Assembly (NCBI GenBank): GCA_019429385.1
Contig: JAHYIS010000013.1
Span: 1-53,018, forward strand
Length of the DNA stretch: 53,018 bases
Source: ANME-2 cluster archaeon
GTDB lineage: Archaea; Halobacteriota; Methanosarcinia; Methanosarcinales; Methanocomedenaceae
Direction of reading: 5' to 3'
Each line of letters opens with the position of its first letter. Position 1 is the stretch's first letter. Below, one piece after another: positions 1 to 53,018 of the stretch. A program made the translations under genes and the position numbers. Under the pieces are notes generated by a model, which did not search any database, was not told where the DNA came from, and saw nothing but the letters and a program-made list of their open reading frames with translations.

Positions 1-30
1 TATTGTTATCCAATCTTCCATTGAGATCAC
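1..30 (-). CDS. istA: IstA transposase, N-terminal fragment cut by the window edge
   Basis: Only ten codons are visible, reading M-I-S-M-E-D-W-I-T-I from a GTG at 28-30 (an ATG follows at 19-21). The MEDW(V/I)TI opening is what I recall for IS21-family IstA integrases. The AGGAGGA site at 38-44 sits seven bases upstream of the GTG, favouring that start. The rest of the gene is off the window, so whether the transposase is intact cannot be judged. The call rests on the short N-terminus together with the adjacent IS21-type terminal repeats. Confidence 0.5.
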   Translation of the reverse strand, partial: MISMEDWITI

Positions 31-127
31 CCCAAAATCCTCCTGCAATAAAACAGGGGAATTTTGATATATAGGGTGGGTCAATTTTCAATGGGAAAAG
101 TGGGTCAATTTTAGGTGGGAATTTTCA
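1..127 (-). mobile_element. IS21-family element, terminal end (partial)
   Basis: Two direct copies of GTGGGTCAATTTT lie at 76-88 and 100-112, 24 bases apart. Multiple short terminal repeats of this form are typical of IS21-family ends. On the minus strand, leftward of the repeats, comes a strong ribosome binding site (AGGAGGA at 38-44) and the start of a gene resembling istA, so this is the istA-side terminus and the element body lies outside the window. The outer boundary is probably near the CA at 126-127, because IS21 elements usually end in CA; that boundary is inferred. The element marks the left edge of the AT-rich accessory island. Confidence 0.7.
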
Positions 128-221
128 TCATAGAACTATCCGGCTTTGATGTTGACATATATCAAGGAGAATGGGCTGTTGGTGGAAAAAAGATAAATAT
201 TACAAAAAAGGGGTGCGAAAT

Positions 222-311
222 ATGAGTTTAATGGCTGACTGGAGGCTACAGGGTAAGAATGGATTTGAAAAACTGGAGAAATTACTCAGGCGAGAGTTGT
301 GTATGGGCTAA
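222..311 (+). other. 29-codon ORF, possible gene remnant
   Basis: An ORF starting M-S-L-M-A-D-W-R-L-Q-G is preceded by a purine-rich stretch and ends at a TAA after 29 codons. The ADWRLQG motif resembles the start of a family of small cysteine-containing proteins that I recall as beginning DWRL-(N/Q)-GQE, but the rest of that family is missing. It may be a truncated relic next to the IS21 end, or chance. The remaining bases from 128 to 428 hold nothing else I can support, apart from the shared 3' region facing the GAP1 gene. Confidence 0.2.
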
Positions 312-428
312 ACAAATACAATTTTCTTATGTATTTCATTAAATTCCTTTTTCTACTCATCGGCAAGTGCCCATAATCTCCACATAATAGCTCTTCTTTC
401 GAAAATTTGAATTAGCGGTGGGACTGAT

Positions 429-3071
429 TTACCCCCTTTTTCGTCTAACAAAATTTCTAATGTTTTTCAACAATGGATTTGTAGACGAGGAGATTTCCTT
501 AATCTCATCCCAGTAATGCAATGCATTTCGGTCTTTGCCAAAGAAGATCTTTACATCAGAATCCATAAGTTCAAGCTTTTTTTTACTGAGTGTGTGCAAA
601 ACTTTACCTGTCGCCTTAAGCCCATTTGTGTTTTCAACAGTAAACAAGAACTTCAAAAACTCACAAAAACTGTTATAGTCTTTATCACTCTTACTCTGTT
701 TTAAATAATCTTTCGCACACATGACAATATACATTTCCGATACTCTTGGTGACATATCGAATAAATTATAAAGCTTAATGAGATCATTTGATGTCTGACA
801 AGAGTTTGTAATATACGGTACAATCCATTCTAAATAGTTATCTGCATCTTTTTCGGTTAATCCTAAAAGATTAACCTTTTTGTCATCAACAAGTCTTTCA
901 AGTTTTGCCATTACAGGCTGTAAGTCCTTATTGCTTTTGATTTTTTCAATATTCATACCAACACAAATAAGAAATACTTTTCCGCTTATAGCTTGGCGGG
1001 GATAGTCGAAGTTATATTCGAAAATGGTCATTACAATCTGTGTGTTTTCTTTTGACGGACGCTCCAAAGGAATCTTCTTTGTTATGTTACCAATTAGTTC
1101 ATCAACAAATGGAACATCCAATTTGTTCTGATGGATGATGCCAAGCAATTCATTCTCAATTGGAGTGATATCCCTGTTTCTGGTGCTTTTAACATTGTCA
1201 TAATAGGCTCCAAGAATTTGTGGCAAATACTCTTGTGAATAATTTTGGTTAAAGGCAACAAAGGATTCGAAATGCTCTCTAAATAATATATCTCCGTCTG
1301 TTGAACCTGGATTACGATTCAACAACGATTTAAACAAACCATACATTTGCTCCCTTCTATTGTAGCCATTCAGAATAGTAAACACAGCATTTCGATTTTC
1401 ATACTGTGATTTTGCAGCAACCTGATAGAAACATTGCCACAATGAACGAGCAGCAGCTTCGCCTGAAGTTAGGTCTGACATCACTCCATCCAGATTTAAT
1501 GCAATATTAGTTAAATATTCATGATCATTTGAAAATTCTTCAAGTATTCTAGTAACAACATAGAATCCATTGTTCTCATTGATGCTATACACTGATTGCA
1601 CGATTCCAGCATAGAGGTTTCCTATTGGGTGCTCAACATATAATTCTTCAGCGGGAGTGGTTTTAACTTTCACATAATCGCAGAGAACTTTGATAATGAA
1701 AGCCAACTTCCAATTTGAAACATCATGTTTTATTACACCAAATATCTTCTGTTGATTATCTTCATTCATCAGTTCTGCAGCAATACTGATTCCTGCTGCA
1801 TTGCAGAGTTCTTCTAAGCCTGTATAAAAACTTGTAAATTCTTCTTTGCTTATCTCTGTTCCCAAAAAAGAATTGAGTATTCTCTCAATAACAGCGCTTT
1901 TTGTTTGTTCTTGCATTAATGCAGATAGAAAACCGTATGAACCTATAATGTAACGAAAAACCTCTAATGAATAGTTATTGTCAAATGTTAATATTTTATC
2001 TTTTTCAAACAGCAATTGCTCTATTAAAGCGATCTTTTCTCCATCATCTGCAAACTTATCCGCAAATGAAACGGCATTTGCAAAAGATTCCCTGTTAATT
2101 TCCAATATCCCATCTTTACGTAATTTGTAAAGAGAATATGCATTATAATAATCTAAATCGGCTTTAGAGTAAGAATATGAGTTTATTAAGAATTCATGAA
2201 AACTCTTTAAGATATCATGGGAAAATGACATTGCCACTTCAATAAAATCATAAAAATCTCCTTTTATATTAAAATCGACAGTATCGTTTCTATATAAATC
2301 AAAAACAAAGTGTGATTGCAAACTTTCATATGCCTCAAAATTGTATTTTGTTCCATTGGGTACAACACCACATATTTGAGATCGTGACAATGATGGATCA
2401 TATTCATATGTTGTGAAATTGATATTCAATGCAATCTTCAGCGGCAACGTATATTCGAGGGCTGCGATCCACATAATTATATTGTCCGCCTTATCGCACA
2501 TCACAATACGCTTGCGCTCACTCTCAAACGAAAGCATTGCATGCAGCATATTCTTGAAGATATCCATACGGTCATCTTCACCTAAAAACTCAATAACATT
2601 GTCTATGTCAACACGATACCCTCTTAAGAGTTCAGGAGTAGGGAGAAAGCTGGGGATTTTAGGATTGTTAACTTCCTCGTATGCCATGCTATCCCTGAGC
2701 ATTTCACTTCCGTAAAATTCGCATGGGTAGCTTGTGTATTCTGCTTCATCACATATTATTGAATGACTTAAACTATTGCCAAAACGTCCTGCACTACCCA
2801 TATAATCTCTGCCAAGATATGTATTAAGAGTTACAGCACAAGTTCCGTTATTTAGTTTCCTGAAAATGAACGATTTGGGCATAATCAGGGCAATTTCTTC
2901 AGACATAACAACGCCAACTTCCAATGCGGGAGTCTGGTAAGTAAACAAACTCCTTACATCTTCTGATTTACTATCTTTAAAATCTGCATCATAAGAAAAA
3001 ATCTGCTGTCCATCATTGACACCATTAATACCTCTCATGCATGAAGTAAAAATAATTTGATGTTTATTCAT
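429..3071 (-). CDS. GTPase-associated protein 1 (GAP1-like), 880 aa
   Basis: Last gene of the island operon, 21 bases downstream of the zinc-ribbon GTPase at 3093-4310. The N-terminal 250 residues carry the pattern I associate with the GAP1-N2 domain: an opening like IIFTSCMRGINGV-DG, then a YQTPAL segment and LGRDYMGSAGRFGNSLSHSI near residues 88-107. The remaining 600 residues are helical, without recognised catalytic motifs, signal peptide or membrane segment. GAP1 proteins are known from genomic-context studies as partners of double-GTPase proteins in predicted NTP-dependent conflict systems, and the neighbouring GTPase fits. A purine-rich AGAGGT precedes the ATG. Function is inferred from the family and context; the biochemical role, such as regulator or scaffold of the GTPase, is unknown. 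Confidence 0.7.
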   Translation of the reverse strand: MNKHQIIFTSCMRGINGVNDGQQIFSYDADFKDSKSEDVRSLFTYQTPALEVGVVMSEEIALIMPKSFIFRKLNNGTCAVTLNTYLGRDYMGSAGRFGNSLSHSIICDEAEYTSYPCEFYGSEMLRDSMAYEEVNNPKIPSFLPTPELLRGYRVDIDNVIEFLGEDDRMDIFKNMLHAMLSFESERKRIVMCDKADNIIMWIAALEYTLPLKIALNINFTTYEYDPSLSRSQICGVVPNGTKYNFEAYESLQSHFVFDLYRNDTVDFNIKGDFYDFIEVAMSFSHDILKSFHEFLINSYSYSKADLDYYNAYSLYKLRKDGILEINRESFANAVSFADKFADDGEKIALIEQLLFEKDKILTFDNNYSLEVFRYIIGSYGFLSALMQEQTKSAVIERILNSFLGTEISKEEFTSFYTGLEELCNAAGISIAAELMNEDNQQKIFGVIKHDVSNWKLAFIIKVLCDYVKVKTTPAEELYVEHPIGNLYAGIVQSVYSINENNGFYVVTRILEEFSNDHEYLTNIALNLDGVMSDLTSGEAAARSLWQCFYQVAAKSQYENRNAVFTILNGYNRREQMYGLFKSLLNRNPGSTDGDILFREHFESFVAFNQNYSQEYLPQILGAYYDNVKSTRNRDITPIENELLGIIHQNKLDVPFVDELIGNITKKIPLERPSKENTQIVMTIFEYNFDYPRQAISGKVFLICVGMNIEKIKSNKDLQPVMAKLERLVDDKKVNLLGLTEKDADNYLEWIVPYITNSCQTSNDLIKLYNLFDMSPRVSEMYIVMCAKDYLKQSKSDKDYNSFCEFLKFLFTVENTNGLKATGKVLHTLSKKKLELMDSDVKIFFGKDRNALHYWDEIKEISSSTNPLLKNIRNFVRRKRG

Positions 3072-3092
3072 TTAATAGACCTCTGTAATTAG

Positions 3093-4310
3093 TCATTGAG
3101 AAGATTTTATTACTCCATTTTTCATTAACAACCAGAGAAATGAATCCTCAATTCTATGTGGTCTTGGTTTCTCAATCCCACCATCTTCACGAGGACTATT
3201 ACCAAGTCCAAGTGCTGATACTGCAAAATAAGAATAGTCCGTATAATTTGCCTCAAGTTGCGACGTAAATGAGCCTGCATTCCATTCTTCTAACAATCCT
3301 TTGACTTCAGAGTTGACATTATGCCAATCAGGGAGATAAAAACTCTTTTTTGTGTAATGTGGGCTTGTTTCAAGCACGGTACATCCTTCGGGTATAATGG
3401 AATAAATAGCATCAAATTTTGAAAATACTGCAGCAACAGGAATGTCGATTTTTTTCCCATCAGGCAAATTTTTATCATTTCGAATCAAACGAGAAACACG
3501 AGCCATGATGTCATCCGCGCGTTTTGGGAGACTAGTAGCAGAAGTTGCTCTTGCAATTGTTTTGGCATCCAATTTATTTCTTACTTCAGGAATTTGCATT
3601 GGATCAAGCAAGAAAATGATGCCTGATGATTTGCAAATGTATTTATTTACAGTACTCATCATATCTTCATCGTCCAAGTCTTCACCGGCCGTGTCAAAAA
3701 AAACAAACGTGAAAGTATCATTCTCTTGTATTAGATTTCTGTGCTGAATATCAAGGGCTAATTTTTTATGTGGGACATCATATCTATAAATCAATGGTCT
3801 ATATGCACCGTTATTACGATTTTCCAAGGAACTCATTGTTTTTTCAAGTCTTTGAAAATCAGTATATAGATTTCTTCCAAAAGCAGCTTCATATCTTTCT
3901 TCAGTATCCTCCTCAGGATACATAGCCCCACCGTTGAAGCGCAAAACTCGTTCTCTTAACTCTTTAATAATTACACCAACGAAATGGCTTTTACCAGTAT
4001 CACGAGAGCCCACTATAGATATAATCATATTTGTACCATTAATTGTAGATGGCGGTAATATATTATGACAAGAAGGGCAAACAACTTTAAACGTTTGTTT
4101 TCCACATTCAGGACAGTTACCGTAATTTCTAAAAATAATCGAAATTCCTGCTTTAAATGTCTTTCTTCCTTTCAAGGGGTTATTTACGTTACCATTTTCG
4201 TATTTAGTCATTTCTTTATCATCAAATTCTTTACATTTCTTATTAGTACAACGAAATTGGGTCTCTGTAATTTTATGTTTGTCAAAACAATAAGGGCAAA
4301 TAAATGTCAT
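3093..4310 (-). CDS. Zinc-ribbon TRAFAC-like GTPase (DO-GTPase2-like), 405 aa
   Basis: Two zinc-binding modules come first: CPYC at 5-8 with CTNKKC at 21-26, and CPEC at 66-69 with CPSC at 78-81. A P-loop GTPase follows: GSRDTGKS at 101-108 (G1), DTAGE at 206-210 (G3), and SKFD at 297-300 in the place of the usual NKxD (G4). This layout matches the double-GTPase 2 type that pairs with GAP1 proteins. There is no membrane segment, so it is probably cytosolic. It lies 23 bases after the J-like/FN3 gene and 21 before the GAP1 gene, so the three are surely co-transcribed. It is a shorter, soluble relative of the membrane-anchored GTPase at 9940-11478, suggesting a division of labour between a membrane and a soluble switch. 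Confidence 0.75.
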   Translation of the reverse strand: MTFICPYCFDKHKITETQFRCTNKKCKEFDDKEMTKYENGNVNNPLKGRKTFKAGISIIFRNYGNCPECGKQTFKVVCPSCHNILPPSTINGTNMIISIVGSRDTGKSHFVGVIIKELRERVLRFNGGAMYPEEDTEERYEAAFGRNLYTDFQRLEKTMSSLENRNNGAYRPLIYRYDVPHKKLALDIQHRNLIQENDTFTFVFFDTAGEDLDDEDMMSTVNKYICKSSGIIFLLDPMQIPEVRNKLDAKTIARATSATSLPKRADDIMARVSRLIRNDKNLPDGKKIDIPVAAVFSKFDAIYSIIPEGCTVLETSPHYTKKSFYLPDWHNVNSEVKGLLEEWNAGSFTSQLEANYTDYSYFAVSALGLGNSPREDGGIEKPRPHRIEDSFLWLLMKNGVIKSSQ

Positions 4311-4333
4311 TTTCAGTACTATATAAATCCCTC

Positions 4334-7330
4334 CTACCTAATTTTTAAACTCGAGTTAATTTTAAGTTGAAGTTTGTATGATGAATGTAATTTGTCATTT
4401 TTTAAGAATGCCTTAATATAAGTATCACTTTCGATTTCATCAGGAAATGGAATTTTAACTTGCAGTGAACCAGTAAAAGCTTGTGCTGGTATTGAATGAA
4501 ACAATTTGACTGATGGCTTGAACATAGGAACATTTCCTACTGCTGAATAAATATCAATATCAGGCAAATTAAAAGATTCTTCCCCAGCTTCAAAGTAAAT
4601 TATTACATTGTTTTCTCCAAATCCAAATTTTTTCTTTGTCACTGAAATTGAATAGGTGATGACTTTTTTTGACTCATTTGCAAATAGATAATTTGTACCT
4701 GTAGAATAGTCTTTTTCCCCATCTCTTTTGAACTCTGCAAACACAGTAAAATAATAATTTTGTTGTTTTAGATCTTTAATAACAAGGACGCTATCAGCCC
4801 GATATTGTTTAATATTTATGTCTTCCCTTATCGATTGTATATCACCAATATCAACGGGATATTTGTCAAACCGATACAAAATAACAAATCCTGTTGCTTC
4901 TTTTGGTGAATCTATAAAAATATTAATATTATTGTTAGCCGCTACAATATTATTAATTTGTACAGATTCCCCCTTGCTTGCACGAGCAATAGCACCGATA
5001 ACGGCCGAATTCGATTTTACAACCACTGCTGTAATATATAATCGCCCATCATCTTTAAACTGGAATGTACCCGTGTTGCGTTCTGTTTTTGTTACAGCAA
5101 GTCTTCTCATTTTAGATTCAAGGATTGCCTGGGATACAATTTCTCCACACTTATAATCAGGTTTATTTGTTGAATAATATAACCGCACTTCTGAATTATC
5201 TGGATTTTCCCATGTTGCCTGGAATGTATTGTCTTGAACAGGCTTCACGCTCAAAATTTCAATTGCTTTCGGCGGTTTTGTTGGCATTCCAGAAATGTTA
5301 ATGCCATTGGTCATCTGTTTTTGACCGTTTATATTGTAAACCAGGCGCAATCGATAATTGTAATTCTCATCATTCTTCAAGCCACTGTCCAGGAAACCTT
5401 CTGAATTATTGCTATTAATTCGTTCTTCTTTACCACCGTCAGTAATTCTAAACAATTCGACAGTTGAACCGGAAGGAATAGAATCCCATTCCAACTGGAG
5501 CATTGCATCTCCAGGGGTAATTGTAACATTTGTTATTTCAAAAAGATTCACGTCAGGTTTTCGGGTGGATAATGGTTTTGAATATACACCAGCTCGTTCT
5601 GCAAATATTGCATAGTAATATCCAACGCCAGGCAGGATCTTGCTGTCGTTAATACTGCACACATTAACTCTTGCGACCAAATCTCCATCTGTATTGTTTA
5701 TCGGAATAGCATCTCTTTTTCGTACAATCGAATAATATACAGTACCTTCCGAGGTACTTTCATTCCAGCTAAGGACGTTGGTTTTTGTGTTTCCGTCAGT
5801 TGAAATTCTCAAATTGGTTACCATCTGAGGTGGGTACCTTAAGATCAACTCACGAATTCCAGGATAATCACAACAACTTTCATGTGCCTTCGTACAGTTT
5901 TCAATGATCTCTTTTTCATTGGTTGCTGACTGAGCTTTAGCTTTATCATAATAAGATTTTGCTGTTTCAATAGCTGTTGTTATTTCTGCTTCTAAGTCAG
6001 CCTCCTTGAATTCAGGGAATCTCTTTAGAATATCTGCATATTGTTTCTTCGCTTCATAATAGCGCTTTTCTTGAACAGCCTTCCTCATATTTTCAGCTGT
6101 ATCACCAATTCGCTGCTTAAACTCTTCCAGTTCTTCCCTCTTTGCTTTAACTTCACTACTACCAGGCCAGTATTTTTCAGCATCTTTCAAATGTGTTTCG
6201 GCAGTTTTAAATTCCATTGATTTGATGTATTGTTGAGCCAAGTTGCACAACGCCAACGCCCGATCTATATTTTCTAATTCAAAGCCACATTTGCACCATT
6301 TGATATTAGCATCATTTTCTGTACTGCATTTCGGGCATTTTATGACCAAATCTTTCTTACAGTTAAAACATTGTGTTCGCCCATCGGATACATCATTAAT
6401 TCTACCGCAGCTACAAACCTTTATATTTACATTATTTTCGTTTGCAGGATTATGATTGTATGCAATATTCTCAACTTTACAAAAGGAAATAAAAACATTT
6501 TTCGCTAATGTTCTATCTATAGTCAACTCAGTTAATTGGTCAATGAAAACATCTCCTTGTTTATCAGACAATTCTGAACCTGCGACTTTTGCAATTTCTT
6601 TTACGTAATCTAAAACACTTCTTCTTTTGCCCCATGCTAAATATTCGTCATAAATTCTTTTACTGTTTTCATCCTTAAAAGCCTGCACGCATGTCTCGCA
6701 TATTTTTTTACCAGCACTACTTGTATTGTTATTTTTGTAAAAGTCTTTTTTCTTCATTTCTTGCGCAAATTGCGTGAGCTTATCGCACGGTAGAGTATTC
6801 ATAATCGTAGTACCGGGATTCAAGAAATCGTAGAAATTATCCTTATTAAATGGCTGAAGATATGTCTTCATACCCTCATATATTTTTGCACCATGGGGTT
6901 TGGTTTTATAATATTCTTCATAAAATTTCTCAAAATCGACATTCTTTTGTCCAATTTTTATGCCAAGGGCAGCCATTCTTTTTTTGACTATATCAACAGA
7001 TACCTTTTTTTTAATTGCATATTTTTCGACAATGTCTTCGGCGATTTCTCCGCTTCCCCTACCAAGATTAGTAAGATCTTTATTTAACAAATCATATACA
7101 TCATTGCGAGCAGCCTCAGCTTGCTTTTTACGCTCGACAGGATCACTCATTATCCTTTTGATTTCGTTGAGCTTTCCATGATATTCCTTGTATAGTGAGC
7201 CTCTAAAGGAATCATTGAAATTAGTTGCCCAAAATTTGCGCTTTTCTTCAATTATTTGGTCTATAACAGCTTGATCCTCGACTGGAGGATCAAAATCTAA
7301 ATCTAATATCAAATACCAATTCTCATTCAC
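4334..7330 (-). CDS. J-domain-like / zinc-ribbon / TPR / FN3-repeat protein, 998 aa
   Basis: I prefer the GTG at 7328-7330, which follows a GAGGGTGAT ribosome binding site, over a TTG eight codons upstream. The N-terminus (NWYLILDL, then IDQIIEEKRKFW, then IMSDPVERKK) follows helices I, II and III-IV of a J domain, but the HPD loop is replaced by TNF-ND. A helical region follows, then a double zinc ribbon at about 306-348 (CSC, CFNC, CPKC, CKC). Next come helical TPR-like repeats at about 355-490, and then several fibronectin-III-like beta domains from about 500 to the C-terminus. There is no signal peptide or membrane segment, so the FN3 repeats are probably intracellular. With Hsp70 and GrpE-like genes upstream and GTPase/GAP1 genes downstream, it is a candidate adaptor connecting chaperone and GTPase modules. 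Domain names rest on pattern recognition. Confidence 0.6.
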   Translation of the reverse strand: MNENWYLILDLDFDPPVEDQAVIDQIIEEKRKFWATNFNDSFRGSLYKEYHGKLNEIKRIMSDPVERKKQAEAARNDVYDLLNKDLTNLGRGSGEIAEDIVEKYAIKKKVSVDIVKKRMAALGIKIGQKNVDFEKFYEEYYKTKPHGAKIYEGMKTYLQPFNKDNFYDFLNPGTTIMNTLPCDKLTQFAQEMKKKDFYKNNNTSSAGKKICETCVQAFKDENSKRIYDEYLAWGKRRSVLDYVKEIAKVAGSELSDKQGDVFIDQLTELTIDRTLAKNVFISFCKVENIAYNHNPANENNVNIKVCSCGRINDVSDGRTQCFNCKKDLVIKCPKCSTENDANIKWCKCGFELENIDRALALCNLAQQYIKSMEFKTAETHLKDAEKYWPGSSEVKAKREELEEFKQRIGDTAENMRKAVQEKRYYEAKKQYADILKRFPEFKEADLEAEITTAIETAKSYYDKAKAQSATNEKEIIENCTKAHESCCDYPGIRELILRYPPQMVTNLRISTDGNTKTNVLSWNESTSEGTVYYSIVRKRDAIPINNTDGDLVARVNVCSINDSKILPGVGYYYAIFAERAGVYSKPLSTRKPDVNLFEITNVTITPGDAMLQLEWDSIPSGSTVELFRITDGGKEERINSNNSEGFLDSGLKNDENYNYRLRLVYNINGQKQMTNGINISGMPTKPPKAIEILSVKPVQDNTFQATWENPDNSEVRLYYSTNKPDYKCGEIVSQAILESKMRRLAVTKTERNTGTFQFKDDGRLYITAVVVKSNSAVIGAIARASKGESVQINNIVAANNNINIFIDSPKEATGFVILYRFDKYPVDIGDIQSIREDINIKQYRADSVLVIKDLKQQNYYFTVFAEFKRDGEKDYSTGTNYLFANESKKVITYSISVTKKKFGFGENNVIIYFEAGEESFNLPDIDIYSAVGNVPMFKPSVKLFHSIPAQAFTGSLQVKIPFPDEIESDTYIKAFLKNDKLHSSYKLQLKINSSLKIR

Positions 7331-7422
7331 GAATAGATCACCCTCACTCTGCAATCCAACAATTGAAATGTCATCGAAACAACCATATCTACAAACCTTT
7401 ATATTTTCATTATTTTAATTCT

Positions 7423-7584
7423 TAGGGAGTTCCCATAGCTTGCATATTTTTAGCATCTTCACCATATAAAATATTCCCTTTAGGTTCGAAATACAAAACT
7501 GATGTTTGCCTTTCCAGTTTGCTTATCTATACATGCAACTGCACTAAAAGTTGTACCCAGGTCAATTCCGACTCTTATGCCCAC
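7423..7584 (-). pseudogene. Degraded second Hsp70 (DnaK-like) gene
   Basis: A GTG at 7582-7584 has a perfect GGAGG site six bases upstream and opens a frame reading VGIRVGIDLGTTFSAVACID, the phosphate-1 motif of Hsp70. That frame stops at 7480. In another frame, 7423 to about 7500 continues as SVLYFEPKGNILYGEDAK and then MQAMGTP before a stop; this is Hsp70-like sequence of the following region. A short deletion has therefore shifted the frame, and everything after the first 60 or so residues is gone. It lies in the 358-base gap (7331-7688) between the intact Hsp70 gene and the J-like gene; the rest of that gap is AT-rich with no other gene. It shows that the locus once held two Hsp70 paralogues. 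Confidence 0.75.
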
Positions 7585-7688
7585 TTTATTCCTCCAAATC
7601 AAAATCATCCTGCCACAATCAATAATTATTATGGCAGACGAAGTGTAATTAAATAATAACCATTTGCTTTGATTTTTCTTTCAATTTT

Positions 7689-9143
7689 TCAAACTGATTC
7701 ACCAGTCATGATATATTTTGACTGTATAGTTCCTTTAATCGTTTTGTTGCTTGTTATGTCTTTACCAGTAACCTCCAAAATACCTTCGTTGTTAAGGCTG
7801 AATGTTACCTCAATTGGTGCGCCGTCAGGAAGATTGCCCGGCAATTCTAAGATTGCTGTGCCAATTTTATAATTTTCATCAATATCAAAATATTCCTCCA
7901 TGAAATCATTTTCATAGACATTGATTTCCATTGTTTCCATGTTTTCTCCCATTGTTCTAAATGTCTGGGACACGGTTATGGCACCATCAGTGATAGGATT
8001 ATTTTTAAAAATTATATTGCGACATTTCCTTTCACTATTAACGATCGCTTCAATTCCAAAACTCTTTGTTGTTGCTGAAATAGGCTTTGAATAAAAATTA
8101 ACCGCATGAATAGCAGCGCCTTTAGCAACAGCTTCGTCCGGCTCAAGAATTTTAGGCTCTATGCCATATTTTTCTACAAGAACCTTAGTTACTTGTGGCA
8201 TTCTCGTAGAACCTCCAACCAAAAGAATTTCATCTACTTTATAACCACGTCCTTCTGACTCAGCAATTGCAGCATCGGTTTTATCAATAGTGGAATTTAA
8301 TAGTGGAGAAGTAATCTCATCAAATGTTTCCCTTGAAAAGTTGATTCTTGACTTTTCTCCGGCTGCCTCAACTATAACAGTAACTGTTTCTTTCGCAGTA
8401 AGCTGCTGTTTTGCTTTTTCAGCTTTCATAGCCAGCTCCTGCTGTGCATACTCATCAAAATCACCGTCATATCCTGTTTCAGATTTAAATTCATCTGCAA
8501 GGTATCGTATAATGGCAGCATCCCAATCTTTACCACCTAAATCGTGGTCACCAACGGAACATATGACCTCAATTTTGTCTGAACTTATTCTCATAATAGT
8601 AACATCAAAAGTTCCTCCACCTAGATCATACACAAGAATGTTTTTCTCTTCTTGTTCTTTAGTAAATCCATAATAAATTGCTGCAGCAGTTGGTTCACTG
8701 AGAATTCCTAATACATTAAGACCAGCAATTATTCCTGCATTCTTTGTTGCAGTTCTTTCAGGAGAACCAAAATAAGCAGGACACGTAATAACTACATCCT
8801 TTACTTCTTCATCAATTTGCTTTGCTGCATCTGCTGTGAGTTTCTTCAATAGGTAGTTTGAAACTTCTTCAGGGGATTTATTTTCGCCATTGTAATTTAT
8901 GGCAAAGTCACTTTTCCCCATTAAAGTTTTTACCATTGAGACAGTATTATTAGGATCAATAACAGAAGTATCCTTTGCCACTTGTCCTACAACAACTTGC
9001 TTCGGACTTGCAAAATTAACCACAGAAGGGGTAGTATTTGTTCCCTCTGAATTGTTAATAACAGTTGCCCTTCCAGTTTTATCTACATATGCGATACACG
9101 AATACGTTGTACCAAGGTCAATACCGTATACATATTTATCCAT
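7689..9143 (-). CDS. Divergent lidless Hsp70 (DnaK-like), 484 aa
   Basis: The start is the ATG at 9141-9143, seven bases after AGGAGGAA, giving MDKYVYGIDLGTT. A longer frame beginning ten codons earlier would run into grpE. The ATPase domain is complete: GIDLGTT at 7-13, DLGGGT at 173-178, GGSTR at 310-314. The substrate-binding beta sandwich follows (about 380-475, including ITVSQTF and LPGNLPDGAPIEVTFSLN-GILEVTG). The protein ends right there, so the alpha-helical lid and C-terminal tail of a normal 600-640 residue DnaK are absent. It follows the GrpE-like gene by one base and is translationally coupled to it. It is probably an ATP-driven chaperone or switch dedicated to this system rather than the housekeeping DnaK, which normally sits with grpE and dnaJ and has a full lid. 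Confidence 0.85.
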   Translation of the reverse strand: MDKYVYGIDLGTTYSCIAYVDKTGRATVINNSEGTNTTPSVVNFASPKQVVVGQVAKDTSVIDPNNTVSMVKTLMGKSDFAINYNGENKSPEEVSNYLLKKLTADAAKQIDEEVKDVVITCPAYFGSPERTATKNAGIIAGLNVLGILSEPTAAAIYYGFTKEQEEKNILVYDLGGGTFDVTIMRISSDKIEVICSVGDHDLGGKDWDAAIIRYLADEFKSETGYDGDFDEYAQQELAMKAEKAKQQLTAKETVTVIVEAAGEKSRINFSRETFDEITSPLLNSTIDKTDAAIAESEGRGYKVDEILLVGGSTRMPQVTKVLVEKYGIEPKILEPDEAVAKGAAIHAVNFYSKPISATTKSFGIEAIVNSERKCRNIIFKNNPITDGAITVSQTFRTMGENMETMEINVYENDFMEEYFDIDENYKIGTAILELPGNLPDGAPIEVTFSLNNEGILEVTGKDITSNKTIKGTIQSKYIMTGESV

Positions 9144-9144
9144 T

Positions 9145-9936
9145 TTAAACTTCCTCCTCACTATTTTTTGCAATTATTTCTACTGGTTCTTCGTAATAAT
9201 AAATATTAATTTTTTCTGCAGAAATCGTTCTTCCGTTGTAGTTATAACCACAGCTTAAAGACTCAGCTACTTTTCCGTGTAATTCGTTGTTTCTTGTAAC
9301 TACTTTCTCAATTACTCGTTGCTTTACCGGTACAAAATCATCTTCAGGGCTGCTCTTGTATATCTCAGTACCATATCTCTCTAATATATCCTGAATATCA
9401 ATAGCATAGTCTGCAAACGTCTTGTTAGGAATGTCCTGCTCACCTTCAGGTTCCTTGAGGTAAGTATCGGCCATTCTCAAAATGCTGTCTCTCACTTCGA
9501 TGATATCAAGAAGAACTGGTCTGATAATTTGTGCATACATATCTTGCTTATACTTCTGCAATTCCGTATGCATTTGGGTAACAATTTGGTCTTCATGTTC
9601 CGTATGCCGTATTTTTTCAGAAAAAAGCCGACTAAGGGAGTCCATTTTATCTGAAAGGATAGTAACATTTTGCAAAAGATCATCATTACTGATGCTTATA
9701 TTTCCAGCTTTTTCCGATTCCTCCTCAGTGCATTTTTCGGTATCTTGCCCACCATTTTCGGGATGAATAGACTCATCTGATATTGATACTTCTTCTTTGA
9801 TTTCTTCATTGCCTGTAACCGTATCCTGAATTACTCTTGTTGTTTCTTCAGGAAATATTGTCTCTTCCATTTTTTCATCAGAAGACGGCTCTTGCACATC
9901 ATCATTTGTATCAATATGATTGTTTTTATTATCCAT
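9145..9936 (-). CDS. GrpE-like nucleotide exchange factor, 263 aa
   Basis: The first 80 residues are acidic and disordered-looking. A long helix at about 85-175 matches the GrpE coiled coil (LLQNVTILSDKMDSL, then QIIRPVLLDIIEVRDSI), and a C-terminal beta-rich part (GYNYNGRTISAEKINIYYYE) resembles the GrpE beta domain. It is longer and more diverged than cellular GrpE (about 170-200 aa). Its stop codon is one base from the start of the Hsp70 gene and its start is three bases after the stop of the membrane GTPase gene, so it is tightly coupled to both. A clear AAGGAG site precedes the ATG. The likely role is ADP/ATP exchange on the neighbouring Hsp70; this is inferred from fold and context. Confidence 0.7.
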   Translation of the reverse strand: MDNKNNHIDTNDDVQEPSSDEKMEETIFPEETTRVIQDTVTGNEEIKEEVSISDESIHPENGGQDTEKCTEEESEKAGNISISNDDLLQNVTILSDKMDSLSRLFSEKIRHTEHEDQIVTQMHTELQKYKQDMYAQIIRPVLLDIIEVRDSILRMADTYLKEPEGEQDIPNKTFADYAIDIQDILERYGTEIYKSSPEDDFVPVKQRVIEKVVTRNNELHGKVAESLSCGYNYNGRTISAEKINIYYYEEPVEIIAKNSEEEV

Positions 9937-9939
9937 ACT

Positions 9940-11478
9940 TCAAACTCCTTGTTCTTCAATACCTTTTGATGCAAAAGGATGTTTTGTAAAATTTGTATCT
10001 TGCCAATTACGATCCATTATCGAATCTGCTTTTCTAAAAAGCCACTCCATTGGCTCCATAACACCTTCTGGTTTGTAAACACCTTTACCTCTTGAATGAC
10101 CTATCGCACTGCATACAAAAAATCGGCTGTTTTTAAATTTTATAGTGATATTGTTTAAAAAACTTCCCATTCCATATTCTTCAAGGAACTTACGGCAAAG
10201 GTAGTCTTGAACATCCATCTCATTATTATATTTATCAGGATCAGTTTTCATAAGAGCGTTTACTGAACCTTCACCTAATTCATTAAATAGTCCTGCAGAA
10301 TCCGCTTTGTTAATTACAATAGCCAAAGGTACGGAATACATCTTTTTGTCACTAAGACCTGTTACTTCTCTTAACTTGATCAAGAAAGAATTAACTATTC
10401 CGTTAATATCAGCAATACCAATGCCTGCAATATCCTCTGGCGATAAATCACTTTCATATTTATTTCTAACACTTGGAATAGAAAATGGGTCGATTATCAG
10501 AGCAATACCATGACAATATTCGTATTGTTTTTGAATTTCATTTTCGTTGTTGTCAGTGAACACTTCACCGGCAATATCATAAACATGAATCAATCTTTCA
10601 GGTTTAAATTCATCACCCTTTACGAAAAAACTAAAGGATATAGAACTTGCCTTATTAGTATCTGTCACCCTACTGGTTGCTCTTACATCACCAGTTTGAT
10701 AATCCACTTCTATTTGTTTGTATATATTAGATTTATCATCATTGTAACGCTCGTATTCCCATTTTTTTGCAGGTATTACTTTTTCTATAAAATCTTTTGA
10801 AAATGCATTTATGAAAGCTGTTTTACCAACTGAACGCCCTCCCACTACTGGTATACAAATAGGTACAGTCTCTCTATCGGTCAATTTTGTTTCTCTACCT
10901 TCATTCCAGCAATTATGGCAAATTGCTTTGAGGTCACGTCTAAATCTCGGATCTCCTTTATCAGTTATGCCGACGTCTTTGAAGAATGTGGTGGGAAGCA
11001 TTTCTCCACAATTGCATGTCCTTTTTAGAATTCCATATACACTAGGCGTTAAGTTTGTATGTTTTTCTTTACAAGTTGGGCAAATATAAGTTGGTATCAA
11101 TGATTTTTCTTTACACTCATGACAAGCTGTAAAGATTTTCTTTCGTAAAAGATAGGCTCGGTCAGTTGTCCAAGCAATAGTAAATCCTATGTAGACAATC
11201 GCCATAAAAGCCAATAATACGGCTATGTTAATAGTGGATAAAACCAGTGTGATAGCAGAGCCGACGATTAAAACCCCAATTATTGCTAATAAATTGAGAA
11301 TCAATTTAAAGATAAATGTTTTAGTGTCATCTACACTTTTTGAAATTTTGATATTATTCATATATTCTTTTATAGATACAAAGTTTCTCTGCCAAGCTCC
11401 TTTTACCGTATTTTCAAGATCTTTGTAACCTTTATCAAAATAATAACTCTTTTTGGCGGGTTGTGGATCAGTAGCCAA
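9940..11478 (-). CDS. Membrane-anchored zinc-ribbon GTPase, 512 aa
   Basis: It starts at a TTG behind AAGGAG, 12 bases after the 66-aa gene. Residues 56-82 and 83-104 form a two-helix membrane hairpin. Zinc-ribbon cysteine pairs follow: 119/122, 133/136, 155/157 and 187/190. The GTPase domain has GGRSVGKT at 213-220 (G1), DIAGE at 301-305 (G3) and NKAD at 390-393 (G4). The order of zinc ribbon, P-loop, D-x-A-G-E and N/SKxD is the same as in the soluble GTPase at 3093-4310, and both carry the sequence IDPFSIP or LDPMQIP followed by VRNK after G3, so they are paralogues. The hairpin tethers this one to the cytoplasmic membrane with the GTPase facing the cytosol. It is the probable membrane node of the system. 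Confidence 0.75.
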   Translation of the reverse strand: MATDPQPAKKSYYFDKGYKDLENTVKGAWQRNFVSIKEYMNNIKISKSVDDTKTFIFKLILNLLAIIGVLIVGSAITLVLSTINIAVLLAFMAIVYIGFTIAWTTDRAYLLRKKIFTACHECKEKSLIPTYICPTCKEKHTNLTPSVYGILKRTCNCGEMLPTTFFKDVGITDKGDPRFRRDLKAICHNCWNEGRETKLTDRETVPICIPVVGGRSVGKTAFINAFSKDFIEKVIPAKKWEYERYNDDKSNIYKQIEVDYQTGDVRATSRVTDTNKASSISFSFFVKGDEFKPERLIHVYDIAGEVFTDNNENEIQKQYEYCHGIALIIDPFSIPSVRNKYESDLSPEDIAGIGIADINGIVNSFLIKLREVTGLSDKKMYSVPLAIVINKADSAGLFNELGEGSVNALMKTDPDKYNNEMDVQDYLCRKFLEEYGMGSFLNNITIKFKNSRFFVCSAIGHSRGKGVYKPEGVMEPMEWLFRKADSIMDRNWQDTNFTKHPFASKGIEEQGV

Positions 11479-11490
11479 TTTTATTACTCC

Positions 11491-11691
11491 TTAATTACTA
11501 TCGATCATATTTACTTTGAATGATTTGCCATAGTTGGCAATGGCAGTTCCACCTCCCCAAAGGGCACCACCCGCTGCAACAATTGCTGCTACTGCTGATA
11601 TAATCAATACTGTTATATATATAATTGCAATAACAATCGCAATAACTATAACAGCACCTATAACTACACCTATTAACTCTTCTCCACCCAT
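11491..11691 (-). CDS. Small hydrophobic membrane peptide, 66 aa
   Basis: First gene of the island operon. It has an AAGGAG site and an ATG. Residues 6-40 are almost all I, V, A and L, enough for one long or two short membrane helices. A glycine-rich turn (AAGGALWGGGTA) and a polar tail ending in MIDSN follow. No family is recognised. It sits 12 bases ahead of the membrane GTPase, so the two products may meet in the membrane. Small glycine-rich hydrophobic peptides can be pore formers or membrane adaptors; an effector or partner role here is speculation. Confidence 0.6.
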   Translation of the reverse strand: MGGEELIGVVIGAVIVIAIVIAIIYITVLIISAVAAIVAAGGALWGGGTAIANYGKSFKVNMIDSN

Positions 11692-11820
11692 TTTAATCGC
11701 TCCTTATTGCCCCTATCTGAATAATCCATTTGATTCTTCATATCCATGCTACAACTGTTATGCCACCATATGAATCTTTTATTGATAAATATGATCGATA
11801 TTTTAGCATATAGAGTTTTC
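11692..11820. promoter_or_regulatory. Upstream region of the island operon
   Basis: AT-rich leader of the minus-strand operon that begins at 11691. An AAGGAG site lies eight bases before the ATG of the 66-aa gene. On the minus strand a TATTTATC-like element near 11780-11790 could be a TATA box, but several AT-rich alternatives exist and I cannot choose. No gene is supported here. Confidence 0.35.
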
Positions 11821-11942
11821 TATTTATTTGGCTTTGGGACAAAAATGCCAACGCATAGCGGTAAGTTTTTGCGATAAATCTGTCAAAAAAAGCGGCAGCA
11901 TAATAATTCCCCTAATAATTTTGTCCCAGGGCCTATTTATTT
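11821..11942. mobile_element. MITE-like element A with 9-bp flanking duplication
   Basis: Terminal inverted repeats GGCTTTGGGACAAAA (11830-11844) and TTTTGTCCCAGGGCC (11919-11933) bound a 104-base non-coding element. It is flanked on both sides by the same nine bases, TATTTATTT, at 11821-11829 and 11934-11942, as expected for a target-site duplication. No transposase lies inside. The same terminal sequence recurs in the neighbouring element at 11943-12125. The structure is directly visible; calling it a MITE is inference. Confidence 0.65.
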
Positions 11943-12125
11943 GGCCTTGGGACAAAATTATCAAATCAGCAACTCCATTGCTTTACAATCGTCCTCTTTT
12001 AGCTCAACTACACGACTGAAGAATGTTGCACATAATGTTGGGAGAATTGGATATCTTGAGATTATGGATGGCATTCTACCTCATTGGTCACATAAGGCAG
12101 GATAAGTGAGTTTTGTCCCAAGGCC
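11943..12125. mobile_element. MITE-like element B, 183 bases
   Basis: Perfect 15-base terminal inverted repeats GGCCTTGGGACAAAA (11943-11957) and TTTTGTCCCAAGGCC (12111-12125) match the ends of element A. The left flank is the shared TATTTATTT, and the right flank (GTTTTACGC) does not match it, so A and B may be nested or have inserted successively. Inside, one plus-strand frame stays open for about 47 codons to a TAA near 12104 and ends GYLEIMDGILPHWSHKAG, which could be the tail of a former transposase. The right end lies only about nine bases before the hmgA promoter. Confidence 0.6.
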
Positions 12126-12133
12126 GTTTTACG

Positions 12134-12148
12134 CCAAAGTTAAATATG
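12134..12148 (+). promoter_or_regulatory. hmgA promoter (BRE and TATA box)
   Basis: CCAAAG followed by TTAAATATG at about 12140-12148 looks like an archaeal BRE plus TATA box. The TATA centre is about 25 bases before the hmgA ATG, and no Shine-Dalgarno sequence is present, which predicts a leaderless or nearly leaderless transcript. The box sits just past the end of MITE-like element B. Confidence 0.55.
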
Positions 12149-12168
12149 TTACAACACAACATTGACCC

Positions 12169-13404
12169 ATGAGACTGGACAGTGACATCCAAAAAGAAGA
12201 AATTATAGGAAAAGTAGTATCAGGCCAGCTCAAACTTCATGCCATTGACAAGCTGGTCGGTCCTGTGGAAGGAGTAGCAGTACGGAGGGAGGCCATTACC
12301 AGGATGACGGGTACCGATGCCAAAAGTCTGGGCAGCTTTTCCATTGACGCTGCTGAGGTTGTGGGGCGGAATATCGAAAATATGATAGGGGCGATCCAGC
12401 TACCCCTGGGTATTGCCGGTCCTGTTACCATCCGGGGTGAATACGCGACAGGTAATTTCTATCTCCCCCTGGCTACCTCCGAAGGTGCGCTGGTGGCAAG
12501 CACCAACCGGGGCTGCACGGTGATCTCGGCGTGCGGTGGTGCCACAGTAAGAATATTCAAGGACGGTATGACCCGTGCGCCTGTTTTTTCTGCCAGGAAC
12601 GTTGTACATGCCAGGGAATTCGTGGACTGGTTAGCTGGCCACTTTGAGACCATGAAGGCAAAGGCCGCCCAAACCACCCGGTTCGGGGAATTAATGGATG
12701 CAACGCCGTTTGTGGTGGGAACCGATGTTCACCTCAGGCTCAGGTTCGATACCAAGGATGCCATGGGTATGAACATGGCAACCATTGCATCAGAAGCAGT
12801 TTCGAATTACATAACAGAACAGTTCGGTATTGGACTGGTATCCCTCTCCGGGAACATGTGCACTGACAAGAAACCATCGGCCATCAATACTATACTGGGC
12901 AGGGGTAAGACCGTTGTTGCCGAAGTGGTCATTCCTGAAGACGTGGTGGATGCTAAACTCAAGACCACGGGCCGGTCCATGGCAGAGGTCAATTACAAAA
13001 AGAATTTGCTGGGTTCTGCCCGCGCCGGAAGTATGGGGTACAATGCCCATGCTGCCAATATAGTGGCTGCCCTTTATCTGGCATGCGGGCAGGACGCGGC
13101 CCATGTAGTTGAAGGGAGTAGCACTATCACTACCATGGAACTGACACCTGACGGTGACCTGCATTGTTGCGTCACCATGCCTGCTGTACAGGTTGGGACC
13201 GTTGGCGGCGGCACCGGTATCGCTACCCAGCGCGAGTGCCTCCAGATCCTGGGTGTCGCCGGGGCCGGTGAGCCGCCCGGTACGAATGCTAAAAAACTTG
13301 CCGAAATAATCGGGGTGGCTGTACTGGCAGGTGAGATCTCACTCATAGGTGCCCAATCGGCCGGACACCTGGCAAGGGCACATAAACAACTGGGGCGAAA
13401 ATAA
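12169..13404 (+). CDS. hmgA: HMG-CoA reductase, 411 aa
   Basis: Reduces HMG-CoA to mevalonate, the committed step of archaeal isoprenoid lipid synthesis. The class I-like core is intact: ENMIGAIQLPLGIAGP with the catalytic glutamate, DAMGMNM for the cofactor region, MCTDKKPSAIN with the catalytic lysine, GQDAAHVVEGS with the aspartate, and GHLARAHKQL with the histidine near the C-terminus. The length is normal for the soluble archaeal enzyme. It is the first core gene after the AT-rich island and is clearly GC-richer than the genes to its left. Its stop overlaps the next start in TAATG, so the 51-aa zinc-ribbon gene is translationally coupled to it. Confidence 0.96.
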   Translation: MRLDSDIQKEEIIGKVVSGQLKLHAIDKLVGPVEGVAVRREAITRMTGTDAKSLGSFSIDAAEVVGRNIENMIGAIQLPLGIAGPVTIRGEYATGNFYLPLATSEGALVASTNRGCTVISACGGATVRIFKDGMTRAPVFSARNVVHAREFVDWLAGHFETMKAKAAQTTRFGELMDATPFVVGTDVHLRLRFDTKDAMGMNMATIASEAVSNYITEQFGIGLVSLSGNMCTDKKPSAINTILGRGKTVVAEVVIPEDVVDAKLKTTGRSMAEVNYKKNLLGSARAGSMGYNAHAANIVAALYLACGQDAAHVVEGSSTITTMELTPDGDLHCCVTMPAVQVGTVGGGTGIATQRECLQILGVAGAGEPPGTNAKKLAEIIGVAVLAGEISLIGAQSAGHLARAHKQLGRK

Positions 13405-13559
13405 TGAACGAGGAAAAACGAAACCACACCCTCATAGACCAGAAATGCCCGACGTGCGGAAGCTGGATGAAATCGATGGTAGAAACCAGTCCCAGGGGTA
13501 TGAAGGTAATAACCTATCGATGCGATGAGTGCGGTTTGAACTACAGGGTAGACGGATAA
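13404..13559 (+). CDS. Small zinc-ribbon protein, 51 aa
   Basis: The ATG at 13404-13406 overlaps the hmgA stop (TAATG). The product has CPTC at 15-18 and CDEC at 40-43, one compact zinc ribbon covering nearly the whole protein. No catalytic domain is present. Coupling to hmgA suggests co-expression, but the role is unknown; small archaeal zinc ribbons often bind nucleic acid or protein partners. Confidence 0.75.
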   Translation: MNEEKRNHTLIDQKCPTCGSWMKSMVETSPRGMKVITYRCDECGLNYRVDG

Positions 13560-13569
13560 GCATATCAGG

Positions 13570-14208
13570 TTGAATAAACCTGACCGGGAACTGTCAGGTT
13601 CATTTTTTAATGATAATTATATTAATGAAGACTGTAATTATCATATATTATTATTATATTATCCGCGGGTGAGAGTTATTAAAAGCATTGATGAGACGCT
13701 TTTCATCGAATTCGATGATGAGAATGCCAACACAACAATAAGTGATGTCCCGGTCATGTTTATGAGCAAAAGGACCATGAGCTCGCTTCTGAAGGGAATG
13801 ATAGGCGCGCTTGGAATAGGTGCCAGACCACTATTATATACTTCTGGTTATAATGCCGGCTATAAATCTGCGCCTGTGGTCATGGAGCACTGGGATTGTA
13901 AGACCCTCGACGAAACATTATCTGCCACAATCCAGCAATTCGCACGTTATGGGTGGCTGCTGTTGAAGGAAGTAACCTTATCCGAAGATGGCAATGAAAT
14001 AACCTGTAAGGTTGAGAAAAGTTTCGAAAGCCGCGGGTACAACGGCAAGAACGACACTTCCATTTGCAATTTCCTTGAAGGTTTCCTGTGCGGCTATATG
14101 GAAATTGTATTTAATAAAGAGAACATGGTGTGTGAAGAAACGACCTGCCAGGCAAAAGGGGATCCTTTCTGCCAGTTTGTGATAAAACATAAGTTCTGGA
14201 AAGAGTAG
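13570..14208 (+). CDS. V4R (4-vinyl reductase) domain protein, 212 aa
   Basis: It probably starts at the TTG at 13570, ten bases after the preceding stop; no strong ATG alternative exists before residue 63. The C-terminal half has the V4R features: GYNAGYKSAPVV, then FLEGFLCGYMEIVF, and the cysteine cluster CEETTCQAKGDPFCQFVI at the end. V4R domains are small-molecule or metal-binding modules found in regulators and in tetrapyrrole-related proteins. It is followed five bases later by a roadblock/LC7 gene, a pairing that suggests a sensory or GTPase-regulating module. The ligand is unknown. Confidence 0.8.
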   Translation: MNKPDRELSGSFFNDNYINEDCNYHILLLYYPRVRVIKSIDETLFIEFDDENANTTISDVPVMFMSKRTMSSLLKGMIGALGIGARPLLYTSGYNAGYKSAPVVMEHWDCKTLDETLSATIQQFARYGWLLLKEVTLSEDGNEITCKVEKSFESRGYNGKNDTSICNFLEGFLCGYMEIVFNKENMVCEETTCQAKGDPFCQFVIKHKFWKE

Positions 14209-14213
14209 ATATT

Positions 14214-14582
14214 ATGGATAACATCCAGGAAATGCTCCATACTGTGCTTCAAGACCTGAAAAGCTTAGCCAACATCGAGGCATTGGTTATTGTGAGTCAT
14301 CAGGGTCTTACAATCGTTTCTGACGTACCCTACTATGTGCCTGAGGCAAAATTAGCAGCGTTCACTGCTACTATTATGGGTTCTGCTAAAACTGTTATGG
14401 AAGAACTGCGCCAGAAGAGTCCCAACATGCTGATGATCAGGTCGATTGATGGTATTATCATATTCATGGACGCAGGAGAGAATGCCATTCTGGGTACCCT
14501 GTTTGCTGATGAAGGAAATATAGGTCTTGTCATTGTTGAAATGGAAGGAGCCTGTAAAAAGATCAATGGAATCCTGGAATGA
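14214..14582 (+). CDS. Roadblock/LC7 domain protein, 122 aa
   Basis: A single roadblock/LC7 fold fills the protein: an N-terminal helix (MLHTVLQDLKSLANIEALVIVSHQGLTI), a central helix (AAFTATIMGSAKTVMEEL) and a final beta strand (LVIVEMEG). Such proteins form dimers and commonly act as platforms for small GTPases of the MglA/Ras type. No such GTPase is adjacent, but the V4R gene upstream is five bases away. It is probably cytosolic. The partner cannot be named from this window. Confidence 0.85.
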   Translation: MDNIQEMLHTVLQDLKSLANIEALVIVSHQGLTIVSDVPYYVPEAKLAAFTATIMGSAKTVMEELRQKSPNMLMIRSIDGIIIFMDAGENAILGTLFADEGNIGLVIVEMEGACKKINGILE

Positions 14583-14588
14583 AATACT

Positions 14589-15275
14589 ATGAATACCGGG
14601 TTGTTCATTGGTGTGGACCTGGGTAGCAGCATAAAGCGGAAAAGTACCGGCATTGCCAGTATTGTGGAAATACATGGCGAACCCTGGATACTGGCCAGAC
14701 CTGAACATATAAAATCAGATGATACTCTCATCCATGCTATCATTACCGGTATGAAGGCCGGACATGCACCATGTATCGTGGCCATTGACGCGCCTTTGTC
14801 CAGACCTGAACATGGGAGTATGAGGGACTGTGAAAGACGGTTGCGTAAATATGGCATTTCGTGTTACCCTTCAGGTGCCGACTGGGTAAGTGATTGGGTG
14901 GATAAAGGGATAGAACTGAAATACTGGTGTGAAAGAACATTTGGTGCCAGGGTGATAGAAGTATATCCTTATGCTGCAAGAAGAGCGCTAAACATAGGTG
15001 CCCGCGTCAGGAAGAAATCAAAGAAAGGGCGCCAGATGATCCAGAAAGGGTTGGGTGACATTATACGGGGTATCGATGAAATGGCTGGAGATACATTGCT
15101 CTCGGATGATGAACTGGATGCCATATTATCTGCATATACGGCTTACTGCGTTTCATGCGGGAGTTTTCGAAAAATGGATGGAAAAGACGGGACTATCTAT
15201 ATACCCCTTAAACGAGGACTCCACATCATTAATGATTATCAGCCCGATGGAAAACCTGTGCTCAAGGGTGAATAG
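14589..15275 (+). CDS. DUF429 family protein (RNase H-like fold), 228 aa
   Basis: The N-terminus GVDLGSSIKRKSTGIA and the segment VAIDAPLSRPEHGSMRDCERRLRK are typical of DUF429 proteins, predicted to have an RNase H-like fold with acidic residues (D in GVDLG, D in AIDAPL, late DELDAILSAYTAY) that could bind metal. A nuclease activity has been predicted for the family but is not shown here. It is the last gene of the hmgA run, six bases after the roadblock gene, and converges with the DUF3795-like gene. Confidence 0.75.
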   Translation: MNTGLFIGVDLGSSIKRKSTGIASIVEIHGEPWILARPEHIKSDDTLIHAIITGMKAGHAPCIVAIDAPLSRPEHGSMRDCERRLRKYGISCYPSGADWVSDWVDKGIELKYWCERTFGARVIEVYPYAARRALNIGARVRKKSKKGRQMIQKGLGDIIRGIDEMAGDTLLSDDELDAILSAYTAYCVSCGSFRKMDGKDGTIYIPLKRGLHIINDYQPDGKPVLKGE

Positions 15276-15280
15276 TCATT

Positions 15281-15514
15281 TTAAATACTGTGTATGGGAC
15301 AATACGCTCTGGAAACTCCTTTTGTTAGCTTGCATGGATATTCGGCACAGCTCAAACACGATGTTACGTTTTTATTTATAGCACAATTATAAAACAAACA
15401 ATTGATAGTAACAGAATTGTCCGCATTCTCAGTCAGACACCCCCTGCAACTTGAAATATACTTATTACATATCTCACAAGCATTGCCACATTTACCATAC
15501 ATGTTGTCCAACAT
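15281..15514 (-). CDS. Cysteine-rich DUF3795-like protein, 77 aa
   Basis: Twelve cysteines fall in pairs (CGNACEIC, CRGC, CLFYNC, CLSC, YPC, YC), a pattern like DUF3795 proteins (CG-C-x2-C, CxGC, then CxxCxxxPC). They are expected to bind zinc or an iron-sulfur cluster; function is unknown. It converges with the DUF429 gene, with five bases between the stops. The start is uncertain: ATGs exist at residues 1 and 5, with no clear ribosome binding site. The 15515-15690 stretch upstream is AT-rich with a (TA)n-like run and no other gene I trust. Confidence 0.6.
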   Translation of the reverse strand: MLDNMYGKCGNACEICNKYISSCRGCLTENADNSVTINCLFYNCAINKNVTSCLSCAEYPCKLTKGVSRAYCPIHSI

Positions 15515-15690
15515 TACACGTCCAGATTTCCTGAATCTATACTTTTATAAATTCTAGTATAAATTTGAAATTATATATATATAATTGTTGCTATGATTTG
15601 CGCGCTTTTCGGAAATCACCCTGGACCTGTTTGATATCCTGTAGTATGTCCAAAGTGCCATAAAAGTCAAGCTGACACTGATGATGATTG

Positions 15691-15722
15691 AAAAAAGATA
15701 CATGCAGCCGGAAATCGGCTGC
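15691..15722 (-). terminator. Terminator of the IscA-like gene
   Basis: On the minus strand a perfect 7-bp stem, GCAGCCG / CGGCTGC (15704-15710 and 15716-15722), with a five-base loop is followed a few bases later by a run of Ts (A-run 15691-15696 on the plus strand). It lies 14 bases after the stop codon of the IscA-like gene. Confidence 0.65.
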
Positions 15723-15735
15723 GCATTAATTATCC

Positions 15736-16050
15736 TTAACAGGAACAGCCTGAACCGCACTTGGGTGCATTGGGATTGTTGATCACAAAACCTTTGCCGT
15801 GTTCGTTGTCAATATAATCGATCTCTGCGCCATCCAGAGATTCCTGGATGTCTGAGTTCATAAGCAACCTGACACCATTGCTGGTTGTTTCCAGGTCATC
15901 ATCTTTCTTTGTGTCATCCAGGGTCATCCCGTAACTGAGACCGCTGCAGCCCATACCTGCTATAAAAATACGCAGTGCATGATCCTGTTTATTTTCCTGT
16001 TCCAGGAGAGTTTTCAATTCCCCTGCTGCTAATTCTGTTACTTCGATCAT
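15736..16050 (-). CDS. IscA/ErpA-type iron-sulfur carrier, 104 aa
   Basis: A HesB/IscA family A-type carrier that accepts and delivers Fe-S clusters. The conserved cysteine is in GMGCSGLSYGM (C34) and the two C-terminal cysteines are in the tail CGSGCSC, where one extra cysteine is present. The length is normal. It stands alone, with its own terminator downstream and an AT-rich promoter region upstream (16051-16170). It is a likely maturation factor for the many Fe-S enzymes encoded nearby, such as PorD, CfbC/D and the ferredoxins. Confidence 0.9.
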   Translation of the reverse strand: MIEVTELAAGELKTLLEQENKQDHALRIFIAGMGCSGLSYGMTLDDTKKDDDLETTSNGVRLLMNSDIQESLDGAEIDYIDNEHGKGFVINNPNAPKCGSGCSC

Positions 16051-16170
16051 TGTATCACATATTTGAGTTGAGTTTGTTCGATACTATACGAACAGTATTT
16101 ATTCCTGTTTGCTTAAAAAGCTTACGGTCACTCACTTGACTTGAACGTACTTTAATATTACCCTTTTATC

Positions 16171-16980
16171 TTAAAAGAACCGGGATGCAAGGGTCTGTGT
16201 GACCTGGCAGTGTTCAACATGCCCGCAATAGTCGCATGATGCATCATCTGGCCTCTCCGGCAGCCTTCCATCCCTTATTTTCCTGACCCTGCCCGCAAGT
16301 GCCAGCACCTTCCGACGGTCTGCATGTCTTATTGGTACTTCACGCACAATACCGTACCTGGCATATTCCACCATGCCTTTCATAACGGCACTGTCATACT
16401 TATCTTCAAGCAGAATGGACAGTGCGGTAAGCCGGATGCGGTCATTTTTCCACGCACCGCTTATAGGAGCTTTCCCGGTACGAATTATGGATGGAGTTAA
16501 ACAGCCGTCAACCATTACCAGCCTGTCAGGACTACCTGACATAACAAGTTTTTCACTATACAGTACAGGTTCACTATCCATTGAAGTGAGAAAATCAAGA
16601 AGCTTCTCAATCCCAAAAGCCTGTATTGATGCCTGGATCCCATTCATGATCCCGTCAAGATGCGAGCACACTTCTGAGGTTGCAAGGGATATTGTTTCCG
16701 GGTCAATGCCGGCAAGTTCGTCCCGGTATATGGTAGTTACCTGCCGTGCGGACATATCCAGCAGTGACTGCAAAGATGGGAACATTTCTTCAGAGGTTAT
16801 CACCTCTGCATAATCCTGTGCCATTTCTTTCAGGATAAGAGCTGCTACATAGGATGGAGTGATTGTCTTTTTGGGGTCATGTCCCTGGTACGTATAATAG
16901 ACCTTGCGAGGACAATTCAAATAATTGCTGATATCCGAAACCCTGACATGATCATCGATATTTACTGACATAATATTCAA
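16171..16980 (-). CDS. Cas4/Dna2-like PD-(D/E)XK family protein, probably inactive, 269 aa
   Basis: The Cas4-type iron-sulfur cysteines are present: C23 (in LNCPRKVYY) and C249, C252 and C258 (CDYCGHVEHC). The nuclease core motif II is kept as GSPDRL (D152), but the position of the catalytic E-x-K reads I-I-R (165-167, in PSIIRTGKAP). Nuclease activity is therefore doubtful. No CRISPR array or cas genes are near, so this is a stand-alone archaeal Cas4-like protein. It is divergent from the cfb operon across a shared 181-base region. A second ATG at codon 4 is an alternative start. Confidence 0.75.
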   Translation of the reverse strand: MNIMSVNIDDHVRVSDISNYLNCPRKVYYTYQGHDPKKTITPSYVAALILKEMAQDYAEVITSEEMFPSLQSLLDMSARQVTTIYRDELAGIDPETISLATSEVCSHLDGIMNGIQASIQAFGIEKLLDFLTSMDSEPVLYSEKLVMSGSPDRLVMVDGCLTPSIIRTGKAPISGAWKNDRIRLTALSILLEDKYDSAVMKGMVEYARYGIVREVPIRHADRRKVLALAGRVRKIRDGRLPERPDDASCDYCGHVEHCQVTQTLASRFF

Positions 16981-17066
16981 TATTCATTGACCTTTCAAAC
17001 TACTCAATGTGAATTTCAATGATTGGCTAATAATATTTTAAGATTGTCTTTTTTCATGCAAAACCA

Positions 17067-17128
17067 TTATATTTGATTAAAATTACAATAGGTAACCCAG
17101 TAATACGTTTTAGATAAATCGTATTACT
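17067..17128 (+). promoter_or_regulatory. cfb operon promoter with perfect palindrome (possible NikR operator)
   Basis: TTATATTT at 17067-17074 is a plausible TATA box, predicting transcription start near 17096-17100. Exactly there a perfect inverted repeat begins: AGTAATACG (17099-17107), 12 bases, CGTATTACT (17120-17128). Read as six-base half-sites it is GTAATA-N16-TATTAC, the same half-site length and spacing as the NikR box of E. coli (GTATGA-N16-TCATAC). The downstream genes make the nickel cofactor F430, so nickel-responsive repression is attractive. The palindrome is seen; the regulator is inferred. It could also fold as an RNA hairpin in the leader. Confidence 0.55.
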
Positions 17129-17161
17129 TGAATGGAAATCAACCATTTCACGAGGAATTAC

Positions 17162-17560
17162 ATGACTGAGAAAATCGGAATACTGGCACTGGGACATGGA
17201 AGCAAGCTCCCACACAATAAAGAAGTAGTAACCGGAGTTGCCAACCTTATCGCTGAGAAATATGAAAATGCGGTTGTCAGGGTCGGATTCATGAACATGA
17301 ACGGCCCAACCATGGACGAGGGACTGAAAGCCTTTGAGGGTACCGGAGTATCCACCATCGTGGCAGTGCCAATATTCCTGGCACACGGTGTACATACCAC
17401 AGAAGACATTCCCCAGATACTGGGTATCAGCCGTGAAGACCGCAAGACCACCATCCAGCTCAACGGCAATGATATTACCCTGGTATATGCCGAGCCCCTG
17501 GGTGCCGACCCGCTGATAGCAGAACTGGCATACAAGAGGGCACTGGAAGCACTGGATTAA
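17162..17560 (+). CDS. cfbA: Sirohydrochlorin nickelochelatase CfbA, 132 aa
   Basis: Inserts Ni2+ into sirohydrochlorin, the first dedicated step of coenzyme F430 synthesis. It is the short archaeal CbiX(S) form that works as a homodimer. Metal-binding histidines are visible in LALGHGSK (H12) and FLAHGVHTTEDIP (H75, H78). I chose the ATG at 17162, which has a GAGGA site six bases upstream, over an ATG ten codons earlier. It is the first gene of the cfbA-cfbE-cfbD-cfbC operon; cfbE starts five bases after its stop. The short form can also act on cobalt in vitro, so a cobalamin role is the alternative, but its neighbours make F430 the natural pathway. Confidence 0.92.
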   Translation: MTEKIGILALGHGSKLPHNKEVVTGVANLIAEKYENAVVRVGFMNMNGPTMDEGLKAFEGTGVSTIVAVPIFLAHGVHTTEDIPQILGISREDRKTTIQLNGNDITLVYAEPLGADPLIAELAYKRALEALD

Positions 17561-17565
17561 CAGCC

Positions 17566-18918
17566 ATGCTGTTCGATGACAAAGATGTCACCGTGCTGGA
17601 TCTGACCCACGGCGGCATTCCCCTGGCGCAGCACATCGCAAAATATGCACACAGTGTTACAGCCGTTGATGTATATGGCACCACTGATGAGGGTGTCCTG
17701 GCCGGGCTCGAACGCTCTGGCATACATGTTATCAGGGAAACAGCTAATAATACTAACATTACTACAAAGCATAATACTGACCTGATAGTGGCTCCGGTGC
17801 ACCTTGACCCTGCATTCCTACCCGGTGCCGGTGGACATACTATTATCACGCACCACCAGGCAGTGGGGGAACTGCTATCCGGTCTTACCTCTAATACCCG
17901 TATTGTGGAAATAACAGGGACCGGTGCCAAGACCAGTACTGCAACACTTCTGGCAGACATGGCATCGCGCAACCTGTCCGTGGTCTCCCATACCAGCCGG
18001 GGAATGGAACACTGGATGAAGGGCGTGCCGACAAAGGTGCATCACGGCCTGAGCATAACCCCGGGCAGTATCCTTGAGGCACTGGAACATAGCACCGGTA
18101 TTCAAGCCGACCTGTACATCTTTGAAGTATCACTCGGAGGTACAGGAATGGCGGATATAGGCATCATCACCAGCCTTGATAACGAGTACACCATAGCAAA
18201 GGGCCGCAGTACGTCCACTGCAGCAAAACTGCAGATGGTCAATAAGGCAAAGCCGGGCAGCACCCTGCTTGTGAATGCCTCAGCAGGTCACTTAACCCCC
18301 CCTGAGAACGTGGATATCATTACCTTCAGTGATACTACGGATGCAGATGTGTACCTGGAGCGTTCCCCCGGGGGCATCTGGACCGTACATTCAAATCGCG
18401 GCGGAACCATCAGGTTTACCCCGAATTCCGGTTATGATGCGGGTGCCTATTCTACTGCTATTGTATGTGCAGTTGCCGCCGCCAGGCTCCTGCACGTGGA
18501 GGATGCAAAGATAGAATCCGCGCTGATGGATTTTGCAGGAGTGCACGGCAGGATGCGGGTCGTGGAATGGGCAGGCCGCAGGATGGTGGATAACTCCAAT
18601 TCAGGTATGACCATCAGGTCGGTTCGGCAAGCCCTGGATTATTCAAATGGCCTGGTTTCCAGTCATGACCGCAAGGTCCTTATCCTCGGGGAGGAAGCAA
18701 AACAGGTCTGCGAAGGACTTGACCCCACAGATGCCGCTCATTTTATTGACAATAGAGGGAACGAACTTGATACGATTATACTGGTTGGCGAGCGGATGCG
18801 AAACATTCAGGGCGGGAACGTCCGGACTGCCGCCAGCCTTGAAAGTGCCATCGAGATGGCTGAATCACTGACCAGCGAAAATGATATTATTATTTCATGC
18901 ATCAAATGCTTTAGATAA
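17566..18918 (+). CDS. cfbE: Coenzyme F430 synthetase CfbE (Mur ligase-like), 450 aa
   Basis: The last enzyme of F430 synthesis: it activates a carboxylate of 15,17(3)-seco-F430 with ATP and closes the six-membered carbocyclic ring. It is a MurD-like ligase. The P-loop is GTGAKTS (118-124), the central domain holds [17 protein letters not shown] and a conserved NEYT segment, and the C-terminal domain starts around [23 protein letters not shown]. The ending ISCIKCFR is characteristic to my memory of the family. It lies five bases after cfbA and 14 before cfbD. Confidence 0.92.
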
Positions 18919-18932
18919 AAGAGGAAATTACC

Positions 18933-20063
18933 ATGAGCCCTGTACCCTTAACCAAAGAACCCACCATTTTGCACCCCAGACCCAGTTCCATCGTGGCAGC
19001 TCTGTACACGTTGCGTGACCTTGACGTGGACGTGGTCATACTCCACGGCCCGCCCGGTTGCAGTTTCAAACATGCCAGGCTCCTGGAAGAGGATGGGCTG
19101 CGAGTGGTGACCACTGCCCTTGACGAATCAGGTTTCGTGTTCGGTGGCCATGAACAGCTGGTCGACCTGCTGAGGCGGGTCATTGAGATGTTCAACCCGA
19201 AACGGATAGGCATCGTGGGAACCTGTGCCAGCATGATAATCGGAGAAGAACTGCACGATGCAGTGCTTGAGGTAAATCCCGACGTGCCTGTTATCGAAGT
19301 GGAAGTACATGCAGGTTATCCCAACAATACCAAAGGTGTTATCATTACCCTGGAATCGGCACTTGCCGCCGGTATACTCAGCGAGGAGGAGTTCCAGCGC
19401 CAGAAGATACTGTTAAAGGAGGCAACCGAGGTCGAGAAACGGCACGGTGCTGCCAGCAAGGCATACCTGGAACCCAGCCGTGGCGATACCAAGTATACGG
19501 TAGCAAAGCGCATTATCCAGTTGCTCAAGGAAGGCAAGAAAGGTATCACCATCCTGAACGCCAAAAAGGAAACCGGGTACATGTTCGCTGATATCAATGT
19601 GGCAGTGAACCAGGCCGCCAGGGAACTGGGTTCGACATCAGAAATAATCAATATGGCGAACCTGGACGAGAACCTGGGCCTGGACAGGGTCAGGGACCAT
19701 GCCCGCAATATCAACCGCGACCTTAAGGAAATGGGTATTGAGATACATGAGGTCATAGGCGGGCTGGATGAATATCCCATCGCAGGTGAGACCGTGAACC
19801 GGCTGCTTGCCGGGAAATATCAGGGTTTTGATTTTGCCGTGATAACCGGCGTGCCCCATGCCATTCCCATGGACAACATGCAGGGTATGGAGGTCATCTC
19901 AGTGACCAATGGACCCAGGCAGGTGGTGCCGCTCAAGGAAATGGGACATGAACATGTCGTGGTGGAGATAGACCTGCATCCCAAGACCCTGGGTGTCAGC
20001 ACTATTATAGAATCCGAGTTCGGTGCCACGCTGCGCCAGCTGGTACGGGAGGAAAAAGAGTGA
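18933..20063 (+). CDS. cfbD: Ni-sirohydrochlorin a,c-diamide reductive cyclase, catalytic subunit CfbD, 376 aa
   Basis: A NifD-like homodimeric subunit that reduces Ni-sirohydrochlorin a,c-diamide by six electrons and forms the gamma-lactam ring, fed by CfbC. Cluster-ligand cysteines are in [10 protein letters not shown] (C43) and VGTCASM (C98). It is much shorter than true NifD (about 480-530 aa) and lacks FeMo-cofactor ligands, as expected for CfbD. It overlaps cfbC by four bases (GTGA), so the two subunits are translationally coupled. Oxygen-sensitive cytosolic enzyme. Confidence 0.94.
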
Positions 20064-20845
20064 AACAGATTGCCATTTATGGAAAGGGCGGTATCGGCAA
20101 GAGCAGTACCGCGTCAAATGTGGCTGCCGCCTGTGCTGATGAAGGATACAGGGTCACCATTATCGGCTGTGACCCCAAGAGCGATTCGTCGATCACCCTG
20201 CTGGGCGGTCACCGCATACCCACGGTCATGGAATTGATGCAGCAGGGTATGGAGATCACAGAGAATGAAGTGGTCTTTGAAGGGTACAAAGGTGTCAGGT
20301 GCGTGGAAGTGGGCGGGCCTGAACCAGGTATAGGCTGTGCGGGCAGGGGTATTATTGTAGCCATCAAGATGCTGCAAAATATATCCTCGGTGATGCAGGA
20401 CAGCGACCTTATCATCTACGACGTGCCCGGCGATATCGTATGCGGGGGGTTTGCTGCCCCTATTCGCAAGGGGCTGGTCAGCGAGACCTATGTGCTCACA
20501 TCAGGCGAATACATGCCCCTGTATGCAGCCAATAACATCTGCAAAGGATTTGCCAGGCTGGGCAATCCGCTCAACGGTGTCATATGTAACAGCCGCAATG
20601 CAGAGAATGAAGAGAATATTGTCAGGGCCTTTGCTGAAGAACTGGGCAGTGAACTGCTGGCCTTCATCCCAAAGGTGGACCTGGTCCAGACCTGTGAAAG
20701 GGCAGGATATTCTGTAATCGAGAAGGAGCCTGATAGTGACATTGCCGGAGTGTACCGCAAACTTGGACGGGCCATTATGGAGCGGGATGTTGCCTGTGAA
20801 CCAAAGCCACTGACTGATGAGCGGCTGAGGGAACTGACCGGTTAA
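20060..20845 (+). CDS. cfbC: Reductive cyclase iron protein CfbC (NifH-like), 261 aa
   Basis: ATP-dependent electron donor to CfbD, homologous to the nitrogenase iron protein. The P-loop is GKGGIGKS (8-15). The two cysteines that hold the shared [4Fe-4S] cluster between subunits are C93 (GIGCAGRG) and C128 (DIVCGG). Translation starts at the GTG at 20060 within the last codons of cfbD, after GGGAGGAAA. It is the last gene of the F430 cluster; cfbB, the a,c-diamide synthase, is not found here and must be elsewhere in the genome. Confidence 0.94.
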
Positions 20846-20905
20846 CTCGTATCCCTTTTCAATACATTTTTAATATATTGGAATACATCGATATTGTGAT
20901 TGACC

Positions 20906-21175
20906 ATGATACAAGATATCTATGATGTAGATTTTCCCTGCAAACGCATAAAAGTGATAATTGAACAGATCGTACCCGATATTGTTATGCGCTGGAAGTC
21001 CCAGAAAATGGATGAAGAAGAGATCAATAAGAACCTGGGCAATCGCCGCAGGCGGGCATATAAGTTACTTGAGAAATGCCGCTCGAACAACTATACCCCG
21101 GAAGTAATTGAAGAAAAGTTCAAATGGGCGTATAAGGAATTGAAACTGGATTATCCTTTTTCTGAGCAGCCCTGA
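20906..21175 (+). CDS. Conserved-looking small protein of unknown function, 89 aa
   Basis: Not recognised. The ATG at 20906 is preferred over a TTG two codons upstream. The protein is predicted helical, with a basic middle (NLGNRRRRAYKLLEKCRSNN) and aromatic-rich C-terminal helix (FKWAYKELKLDYPF). It has no signal peptide, membrane segment or metal motif. It follows cfbC by 60 bases of T-rich sequence and has its own AT-rich upstream region, so it need not belong to the cfb operon. A nucleic-acid-binding role would fit the basic patch, but that is a guess. Confidence 0.55.
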   Translation: MIQDIYDVDFPCKRIKVIIEQIVPDIVMRWKSQKMDEEEINKNLGNRRRRAYKLLEKCRSNNYTPEVIEEKFKWAYKELKLDYPFSEQP

Positions 21176-21237
21176 ACCATGAATAAGCAATTAGAAACAT
21201 TTATTTAACTTCTCCTCTTATCAACTGCGGTGATTTA

Positions 21238-22857
21238 TTGGTAGGCGTTAAGCGTGCTCTTCTTAGTGTATCAGATAAGACGGGAATCGTTGATTTTGCA
21301 CAAGCACTTGCCGATACAGGTGTTGAGATTATCTCCACGGGCGGTACTGCCCGCACTCTCAGGGATGCAGGCATAACGGTGAAAGATGTATCTGAGATAA
21401 CCGGTTTTCCCGAAATGATGGATGGCAGGGTCAAGACACTGCACCCCTTGATACACGGTGGACTGCTGTGCCTGCGGGATAACAACGAGCATGTGGCACA
21501 GGCGCAACAACATGATATACAATGTATTGACCTGGTCGCTGTCAACCTGTATCCTTTCAGGGAAACTGTCGCGATAAAAGATGTCAACCTTGAAGATGCC
21601 ATCGAGAACATAGATATCGGCGGACCTACCCTTGTACGCGCATCGGCAAAGAACTACAAGCATGTCGCAATTGTCACTGACCCGGCCGACTACCGGACCA
21701 TTATTGCGGAACTCCGGACTGGTAGTGAAGTCTCACCTTCCACCAGGGAAAAACTGGCAGTCAAAGCCTTCAGGCACACTGCCGATTATGATTCCGCGAT
21801 AGACACCTACCTCAGCAAACAACTGGCAGGCGAGGATATCCTGAGGCTGAAGTTCGTCTCGGGCAAAACGCTGCGGTATGGCGAGAACTGGCACCAGTGG
21901 GCCAAATTCTTTTCACAGCCGGATGTAGAGGGAGCATCGCTCTCAAAGGCCGTGCAGCATCACGGCAAGGAGATGTCCTATAACAATTATGTCGATGCCG
22001 ATAATGCCATGCAGACCATAATGGAACTGCGGGATGTGCCTGCGGCCTGTGTGGTCAAACACAATAATCCCTGCGGACTGGCTACCGGAGATACGCTTCG
22101 GATTGCGCTCTCGGCGGCATGGGACGGTGACCCCATATCAGCGTTTGGCAGTATCATCTGTTTCAACAGGACCGTGGACCTGGACACTGCCACCTTCATG
22201 AAAGGAAAATTCGTCGAACTCATACTGGCGCCCGGGTTTGAACCGGACGCGCTTGAATTCTTGAAAGAGAAGAGCAAGGATATCCGCCTCCTGGAGTTAC
22301 CTGAAATGGACGAAGGCATCAGGGTGGAGAGCAGGTTCACCCATATCATGGGCGGAATGCTGCAGCAGTCCAGGGACATTGGCGTGTTCGAGAAATGGGA
22401 TGTTGTCAGCGAACATGATTTCCCGGAATCAAAACGCGGCCTGGCAACGTTCTCAATGATAGCCTGCAAGCGGACAAAATCCAATTCGGTCATTATTGCC
22501 CGGGAATACTCAAAGGGCAGGTACATGGTGCTGGGTATGGGTGCCGGACAGCCCAACCGCGTGGATTCCATACGCAAACTGGCGATCACCAAGGTCTGGG
22601 AAAATCTTGGAGTGATATATGAGAACGAAAAACCTGGTATTCCATATGACGATTACGTAAATGAGGTTATGTCTGAATGCGTACTCTCATCAGATGCGTT
22701 CTTCCCCTTTGATGACAGCATCATCCATTCGGCAGAGAATCACATCCGGTATATTGTTTCACCAGGCGGAAGCATACGGGATGAAGAGGTCATTGCTACT
22801 GCAAACAGGCTTGGAGTATCGCTGGTGTTCACAGGGATGCGCCATTTCAATCATTAA
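21238..22857 (+). CDS. purH: Bifunctional AICAR formyltransferase / IMP cyclohydrolase PurH, 539 aa
   Basis: Catalyses the last two steps of IMP synthesis. The N-terminal MGS-like cyclohydrolase domain (1-190) shows ISTGGTARTLRDAG, MMDGRVKTLHP and NIDIGGPTLVRASAKN. The C-terminal transformylase domain contains LRYGENWHQ, VKHNNPCGLA and MGAGQPNRVDS. The start is a TTG at 21238. Both domains are complete. Many archaea instead use PurP and PurO for these steps, so a full-length PurH is a lineage marker rather than a universal archaeal feature. The FKBP gene follows 15 bases later. Confidence 0.95.
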   Translation: MVGVKRALLSVSDKTGIVDFAQALADTGVEIISTGGTARTLRDAGITVKDVSEITGFPEMMDGRVKTLHPLIHGGLLCLRDNNEHVAQAQQHDIQCIDLVAVNLYPFRETVAIKDVNLEDAIENIDIGGPTLVRASAKNYKHVAIVTDPADYRTIIAELRTGSEVSPSTREKLAVKAFRHTADYDSAIDTYLSKQLAGEDILRLKFVSGKTLRYGENWHQWAKFFSQPDVEGASLSKAVQHHGKEMSYNNYVDADNAMQTIMELRDVPAACVVKHNNPCGLATGDTLRIALSAAWDGDPISAFGSIICFNRTVDLDTATFMKGKFVELILAPGFEPDALEFLKEKSKDIRLLELPEMDEGIRVESRFTHIMGGMLQQSRDIGVFEKWDVVSEHDFPESKRGLATFSMIACKRTKSNSVIIAREYSKGRYMVLGMGAGQPNRVDSIRKLAITKVWENLGVIYENEKPGIPYDDYVNEVMSECVLSSDAFFPFDDSIIHSAENHIRYIVSPGGSIRDEEVIATANRLGVSLVFTGMRHFNH

Positions 22858-22872
22858 AAGTGAGGGAATACT

Positions 22873-23772
22873 ATGAAAGAAGATAAAGGATTCAATAACT
22901 ATTACATTGCATTGATACTGCTGGCAGCAGTCCTTGTTGTTATGATGTTCCTGTCAAACAATGCGGGTGGGCCGGTCGTGGAAGTGGGTGATACGGTGAC
23001 AATGGATTATACCGGCACGTTTTTGGACGGCACGATTTTTGACACCTCTGACCCTGAAATTGCCATCGGTGCCGGCCTCTATGAACCTGGACGCCCCTAC
23101 GAGCCCCTGGTATTCACGGTCGGCAGCGGCAGGATGATAAAAGGTGTGGATAGCGGTGTATTGGGTATGAAAGAAGGTGAGCGCAGAACCCTGACAATTC
23201 CGCCAGAGATGGCATACGGCCAGACCGACCCGGCCAGGATACAGGTAATCCCGCTCAGTGATGAAACTCCGATAGAACAGACCTTCCCCCGGATCACTGA
23301 AATGCCTGCATTCCAGTTCAACATGAGTTTTGGAACAGAACATAAGGTTGGAGATACTATCCAGTTACCTGGTTCAACGATTAATCTGACCATTGTGAAA
23401 ATGGGCGATACTGTTAACCTGTCCTTTGCCCTGGGTGTAGGGGAAAGTTTCTCATCCGAAGACCTGCCATGGAACGAAACCGTCGTGGCTGTCAATTCCA
23501 CTCATGTAACTATCAGGCACCAGGTGAAAGTAGGCGACGTCCATACCTTCCAGGGAACCCCGTGGAATACCACGGTGATAGATATCACTGGCAAGAACAT
23601 GACTATACGGCATAATCCCATCCCGGACACCACCGTCCAGACCGCATACGGGCCAATCCAGGTACATTTCGATGAAACAGGTATCACTCTGGACCAAAAT
23701 TCCATGATGGCAGGAAAGACACTGGTATTCGATATCAAGATAGTGTCTATAGAAAAGGGAGATGCAGAGTAA
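22873..23772 (+). CDS. Membrane-anchored FKBP-type peptidyl-prolyl isomerase, 299 aa
   Basis: An N-terminal membrane anchor (about 11-28, YYIALILLAAVLVVMMFL) precedes an FKBP domain of the SlyD-like kind: VGDTVTMDYTGTFLDGTIFDTS, FTVGSGRMIKGVDSGVLGMKEGE, IPPEMAYGQTDP. A long insertion or extension with repeated V-G-D-T elements and many NxT/NxS sequons follows, ending LVFDIKIVSIEKGDAE. The anchor and sequons suggest the domain is outside the membrane, where it would help fold exported proteins. It is 15 bases after purH and probably co-transcribed. Confidence 0.88.
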   Translation: MKEDKGFNNYYIALILLAAVLVVMMFLSNNAGGPVVEVGDTVTMDYTGTFLDGTIFDTSDPEIAIGAGLYEPGRPYEPLVFTVGSGRMIKGVDSGVLGMKEGERRTLTIPPEMAYGQTDPARIQVIPLSDETPIEQTFPRITEMPAFQFNMSFGTEHKVGDTIQLPGSTINLTIVKMGDTVNLSFALGVGESFSSEDLPWNETVVAVNSTHVTIRHQVKVGDVHTFQGTPWNTTVIDITGKNMTIRHNPIPDTTVQTAYGPIQVHFDETGITLDQNSMMAGKTLVFDIKIVSIEKGDAE

Positions 23773-23792
23773 TTAGCATCGTTTTTACCGAT

Positions 23793-23830
23793 GGCAGGTA
23801 GCAACAACAAGCTGTTGCCTGCCAGTTATT
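23793..23830. terminator. Bidirectional terminator between FKBP gene and smc
   Basis: A stem formed by GGCAGGTAGCAACA (23793-23806) and TGTTGCCTGCC (23813-23823), with a few mismatches, is followed by a T-rich stretch. It lies between two convergent genes and could serve both. Confidence 0.5.
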
Positions 23831-23859
23831 TTTCATGTTTCTGTTATCAGCGCTTTTTT

Positions 23860-26800
23860 TTAATTCAGTTTGACACCGGTAATACTGGTAATATCATTGT
23901 CCTGCATGGTGACCCCGATGGTCCGCTCAGCAGCCTGGACCATTGGCTTTCGCAGGCTCACAACAATGAACTGTGCTGTTTTGGATGACTCCTTGATCCG
24001 TTTTGCCATCTTTTCCGCATTGGCGCCATCAAGGTTCATATCCACCTCATCGAACGCGTAGAACGGTGCAGGACGGTACTGCTGGATTGAAAACAGCAGG
24101 GTCATTGATATCAGACTCTTCTCCCCGCCCGAGCGGGACTCCATGCGCTGCAGGGTCTTGTCCTTTGGCTGGACCTTCATAGTCAGACCGCCTGCGAAGG
24201 GGTCTTCTTCATTCTCCAGTATCAGTTCCCCTGGTCCGTCCGAAAGTTCAGGGAATATAACCTTGAAATGCTCGTTAATACCGTTAAAACATTCCATGAA
24301 CGCCTGTTTTTTCATCTGCTCGTACTTGTGGATTCGTTCCAGTATTTCCTCAAGTTCATGGTTCAGGGTATCCCTGCGCTCTTTCAGATCCTTGCTGCGC
24401 CGTTCAACCTCATCATATTCGTCAATGGCACGCATATTCACAGGCTCCAGTTTGGTCATGGCCCGGACAATGGACCCTATGCGGGTCTGCACTTCCTCCA
24501 GTGTGGGCACCTCATCGGTCAGTTCCACGCCTCGTTCATCCAGTTCAGACCTGAACTCCTTAATCTGTTCAGCAAGAGTGTCACGCGTGGCATGTAACGC
24601 CATCATCTGGCGCCGGGAATTCTCCAGCCTGACCTTGACCTCCTCCAACTGCTTCTGCCATGCACTGAATTCCATTTGCAGGTCTTCACGGCGTTTTCGC
24701 ATCTCTGCAAGTTCACCGTCCAGTTCCTGCTCGCGTTGTATCTTGTCATCGAGGGATGTATCAAGTTCATCTATCGTAATGCGCAACTCGGTGATCTTTT
24801 TACGCAGTTCCTCTTTCCTGCCATCCAGTTCAGCAAGCCGCACTTTGATCTCTTCAGTTTTATCGGTCGCGAATTTGGATTCGGTTTCCAGGTTGTTGAT
24901 GTTACCCTCAATATCCCTGGTACGGTTCTCCAGCCTGCGTATCTCGTCCTCTATCCGCTGTGCCTGTTCGTTGAGTTCAGGTACTTTTGAACCCTTTAAC
25001 TGCTCTTCCAGCTCTCCGGCCTTATCTGCAAGTTTTGCGATCTCCTGCTCAACTGTCTGCTTGCTATCCTCGATACCTTCCATCTCACCACGCAGTTGTG
25101 CACGGCCGGCCTCGATCTCAGCCCGCTCTGCTTCCTTCTCGGTGATAAGGGCAGTGAGTCTCTCACCGCGGCTGTTTATCTCTTCTATGGCCATCTGCTT
25201 TTTGGCGATCCCGGTTTCCAGTTCCCTCATCTCTGTCTGGACCGAAGCGATATGCCCCTCTACACTGTCCAGTTTGTTAATGGCAGCACTGCGCCGTGAT
25301 TCGTATTCAGTTATCTGCTCGGCCAGTTTAGTGATCTTATCCTCCTCAGTTGCTGCAAAGGACACGCCGCTACGGCCACGACTACCTCCGGTCATCGCAC
25401 CGCTTTTCTCGACGACCTCTCCTTCCAGGGTCACCATGCGAAGCCCGCCCATCAACCGCCTTGCAGTCTCCAGGTCTTCCACCACAATGGTGTCCCTGAA
25501 CACATAGTTGAACGCGGATTCGAACTTTGCATCATAATCTACCAGGTCAATGGCATAACCTATTACGCCCGACATTTTAGATACATCACGAAAACCTGAA
25601 GCACCTGACATCTTGTTCAACGGCAGGAATGTAGCCCTGCCGCCCTGCTGGCGCTTGAGGAACGATATGGCGCGGGATGCATCCTCATCTGTATCCACCA
25701 CAATGCTCTGCATACGACCGCCCGCAGCTACTTCCAGTGCAATTGCATATTCCTGGTCAACCTTACCCAGCTGGGCGATGGTACCGTAGATACCGGGCAG
25801 CTCCCTCATATCCTTGGCCTTGAGTATCTTCTCCACTGCATTGCTGTATCCTGAGACTTCCTTTGCGGCCCGTATCCTGGCTTCAGCGGTCATGTACTCC
25901 TGCTGCAGTCCCCTCAGGGTATCATCCAGGTCCTTTTGTACGCTCCTGAGCTGCGCGCGGTTGGATTCAAGGTCATCCATATCACCCGAGAGTTCGGCCA
26001 TCTGCTTGTTCAGGGCTTCTATCTCCTGCTCGACATCCTCCCGGTCATCGTCGGCAGACTTGATCTTGCGTTTGGAATCTTCGATATCTTCCTCGATATC
26101 CTTGAGCTCAGCACTGCGCCGCCGCATGGCATCCAGCAGGCGGTCCTCCTGGCGCATCATTTCATTCTTGCGGTTGCGGGCCTCTTCAAGGTCATTTTTC
26201 ACCTGTGACAGTTCATCCCTGGTCTGGACAAAACGGGAATCCACTTCTGCTATCTTACTGCGCAATATCAGCAACTGGGTACGCTGGTCCTCTATCTCGC
26301 TGGCAATACCAAGCTTGCGATTGTTCTCTTCCTCGATCTTCGATGAGAGTTCGGACATTTTCCCCTTGATACCGTCAATATCGATGAGCCCCTTCCTGCG
26401 CTGGGTGTCCATATCAGATATCTCTGATTCGGTAAGGGTAATGGTATTCTGGCTGAGGGCGATTTTACCTTTTATCTCCTCTATCTGCCGCTTTATTGCT
26501 AATTGCTCGTCCTCGCCCATGCTGGTTATCTGCTTATTGAGGTCCTTTAGCGCAGATTCCAAATCGGCCATCTTAGCCTGTTTTTCCTTGAACAGCGCTT
26601 CCAGTTCGATCTCACTCCCAAGTCGTGAACTTATCTCCTGGACTATTTTATCAAATTCATTTTGCGCATCCTTGAATTTGGAGAGCAGCATGTAGCCTTC
26701 GAACCGTAGTTTCTCTTCCTGCAGACTCTGGTACTTCAATGCCTGGTCCCGCTCACGCTGCAGTTTATCCAGCTGGGCATCAACCTCTGCCAGTATGATA

Positions 26801-27381
26801 TCCACGCGTTCGATACGCTCCTTGACAATATCCAGTTCACTCATGGCGCGTTCTTTCTTGTTATCGAACTCTGAGACACCTGCTATCTCATCAATGATCT
26901 TGCGCCGCTCGTTGGCTGTCATCTGGGTGATATTGGCAACATCACCCTGCATCACCACATTATACCCTTCGGGAGTTATCCTGGCCTTGGCAAGGATGTT
27001 ATGGATTTCGGTGAGAGTTGCCGCTTTTTCATTAAAATAGTAATAACTGTAATATCCTGAATTGGTCTGCCGGATTTTCCGTGCGATAACAACTTCATCA
27101 GTATCCACAGGCATTACGCGGTCTGAGTTATCGAAACGTATCGTGACCTGGGCAAAATCAGGTTTTTTCTTTCCTTCCCCGTTATAGATGAGGTCAGTAA
27201 GTTTTTCAGCACGCATTATCCTTGAACTGGAAAGACCGAGACAGAAGAGTATGCCATCCACAATATTGGATTTGCCGCTACCATTAGGTCCAGAGATGGT
27301 AGTAAAACCATCATAGAAAGGAATCTTTACTTTCCTTCCAAAAGACTTGAAATTCTGGAATTCTATTTCTTTTATATGCAC
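23860..27381 (-). CDS. smc: Chromosome segregation SMC ATPase, 1173 aa
   Basis: The start is the GTG at 27379-27381 (VHIKEIEFQNFKSFG), which has GAGGT five bases upstream; a longer frame begins nine codons earlier without support. Walker A is GPNGSGKSN at 31-39. Two long coiled coils flank a hinge around 500-650. The signature is SRSGGEKSL and Walker B is FYAFDEVDMNLDGAN near the C-terminus. The length is normal. It forms the condensin-like ring with ScpA/ScpB-type partners, not present here. The coiled-coil gene at 27497 lies directly upstream on the same strand. Confidence 0.96.
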   Translation of the reverse strand: MHIKEIEFQNFKSFGRKVKIPFYDGFTTISGPNGSGKSNIVDGILFCLGLSSSRIMRAEKLTDLIYNGEGKKKPDFAQVTIRFDNSDRVMPVDTDEVVIARKIRQTNSGYYSYYYFNEKAATLTEIHNILAKARITPEGYNVVMQGDVANITQMTANERRKIIDEIAGVSEFDNKKERAMSELDIVKERIERVDIILAEVDAQLDKLQRERDQALKYQSLQEEKLRFEGYMLLSKFKDAQNEFDKIVQEISSRLGSEIELEALFKEKQAKMADLESALKDLNKQITSMGEDEQLAIKRQIEEIKGKIALSQNTITLTESEISDMDTQRRKGLIDIDGIKGKMSELSSKIEEENNRKLGIASEIEDQRTQLLILRSKIAEVDSRFVQTRDELSQVKNDLEEARNRKNEMMRQEDRLLDAMRRRSAELKDIEEDIEDSKRKIKSADDDREDVEQEIEALNKQMAELSGDMDDLESNRAQLRSVQKDLDDTLRGLQQEYMTAEARIRAAKEVSGYSNAVEKILKAKDMRELPGIYGTIAQLGKVDQEYAIALEVAAGGRMQSIVVDTDEDASRAISFLKRQQGGRATFLPLNKMSGASGFRDVSKMSGVIGYAIDLVDYDAKFESAFNYVFRDTIVVEDLETARRLMGGLRMVTLEGEVVEKSGAMTGGSRGRSGVSFAATEEDKITKLAEQITEYESRRSAAINKLDSVEGHIASVQTEMRELETGIAKKQMAIEEINSRGERLTALITEKEAERAEIEAGRAQLRGEMEGIEDSKQTVEQEIAKLADKAGELEEQLKGSKVPELNEQAQRIEDEIRRLENRTRDIEGNINNLETESKFATDKTEEIKVRLAELDGRKEELRKKITELRITIDELDTSLDDKIQREQELDGELAEMRKRREDLQMEFSAWQKQLEEVKVRLENSRRQMMALHATRDTLAEQIKEFRSELDERGVELTDEVPTLEEVQTRIGSIVRAMTKLEPVNMRAIDEYDEVERRSKDLKERRDTLNHELEEILERIHKYEQMKKQAFMECFNGINEHFKVIFPELSDGPGELILENEEDPFAGGLTMKVQPKDKTLQRMESRSGGEKSLISMTLLFSIQQYRPAPFYAFDEVDMNLDGANAEKMAKRIKESSKTAQFIVVSLRKPMVQAAERTIGVTMQDNDITSITGVKLN

Positions 27382-27496
27382 CTGATACCTCGTGATGCAC
27401 GTATGCATTTTAGGATGTTTTTCGCAGTATATTAGTATGACTTTATGTACTCACGTAACCATAAGCGTCAGTAAGCTATTCTTTGTTACAACTCTA

Positions 27497-28072
27497 CTAT
27501 TTCCTGTATTCGATTACGACATCTTCATCGTCTCTTGCCTCGACAACGAGATCGTCCTTGCGGGATGACCTTGAGGGAGTATTTCCCGCTATGATAATGT
27601 CCTTTTTCTTTTTTTCGTCTTGTGTTTCTTTTTTCGGAACACGGGTGTCCTCGCTCTCTGCTATGATGTACTGGGATTTCGGCACCGCAACTTCTTCCTG
27701 TACAGCTTTCTTGTCACTTTTCCGCGTTTTTTCATACCAGTTTGACAAGGTATTTGTTTTTTCTGCCAGGTCACCTGTCTGGGCCTGGTTTTCAACATCA
27801 TTCTTCAGGTACTTTTTCTTCAGGTCCTGGATAATGGTTTTCTGGTCAAGCAGTTCTTTCATTACGCCATCAAAGGACAGTCCTATGTCCCGGACCTTTG
27901 TTTCAATTGCAGAGATCCTCTTATCAAAGTCAAGGTCATCTTTCATACCTTCCCTCAGTTCACTTATAATGGATTCCTTGAGTGAATCGTTCAGTTCACT
28001 GATCTCCCGTTCCCTGGCCACTAACTTCTGCTCAAGACGTTCAATCAGAATATCCCTGTTCTCATTTATCAC
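27497..28072 (-). CDS. Coiled-coil protein of unknown function, 191 aa
   Basis: Not assigned to a named family. Residues 5-115 are strongly heptad-like (ILIERLEQKLVAREREI, then KKKYLKNDVENQAQ). The C-terminal third is charged and probably disordered, with KKETQDEKKKKD and an acidic DDEDVV end. No membrane segment or catalytic motif. It is directly upstream of smc on the same strand (115-base gap), so a chromosome-organisation role is possible but not shown. Confidence 0.65.
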   Translation of the reverse strand: MINENRDILIERLEQKLVAREREISELNDSLKESIISELREGMKDDLDFDKRISAIETKVRDIGLSFDGVMKELLDQKTIIQDLKKKYLKNDVENQAQTGDLAEKTNTLSNWYEKTRKSDKKAVQEEVAVPKSQYIIAESEDTRVPKKETQDEKKKKDIIIAGNTPSRSSRKDDLVVEARDDEDVVIEYRK

Positions 28073-28178
28073 AAAATCCCCTCTTTTAACTTCATATTAA
28101 ATTTACTATGTGAGTCATGTTACTAAAATAATTTGTGGTAATAGCTTCACAGGATCCGGTCGTTCTTCTAAAACGGCA

Positions 28179-29486
28179 TTAAGGTGATACACGCTTGCGG
28201 TCTCTCGGGAACAGTACAACATCCCTGATATTATCCACATCCAGCATGGTCATGACCAGCCGATCCGCTCCAAGTCCCCAACCAGAATGTGGCGGGATGC
28301 CGTATTTGAAAGCTTTCAGGTAGAAATCAAACCCGTCAGGATTCAGGCCCTGGTCCTGTATGCGCTGGCGCAGCATGTCGTGGTCGTGTATACGCTGGGC
28401 ACCTGATGAGAGTTCCATGCGGGGATGCATCATATCAAAAGCCTTGGTGAGTTTGGGATTATCCTCATAAGGCAGGGTGTAGTAGGGTTTTATCGCGGTG
28501 GGCCAGTCCTTGATAAAGTAATGCTCGCCCATGACCGAGCCGATGACCTTCTCGGCACTGGTGCTCAGGTCGTCGCCCCATTCCAGCAGTTCCTTTGAGT
28601 GCTCGTTGTTGATATCAATTGCCTCATCATAGGTCAGACGCCTGAATGGTGCCTTCGGGATCACCAGTTCCTTGCCAAGTATATTCAGACTGGTTGCACA
28701 CTTGACGGCCACGCTTTCATAGACATGGACAATGAGGTTCTCAAGTAACTGCATTACATCCTCGTGGTCAAGGAAACTTGCCTCGATATCGATACTGGTG
28801 GCCTCGTTCAGGTGACGCGTGGTGTCGTGTTCCTCTGCCCTGAATATGGGTCCTATCTCGAATACCCGGTCCATGCCGCCGCTCATCATTATCTGCTTGA
28901 ACAGCTGGGGACTCTGGTTCAGGAATGCTTCGGAATCGAAATAGGTTATCGGGAAGAGTGCTGTGCCGCCTTCTGTGGCAGTAGCTACCACTTTTGGCGT
29001 GTTGATCTCAAGGAAGCCTTGCTGCTCCAGGAAATTCCTGACTGCAGAGAGTGTCTGGTGGCGTATCCGGAAGACTGCATTGACGTGAGGGCGGCGCACG
29101 TCCATGAAACGGTTGTCCAGCCTGGTATCGAGTTCGGCGTTCACTTTGCCTGTGGTGTCCATGGGCAGGGGGGATTGGGCAGGATTTAGCAGGTTGATGC
29201 GTGAGGGGACCAGTTCATAGCCTCCGGGGGCTTTGGCTTCCAGTTTGACCGAACCTTCCACGAGAATGACTGATTCGCGGCTCAGGGACTTGGCCATTTC
29301 AAGTACCTGGGGATTGATGGTCTTTTTGAACATGGTCAGCTGTGCCATACCTTCGCGGTCCCTTAGTATAAGGAACATGATGCCGCCCAGGTCGCGTATC
29401 TCGTGGACCCAGCCTGCAAGTTTTACGGTCTGGCCGTCCATTTCCCGGGTTACCTGTGATGTGTAGTGTGTTCGTCTGAATTCCAT
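28179..29486 (-). CDS. aspS: Aspartyl-tRNA synthetase, probably non-discriminating, 435 aa
   Basis: Charges tRNA-Asp, and in many archaea also tRNA-Asn. I chose the ATG at 29484-29486 ([11 protein letters not shown]) with AGGT upstream, over a frame 19 codons longer. The OB-fold anticodon domain comes first ([21 protein letters not shown]), then class II motif 2 ([19 protein letters not shown]) and motif 3 ([11 protein letters not shown]). The histidine in GWVHEIRD and the proline in KAPGG are, as I recall, residues seen in non-discriminating archaeal AspRS, which would need a GatCAB amidotransferase to finish Asn-tRNA. Confidence 0.95.
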
Positions 29487-29706
29487 GTGGATACCTTTTG
29501 AAAATTGATCAAGATCTTGATTATTGGTTTTGTTGTAGTACATAAAGTATAACTTTTTGTACTCAAGTTAATCCGGCCGAAGGGAATATTTTCTTGTCCT
29601 TTGATGTATTTATTATATAATTAAACTACGGTCTCCATGAGAGATGAGTAAACGAGGGCATTCATTGTAATACATTATAATTAAACGACATTATCGATCA
29701 TCTATC

Positions 29707-30858
29707 TCAAATATTCTGTGTGCCCCGGCTGATAATATCTACATAGTTGGCAAAAAAATACTTTTTATATCTCTTCTTTCCTGTTATTTCCCGTAAAATG
29801 CCGAGTTTTTCAAATTTCTTCACCAGTTCATTTACCGATACTGTGGAGATGTTCAAGGTCTCAACGATATCACTACTGCTGACGAGTGGCCTGTCGAACA
29901 GGAAGTCCAGCATTTTCACAGCATAAATACTTGATATGGAATTTTCATACAGTTTCAATATCAGGTCTTCCTTTAATTTGATGATCTCCCTTGCAGTATT
30001 TGCAGCCTCCTGTGATGTTTCGCTGACACCTTTCAAAAAGAACTTTATCCAGTCTTCCCATGCCCCTTCTGTGCGCACGTTCATCAGCAGGTCGTAATAT
30101 TCATTCCTGTTGTTCTTCAGGTAGAAGCTCAGGTACAGCAGGGGTTTTGACAGTATCTCTCTCCAGACAAGGTAGAACGAGATAAGGAGTCTTCCTATCC
30201 TTCCGTTACCATCCAGGAACGGGTGGATCGTCTCGAACTGGGCATGTATCAATGCGATCTTGACGAGGGGCGGGATGTTATCTTTCATGTGGAAGAACCG
30301 TTCAAGTTCTTCCATTGCATGCTGGACCATATCCGGAGGCGGCGGGACAAATCGTGCGTCATGTACCGAAGCCCCTGGTGTGCCGATATAGTTCTGGAAG
30401 GCCCGAAACTCACCGGGGTCGAGGTTAGCACCTCTGGCACCCTCAAGCAGTATTTTATGGATATCTTTTATAAGGTCCAGGGATACGGGATGATCGTCAA
30501 GTTTCTTTATACCGTAATTCAGCGCTTTAACGTAATTCACTACTTCCTTGATATCCTGTATATCGTCTTTTGGCAAAAGGTCGGCTTCAAATTCCAGGAC
30601 TCCTTCCAGGGATGCCTGGGTTCCTTCTATCTGTGAGCTCAAAAGGGCCTCTTTTTTCACATACATGGCAATGAAGAGGTCAGGATTTGGCAATACCGTG
30701 GTTATACCGTCCAGACGTGCAAGGTTCCGGTCCGCCTTTGACAGCAGCGAATGAAGCTCGTCATCATATTCTAAGGGAGGGTCAGGCGGCAGGCTTTTTG
30801 GGATGAAGGCTCGATAGCCTGCGGGAAGCATTTCATATATTCCGGCTCTGTTGTCCAT
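29707..30858 (-). CDS. Fic family AMP-transferase with N-terminal inhibitory helix, 383 aa
   Basis: The Fic motif HPFLDGNGRIGR is complete at 212-223, with the catalytic histidine at 212. The inhibitory motif S-x-x-x-E-G is present in the N-terminal half (SSQIEG, 74-79), so this is the class with its own brake. A C-terminal winged-helix-like domain (about 310-375) suggests DNA binding or self-regulation. Fic enzymes usually transfer AMP to hydroxyl groups of proteins; the target is unknown. AAAGGAAAGG precedes the ATG. It is a stand-alone gene between aspS and a lipoprotein gene, with degenerate direct repeats upstream. Confidence 0.92.
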   Translation of the reverse strand: MDNRAGIYEMLPAGYRAFIPKSLPPDPPLEYDDELHSLLSKADRNLARLDGITTVLPNPDLFIAMYVKKEALLSSQIEGTQASLEGVLEFEADLLPKDDIQDIKEVVNYVKALNYGIKKLDDHPVSLDLIKDIHKILLEGARGANLDPGEFRAFQNYIGTPGASVHDARFVPPPPDMVQHAMEELERFFHMKDNIPPLVKIALIHAQFETIHPFLDGNGRIGRLLISFYLVWREILSKPLLYLSFYLKNNRNEYYDLLMNVRTEGAWEDWIKFFLKGVSETSQEAANTAREIIKLKEDLILKLYENSISSIYAVKMLDFLFDRPLVSSSDIVETLNISTVSVNELVKKFEKLGILREITGKKRYKKYFFANYVDIISRGTQNI

Positions 30859-30910
30859 ACGATACCTTTCCTTTCCTTATCTGTACTATACGAGTTATAA
30901 GTTAATGAAA

Positions 30911-31075
30911 GTTAACTTAAAATGAGATATATCTTTCTAAGTAAAGATAGGTTGATTGAGATGGGGATTTTTGTGGGATAGATAACCTGGCTTTCCTTCG
31001 ATTGGATGGTTGATGGTTAAGTTAAGGATGGTTTGCTTAAAACGGAGTGCGACTTTCTAAGTACGGTTGGATTAT
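30911..31075. repeat. Degenerate direct repeats upstream of fic
   Basis: Two related stretches, 30911-30957 and 31031-31075, share CTTAAAA, CTTTCTAAGTA and GGTTG in the same order, offset by 120 bases. The 253-base gap between fic and the lipoprotein gene holds no ORF I trust. The repeats may be operator sites for fic, whose winged-helix domain could bind there, or a decayed duplication. Confidence 0.35.
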
Positions 31076-31111
31076 ATTATCTGCTTTGTTTTTGATTTAT
31101 GGGATTTTTGT

Positions 31112-31699
31112 TTATTTTGGCGGGAATTTCTTGATAATTTCATTTTCATCATAACCTCCATAGATATCTATATCAATTGTCTCTCTTCCCCTGCCAAAAT
31201 TGGTCATCATTTGAGCATCCTGATAAATTGAAATGTATTTATATACAGAATAATCAGAATCTTTTAAAGATTCTAACGTAAAGACCTCATCTGTTTGAGG
31301 TTCAATGAGAATAAATTTTCCATCAATTATACAATAATTCATTGCATGATAGTATCGTGTACCCTCTCCAACTTTCATGGTATCACGAAGTGATATTGCC
31401 CCCATAAGTATGCCATACTCCCTTGCATTTTTAGCGAGACCTCTTGAAAAACCTGTACAAACAAGATAATCTGCACCTCGATGGATATCAGGAGAATAAC
31501 TAAGTTCGTCCGTGATATCTTCTTTTAGAAAATCCTTCAACTTTTGCATTTCCAAAGAGTAATATGTTGGTTGAATATAGTCTGAATTAACATTTTCTGA
31601 ATTAGCATTTTCTGAATCAACATACTCTGGATCAACACATCCTATTCCAAAAAGAATTATGAGAATGAAAAATGCACACGCGATCAATTTTTTTCTCAT
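31112..31699 (-). CDS. Lipoprotein with transglutaminase-like motif, 195 aa
   Basis: It has a signal peptide with lipobox LFGIGC (C21), so it is probably lipid-anchored outside the membrane. A short repeat follows (VDSENANSENVNS, residues 27-39), encoded by near-identical 18-base units. The rest shows a pattern like the transglutaminase/cysteine-protease fold: C81 in DYLVCTGFSRGLAKNAREYG, H118 in YYHAMNYCIIDGKFI, and E133 in LIEPQTDEVF. These match Cys, His and acidic positions of that superfamily. This assignment is from motif spacing only. Single-gene unit. Confidence 0.6.
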   Translation of the reverse strand: MRKKLIACAFFILIILFGIGCVDPEYVDSENANSENVNSDYIQPTYYSLEMQKLKDFLKEDITDELSYSPDIHRGADYLVCTGFSRGLAKNAREYGILMGAISLRDTMKVGEGTRYYHAMNYCIIDGKFILIEPQTDEVFTLESLKDSDYSVYKYISIYQDAQMMTNFGRGRETIDIDIYGGYDENEIIKKFPPK

Positions 31700-31842
31700 T
31701 TTTGAACCGCCATAATTTTATAGAAAATCGTATGATAAATCAGAAACTCTGGAAAATCTAATATTGAAAATTACTTTTTACTCTTCTCTATCTTATTTGA
31801 GTGAAATAATCCCAGGCACTCCCCAAACCCAAAAACAAGAAC

Positions 31843-32874
31843 TCAGAGATACCCTTTCTTATACATCAGTTCAGCATTCAGCACACTGGCCCCTGCTGCG
31901 CCCCTGATAGTATTGTGCCCCATCACCATGTAGCGAATACCTTCGCGTATCCGGCCCACAGACACGCTCATACCCTTGCCCGCATTCCTGTCCAGCCTGG
32001 GCTGAGGGCGGTCAGGCTCATCCCTCACAATAATAGGATGCTCGGGCTCGGTGGGCAGCTCAGAAAGACCGGGGTCAAAGTCCAGGAATGCCTGTCGCAC
32101 CTGTCCGGGTGTGGGGTCGTCCCGCATCCCGACCCAGAGTGCCTCCAGGTGCCCGTCCATAACAGGCACACGGTTGCACGATGCACTGATATTGAACTCG
32201 GCAGGGACCACCCTGCTGCCATCGAACTCGCCCAGGAGTTTCAGGGGTTCGCTCTCCACCTTCTCTTCCTCGCCGCCGATATATGGCACCACGTTCTCCA
32301 GAATGCTCATGCCATGAATGCCTTCATATCCGGCGCCTGATATGGCCTGCATTGACGCGACCGTCAGATTCTCTAGCCCGAACTGCATGAGGGGTTTCAG
32401 GGTAACAGTGAACATAATGGTCGTACAGTTCGGATTGGTCACGATACAGCCATCCCAGCCGCGGTTGTCGCGCTGTACATCGATCAGCCCCAGGTGTTCC
32501 GGGTTGACCTCAGGTATCATCAATGGTATGTCAGGTTCCTTGCGAAAAGCACCCGCATTGCTGGCAACCACACAACCTGCCCTGGCAAAATCCTCTTCCA
32601 CTGTCCTTGCATAGTCCGAAGGCAGGGCAGAAAACACAAGGTCCGCATCAACCGCACCCACATCAACAGGCACAACTTCAATATCAGCTGCCGCTTCAGG
32701 CATAGGTGATTCAAGCCTCCAGTTTGCAGCATCACGATATTTCTTCCCGGCCGAACGCCCGGACGCTGCAAGGGCAGTTATCTCAAACCAGGGGTGGTCT
32801 GTTAATGCTTCAACAAACCGCTGTCCTACTGCACCGGTTGCGCCAAGAACGCCTACTTTGATAATTTTTGCCAT
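31843..32874 (-). CDS. asd: Aspartate-semialdehyde dehydrogenase, 343 aa
   Basis: Converts aspartyl phosphate to aspartate semialdehyde, the branch point for threonine, methionine/homocysteine and lysine. The N-terminal Rossmann motif is GVLGATGAVGQRF, the catalytic cysteine is in TNPNCTTIMF, and SMQAISGAGYEGI and PVMDGHLEALWVG are typical of the archaeal/fungal type. I chose the ATG at 32872-32874 over a TTG two codons earlier. Two small ferredoxin genes precede it on the same strand with short gaps (33 and 47 bases), so the three are likely co-transcribed. Confidence 0.95.
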   Translation of the reverse strand: MAKIIKVGVLGATGAVGQRFVEALTDHPWFEITALAASGRSAGKKYRDAANWRLESPMPEAAADIEVVPVDVGAVDADLVFSALPSDYARTVEEDFARAGCVVASNAGAFRKEPDIPLMIPEVNPEHLGLIDVQRDNRGWDGCIVTNPNCTTIMFTVTLKPLMQFGLENLTVASMQAISGAGYEGIHGMSILENVVPYIGGEEEKVESEPLKLLGEFDGSRVVPAEFNISASCNRVPVMDGHLEALWVGMRDDPTPGQVRQAFLDFDPGLSELPTEPEHPIIVRDEPDRPQPRLDRNAGKGMSVSVGRIREGIRYMVMGHNTIRGAAGASVLNAELMYKKGYL

Positions 32875-32907
32875 GACCAAACCAAAATAAAAAAAAAATA
32901 TTACCTA

Positions 32908-33078
32908 TTACAGGGAGATTGCACCGATAGGACAGGCATTAACGCACAATCCGCATTCCGTGCATTCATCACTTATAACGGCTATATCATCATCATTCAT
33001 CGAGATCGCTTCCTGGGGACATTCATCAACACAGGTTCCACAACCTACACACTCGTCAGCATCTACTTTTGCAACCAT
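32908..33078 (-). CDS. 2[4Fe-4S] ferredoxin, 56 aa
   Basis: It carries two complete C-x2-C-x2-C-x3-C-P motifs: [12 protein letters not shown] and [12 protein letters not shown]. The small acidic protein is a classical clostridial-type ferredoxin. AAGGAG lies upstream of the ATG. It is nearly a duplicate of the next gene upstream and precedes asd by 33 bases. Candidate partners in the window include Por, whose own ferredoxin-like subunit is PorD, and the tetrapyrrole cyclase CfbC; the true partner is unknown. Confidence 0.9.
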
Positions 33079-33125
33079 GTTTTTTTCTCCTTGTAATAAT
33101 TAAAAATATATTCAAATTATCGTGC

Positions 33126-33302
33126 TTAATCCAGTGAAATTGCTTCTACAGGACACGCATCCACGCACATTCCGCATTCAGTACACTCATCAGCATTGAC
33201 TTCTGCGATGTTGTCACTATTTAATGAAATGGCTTCGGTCGGGCATTCATCCACGCAGGTTCCACATCCAGTGCATTCATTTGCATCTACTTTTGCTGCC
33301 AT
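33126..33302 (-). CDS. 2[4Fe-4S] ferredoxin, tandem paralogue, 58 aa
   Basis: Two C-x2-C-x2-C-x3-C-P motifs ([12 protein letters not shown] and [12 protein letters not shown]). It is very close to the neighbouring 56-aa ferredoxin, as expected for a tandem duplication, and has its own AAAGGAGAG site. It is the first gene of the putative ferredoxin-ferredoxin-asd unit. Confidence 0.9.
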
Positions 33303-33442
33303 ATGATTTCTCTCCTTTCATTTCCGGTCTCTATGACCCGGTCTGAAATTACCAAATGAAGAAGTAAAATAAATACCTTACGATTGATGACCACGCCCCG
33401 CTCAGAAAGGCTATTTAACTGTACTGCACATACGTGAAGTGA

Positions 33443-34516
33443 ATGAACCAGAACCCCACACTAAAGGGCACACTCGACGGGCAGGGCGTAACACTTGATG
33501 CCAGTACCAGGGAAATCCTTTATGACACCAGCTTCTACGGGCGGCCAATGGACAATTACCTGGAACTAACGCTTATCGAGGCTGCATACCTTACCTATAA
33601 GAACCGGGTTACTGTCATCCATGAAGACAAAGACCTTGACTTCGAGGGCCTGATGTGCGAATCAAGCCGCAGGGAAGGCAACTTTGAAGTGAAATACATC
33701 GTTTATAAAGACCTGCGGGAGAGGGGCTATTTCATAAAACCCGGCGTCACCGATTTCAGGGTATATCCCAGAGGGGGTAAACCAGGAAAGACCCCTTCAA
33801 AATATTTCATCCATGTACTATCAGAGCGCCAGCCCGTGTCGTTAATGGACCTGGTGCACCAGGTACAAACCGCAGCCAACGTGCGCAAGGAACTGGTAAT
33901 GGCAGTGGTGGACGAAGAGAGCGATATCACCTACTACGGAGCAAGTCTTCGCAGCATGAAAGGAGATATGGGGACAGCCCGCTCCGATGCTGCCATCAGG
34001 GCCACCCTGCTGGAAGACAGGGTGATTGTGTGGGACAGTCATTCCTCGGACCTGCTGCACAAACACCATCTCTTTGGTAAACCCCTTGACGAAACAAGGC
34101 TCCAGCTTTCACTGGTAGAAGCAGCATACCTCCAGGAAAAGAACATTATCGAAATCAAGGATAGCCTGGGTGAGCACGTCCTGACCCTGGCTGAATTTTC
34201 AGATACCTCCACAATCGTGGAAGCGGGTTTCCCGATAAAACTGGCAGTGTACCGGACCATGCGGGATGCGGGAATGGTGGTCAAGACCGGGTACAAGTTC
34301 GGCAACCACTTCCGGGTTTACAAAAAGGTGGACGCGAGCGTGGGAATGAAACATTCGGAATTCCTGGTCCATGCCCTGGATGGCGACCATGTGTTCAACC
34401 TTCCCCAATTGTCCAGGGCAGTGAGACTGGCAAACAGCGTAAGAAAGCAGATGGTCTTTGCCTGGCAATCTGGCGACAATATCGTATTTCTGGAACTTGG
34501 CAGAATGAAGATGTAG
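33443..34516 (+). CDS. endA: tRNA-splicing endonuclease EndA (two-repeat form), 357 aa
   Basis: Cuts introns from pre-tRNA at bulge-helix-bulge motifs. The protein holds two copies of the endonuclease unit (1-175 and 176-357), as in the two-domain alpha2-type archaeal enzyme of about 300-350 aa. In the second copy the catalytic set is visible: Y in TGYKFGNHFRVYKK, H in EFLVHAL, and K in SVRKQMVF. The first copy also keeps YFIHVLSER and NVRKELVM, so it looks less decayed than the usual structural repeat. Monocistronic, facing the DUF1786 gene. Confidence 0.93.
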   Translation: MNQNPTLKGTLDGQGVTLDASTREILYDTSFYGRPMDNYLELTLIEAAYLTYKNRVTVIHEDKDLDFEGLMCESSRREGNFEVKYIVYKDLRERGYFIKPGVTDFRVYPRGGKPGKTPSKYFIHVLSERQPVSLMDLVHQVQTAANVRKELVMAVVDEESDITYYGASLRSMKGDMGTARSDAAIRATLLEDRVIVWDSHSSDLLHKHHLFGKPLDETRLQLSLVEAAYLQEKNIIEIKDSLGEHVLTLAEFSDTSTIVEAGFPIKLAVYRTMRDAGMVVKTGYKFGNHFRVYKKVDASVGMKHSEFLVHALDGDHVFNLPQLSRAVRLANSVRKQMVFAWQSGDNIVFLELGRMKM

Positions 34517-34577
34517 GAACTGTTACCTTTACTATTCATGCCCTTCTTATTCCTCGTCCCATTTCCCCTGATTTCCG

Positions 34578-35624
34578 TTACTGACCCAGGCCCATCTTCA
34601 TCCTGAACATCTCGACCAGCCCGAAACAGCCCGTAAGCATCATATCCCCGTGCGGAGCCGCAAACTCCACATCCAGTCCTGAACCTGCCATGATATTCCG
34701 GTTCGGCCCGGTAACTATCACAGACCTGATGTTGCCAAAACCCACCGCTTCCCTGATAAAGCAGCCATGCCCACCGTCATTGAATACCTCTTCAAGACCC
34801 AGTTCACCATCACATAACCGCCTGATAAGGTCATCCAGTTTTGGTGCATCCACTGACCTGGTATGATGTTCGAACAGTGCCAGCATTCTCTTCCTGTCCA
34901 CTACAGCAGCCAGGGTATGACCGTTGCCGATATTCACCACTGCCACCGGACCGTCCTGATTTCCATACAGTACCCCGCAAATGGCAGCAGGGCCTGTATC
35001 CATGAGCAGTACATTGTTCCCTTGCTGTTTCAGGGTATCCATCACAGCCTGCATCCTGGAAAGGTGTGGTGGTACCCGGTTCAAATATGCGAACCGCTCC
35101 AGTTCACCGCCCTGCTCCAGCACCTCCCTGAAATGCCTGAAACGGAACAACCGGTTGCTCATATCAGGAGCCTTGCCGTGGTCCTGTACTGCCACTGCAA
35201 AGTCCCGGGGCAGGTGACTCTCGAACAGTTCCAGCGCTGTGCCAATGGCGCCTGCATCCACATCACGCATATCAATACGCTCTATTCCTTCCGGAACTGT
35301 GTCCCCCGTACCCACCAGTATCACACCCATGTGGGCCACTTTCCCGAGGTTATCATGCAGGGTCAACGCCGTACGCTCCTCGGCATAGACCTTCAATCCT
35401 GCCCTGATATGTTCGCGCACAGCCTTCCCTGAAGGACCGCCACCCATCGTAGTACCTGTAAGGAAAACATCGCGTCCTCCACCGGTCGCGCGGCCTATTC
35501 GCCGGGCAATTATCTGTGTCTGTGATGGCAGCACCATCTTGATATTGTTCTCCATGTGCTGTGTATCGTCATAGAGCAGTATGTCCTGCGTACCCATTCC
35601 CACATCAATAGCCATTATCTGCAT
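34578..35624 (-). CDS. DUF1786 family protein (ASKHA-like ATPase fold), 348 aa
   Basis: I chose the ATG at 35622-35624 (MQIMAIDVGMGTQDILLYD), because the longer frame overlaps the divergent moaB gene. The start AIDVGMGTQDILL is an actin/Hsp70-like phosphate-1 motif and VAVVNIGNGHTLAAVV an equivalent phosphate-2 region. DUF1786 proteins are often labelled pyruvate formate-lyase activating enzyme-like, but no radical-SAM motif (CxxxCxxC) is present, so I do not use that name. Function is unknown; it occurs in methanogen genomes. It is divergently transcribed from moaB. Confidence 0.8.
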   Translation of the reverse strand: MQIMAIDVGMGTQDILLYDDTQHMENNIKMVLPSQTQIIARRIGRATGGGRDVFLTGTTMGGGPSGKAVREHIRAGLKVYAEERTALTLHDNLGKVAHMGVILVGTGDTVPEGIERIDMRDVDAGAIGTALELFESHLPRDFAVAVQDHGKAPDMSNRLFRFRHFREVLEQGGELERFAYLNRVPPHLSRMQAVMDTLKQQGNNVLLMDTGPAAICGVLYGNQDGPVAVVNIGNGHTLAAVVDRKRMLALFEHHTRSVDAPKLDDLIRRLCDGELGLEEVFNDGGHGCFIREAVGFGNIRSVIVTGPNRNIMAGSGLDVEFAAPHGDMMLTGCFGLVEMFRMKMGLGQ

Positions 35625-35667
35625 AGAATAGATTAATTCATATAATCCATAGCACATAAACCTCTTC

Positions 35668-36204
35668 ATGTCAGGGAATGATACGCCTGCGCTGCACAAA
35701 CAGAACGCTCCGACAATAGTGAATTTCGCGATCATCACGGTGAGCACATCCAGGTACAAAACCTACGGCAGTGTAGCCGCACCCCGGCAAGCCGATGACA
35801 TATCGGGAACGGTCATGATGGACCTTATTTCAGGTGCGGGTTTTGAAGTTGTGACATATTCGCTGTTGCCTGACAATGAAGCCTTGATCGCGGGGAAGGT
35901 ACGGGAACTTGTGCGCTCAGGCATTCATATAATAGTCATCAGTGGCGGCACCGGCCTTGCACCTGAAGATGTAACACTGGAAGCAGTGGAACCGCTTTTT
36001 TGCAAGACAATTCCCGGTTTTGGTGAACTGTTCAGGATGAAAAGCCTGGAGGATGTAGGCACTGCTGCCATACTTTCCAGGGCATCCGCAGGGATAGTGG
36101 ACAGATGTGCAGTCTTTTGCCTGCCCGGCTCACCGGCAGCGGTTGAACTTGCATTAAATGAATTGATAATTCCCGAAGCTGCCCATATTGTAAAGCATAT
36201 TTGA
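35668..36204 (+). CDS. moaB: Molybdenum cofactor biosynthesis protein MoaB/Mog, 178 aa
   Basis: Adenylylates molybdopterin before metal insertion. The MoaB core has AIITVSTSRYKTYG, VISGGTGLAPEDVT, and GFGELFRMKSLEDVG followed by AILSRASAG, and ends LPGSPAAVELAL. The length is normal. In a methane-metabolising archaeon the cofactor serves formylmethanofuran dehydrogenase and related enzymes. It is divergent from the DUF1786 gene with 43 bases between starts. Confidence 0.92.
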   Translation: MSGNDTPALHKQNAPTIVNFAIITVSTSRYKTYGSVAAPRQADDISGTVMMDLISGAGFEVVTYSLLPDNEALIAGKVRELVRSGIHIIVISGGTGLAPEDVTLEAVEPLFCKTIPGFGELFRMKSLEDVGTAAILSRASAGIVDRCAVFCLPGSPAAVELALNELIIPEAAHIVKHI

Positions 36205-36228
36205 CAGGCACCAGGGCAATGTGGTTTG

Positions 36229-36272
36229 CCGGTAGTATGAGATTATTCAAAACTTGGACTGCATACTACTGG
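36229..36272. repeat. Inverted repeat between moaB and the cytochrome b gene
   Basis: CCGGTAGTATG (36229-36239) and CATACTACTGG (36262-36272) pair with one mismatch, leaving a 22-base loop. It may be a terminator or attenuator for moaB, though no T-run follows at once, or an operator for the cytochrome operon. Confidence 0.4.
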
Positions 36273-36321
36273 AATTGTATACAAATGGGACTACGACCGG
36301 GACTTAATCGAAAACTTTATC

Positions 36322-36330
36322 TTATAATAT
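36322..36330 (+). promoter_or_regulatory. Probable TATA box of the cytochrome genes
   Basis: TTATAATAT with a purine-rich upstream flank (CGAAAACTT). It predicts a start near 36355 and a leader of about 50 bases containing a GGAG site just before the ATG at 36409. Confidence 0.5.
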
Positions 36331-36408
36331 AATCTTCATTTAAATGGAGTGTAATTAATATTTGGAATAGTGACGTGGAACTATATCCTGGAAAATGGAG
36401 TGATACGT

Positions 36409-37209
36409 ATGCAGGGATATCCAAACACTGAAAATGATATTGTAGGAAAACGATACACCATCAGGGACAGGGTGGCACACCAGACCCACATGATAACATG
36501 TGTGTTATTGATCATTACCGGGCTTTACCTGGCTTTGCAGTTCAATGTCTGCACCCTGCAGGCATGGACTTTGATGTCGTATCAAAGCCTGCGTTTGATC
36601 CATGTCATTGCCGGCATTCTGTTCTTGCTGGTCAACTGGACACTGATACCCTTCAACCTGATTACAAGCGGCCACGTGCTGCAATACATTTTCAGCCCGA
36701 AAGATGCAGTCAGGCTCAAGCAGGCCATTGTGAGCTTAATAAAACGGGGAGAATATCCAAAATATACCATATACAACAAAACAACCGGACATTACGAAAA
36801 CAAACTCCATCCAGCCTATAAGCTCATGGTGATATTTGAAGGGATCGCCATTGTATTTATTGGAATATCAGGTATCATAATGGTTGACCTGAAATTCGGA
36901 GTTGTGGATTATAACATTTCAGCATGGAATAATTTCATGGCCTGGTTCGTTGGGGATATTATGGGTAGTGTGGCAATATTGATCGGTATGAACGGTATCG
37001 AGTTGATAAGGTCAATACACTTGTGGGCCACATACTGGTTCGTAATTGAACTTATAATCCACCTTGGATTTTTAGGAGTCGATCCAAGGATGAATAAATA
37101 TTTAAAAGCCCTGTTCATAACCGGAAATGAAACGATGGACGAGTACACAGAAATTGTCGAGGGTACCCACGCTGAACATAAGAAAAAGCCGCTGGTTGTG
37201 TTCAAATGA
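36409..37209 (+). CDS. Membrane cytochrome b (b561/hydrogenase-type), 266 aa
   Basis: I chose the ATG at 36409, which has GGAG eight bases upstream, over a GTG 13 codons earlier. Four membrane helices are predicted (about 28-46, 62-83, 137-160 and 195-235), with histidines placed for two b haems: AHQTH (24, 27), LIHVIAG, LHPAYK, IRSIHLW and LIIHLGF. This is the di-haem cytochrome b fold found in hydrogenases and quinol-linked oxidoreductases. It is followed 136 bases later by a multihaem cytochrome c gene, so it probably oxidises methanophenazine or another quinone and passes electrons outward. No hydrogenase or formate dehydrogenase gene is nearby. Confidence 0.85.
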   Translation: MQGYPNTENDIVGKRYTIRDRVAHQTHMITCVLLIITGLYLALQFNVCTLQAWTLMSYQSLRLIHVIAGILFLLVNWTLIPFNLITSGHVLQYIFSPKDAVRLKQAIVSLIKRGEYPKYTIYNKTTGHYENKLHPAYKLMVIFEGIAIVFIGISGIIMVDLKFGVVDYNISAWNNFMAWFVGDIMGSVAILIGMNGIELIRSIHLWATYWFVIELIIHLGFLGVDPRMNKYLKALFITGNETMDEYTEIVEGTHAEHKKKPLVVFK

Positions 37210-37345
37210 ACGTATGATCCGTTAAAACAAGCACCTGCGCACAATTATGATGTGATTAAATAGAAAACTAATAATAACAAAAGGTAACAGAGAATTAAAA
37301 AAATTGAAAACGTACCGAACATATTAATAATGAGGAGGATTTCAC

Positions 37346-38281
37346 TTGAAACTGAGTAATGTTTTGCTACTATTGATAGTAGCTTTTTCACTAATCGCCG
37401 TGGTCCAGGCAGAAGAACCACAGTATGAAACAGTAAGTAAAATGGCTGAGGACGTTGATTGCAGGGCAACCTGCCACAATCCCGACCCACACGTGATACA
37501 TGCAAACACGCCAGCCACATGCCAGCAATGTCACGGTGCAACATTGACCGACCGTCGGCCCGCGTGTACCAAATGCCATTCAGGAACCATCCATAATGTC
37601 CACATAAAAAAAGTACAGACTGAGGATTGTTCATTCTGCCATTCAGGGCTTGAGAACCTGCATCTGGAAATGATATCAGATACCCTGTGTTCCCATTGTC
37701 ATAAGGACCTGCTCGTTGTTCATGGCGGACCTGCTGAATCCTGTAAGAAGTGTCATGGGACAGCACCAGATATTGTTGCACCTGTTAAAGGAGAAGGTAT
37801 GACCGTCATATGTCAGAACTGCCATGTTTCGACAGATGTTGCAGCCCTTCATGGTGATTCCTCGAATCCGAGTTCATGCTACCGATGCCACAGGCCGGGT
37901 TCCACCGAAGTAGAATCTTCCAGTGAGATTCCACATTTTCTCCATATACCCCAGGTAGACTGTAACAAATGTCACCTGAACCAGGATACAGGTAAAATAT
38001 ACATACCGGTATGCACCCAATGCCACAAAGTGGATAAACTGCACGAATTTAAATCCATAGGTCTTAAAACACCAACTAATTCAAAATTGAGATGTGCAGT
38101 CTGTCATCCGATGATGAGTACTGATGATGGAGCTGGTAAGCCGGCAGGTACATCCACACCTACCCCATCCAAACCCACAGAAGCAACTGATGGTGGAAGT
38201 TCCGGAGTTCCGGGTTTTGGGATCGTAACGGCATTGACAGCGCTCAGCGTATTATATATCGTAAATAGAAACAGGGATTAA
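37346..38281 (+). CDS. Surface-anchored multihaem cytochrome c (10 CXXCH + 1 CX3CH), 311 aa
   Basis: The start is a TTG behind GAGGAGG. A signal peptide (1-22) is followed by ten CXXCH haem sites at residues 59, 74, 95, 115, 133, 156, 178, 206, 223 and 250, plus a CRATCH (CX3CH) at 39-44 that might hold an eleventh haem. A Thr/Pro/Ser-rich linker leads to a PGF motif at 289-291, a hydrophobic helix and a basic tail, the PGF-CTERM signal recognised by archaeosortase for surface attachment. It is downstream of the cytochrome b gene and closed by a terminator. The likely role is electron transfer outside the membrane, as in anaerobic methanotrophs. Electron acceptor unknown. Confidence 0.92.
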   Translation: MKLSNVLLLLIVAFSLIAVVQAEEPQYETVSKMAEDVDCRATCHNPDPHVIHANTPATCQQCHGATLTDRRPACTKCHSGTIHNVHIKKVQTEDCSFCHSGLENLHLEMISDTLCSHCHKDLLVVHGGPAESCKKCHGTAPDIVAPVKGEGMTVICQNCHVSTDVAALHGDSSNPSSCYRCHRPGSTEVESSSEIPHFLHIPQVDCNKCHLNQDTGKIYIPVCTQCHKVDKLHEFKSIGLKTPTNSKLRCAVCHPMMSTDDGAGKPAGTSTPTPSKPTEATDGGSSGVPGFGIVTALTALSVLYIVNRNRD

Positions 38282-38294
38282 ATATCCCATAAAA

Positions 38295-38330
38295 GGAAGA
38301 TAGTCCTGCTATCTTCCATTCTTTTTTTTG
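38295..38330 (+). terminator. Terminator after the multihaem cytochrome gene
   Basis: A perfect 9-bp stem, GGAAGATAG / CTATCTTCC (38295-38303 and 38309-38317), with a five-base loop, is followed by a T-run (38322-38329). Confidence 0.85.
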
Positions 38331-38336
38331 TATTAT

Positions 38337-38996
38337 TTATATCAGGTCCTGTACCCTTCTTCTGGCTCCATTACATGTCTGCCTGAATTGGACAAGAAGT
38401 GGTGTCCTGGTCCCTTGAACAGTGGTCTTTCCTGATTGTACCGCTTTGAAAATTGCATCGACTGACGGTTCTGAGTCTATTTCAGTATATGCCCTGCCAA
38501 CCATTTCAACAAAATGCGCATCACTGTTGCCCAGCATGGGCAGCTCAAGTTCTTCTGCCATCCGTACAGCCAGTTTATTGAACCTGCCCAGTATGAACCG
38601 GGAGTTCAGGGTCTCAATGGCATCCACATCCAGGCCAGAAACATCACCCAGGCTTTTCGGGTACCCTTTGAAAGGATGAGGGGCTACGACCAGGCAGTCC
38701 TGGGCATGGGCAAGCCTGATTATATCCAGCGGGTCCATATTTTTCTGGAACTTTCCACAGTTGCCCAGAACCAGCAAGTGACCCCGGGTGGTCGTCACTT
38801 CTACTCCGGGAACCACGACCAGGTCCATGCCATGTTCCTCAACGAGACGCTGTGCTTCCATGGAGCCCCCTATAGTATCATGGTCGCATAGTGCAATACC
38901 GCCCAGGCCGATACTGCTCGCCTGCCTCAAGATAGAGGCAACAGGTGAGGCGCTGTCCCTGGAATGACAGGAATGGACATGGAGATCGATCCGCAT
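38337..38996 (-). CDS. PHP-domain phosphoesterase, 219 aa
   Basis: Metal-binding motifs in order: HVHSCHSRDS near the N-terminus, CDHDTIGG, PGVEVTT, APHPFKGYP and GNSDAHF. These define a stand-alone PHP hydrolase with a trinuclear metal site. Substrates in this group include nucleotides, 3'-phosphates and histidinol phosphate; the substrate is not predictable. It is a single gene, convergent with the cytochrome operon across the terminator at 38295-38330. Confidence 0.85.
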   Translation of the reverse strand: MRIDLHVHSCHSRDSASPVASILRQASSIGLGGIALCDHDTIGGSMEAQRLVEEHGMDLVVVPGVEVTTTRGHLLVLGNCGKFQKNMDPLDIIRLAHAQDCLVVAPHPFKGYPKSLGDVSGLDVDAIETLNSRFILGRFNKLAVRMAEELELPMLGNSDAHFVEMVGRAYTEIDSEPSVDAIFKAVQSGKTTVQGTRTPLLVQFRQTCNGARRRVQDLI

Positions 38997-39172
38997 TGGA
39001 ACTCTGTTATGCTGGAAGTGTTAAAAAAGATTTCGAACATTACCTTTTTGGTCATTCAACCCCTCATGTTCCCTAACCCATCAGAAGTCATAAATAATAA
39101 TTAAACAATTACGAATCAAATCTCATCTACGGGCAACATAATACACTTTATGCTATTTGGAGGAAGCTTTAC

Positions 39173-39715
39173 TTGAAGGAAATACGCATCCATGGCCGCG
39201 GAGGACAGGGTTCTGTCACTGCAGCCGAACTACTCGCGGTGGCTGCATTTGAAGACGGGAAATACAGCCAGGCGTTCCCTGCATTCGGGGTAGAGCGCAG
39301 AGGTGCCCCGGTTACAGCCTTTACCAGGATCAACGACAAACCGATAAGGCTTCGTAGCCAGATATATGAACCTGACTATATAATAGTACAGGACCCTACA
39401 TTGATCGAGGTTGTAGACGTAGCTGCAGGAGCAAAACCTGACGGTAAGATACTTATCAATACAGAATTCTCGCCTGATACCTTCAAACTTGACACAAAAG
39501 CACAGGTCATGACAATAGATGCAACCAGGATAGCTCTTGATATTATTGGACGCCCCATCGTAAACACTATCCTGCTGGGTGCTTTTGCAGGTGCCACTGG
39601 CGAGATCAGGGTTGAAAGCATCCAGAACGCTGTGGCGCAACGCTTCCCGGGTAAGGTGGGCGAAAAGAATTCCCTGGCCGTACTTGAAGCCTATAAACTC
39701 ATGGAGGCTAAATAA
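39173..39715 (+). CDS. porG: Pyruvate:ferredoxin oxidoreductase gamma subunit, 180 aa
   Basis: First gene of porGDAB. It starts at a TTG after GGAGG. The fold is the gamma domain of 2-oxoacid oxidoreductases: [19 protein letters not shown] at the N-terminus, [17 protein letters not shown] and [16 protein letters not shown]. The complex interconverts pyruvate, CoA and acetyl-CoA with CO2 and reduced ferredoxin, and in methane-metabolising archaea it feeds carbon assimilation. Overlaps porD by one base (TAATG). Confidence 0.95.
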
Positions 39716-39975
39716 TGAAGATCACTATTGGCGGAGTAGTAGAACCTGGTACCACCAGGGCCAATAAGACCGGTGGCTGGAGGAACTTCAGGCCACTGTA
39801 CCATAAGGACAAATGTATAAAATGCGGGCTGTGTTCCCTGTTATGTCCGGACAGTAGTGTCATTGAGCAGGAAGACAAGTATGTTGTCTTTGATTTTGAT
39901 TTTTGTAAAGGTTGTGGCATTTGTGCCAACGAATGCCCGAAAGATGCCATAGAAATGGTACTGGAGGAGAAATAA
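39715..39975 (+). CDS. porD: Pyruvate:ferredoxin oxidoreductase delta subunit, 86 aa
   Basis: Two ferredoxin-type clusters: CIKCGLCSLLCP and CKGCGICANECP. The N-terminal part GGVVEPGTTRANKTGGWRNFRP is typical of PorD. It carries electrons from the TPP-containing core to free ferredoxin. It starts in the stop of porG (TAATG) and ends one base before the porA ATG. Confidence 0.95.
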   Translation: MKITIGGVVEPGTTRANKTGGWRNFRPLYHKDKCIKCGLCSLLCPDSSVIEQEDKYVVFDFDFCKGCGICANECPKDAIEMVLEEK

Positions 39976-39976
39976 A

Positions 39977-41170
39977 ATGACCGGAAAGATGACCGTCGTA
40001 GAAGGTTCCTATGCTGTGGCACATGCCGTCAAGGTCTGCAAACCGAATGTAATATCAGCATATCCCATTACACCCCAGACCCATATCGTGGAAGACCTGT
40101 CCCAGTTCATGGCTGACGGTGAGATACCGAATTGTGAATATATCAACGTGGAGAGCGAGTTCTCTGCCATTTCAACCCTGGTGGGTGCCAGTGCTGCGGG
40201 CGCCAGGACCTATTCATCCACCACGTCCCAGGGACTTGAACTTATGCATGAAGTGCTGTTCAACGCTGCAGGTATGCGGCTGCCCATTGTCATGACCGTG
40301 GCAAACCGGGCTGTGAGCGCGCCCATCAATATCTGGAATGACCACCAGGACAGTATCTCCCAGCGCGATACCGGCTGGATGCAATTATTCGCCGAAGATA
40401 CCCAGGAAGCGGCAGACATGACAGCACAGGCCTATAAGGTGGCAGAGGATAACGATGTCATGCTGCCGGCCATGGTATGCATGGATGGTTTCATCCTGTC
40501 CCATGTATACGAGCCCGTGATATTGCTGGAACAGGATCTGACCGATGAATACCTGCCCGGGTTTGAGCCAGAACATATCCTTGACCCGGCAAATCCCAGG
40601 ACCTTTGGTGCGTTCGCTGACCCTTCTACGTATACTGAATTCAGGTATTTGCAGCAAAAAGGGATGGATGCTGCCCTGGAGAAGATAGGGAAAGCTGCTG
40701 ACGATTTCAACAGAATGTTCGGTCGTTACTATGGCGGGCTTATTGATACCTATGAAGCTGAAGATGCCGAAATCCTGATAATGGCTATGGGTTCGGTTGT
40801 CGGTACCATCAAGGACGTGATAGACCGTGCCCGTAGCGAAGGTGTCAAGGTCGGACTGGTCAAGGTACGGTCATTCAGACCTTTCCCTGTGGATGCCATC
40901 CGCAAGGTGCTGGGTGATGCCGCTGTTATCGTAACACTGGACAAGAACATCTCACTGGGGCTTAATGAAGGCGCATTATGCACTGAAGTGAAATCGTGCC
41001 TGTACAATACAGATATTAGAACGCCAGTCATCGGTTTCATGCTGGGTCACGGTGGCCGTGACATTCCAAGAAGGAACATCAGGATGATAATTGACAAGGC
41101 CAAACAGGTGATACGCTCGGGCGTTACGGTTGAGAGTGAATTTGCTGATCTGCGAGGTGAACTCGTATGA
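39977..41170 (+). CDS. porA: Pyruvate:ferredoxin oxidoreductase alpha subunit, 397 aa
   Basis: Holds the substrate-side pyrimidine-binding domain: [16 protein letters not shown] near residue 28, [34 protein letters not shown], and a C-terminal transketolase-like part ([12 protein letters not shown]). The YPITPQTH motif contains the residue that binds pyruvate. It overlaps porB by four bases (ATGA). Confidence 0.95.
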
Positions 41171-42036
41171 GCAGACTGGCTCCCGGACACAGGGGCTGCG
41201 CGGGATGTTGTGATGCCATGGCTGCAAATTTCGTATTAGAAGCAATAGGCGATGATGCTATAGTAATAAATCCCACCGGCTGCCTGGAAGTAATGACCAC
41301 ACCGTACCCTGAATCAGCCTGGGAAGTACCCTGGATACATTCATTGTTCGAGAATGCGGCAGCTGTGGCCTCGGGTGTTGAAGCTGCCCTGCGGGCCCTG
41401 GGGCGAAAAGGGAATACTAAAGTCGTGGCAATGGGTGGTGACGGCGCTACCGTGGATATCGGTTTGCAGGCAATATCAGGTGCTTTCGAGCGAGGTGACG
41501 ATATCACCTATGTGTGTATCGATAACGAGGCATACATGAACACGGGTGTGCAGCGCAGTGGAGCCACTCCTTTTAATGCGTCAACCACCACGAGCCCTCC
41601 CGGCAGACAGAGTTTCGGAAACTCTCGGCCCAAGAAGAACATGCCTGCCATTATAGCAGCCCATGGTTCACCTTATGTGGCAACTACATCCATTGCATAT
41701 CCAAAAGACATGATGCGAAAGGTCAAAAAGGCTGTGGATATTGAAGGTCCCACGTACATCCATGCCCATGCGCCCTGCACTACCGGCTGGAGGTTCGATA
41801 CTTCCAAGACCGTGGAGATCGGCAAACTTGCTGTTGAAACTGCTCTATGGCCAATGTACGAGCAGGTAGATGGCGAGATAACCAGTGTCAGGAAAGTGAA
41901 AAACCCCAGGCCTGTGGAAGAATACTTGAAAGCACAGGGCAGGTTCAGGCACCTGTTCACCATGGAAGGCGGGGATGAAGCAATAGCAAAGATCCAGGCC
42001 ATAGCTGAATGGAACATCAAGCATTACGGTCTGTAA
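41167..42036 (+). CDS. porB: Pyruvate:ferredoxin oxidoreductase beta subunit, 289 aa
   Basis: Carries the thiamine diphosphate site and an Fe-S cluster. The TPP motif is [38 protein letters not shown]. Cluster cysteines include those in [11 protein letters not shown] and a later one at HAPCTTGW. It is the last gene of porGDAB. The 42037-42199 stretch after it holds an inverted repeat and then T-rich sequence. Confidence 0.95.
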
Positions 42037-42083
42037 TAGTGGAATTATTACTCATTCCCTGATTATCCTGAATAAAACAATGA

Positions 42084-42142
42084 AGGCAAAAGTCGGGTTA
42101 TGAACGGGATATGAGGGGATAAACTCTACTCGACCTTTGCCT
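42084..42142. repeat. Inverted repeat between porB and mmp8
   Basis: AGGCAAAAGTCG (42084-42095) and CGACCTTTGCCT (42131-42142) pair with one mismatch around a 35-base centre. There is no gene inside and no clear duplication of the flanks. It could be a small non-autonomous element or a structured 3' end shared by two convergent genes. Confidence 0.4.
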
Positions 42143-42199
42143 AATTGACATTATTCTCCATTATAGTTTATTAACTTTTCTTTTTGGCCTTATTTTTAT

Positions 42200-43069
42200 T
42201 TAAATAAGGGGTCTTGGTTGTTTGTCCTCTGGCAGTACCGGTAGTTTCATGGTATTGATGAGCACCGGGTCAGTGACCTCTTTTGCCCGCTCCAGCAGCA
42301 TTTCCTTGCCTCGCTGGGTGATGGCGAAAATGGGTATAGCAGTGCCGAACTGAGCCAGAACATGCCCTTTGATATGTTCTCTGATTGAACCAGAACTGCA
42401 ACCTGTGGTTATATCCACCAGTCCTATCAACTCCTTCGCTTCCTCATGACCCATGCCGGTAACATGAACACCAAAGGTAACGATCTCCACACCGTGTTCT
42501 TTCTCAAGCTGGCGCATTTTCCTGACATCTGATGCACTTATTACCGAAACGCCTATACGCGTATGCCCCATGTCGATGGCTTTTTCCACGCCTGCAACCT
42601 GGTCCAGTGCAGCTGTCTCAGGGTCCAGCACGGTTCCGCCCGCCTTTTCTATCCGGCTTATCAGTTCCGGAATAGGCGAGGTCTCGACCAACCCTGATAT
42701 CCTGCTGCCTATGCCCTGAGCCAGGGTTGGACTGCTGGTGACCACGGTACCAGCGCCCTCGCAGGCAGTTACACAGGCGTCCAGCAATCCCCTGTGCAGG
42801 GCGGTCATGAATGTCTCGCTTGCCCCGAACCCCACAAATATCTCCATCTCTATCTCCCGCCGGGCAGTGAACATACCGAAATCCTCAATACGGAACTCGA
42901 TGTTACCTTTCACGGATTCGGGAGTGAACTGGGTGATGTTCCTGACTTTGGCAAAGATAGGACAATAATCAGTCTTCGGTTCTCCGACTTCTACGACCTT
43001 GCCGTCTTCCACTACAACCCTGGTCTTGCCCAGGGCTTCCATAACATGTCTGTCTTTTCGGGGATGCAT
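42200..43069 (-). CDS. Methanogenesis marker protein 8 (DUF2099), 289 aa
   Basis: One of the proteins conserved in genomes with methyl-CoM reductase. The N-terminus GKTRVVVEDGKVVEVGEPKTDYCPIF and the segment VGFGASETFMTALHRGLLDACVTACEGAGTVV are characteristic of the family. The biochemical role is not established. It lies 21 bases downstream of the CDF transporter gene. Together with the cfb genes it is evidence that the organism has MCR-based metabolism. Confidence 0.9.
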   Translation of the reverse strand: MHPRKDRHVMEALGKTRVVVEDGKVVEVGEPKTDYCPIFAKVRNITQFTPESVKGNIEFRIEDFGMFTARREIEMEIFVGFGASETFMTALHRGLLDACVTACEGAGTVVTSSPTLAQGIGSRISGLVETSPIPELISRIEKAGGTVLDPETAALDQVAGVEKAIDMGHTRIGVSVISASDVRKMRQLEKEHGVEIVTFGVHVTGMGHEEAKELIGLVDITTGCSSGSIREHIKGHVLAQFGTAIPIFAITQRGKEMLLERAKEVTDPVLINTMKLPVLPEDKQPRPLI

Positions 43070-43090
43070 AAATCAACTTCCTGGATTCTA

Positions 43091-43993
43091 TTAATGTTCT
43101 ACTCCATGTATGAGGAGTCTGCCGCATTCAATGCTCTCAAACTGGAATGTGGTCTGTGTTATATTAAATTTCCCTGCCAGCACGTTGTTGATGGCATCGA
43201 TCAAATCAACAGTATCACATACATGCATGTCACCCACAAGGATATGGGCGCTTAATGCATGAATATTGGAACATACGCTCCACAGATGTATATCGTGAAT
43301 GTCCTGCACACCATCAATTGAATTCACTGCCCCGACCAGTTCTTTGATGTCAATGTGCCTCGGTGTGGATTCCATCAGGATATGCAACGAATCGGTTATG
43401 AGCCTGACAGACCCGAACAGTATAATTGCTATGATTATAAAACTCAGCACCGGGTCAGCAATTGAACTGCCGGTGAACAGGATGATAAGGGCACCTGCAA
43501 TAACGGCGACGCTGCTCAAGGTGTCACCAAGAGCATGCATATAGGCTCCCCTGACATTCAGGTCATGGTGCCCGTGAAGCCGTGTGGTCACCCACAAATT
43601 GACCAGCAGACCTACAGCAGCTACGACCAGCATCTCCATCCCCCTGACCTCAGGCGGTACGAGTAACCGGACATATGCCTCCCTGGCAATGAACACCGAG
43701 ATGATAAGTAATGTTAATCCGTTGATGAGCGCCGAAAATATCTCGAGCCTGTGGTAACCGAAGGTCACCCGGTGGTTGGACGGCTTCTTCGCGATCTGGA
43801 TAGTTGCATAGGTCAGGACCAGTGCGAACACGTCCATGAACATATGGGCTGCGTCACTGAGCAGGGCAAGGCTGTTTGCATAGAGACCGCCTGCAACTTC
43901 CAGGATGAAGATGGAGAAGGTGGCATAGATGGCATACCTCAGGTTTTTCTCTGTCCTGGTAGCGTGGTGGTTATGGTGGTCATGCCCGCTCAT
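43091..43993 (-). CDS. CDF family divalent metal cation exporter, 300 aa
   Basis: A cation diffusion facilitator. The His-rich N-terminus (HDHHNHH) is followed by six membrane helices with metal-site motifs LLSDAAHMFMD in helix II and MHALGDTLSS in helix V. The cytosolic C-terminal domain starts about residue 205 (DIKELVGAVNSIDGVQDIHDIHLWSV). It probably exports Zn2+ or a similar metal for protons. It is upstream of mmp8 on the same strand. Confidence 0.93.
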   Translation of the reverse strand: MSGHDHHNHHATRTEKNLRYAIYATFSIFILEVAGGLYANSLALLSDAAHMFMDVFALVLTYATIQIAKKPSNHRVTFGYHRLEIFSALINGLTLLIISVFIAREAYVRLLVPPEVRGMEMLVVAAVGLLVNLWVTTRLHGHHDLNVRGAYMHALGDTLSSVAVIAGALIILFTGSSIADPVLSFIIIAIILFGSVRLITDSLHILMESTPRHIDIKELVGAVNSIDGVQDIHDIHLWSVCSNIHALSAHILVGDMHVCDTVDLIDAINNVLAGKFNITQTTFQFESIECGRLLIHGVEH

Positions 43994-44069
43994 AATACAA
44001 CTATATAATAATACCTGGTAATACTCATTTCCTAAGTTTTATATCGATAAAGCGCAGTCTTTCCTGGTG

Positions 44070-45029
44070 ATGATACAGATAAACACCCCATCCCGGCTGC
44101 ATTTCACGCTTATCGACCTGAATGCGGAATTGGGACGAGTGGACGGCGGTGCGGGATTGACGCTGGACGACCCGTCTATGAGGTTGTCGGCCACCGAAAC
44201 AAACGAGGGCGTGTTCGTAACCGGCACTGGTGACCTGAAGCGAATTAAGACCGCGGCCGAGGTTCTTATTCCTGAAGGGAAGGGAATCCATATCAAAGTG
44301 GAACAACCCTTTCCCGCCCACGTTGGATTGGGGAGCGGGACACAGAGCGCGCTGGCCGCCGGCTGGTGCGTTAACCTTGTGTTCGACCTGGGGCTGACCG
44401 TGCGTGAGGTGGCGGTTAAGGTTGCCAGGGGCGGGACATCCGGTATCGGTGTAGAGGCTTTCGAGCACGGTGGGTTCATTGTGGATGGAGGGCACCGGTT
44501 TGCTGATAAGGGGGCATTCTCTCCCTCGTCTGCCAGTAAGGTACCACCGGGACCTGTGCTGTTCAGGCATGATTTCCCTGACTGGCCCCTGGTCGTGGCC
44601 ATACCTGACCTGAAAGGCGCCTCATCCCAGCGAGAGGTTGATATTTTTAAACACTACTGCCCGATCCCCCTTGGTGAAGTGCAGGCAGTGTCCCATATCA
44701 TATTGATGAACATGCTTCCTTCCATTATCGAAGCTGACATGCAGGCTTTCGGGGATGCGATAAACCGAATCCAGGAGGTGGGGTTCAAGGAGCGGGAAGT
44801 AGGCCTGCAGACCGATGAGGTCAGGCGCTGCATGGATATTATGAGAGAGCAGGGTGCCTGTGGTGCAGGCATGAGCTCGTTCGGACCGGCGGTCTATGCT
44901 GTGGCCGAGGAGCCAGGGGAAGTGAAGAAAGCAGTGACCGAATTCCTGGATTCAACTATCGGAGGGCAGGTTTTTGTTACCGTGGCAAGGAATACGGGAG
45001 CGAAAATTACGATTAAAGAGGGCGCGTAA
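44070..45029 (+). CDS. mptG: Beta-ribofuranosylaminobenzene 5'-phosphate synthase, 319 aa
   Basis: Joins 4-hydroxybenzoate or 4-aminobenzoate with PRPP at an early step of methanopterin synthesis. It is a GHMP-superfamily protein with the motif PFPAHVGLGSGTQSALAAGW (80-99) and the opening INTPSRLHFTLIDLN. The ATG at 44070 is preferred; a GTG one codon earlier is possible. It converges with the PAPS-reductase-like gene, with five bases between stops. Confidence 0.92.
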   Translation: MIQINTPSRLHFTLIDLNAELGRVDGGAGLTLDDPSMRLSATETNEGVFVTGTGDLKRIKTAAEVLIPEGKGIHIKVEQPFPAHVGLGSGTQSALAAGWCVNLVFDLGLTVREVAVKVARGGTSGIGVEAFEHGGFIVDGGHRFADKGAFSPSSASKVPPGPVLFRHDFPDWPLVVAIPDLKGASSQREVDIFKHYCPIPLGEVQAVSHIILMNMLPSIIEADMQAFGDAINRIQEVGFKEREVGLQTDEVRRCMDIMREQGACGAGMSSFGPAVYAVAEEPGEVKKAVTEFLDSTIGGQVFVTVARNTGAKITIKEGA

Positions 45030-45034
45030 TGTGA

Positions 45035-46942
45035 TTACCCGGTCCCGATCCCGCCCTTATACCGTGTGACAACACACACTCCGTCGCACTTCCCGCACCT
45101 GTCACATCTATCATCCACCCTGATATGCCCATCTTCAAAAGAAATAGCATGTCTTGGGCAGGCTTTCTCGCATATCCTGCACCCGGTACATTTCACCGCC
45201 TTCATCAACTGCCGCGCCGCCACCTCAAAGAGCCGCTCGGTCGTCACCCGGTCCCCCCCGTTGACCTGGAAGGTACCATCTGCGTACACCTTTACAGTTC
45301 CCTCCCGGGTCCGGACCACCAGCACACCCAGGTCCTCAGAATACCGGACCTCACCCACCATCTTCATCATGTCCATCGCATCCGGAGGCCTGACCCCCCT
45401 GGCACTCCCCTCGATACTATACCCGCCCGCCTTGCAGGGAGAGACACCTGAGACCATCGATATCTGGAAAGCCTCGCTCACTGCATCCCGCGGGACAACA
45501 TCAATACCAAGCTTTCTGGCAAGCAATTGCATCTTCGGCGGGTGCTCGCGCCAGCGCCAGAACCCACGGTCAATATACCCGGGCGCAAGCCCACTGTGCC
45601 TGGCCCAGTCATGCAGGTAGGTATCCCACCTATCGTACAGGTCGGGATGCAGCTCAAACATGCGCCGGTACTCTGCGCCCAGGGCCGCGGGGCACAGCCA
45701 GCAGCCCACCCGCTCGAACCCCTCATCGTACAGGGGATTATACTCCAGTCCCCGCCAGTGGATATACAGCCACACCTCAAGAGCACGCCAGTCGCGGATG
45801 GGATACACATTCACCTGGCCGGGTACCAGGGTATTTTCCTCCTTTGGAGGGATACGGGCACGGCTGAAGGATTCATACCTGCGCTTGCCGTCCATGGTCA
45901 AATACTTCCCCTCCTGTGCAATCCTGCTGGCAGGGGAAAGTTTACAGACCTTGCAGCACCACCGGTAATCCTTGGCAGGGGGACCGAAGTTGGGCAGATG
46001 CTCCCAGAATACGTCCCCTGCATCCAATTCATCAAGCTCAATATCATTGTTGCGGCAAAACGTTCGTGCGTATTCCACAGTCTCGGGAAATTCCAGGCCC
46101 GTATTGATAAAACATGCCTTAGGGCTACGTTTCAGGGCACTGCGGGTCAGGTCAAGCACAACCAGGCTGTCCTTGCCTCCGCTAAATGAAACATACACGG
46201 TACTGCCCCGGTATTCCTGCTGGTGTGCCAGGCCCTTTATAGTGTTCATAGCGTCGCGTCCCAGTTGTTTGATGGCTGGAGCGTTGGCTTTAACGATATC
46301 GTCCATGGTGGGGACTGCCGTCTTCAACCGGACCAGACCCCTCCCTATTTTCCTTACCCTGACCGCAGGAACACCTGCCTGTCCCATACCTGTTGCATCC
46401 AGCAGGGACGTACCCACACCGGTCATGTTGCCGCTCCTGATAATCACATCATCACCCTCGCTGATATCATCTGAACACCACAGTATCATATCAGAACCAA
46501 CGGTCTTGCCACTGAGATGTCCCTTCACGTCAGAGAGTTCAACAGTTCGGTTACCGGTATGCTGTGCCATAAGAGTGCCCCCATCCTTTGAAAGGTCCAG
46601 GCGCCAGTCCAGGTATTTCAGGTCGAACCGCAGGATACCCAGCATCATCCCGTCCACTATCACCTGGTCGGTCTTGTCCTCGCCCCCTATCTTATTCAGC
46701 AGGATGATGCGCTCACCCAGCGGGTCGGTGCCATAGTTTTTAGTCAGGATGTCATGCAGGACACTGCGCTCGTAGGGTGAGCAGAACCGCACATCTCCGG
46801 GCGGTCCCAGTTCAATGCGCTCACCTGTTGAATTGCAGAGTGAACACTGTTTTGTAATAAGCGGTATATTGCAATCCGGGCACCAGTACACGGATGTTTC
46901 CTGTCCCGGATTGAATGGCTTTTGTGTGTGCTGTCCTTTCAT
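45035..46942 (-). CDS. PAPS-reductase-like protein with zinc ribbon and C-terminal ferredoxin, 635 aa
   Basis: Domains in order: an N-terminal zinc ribbon (C21, C24, C33, C36), a PUA-like domain at about 130-205, a PP-loop ATPase of the PAPS-reductase family with SFSGGKDSL (252-260), extra cysteine motifs (WCCKVC and GCWLCP) and a C-terminal 2[4Fe-4S] domain (CTGCRICEKACP, CDRCGKCDGVC). The PUA domain suggests an RNA or modification substrate, the PP-loop an adenylation step, and the clusters a redox or sulfur-transfer step. This architecture is known in methanogens, but the reaction is not established; ordinary sulfate assimilation is unlikely. Confidence 0.85.
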   Translation of the reverse strand: MKGQHTQKPFNPGQETSVYWCPDCNIPLITKQCSLCNSTGERIELGPPGDVRFCSPYERSVLHDILTKNYGTDPLGERIILLNKIGGEDKTDQVIVDGMMLGILRFDLKYLDWRLDLSKDGGTLMAQHTGNRTVELSDVKGHLSGKTVGSDMILWCSDDISEGDDVIIRSGNMTGVGTSLLDATGMGQAGVPAVRVRKIGRGLVRLKTAVPTMDDIVKANAPAIKQLGRDAMNTIKGLAHQQEYRGSTVYVSFSGGKDSLVVLDLTRSALKRSPKACFINTGLEFPETVEYARTFCRNNDIELDELDAGDVFWEHLPNFGPPAKDYRWCCKVCKLSPASRIAQEGKYLTMDGKRRYESFSRARIPPKEENTLVPGQVNVYPIRDWRALEVWLYIHWRGLEYNPLYDEGFERVGCWLCPAALGAEYRRMFELHPDLYDRWDTYLHDWARHSGLAPGYIDRGFWRWREHPPKMQLLARKLGIDVVPRDAVSEAFQISMVSGVSPCKAGGYSIEGSARGVRPPDAMDMMKMVGEVRYSEDLGVLVVRTREGTVKVYADGTFQVNGGDRVTTERLFEVAARQLMKAVKCTGCRICEKACPRHAISFEDGHIRVDDRCDRCGKCDGVCVVTRYKGGIGTG

Positions 46943-46969
46943 GATGTTCCTTGATTGTGCTCTTGCTTA

Positions 46970-48703
46970 TCAACCGTTTATAACTTCAATAACCTCGAAC
47001 CTCTTCACATCGAACAGACCGATATCTGTCAGTCTCAACTCAGGGATAACGGGCAGAGCAATGAAAGAATGGGTGATGAACGGTGCAGGTAATGTGCACC
47101 CCATACCAAAAATGAGACTATGGAGCCTCTCCAGTTTCCTTGCCACCTCTTCCACAGGCTGCACGCTCAGCAATCCGGCAAAGGGCAGCGCAAGGCTATC
47201 AAGCACCCGACCGTCCTGGACCAGTACAATACCACCCTTCATCTCACGAATGGTATTCACAGCCATCGCCATATCGGTATGGTTCGTTCCGGTCACTATC
47301 ACATTATGGCTGTCATGCCCGATACTCTGGGCAAAAGCACCTGATATCAGGCCAAAACCCTTCACAAATCCCAGGCCGATATTGCTATTTTTTCCATGGC
47401 GCTCGATAACTGCGGTACTAAGGATATCCGATTCCATATCAGGCAGCAGTATACCGGTCCCGGGAGTGATAAGCTCTGCCGTATCCTTCTCGGTGAATAT
47501 CTTGTCAGGAAATACCTTTATCACGTTCACAGAGATGGTGCTGCCTGAGGCACTCATTATCTGCAGGTCTCCGGGTACTATCTCCCTGTACCTGACAGTA
47601 TCGAATACAAACTCAGGATAATCAAAGGCAGGTGCCTGAGTCTCCACTGGATGGCCGCCAACCATTACCGAATGTATCCTGAAACTCTCCAGGTCATCAA
47701 GGATGACCAGGTCTGCCCTGCGGCCAATGCTGATAGAACCCACCAGGTGGTCGATACGATAGTGCCTGGCCGTGTTTATCGTGCACAGTGACACCGCATC
47801 TAAAGGATTCAGGCCCAGAGCGATAGCTTTTCTCACAATCATATCCATATAGCCAGCCAGCAAATCTTCAGGATGCTTGTCATCGGTAACAAAGAACACA
47901 TTCTCAAGGGACACTCCTTCCTCAAGCAAACGGGGCAGGAAGGTATCGAGGGACTTTGCAGCCGAACCCTCCCTGAGCATCAGTCCCATACCCAATCGCA
48001 GTTTCTCAAGCGCTTCCTCATAGGTGAGAGATTCGTGGTCACTGGAAATGCCGGCCGTCATATAACTCCACAGGTCCGGGCCCGTTAGTCCCGGCGCATG
48101 CCCGTCAACGACCAAACCACGGTCATGGGCCGCCTGTATCATAGACAGTTTCCTGACATCACCGTTCAATACGGCAGGAAAGTCCATCACTTCGCCCAGC
48201 CCTACAACCAGGTCATTATCCAAAAGCGACCTGGCATCACCCACGTCAATAGTTGCGCCTCCGGTCTCGAAAGACGTGGCAGGTACGCATGAGGAAACGG
48301 TGGCAAAGATGTTCAAGGGTAGATGCTTTGCCTCCTCAAGGATCAATTCGATGCCCCGCCTTCCCAGCACATTAGCAATCTCATGGGGATCGATAACGAT
48401 GCCGGTGGTGCCGTGTTCCATTGCCTTTCGGGCGAACTGGGATAGGGTGACCATGCTGGATTCGAAATGGACGTGGCCGTCCAGCAGGCCGGGGGAGATA
48501 AAGCGATTGTCCATGTCGATAATTTCAGTGCTGCCACTTCTCAGGTCAGATACATCACCAATACCGACAATAATGCCGGATCTAATTGCGATATCTGCCT
48601 CGCAGACCTCTTTCGTATTGACATTCAATATCCGGCATTTTTGCAGAACAGTATCTGCTTTGATATTTCCCCTTCCGGCTAAGATTTGTTCTGTCAGGTG
48701 CAT
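46970..48703 (-). CDS. ade: Adenine deaminase, 577 aa
   Basis: Converts adenine to hypoxanthine and ammonia in purine salvage. It belongs to the amidohydrolase superfamily: metal motif LLDGHVHFESS, then PHEIANVLG, VVDGHAPGLTG, SSDHESLTYEEALEKL and VTDDKHPEDLL. The C-terminal domain is complete (EVARKLERLHSLIFGMGC). The length is normal. It lies between guaAA (75 bases upstream) and the PAPS-reductase-like gene (27 bases downstream), so it is probably co-transcribed with purine genes. Confidence 0.95.
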   Translation of the reverse strand: MHLTEQILAGRGNIKADTVLQKCRILNVNTKEVCEADIAIRSGIIVGIGDVSDLRSGSTEIIDMDNRFISPGLLDGHVHFESSMVTLSQFARKAMEHGTTGIVIDPHEIANVLGRRGIELILEEAKHLPLNIFATVSSCVPATSFETGGATIDVGDARSLLDNDLVVGLGEVMDFPAVLNGDVRKLSMIQAAHDRGLVVDGHAPGLTGPDLWSYMTAGISSDHESLTYEEALEKLRLGMGLMLREGSAAKSLDTFLPRLLEEGVSLENVFFVTDDKHPEDLLAGYMDMIVRKAIALGLNPLDAVSLCTINTARHYRIDHLVGSISIGRRADLVILDDLESFRIHSVMVGGHPVETQAPAFDYPEFVFDTVRYREIVPGDLQIMSASGSTISVNVIKVFPDKIFTEKDTAELITPGTGILLPDMESDILSTAVIERHGKNSNIGLGFVKGFGLISGAFAQSIGHDSHNVIVTGTNHTDMAMAVNTIREMKGGIVLVQDGRVLDSLALPFAGLLSVQPVEEVARKLERLHSLIFGMGCTLPAPFITHSFIALPVIPELRLTDIGLFDVKRFEVIEVING

Positions 48704-48778
48704 GGGTACTGTATTGGAGATTATGAAGTAAGAATTTACCTGTATCTTGCAAGTAACGTTCAGTAAAAAGGGAAATAT

Positions 48779-49357
48779 TCATTGAATTATTTCCTTCTCA
48801 CATATCCTGAAGAAATTCTGCAACAGTTCATCCCCTTTCTCTGTATGGCTGACCTCAGGATGCCACTGTACCCCGAACAGCGGTTTTGTCTTATGCCGCA
48901 TGGCTTCGACCTCACATACATTGCTCCGGGCCAGCTGGATAAAATCAAAAGGCAGTCTGGTGACCTCATCGGCATGGGATGCCCATACACTGGTGACAGG
49001 CCCAATCCCTTTCAATATCTCGTCCTCGTCCAGTATCTCTACCTGTATGGCGGCATATCCCCCTTTTTGACCGGTAGCTATTTCACCACCGTAGGCCCTG
49101 GCCATCAACTGGTGTCCCAGGCAGATGCCCAGTATGGGCAGCTCCAGTTCCCTGACCATCTCCTCTGCCCGGCCTATACGGTCTATGGTGGGGCCGCCGC
49201 TCAATATCAGGCCATCGGGCTCCATAGCCAGTATCTCCTCGTTTGAAAGGGTATTTGCAATGATGCGGGTCTCCACATCCAGGTCACGCAACGCTCTGTG
49301 GATGAGGTGGCAGAACTGGCCGAAGTTGTTTATTACCAGGATCTTAAGGTCAGTCAT
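48779..49357 (-). CDS. guaAA: GMP synthase glutamine amidotransferase subunit, 192 aa
   Basis: A class I amidotransferase that releases ammonia from glutamine for XMP amination by the separate GuaB-type synthetase subunit, as usual in archaea. The catalytic triad is visible: C in GICLGHQL, H and E in [14 protein letters not shown]. The length is that of the stand-alone subunit. It is the first gene of a likely guaAA-ade run. Confidence 0.95.
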
Positions 49358-49484
49358 ATGTGGCGTATAGTTATCAAGGGAATTGATAAAACTATCTTTA
49401 TTCCGGGATAGGGTAGTATCCTACTATTATTTCGTCCAGGTATACGATACCGTTATACCCGGAAAAAAATGAGTATGGACGAAC

Positions 49485-51395
49485 TTATATCATCCTGATG
49501 GTTTCCAGGTTTGTGGGTGCCCTGGTTTCTACCCTGAACTTGCGGTATATGGAACTTGCCAGGTCCAGGCAGCTCTTTTCATCACCGTGTTCGGTAAGGA
49601 CATGTTCAGGCCTTGGTTTCATCTTCTTGATATAATCCATTAACTGCTTGCGGTCAGAATGACCTGAGAACCCTTCTGCTGTTTGCACCTGCAGGTTCAC
49701 CGTAATGACCTCTGATTTACCGTTCTGGTGTACCGGTATCTCATTCCAGCCTTTCTGCAACCTGCGACCCATGGTACCTTCTGCCTGGTATCCTACGAAC
49801 ACAAGTGAATTCCTCTCATCAGGCCCGTATGCCCTTAAATATTCCATGATAGGGCCGCCATTGAGCATACCTGACGTTGCCAGCACCACACCAGGTACCC
49901 GGTTATCCAGTAGCTCCTGCCGTTTCTTTTGGGAATCCACCTGTATAAAACAATCTGAAAGGAAGGGATTCATACCTTTATGGAAGATCATTGTCCTCAG
50001 GTCACTGTTCAGGTATTCAGGATAGGTAGTGTGTATGGCCGTAGCCTCCCATATCATACCGTCAAGGTACACAGGCACTTTATCAATTTCACCCAGACGG
50101 ATAGCCTCTTCAAGTACCAGCATGACCTCCTGGCTCCTGCCCACGGCAAAAGCAGGGATAAGCACGGTACCTCCCCGGGCGACAGTCTCCTGGACGATTC
50201 TCTTTAATTGAGCTTCAGCTTCCTTTCGGTTGGGCTGTATATCCCGGGCCCCTCCGTACGTGGCCTCGGTGATTATAGTTTCAATCCTCGGGAACGTATT
50301 AACTGCTGGATCGAAAAGACGGGTCTTTTCATACTTGTGGTCTCCGGTAAAGGCTATATTATACAACCCATCACCAACATGGAAATGTACCACTGATGAC
50401 CCCAGGATGTGACCGGCATTATGCAGGGTTAACTTCATGTCAGGAGCGATATCAGTTACCCCACCATAATCCAGGGTAATAGTATGCTTCAAAGTTTCCC
50501 GTATCATAGTTGAAGGGTATGGTATGGTTTTGCCTTCCTTTGCAGCCACATCGATAAAGTCCAGTTGCAGCAATGCCATCAGGTCGCGGGTTGGCGGTGT
50601 ACAGTACACCGGTCCTTCATATCCATACTTATACAGCAAAGGTATCAGGCCGCAATGGTCCAGATGTGCATGAGTCAGTACCACTGCATCCAGCTGGCTG
50701 ATGGGTGTTACTTCAGGTATATACAGGTAGGGTGTTCCGTTATCATCCGAACCCACATTGACACCACAGTCAATGAGCACTTTTGTCTCAGGGGTTGAAA
50801 GCAAAAAGCAGCTCCGTCCAACTTCCCTGCAACCTCCCAGTGCGGTGACCCGGACCCATTTATCCTTTGAAGTCACTTCCTGGTGTATCTTCCTGCCTAT
50901 GGTCTTGAGCAGTTCTTTTCGTTCATCCTTATGGTCCCTGATATACTGGCGTACGTTCTTTACAGTAGATGATTTAATTGGGGGAGTTCGCACCACTTTT
51001 GGAGTCCAGCCAATTTCCTTGGTTATCTCCCGCAGCGTATTGCCATGCCTCCCAATCACAAGTCCTGGCTTTTCAGCCTCGATAATAACTTCTCCAGTAT
51101 CAGTATCAAAATAATGGTTGGAAACACCTGCATCCTCAGGGACGATCTTTGCGATTGTTTCCACGACTTTCTCTGGTGCTGCCAGTACACCCGGGTCCGG
51201 CCGTACTACCAACCGTTTACGCAGGTCCTTCGCCAGGTTCCTGACTATATCTCCGTTATCTGCAAACTTCTTAGGTTCCGGAGTATATATCACCAGTTCT
51301 GGCCCTTCAAATTCCACCTGTGAAATAGTCACACCGGGTGGCAGCCTCTTTATGATCTTTATTTTCAGATCAGCTAATACGTCATCTACCGACAT
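49485..51395 (-). CDS. aCPSF1 / FttA beta-CASP ribonuclease, 636 aa
   Basis: The archaeal CPSF73 homologue that cleaves nascent RNA and terminates transcription. Two KH-like domains occupy about 1-150 ([20 protein letters not shown]). The metallo-beta-lactamase core has THAHLDHCG at 241-249, and the beta-CASP domain contains [28 protein letters not shown] and [13 protein letters not shown]. The length matches the family. It sits downstream of psmB on the same strand (92-base gap), an order I remember as common in Methanosarcinales. Confidence 0.95.
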
Positions 51396-51487
51396 TATAT
51401 TTACGTCCTGTTAAAAAAATGAAAAAATAAGTGATTGAAAAAATTTTTTTGAAATTCATTCGTTTTCTTATTTAATACATTAGATCA

Positions 51488-52129
51488 TCATAGAGCATCA
51501 TTGAATGATTTGCGTTTCTTTTCAATTACAGCATCGTCCACTTCGACATAACTATCAGACGTGATCTTTACTACCTTTACACCGTTTCCAGATGCTGCAT
51601 CCCGCTTAACAACGTTATGCAATGCCCTGATAGCCAGGTCAACTCCTTCATCCATAGACATGTCTTTCTTGTATCTATCTTCAAGTACGCCGTAGGCGAT
51701 AGGAGAACCTGAACCTGTTGCAACGGCAGTTGTCTCTTCCAGCTGCCCTCCCATAGCGTCCAGGGAATACAGGTTTGGCCCGGTCTTGTCCACGCCACCT
51801 ACAATAAGCTGAACCATGTACGGGAAATAACGATTCCCTCCAAGCACATTTGAAAGCAGGCTTCCAATTCCTTTGATGGTCATGCTTTCCTGTCTGCGCA
51901 TTTTATAAAGTTTAGATTCCACCTGCATGACCTTTACAAGGCGCTGTGCATCACCCACTGAACCTGCAGTGGTCATTCCTACCAGATCATCTATCTGGTA
52001 AATCTTTTTGGCATCTTTACTTGCAATAAAAAAACCCATTGTAGCCCTGCTCTCGGAAGCCAGGACAATGCCTTCGCTACAGACGAGTCCAATAGTTGTT
52101 GTACCTTTACGTTCATATTCATTAACCAT
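51488..52129 (-). CDS. psmB: Proteasome beta subunit, 213 aa
   Basis: The catalytic subunit of the 20S proteasome. The propeptide is nine residues (MVNEYERKG), cleaved before T10, the nucleophile of the TTTIG motif. The conserved D, K and serine context ([32 protein letters not shown]) is intact. It assembles with PsmA rings, encoded elsewhere. aCPSF1 follows on the same strand. Confidence 0.96.
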
Positions 52130-52190
52130 GTGGATACCTCATAGAAAAAATGAGAAAATCAGTTAACTCCAGTTCTTAATTGGTATCGTC

Positions 52191-52811
52191 CTATATAATA
52201 GTTTTCCCGTTTTTTATTAAAACACATTCTTCACACCTATGCCTGGTGCAGTACTGTTTACCATATTCTACTATCAGGGCATGGTATTCTTTGAAAAGGT
52301 CAACGTCATGCTCCAGTTCAGATTCAAATCTCTGCTGAAGCATGCGGTAATTACCATTAAGCCCAAGGCAGTCCAGCATCCGGCAGGTATAGGCATCAAT
52401 GACGAACGTTGGTTTGTTGATGGCGTACAGGATAATACTATCAGCGGTCTCATTTCCCACACCTTCAAGTCCAAGCAATTCCCGCCGCAGTTCATCAACA
52501 GGCTTGTCTGCCAGGATATCTTTGTACCTGGAATAATACTCAGCAAGGTTCTTTAACCGACGGGCTTTTTGGCGGTAGAATCCGGTACACCTGATGAGCT
52601 CTTCAAGAGAACCTGTATCTGCAGCAGCCAGGGTCTCTGGTTCAAGCAGTCCTCGCTCTTTCAGGTTGGAAATGGCCTGTTCAACATTGTTCCACCGTGT
52701 CTGCTGGGTCAGCAATGCGCCAACAACTACTTCAAAAGGTGTTTCTGCAGGCCACCAATTCTGGTGGCCCAGTATCCCAAGTAATTGTTCGTAGATGTCT
52801 ATCAAACGCAT
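52191..52811 (-). CDS. Endonuclease III-like DNA glycosylase (MagIII-like), 206 aa
   Basis: An HhH-GPD fold DNA repair protein. The helix-hairpin-helix is LEGVGNETADSI (115-126) and the catalytic aspartate is D139 in VIDAYT. The position of the catalytic lysine of Nth is glutamate (E121), so it is not a normal AP lyase and resembles monofunctional 3-methyladenine glycosylases such as MagIII. Only three C-terminal cysteines are present (C188, C193, C196) in place of the four that hold the Nth Fe-S cluster. The substrate is therefore uncertain. Confidence 0.82.
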   Translation of the reverse strand: MRLIDIYEQLLGILGHQNWWPAETPFEVVVGALLTQQTRWNNVEQAISNLKERGLLEPETLAAADTGSLEELIRCTGFYRQKARRLKNLAEYYSRYKDILADKPVDELRRELLGLEGVGNETADSIILYAINKPTFVIDAYTCRMLDCLGLNGNYRMLQQRFESELEHDVDLFKEYHALIVEYGKQYCTRHRCEECVLIKNGKTII

Positions 52812-52845
52812 TTTATGCCCTGATGTAAAATGAAATACTGTCTAA

Positions 52846-53018
52846 CTATACACACTTTATACCCAGGTGTTTCAACTTATTGTACATAGCAAGATTGACC
52901 AGCAGGGGAGTGATACTTTCCACCATAGATGATACTTCGAGAGGACCGGCCATCAGGGGCCTGAGATTTTTGATATCCCTGACCAGTCCGGCAACAACGC
53001 CGTTTGCCTCAGCATTAT
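52846..53018 (-). CDS. Unrecognised protein, C-terminal 57 residues (5' part beyond window)
   Basis: An open frame enters from the right edge and ends at a TAG (52846-52848). The visible C-terminus reads NAEANGVVAGLVRDIKNLRP, then a helical stretch (SSMVESITPLLVNLAMYNKL) and a tail HLGIKCV. I could not assign a family with confidence. It lies 34 bases upstream of the glycosylase gene on the same strand, so it is probably in the same operon. Confidence 0.6.
   Translation of the reverse strand, partial: NAEANGVVAGLVRDIKNLRPLMAGPLEVSSMVESITPLLVNLAMYNKLKHLGIKCV

Follow-up and report, generated by a model that had tools for sequence, protein, structure and literature searches.

A probable role for the Mco cytochrome pair of an ANME-2a archaeon in carrying electrons out of the membrane

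Two neighboring genes in the genome of an ANME-2 cluster archaeon (assembly GCA_019429385.1) encode a membrane cytochrome b and a secreted multiheme cytochrome c. They are the already described Mco pair of ANME-2a, not a new kind of system, and gene context, both here and in Chadwick et al. 2022 (PMC9012536), makes it very probable that the pair carries electrons out of the membrane. That paper named Mco and proposed, from gene context, that it is a methanophenazine-cytochrome c oxidoreductase: in ANME-2a and ANME-2b a VhtC-related cytochrome b, whose transcripts are high, has downstream of it not vhtAG but a cytochrome c carrying 7 to 11 heme motifs, and in ANME-2c the cytochrome c is located elsewhere (PMC9012536). 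It was the only literature found on McoA or the ANME VhtC-like protein; "McoB" is the label used here for the Mco cytochrome c and is absent from its main text. The preliminary description of this DNA had put forward an electron outlet from methanophenazine to cytochromes, an idea that our analysis supports and that matches the published proposal, hence one already described.

The window, meaning the whole stretch of DNA that was analyzed (53,018 nucleotides, contig C13, JAHYIS010000013.1), contains the following features of the locus.

36409..37209, forward strand: McoA, a VhtC-like di-heme cytochrome b (PF01292) with candidate heme ligands H24/H27, H65, H204, and H218
36538..36555, forward strand: QFNVCT codons (residues 44–49), part of an ANME-only insert after helix 1, predicted to lie on the outer face
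37333..37338, forward strand: AGGAGG ribosome-binding site ahead of the McoB TTG start, invariant in 11 relatives
37346..38281, forward strand: McoB, with a signal peptide, 11 heme-c sites (CX3CH at residue 39, then ten CXXCH), and a PGF-CTERM anchor
38207..38281, forward strand: codons of the PGF-CTERM tripartite tail (VPGFG, hydrophobic helix, RNRD) and stop
38295..38317, forward strand: terminator-like hairpin, a 10-bp stem and then a T run

McoA has 266 amino acids from the ATG at 36409, with an alternative GTG start possible at 36370. McoB has 311 amino acids, and its TTG start is well supported because both the TTG and the AGGAGG are invariant in the 11 relatives. From the 136-bp spacing of the two genes, co-transcription is predicted to be likely. 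The order of a di-heme membrane cytochrome b, a secreted multiheme cytochrome c, and a terminator is as the preliminary description had given it. Genes for a molybdopterin-binding domain protein, DUF1786, PHP, and POR proteins surround the pair; vhtAG is not alongside, and the earlier claim that no hydrogenase genes accompany the pair holds at the locus. Elsewhere in the window (17566–20845), genes read from sequence as cfbE/cfbD/cfbC-like (coenzyme F430 synthesis) fit a methane-metabolizing host.

The host genome (2.4 Mb in 70 contigs, rated 100% complete) encodes methyl-coenzyme M reductase (mcrA). Its genus also holds HMMV-459A3 and its family HR1, listed respectively as ANME-2a "Ca. Methanocomedens" and ANME-2b "Ca. 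Methanomarinus" (Chadwick et al. 2022, PMC9012536); the genus shared with HMMV-459A3 places the host in ANME-2a. The genome encodes archaeosortase A (C3:88725; TIGR04125, 246.5 bits against a cut-off of 75), for which the preliminary description had advised a search, the methanophenazine-linked HdrED (an hdrED gene pair), and nine matches to Cytochrom_C_asm (cytochrome c maturation). A profile search of the genome found no NiFe hydrogenase over cut-off. A weak match on contig C16 was rejected as a complex I 49-kDa-like protein and not an uptake hydrogenase; this sole weak match of the genome lies in a complex I-like cluster (L100:198–9883) with several antiporter-like subunits, a 30/49-kDa fusion, and a small-subunit-like protein.

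The pair is strictly conserved among close relatives. McoA is found in 16 of the 17 genomes of the host family, the remaining genome being 57% complete, and McoB is adjacent in 15 of the 15 whose contig is long enough (in the 16th the contig ends), so homologous pairs of the kind anticipated earlier do exist in ANME genomes. Every adjacent copy in the family has 11 heme sites and a PGF tail. The present locus thus shares with published Mco its arrangement (VhtC-like cytochrome b, then multiheme cytochrome c, no hydrogenase genes), its genus (that of HMMV-459A3), and its family; it differs in that it comes from a further species, that all family copies tested have eleven sites, and that it has one CX3CH site, which is absent from the main text of PMC9012536.

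McoA is also encoded by 15 of the 17 genomes of the ANME-2c family (f3, which holds E20 and HMMV-459B1), or 31 genomes in two families overall. At the ANME-2c loci no multiheme cytochrome was found in the flanking sequence examined, which reached up to 5 kb on each side. At one of them (L082:6120–7331), McoA abuts a long gene that a domain scan reads as a fusion of an aconitase C-terminal domain and a UbiE/COQ5-like methyltransferase; the long gene abutting McoA at another (L096:8434–9669) looks similar. This fusion could bear on methanophenazine synthesis. Methanogen VhtC homologs adjoin NiFe hydrogenase genes, and the NiFe hydrogenase large subunit (E ≤ 1e-30) was detected in a single one of the 17 host-family genomes (G022) and nowhere among the ANME-2c genomes.

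McoA matches PF01292 (Ni_hydr_CYTB) above cut-off (E = 1.1e-10), and scores 26.5 bits against the hydrogenase cytochrome b model TIGR02125, for which the cut-off is 121.5. The candidate heme ligands (H24 or H27, H65, H204, and H218) do not vary among 41 McoA and VhtC sequences; their assignment rests on this invariance and on general knowledge of the family, as no literature on the HydC heme ligands was found. The structure model of McoA (pLDDT 79.9) has as its best PDB fold matches the b subunit of E. coli formate dehydrogenase-N (gamma, 1KQF) and the cytochrome b of hydrogenase-1 (4GD3), at a Foldseek probability of 1.00 with weak E-values (best 3.1e-3) and about 16–18% identity; the partners of these two proteins are an iron-sulfur subunit and a hydrogenase.

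A close counterpart is VhtC of the methanophenazine-reducing hydrogenase Vht/Vho (VhtGAC) of Methanosarcina, to which McoA is homologous (about 33–44% identity, same invariant histidines). McoA differs from VhtC in lacking vhtGA neighbors, in an extra outer insert containing QFNxC, in a shorter loop after helix 2, and in its multiheme cytochrome partner. In the tree, McoA of ANME-2a/2b (support 98/96), McoA of ANME-2c (99/100), and VhtC (91/83) form three separate groups; with moderate support McoA appears as sister to the methanogen VhtC group and outside hydrogenase-linked VhtC, although the root and the exact sister relation are weak because the outgroup branch is very long. A grouping with hydrogenase subunits only, which the preliminary description had named as counting against the outlet, is not what the tree shows, and nothing else that it had listed as speaking against the outlet proved to be the case. 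The outgroup, a second PF01292 cytochrome b of the host genome that is far from McoA, was used solely in this role; it lies on contig C34 a few genes from a multiheme cytochrome with 13 motifs (L099:761–1630 and 6050–6733).

The QFNxC motif in the insert after helix 1 is present in 26 of 26 ANME-2 McoA sequences and in none of 15 VhtC sequences. The insert loop has no lysine or arginine and the next loop has eight, so by the positive-inside rule the insert is predicted to lie on the outer face. In known complexes the hydrogenase docks at the outer face. The insert is therefore predicted to be part of a new McoA interface with the cytochrome c.

McoB contains the ten CXXCH motifs and the one CX3CH motif (CRATCH, residue 39) of the preliminary description, and all eleven sites align in register across 28 homologs from four families; sequence conservation of this kind is no chance result. 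At the first site, in the same place of the alignment, CX3CH occurs in 10 of the 28 sequences and CXXCH in 18, and because the two interchange there, CX3CH very probably binds heme. The earlier term "decaheme" is thus right for the CXXCH motifs but falls short of the likely total, the CX3CH motif being almost certainly a real, eleventh heme site. A pattern of CXXCH pairs at fixed spacing is too narrow for counting cytochromes.

Exactly 22 histidine columns are invariant in the 28 sequences, half of them inside the motifs and the other eleven elsewhere (residues 49, 52, 83, 86, 106, 117, 126, 169, 197, 200, and 233 of McoB); the latter supply one possible distal ligand per heme. With 22 histidines, each of the eleven hemes could have two histidine ligands, the pattern to be expected of a bis-histidine electron wire that has no open catalytic heme. 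An AlphaFold2 model of McoB was discarded (pLDDT 37.5), and comparison of its sequence with the PDB gave only weak matches of the CctA type. The proposed PGF-CTERM anchor stands in its tripartite form, with a Pro-Gly that is invariant in 28 of 28 homologs followed by a hydrophobic helix and a basic end, but its scores are below the curated cut-offs (TIGR04126, 17.7 against 24.5 bits; PF18204, 13.2 against 18.8). The Rnf-linked MmcA of Methanosarcina acetivorans is likewise a multiheme cytochrome implicated in outward electron passage (PMC9012536; PMC6703419); its gene context, Rnf, is unlike that of McoB, a comparison drawn from the literature.

These features suggest a path for electrons. HdrDE and the oxidation of F420H2 would load methanophenazine, and reduced methanophenazine would give electrons to McoA inside the membrane. 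The electrons would travel over the two b hemes of McoA to the outer side of the membrane and pass on to McoB, which would be held at the membrane by a lipid link made by archaeosortase. From the eleven bis-histidine hemes of McoB they may pass to other cytochromes (S-layer cytochromes, OmcZ-like proteins) and on to a partner bacterium or a mineral. Electron flow, partner contact, and the contact between McoA and McoB are all predicted.

McoB-type cytochromes extend beyond the pair. Across the order, 63 of 186 genomes encode relatives, spread over f1, f3, f4, and two genera of f5. Where f4 and f5 genomes carry one, McoA is missing, with the exception of a single f4 genome that has a genuine Vht hydrogenase set; this indicates that this type of cytochrome is independent of McoA. 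From the published distribution, we take f4 to be probably Methanoperedenaceae and f5/g27 to be probably ANME-3. At the f4 loci L072, L073, L074, and L076, the McoB-type cytochrome adjoins genes read from sequence as hemL-, hemC-, uroporphyrinogen methyltransferase-, and hemD-like. The host itself has a second copy (C11:21984, 43% identical), flanked on one side by a molybdopterin oxidoreductase/ferredoxin/NrfD cluster and on the other by an NrfD/ferredoxin/triheme cytochrome cluster (L065:3299–12709, about 17298–26708 of C11); in another genome of the genus (L066) the McoB-type cytochrome and the second of these clusters keep the same order. The small cytochromes with several paralogs that are described as a group widespread among ANME (PMC9012536) may be the McoB family.

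The neighboring genes might form no functional unit, with McoA feeding another acceptor and McoB serving as a general membrane-anchored heme hub fed by several oxidoreductases. The presence of McoB relatives in families without the cytochrome b, the position of the second copy between NrfD-type clusters, the separation of the two genes in ANME-2c, and a 136-bp gap that could hold a promoter all fit such an arrangement. We nevertheless consider it unlikely, given the strict adjacency in all 15 testable family genomes, the separate clade formed by McoA-linked McoB (100/98), and the outer insert peculiar to ANME McoA, which fits a new outer partner.

The relatives without McoA and the second copy do suggest that an McoB-type cytochrome may serve more than one membrane oxidoreductase. 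It is possible, and we propose it tentatively, that McoB is a general ANME outer-face adaptor that lineages or loci have joined to different membrane oxidoreductases (McoA here, NrfD-type at C11), the QFNxC insert being the docking feature that swaps hydrogenase for cytochrome. The description of the locus as a minimal path gives an incomplete picture, since the host genome holds other candidate outlets.

Flow in the opposite direction, with McoB accepting electrons from the exterior and McoA reducing methanophenazine (VhtC does so with electrons derived from hydrogen), would be in keeping with the sister position of McoA in the tree and with the reducing direction in which VhtC works (PMC9012536). 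We regard it as improbable for a host that is a methane oxidizer by lineage and has no NiFe hydrogenase over cut-off. ANME metabolism needs electron export, and export is the direction that this host would require. Least probable is that McoA, which does resemble hydrogenase b subunits, is an orphan left by hydrogenase gene loss and only incidentally paired with McoB, since all its candidate heme ligands and the ANME-specific insert are conserved, it persists in 31 genomes of two families, and its transcript levels in the literature are high (PMC9012536).

Outward transfer through the Mco pair is accordingly the reading we prefer. The export of electrons by anaerobic methanotrophs governs much of the removal of methane in sea sediments, and in ANME-2a and ANME-2b Mco is a leading candidate for the first step outward. 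The eleven conserved distal histidines, the exchange of CX3CH and CXXCH, and the ANME-only outer insert provide concrete residues at which its predicted role can be tested.
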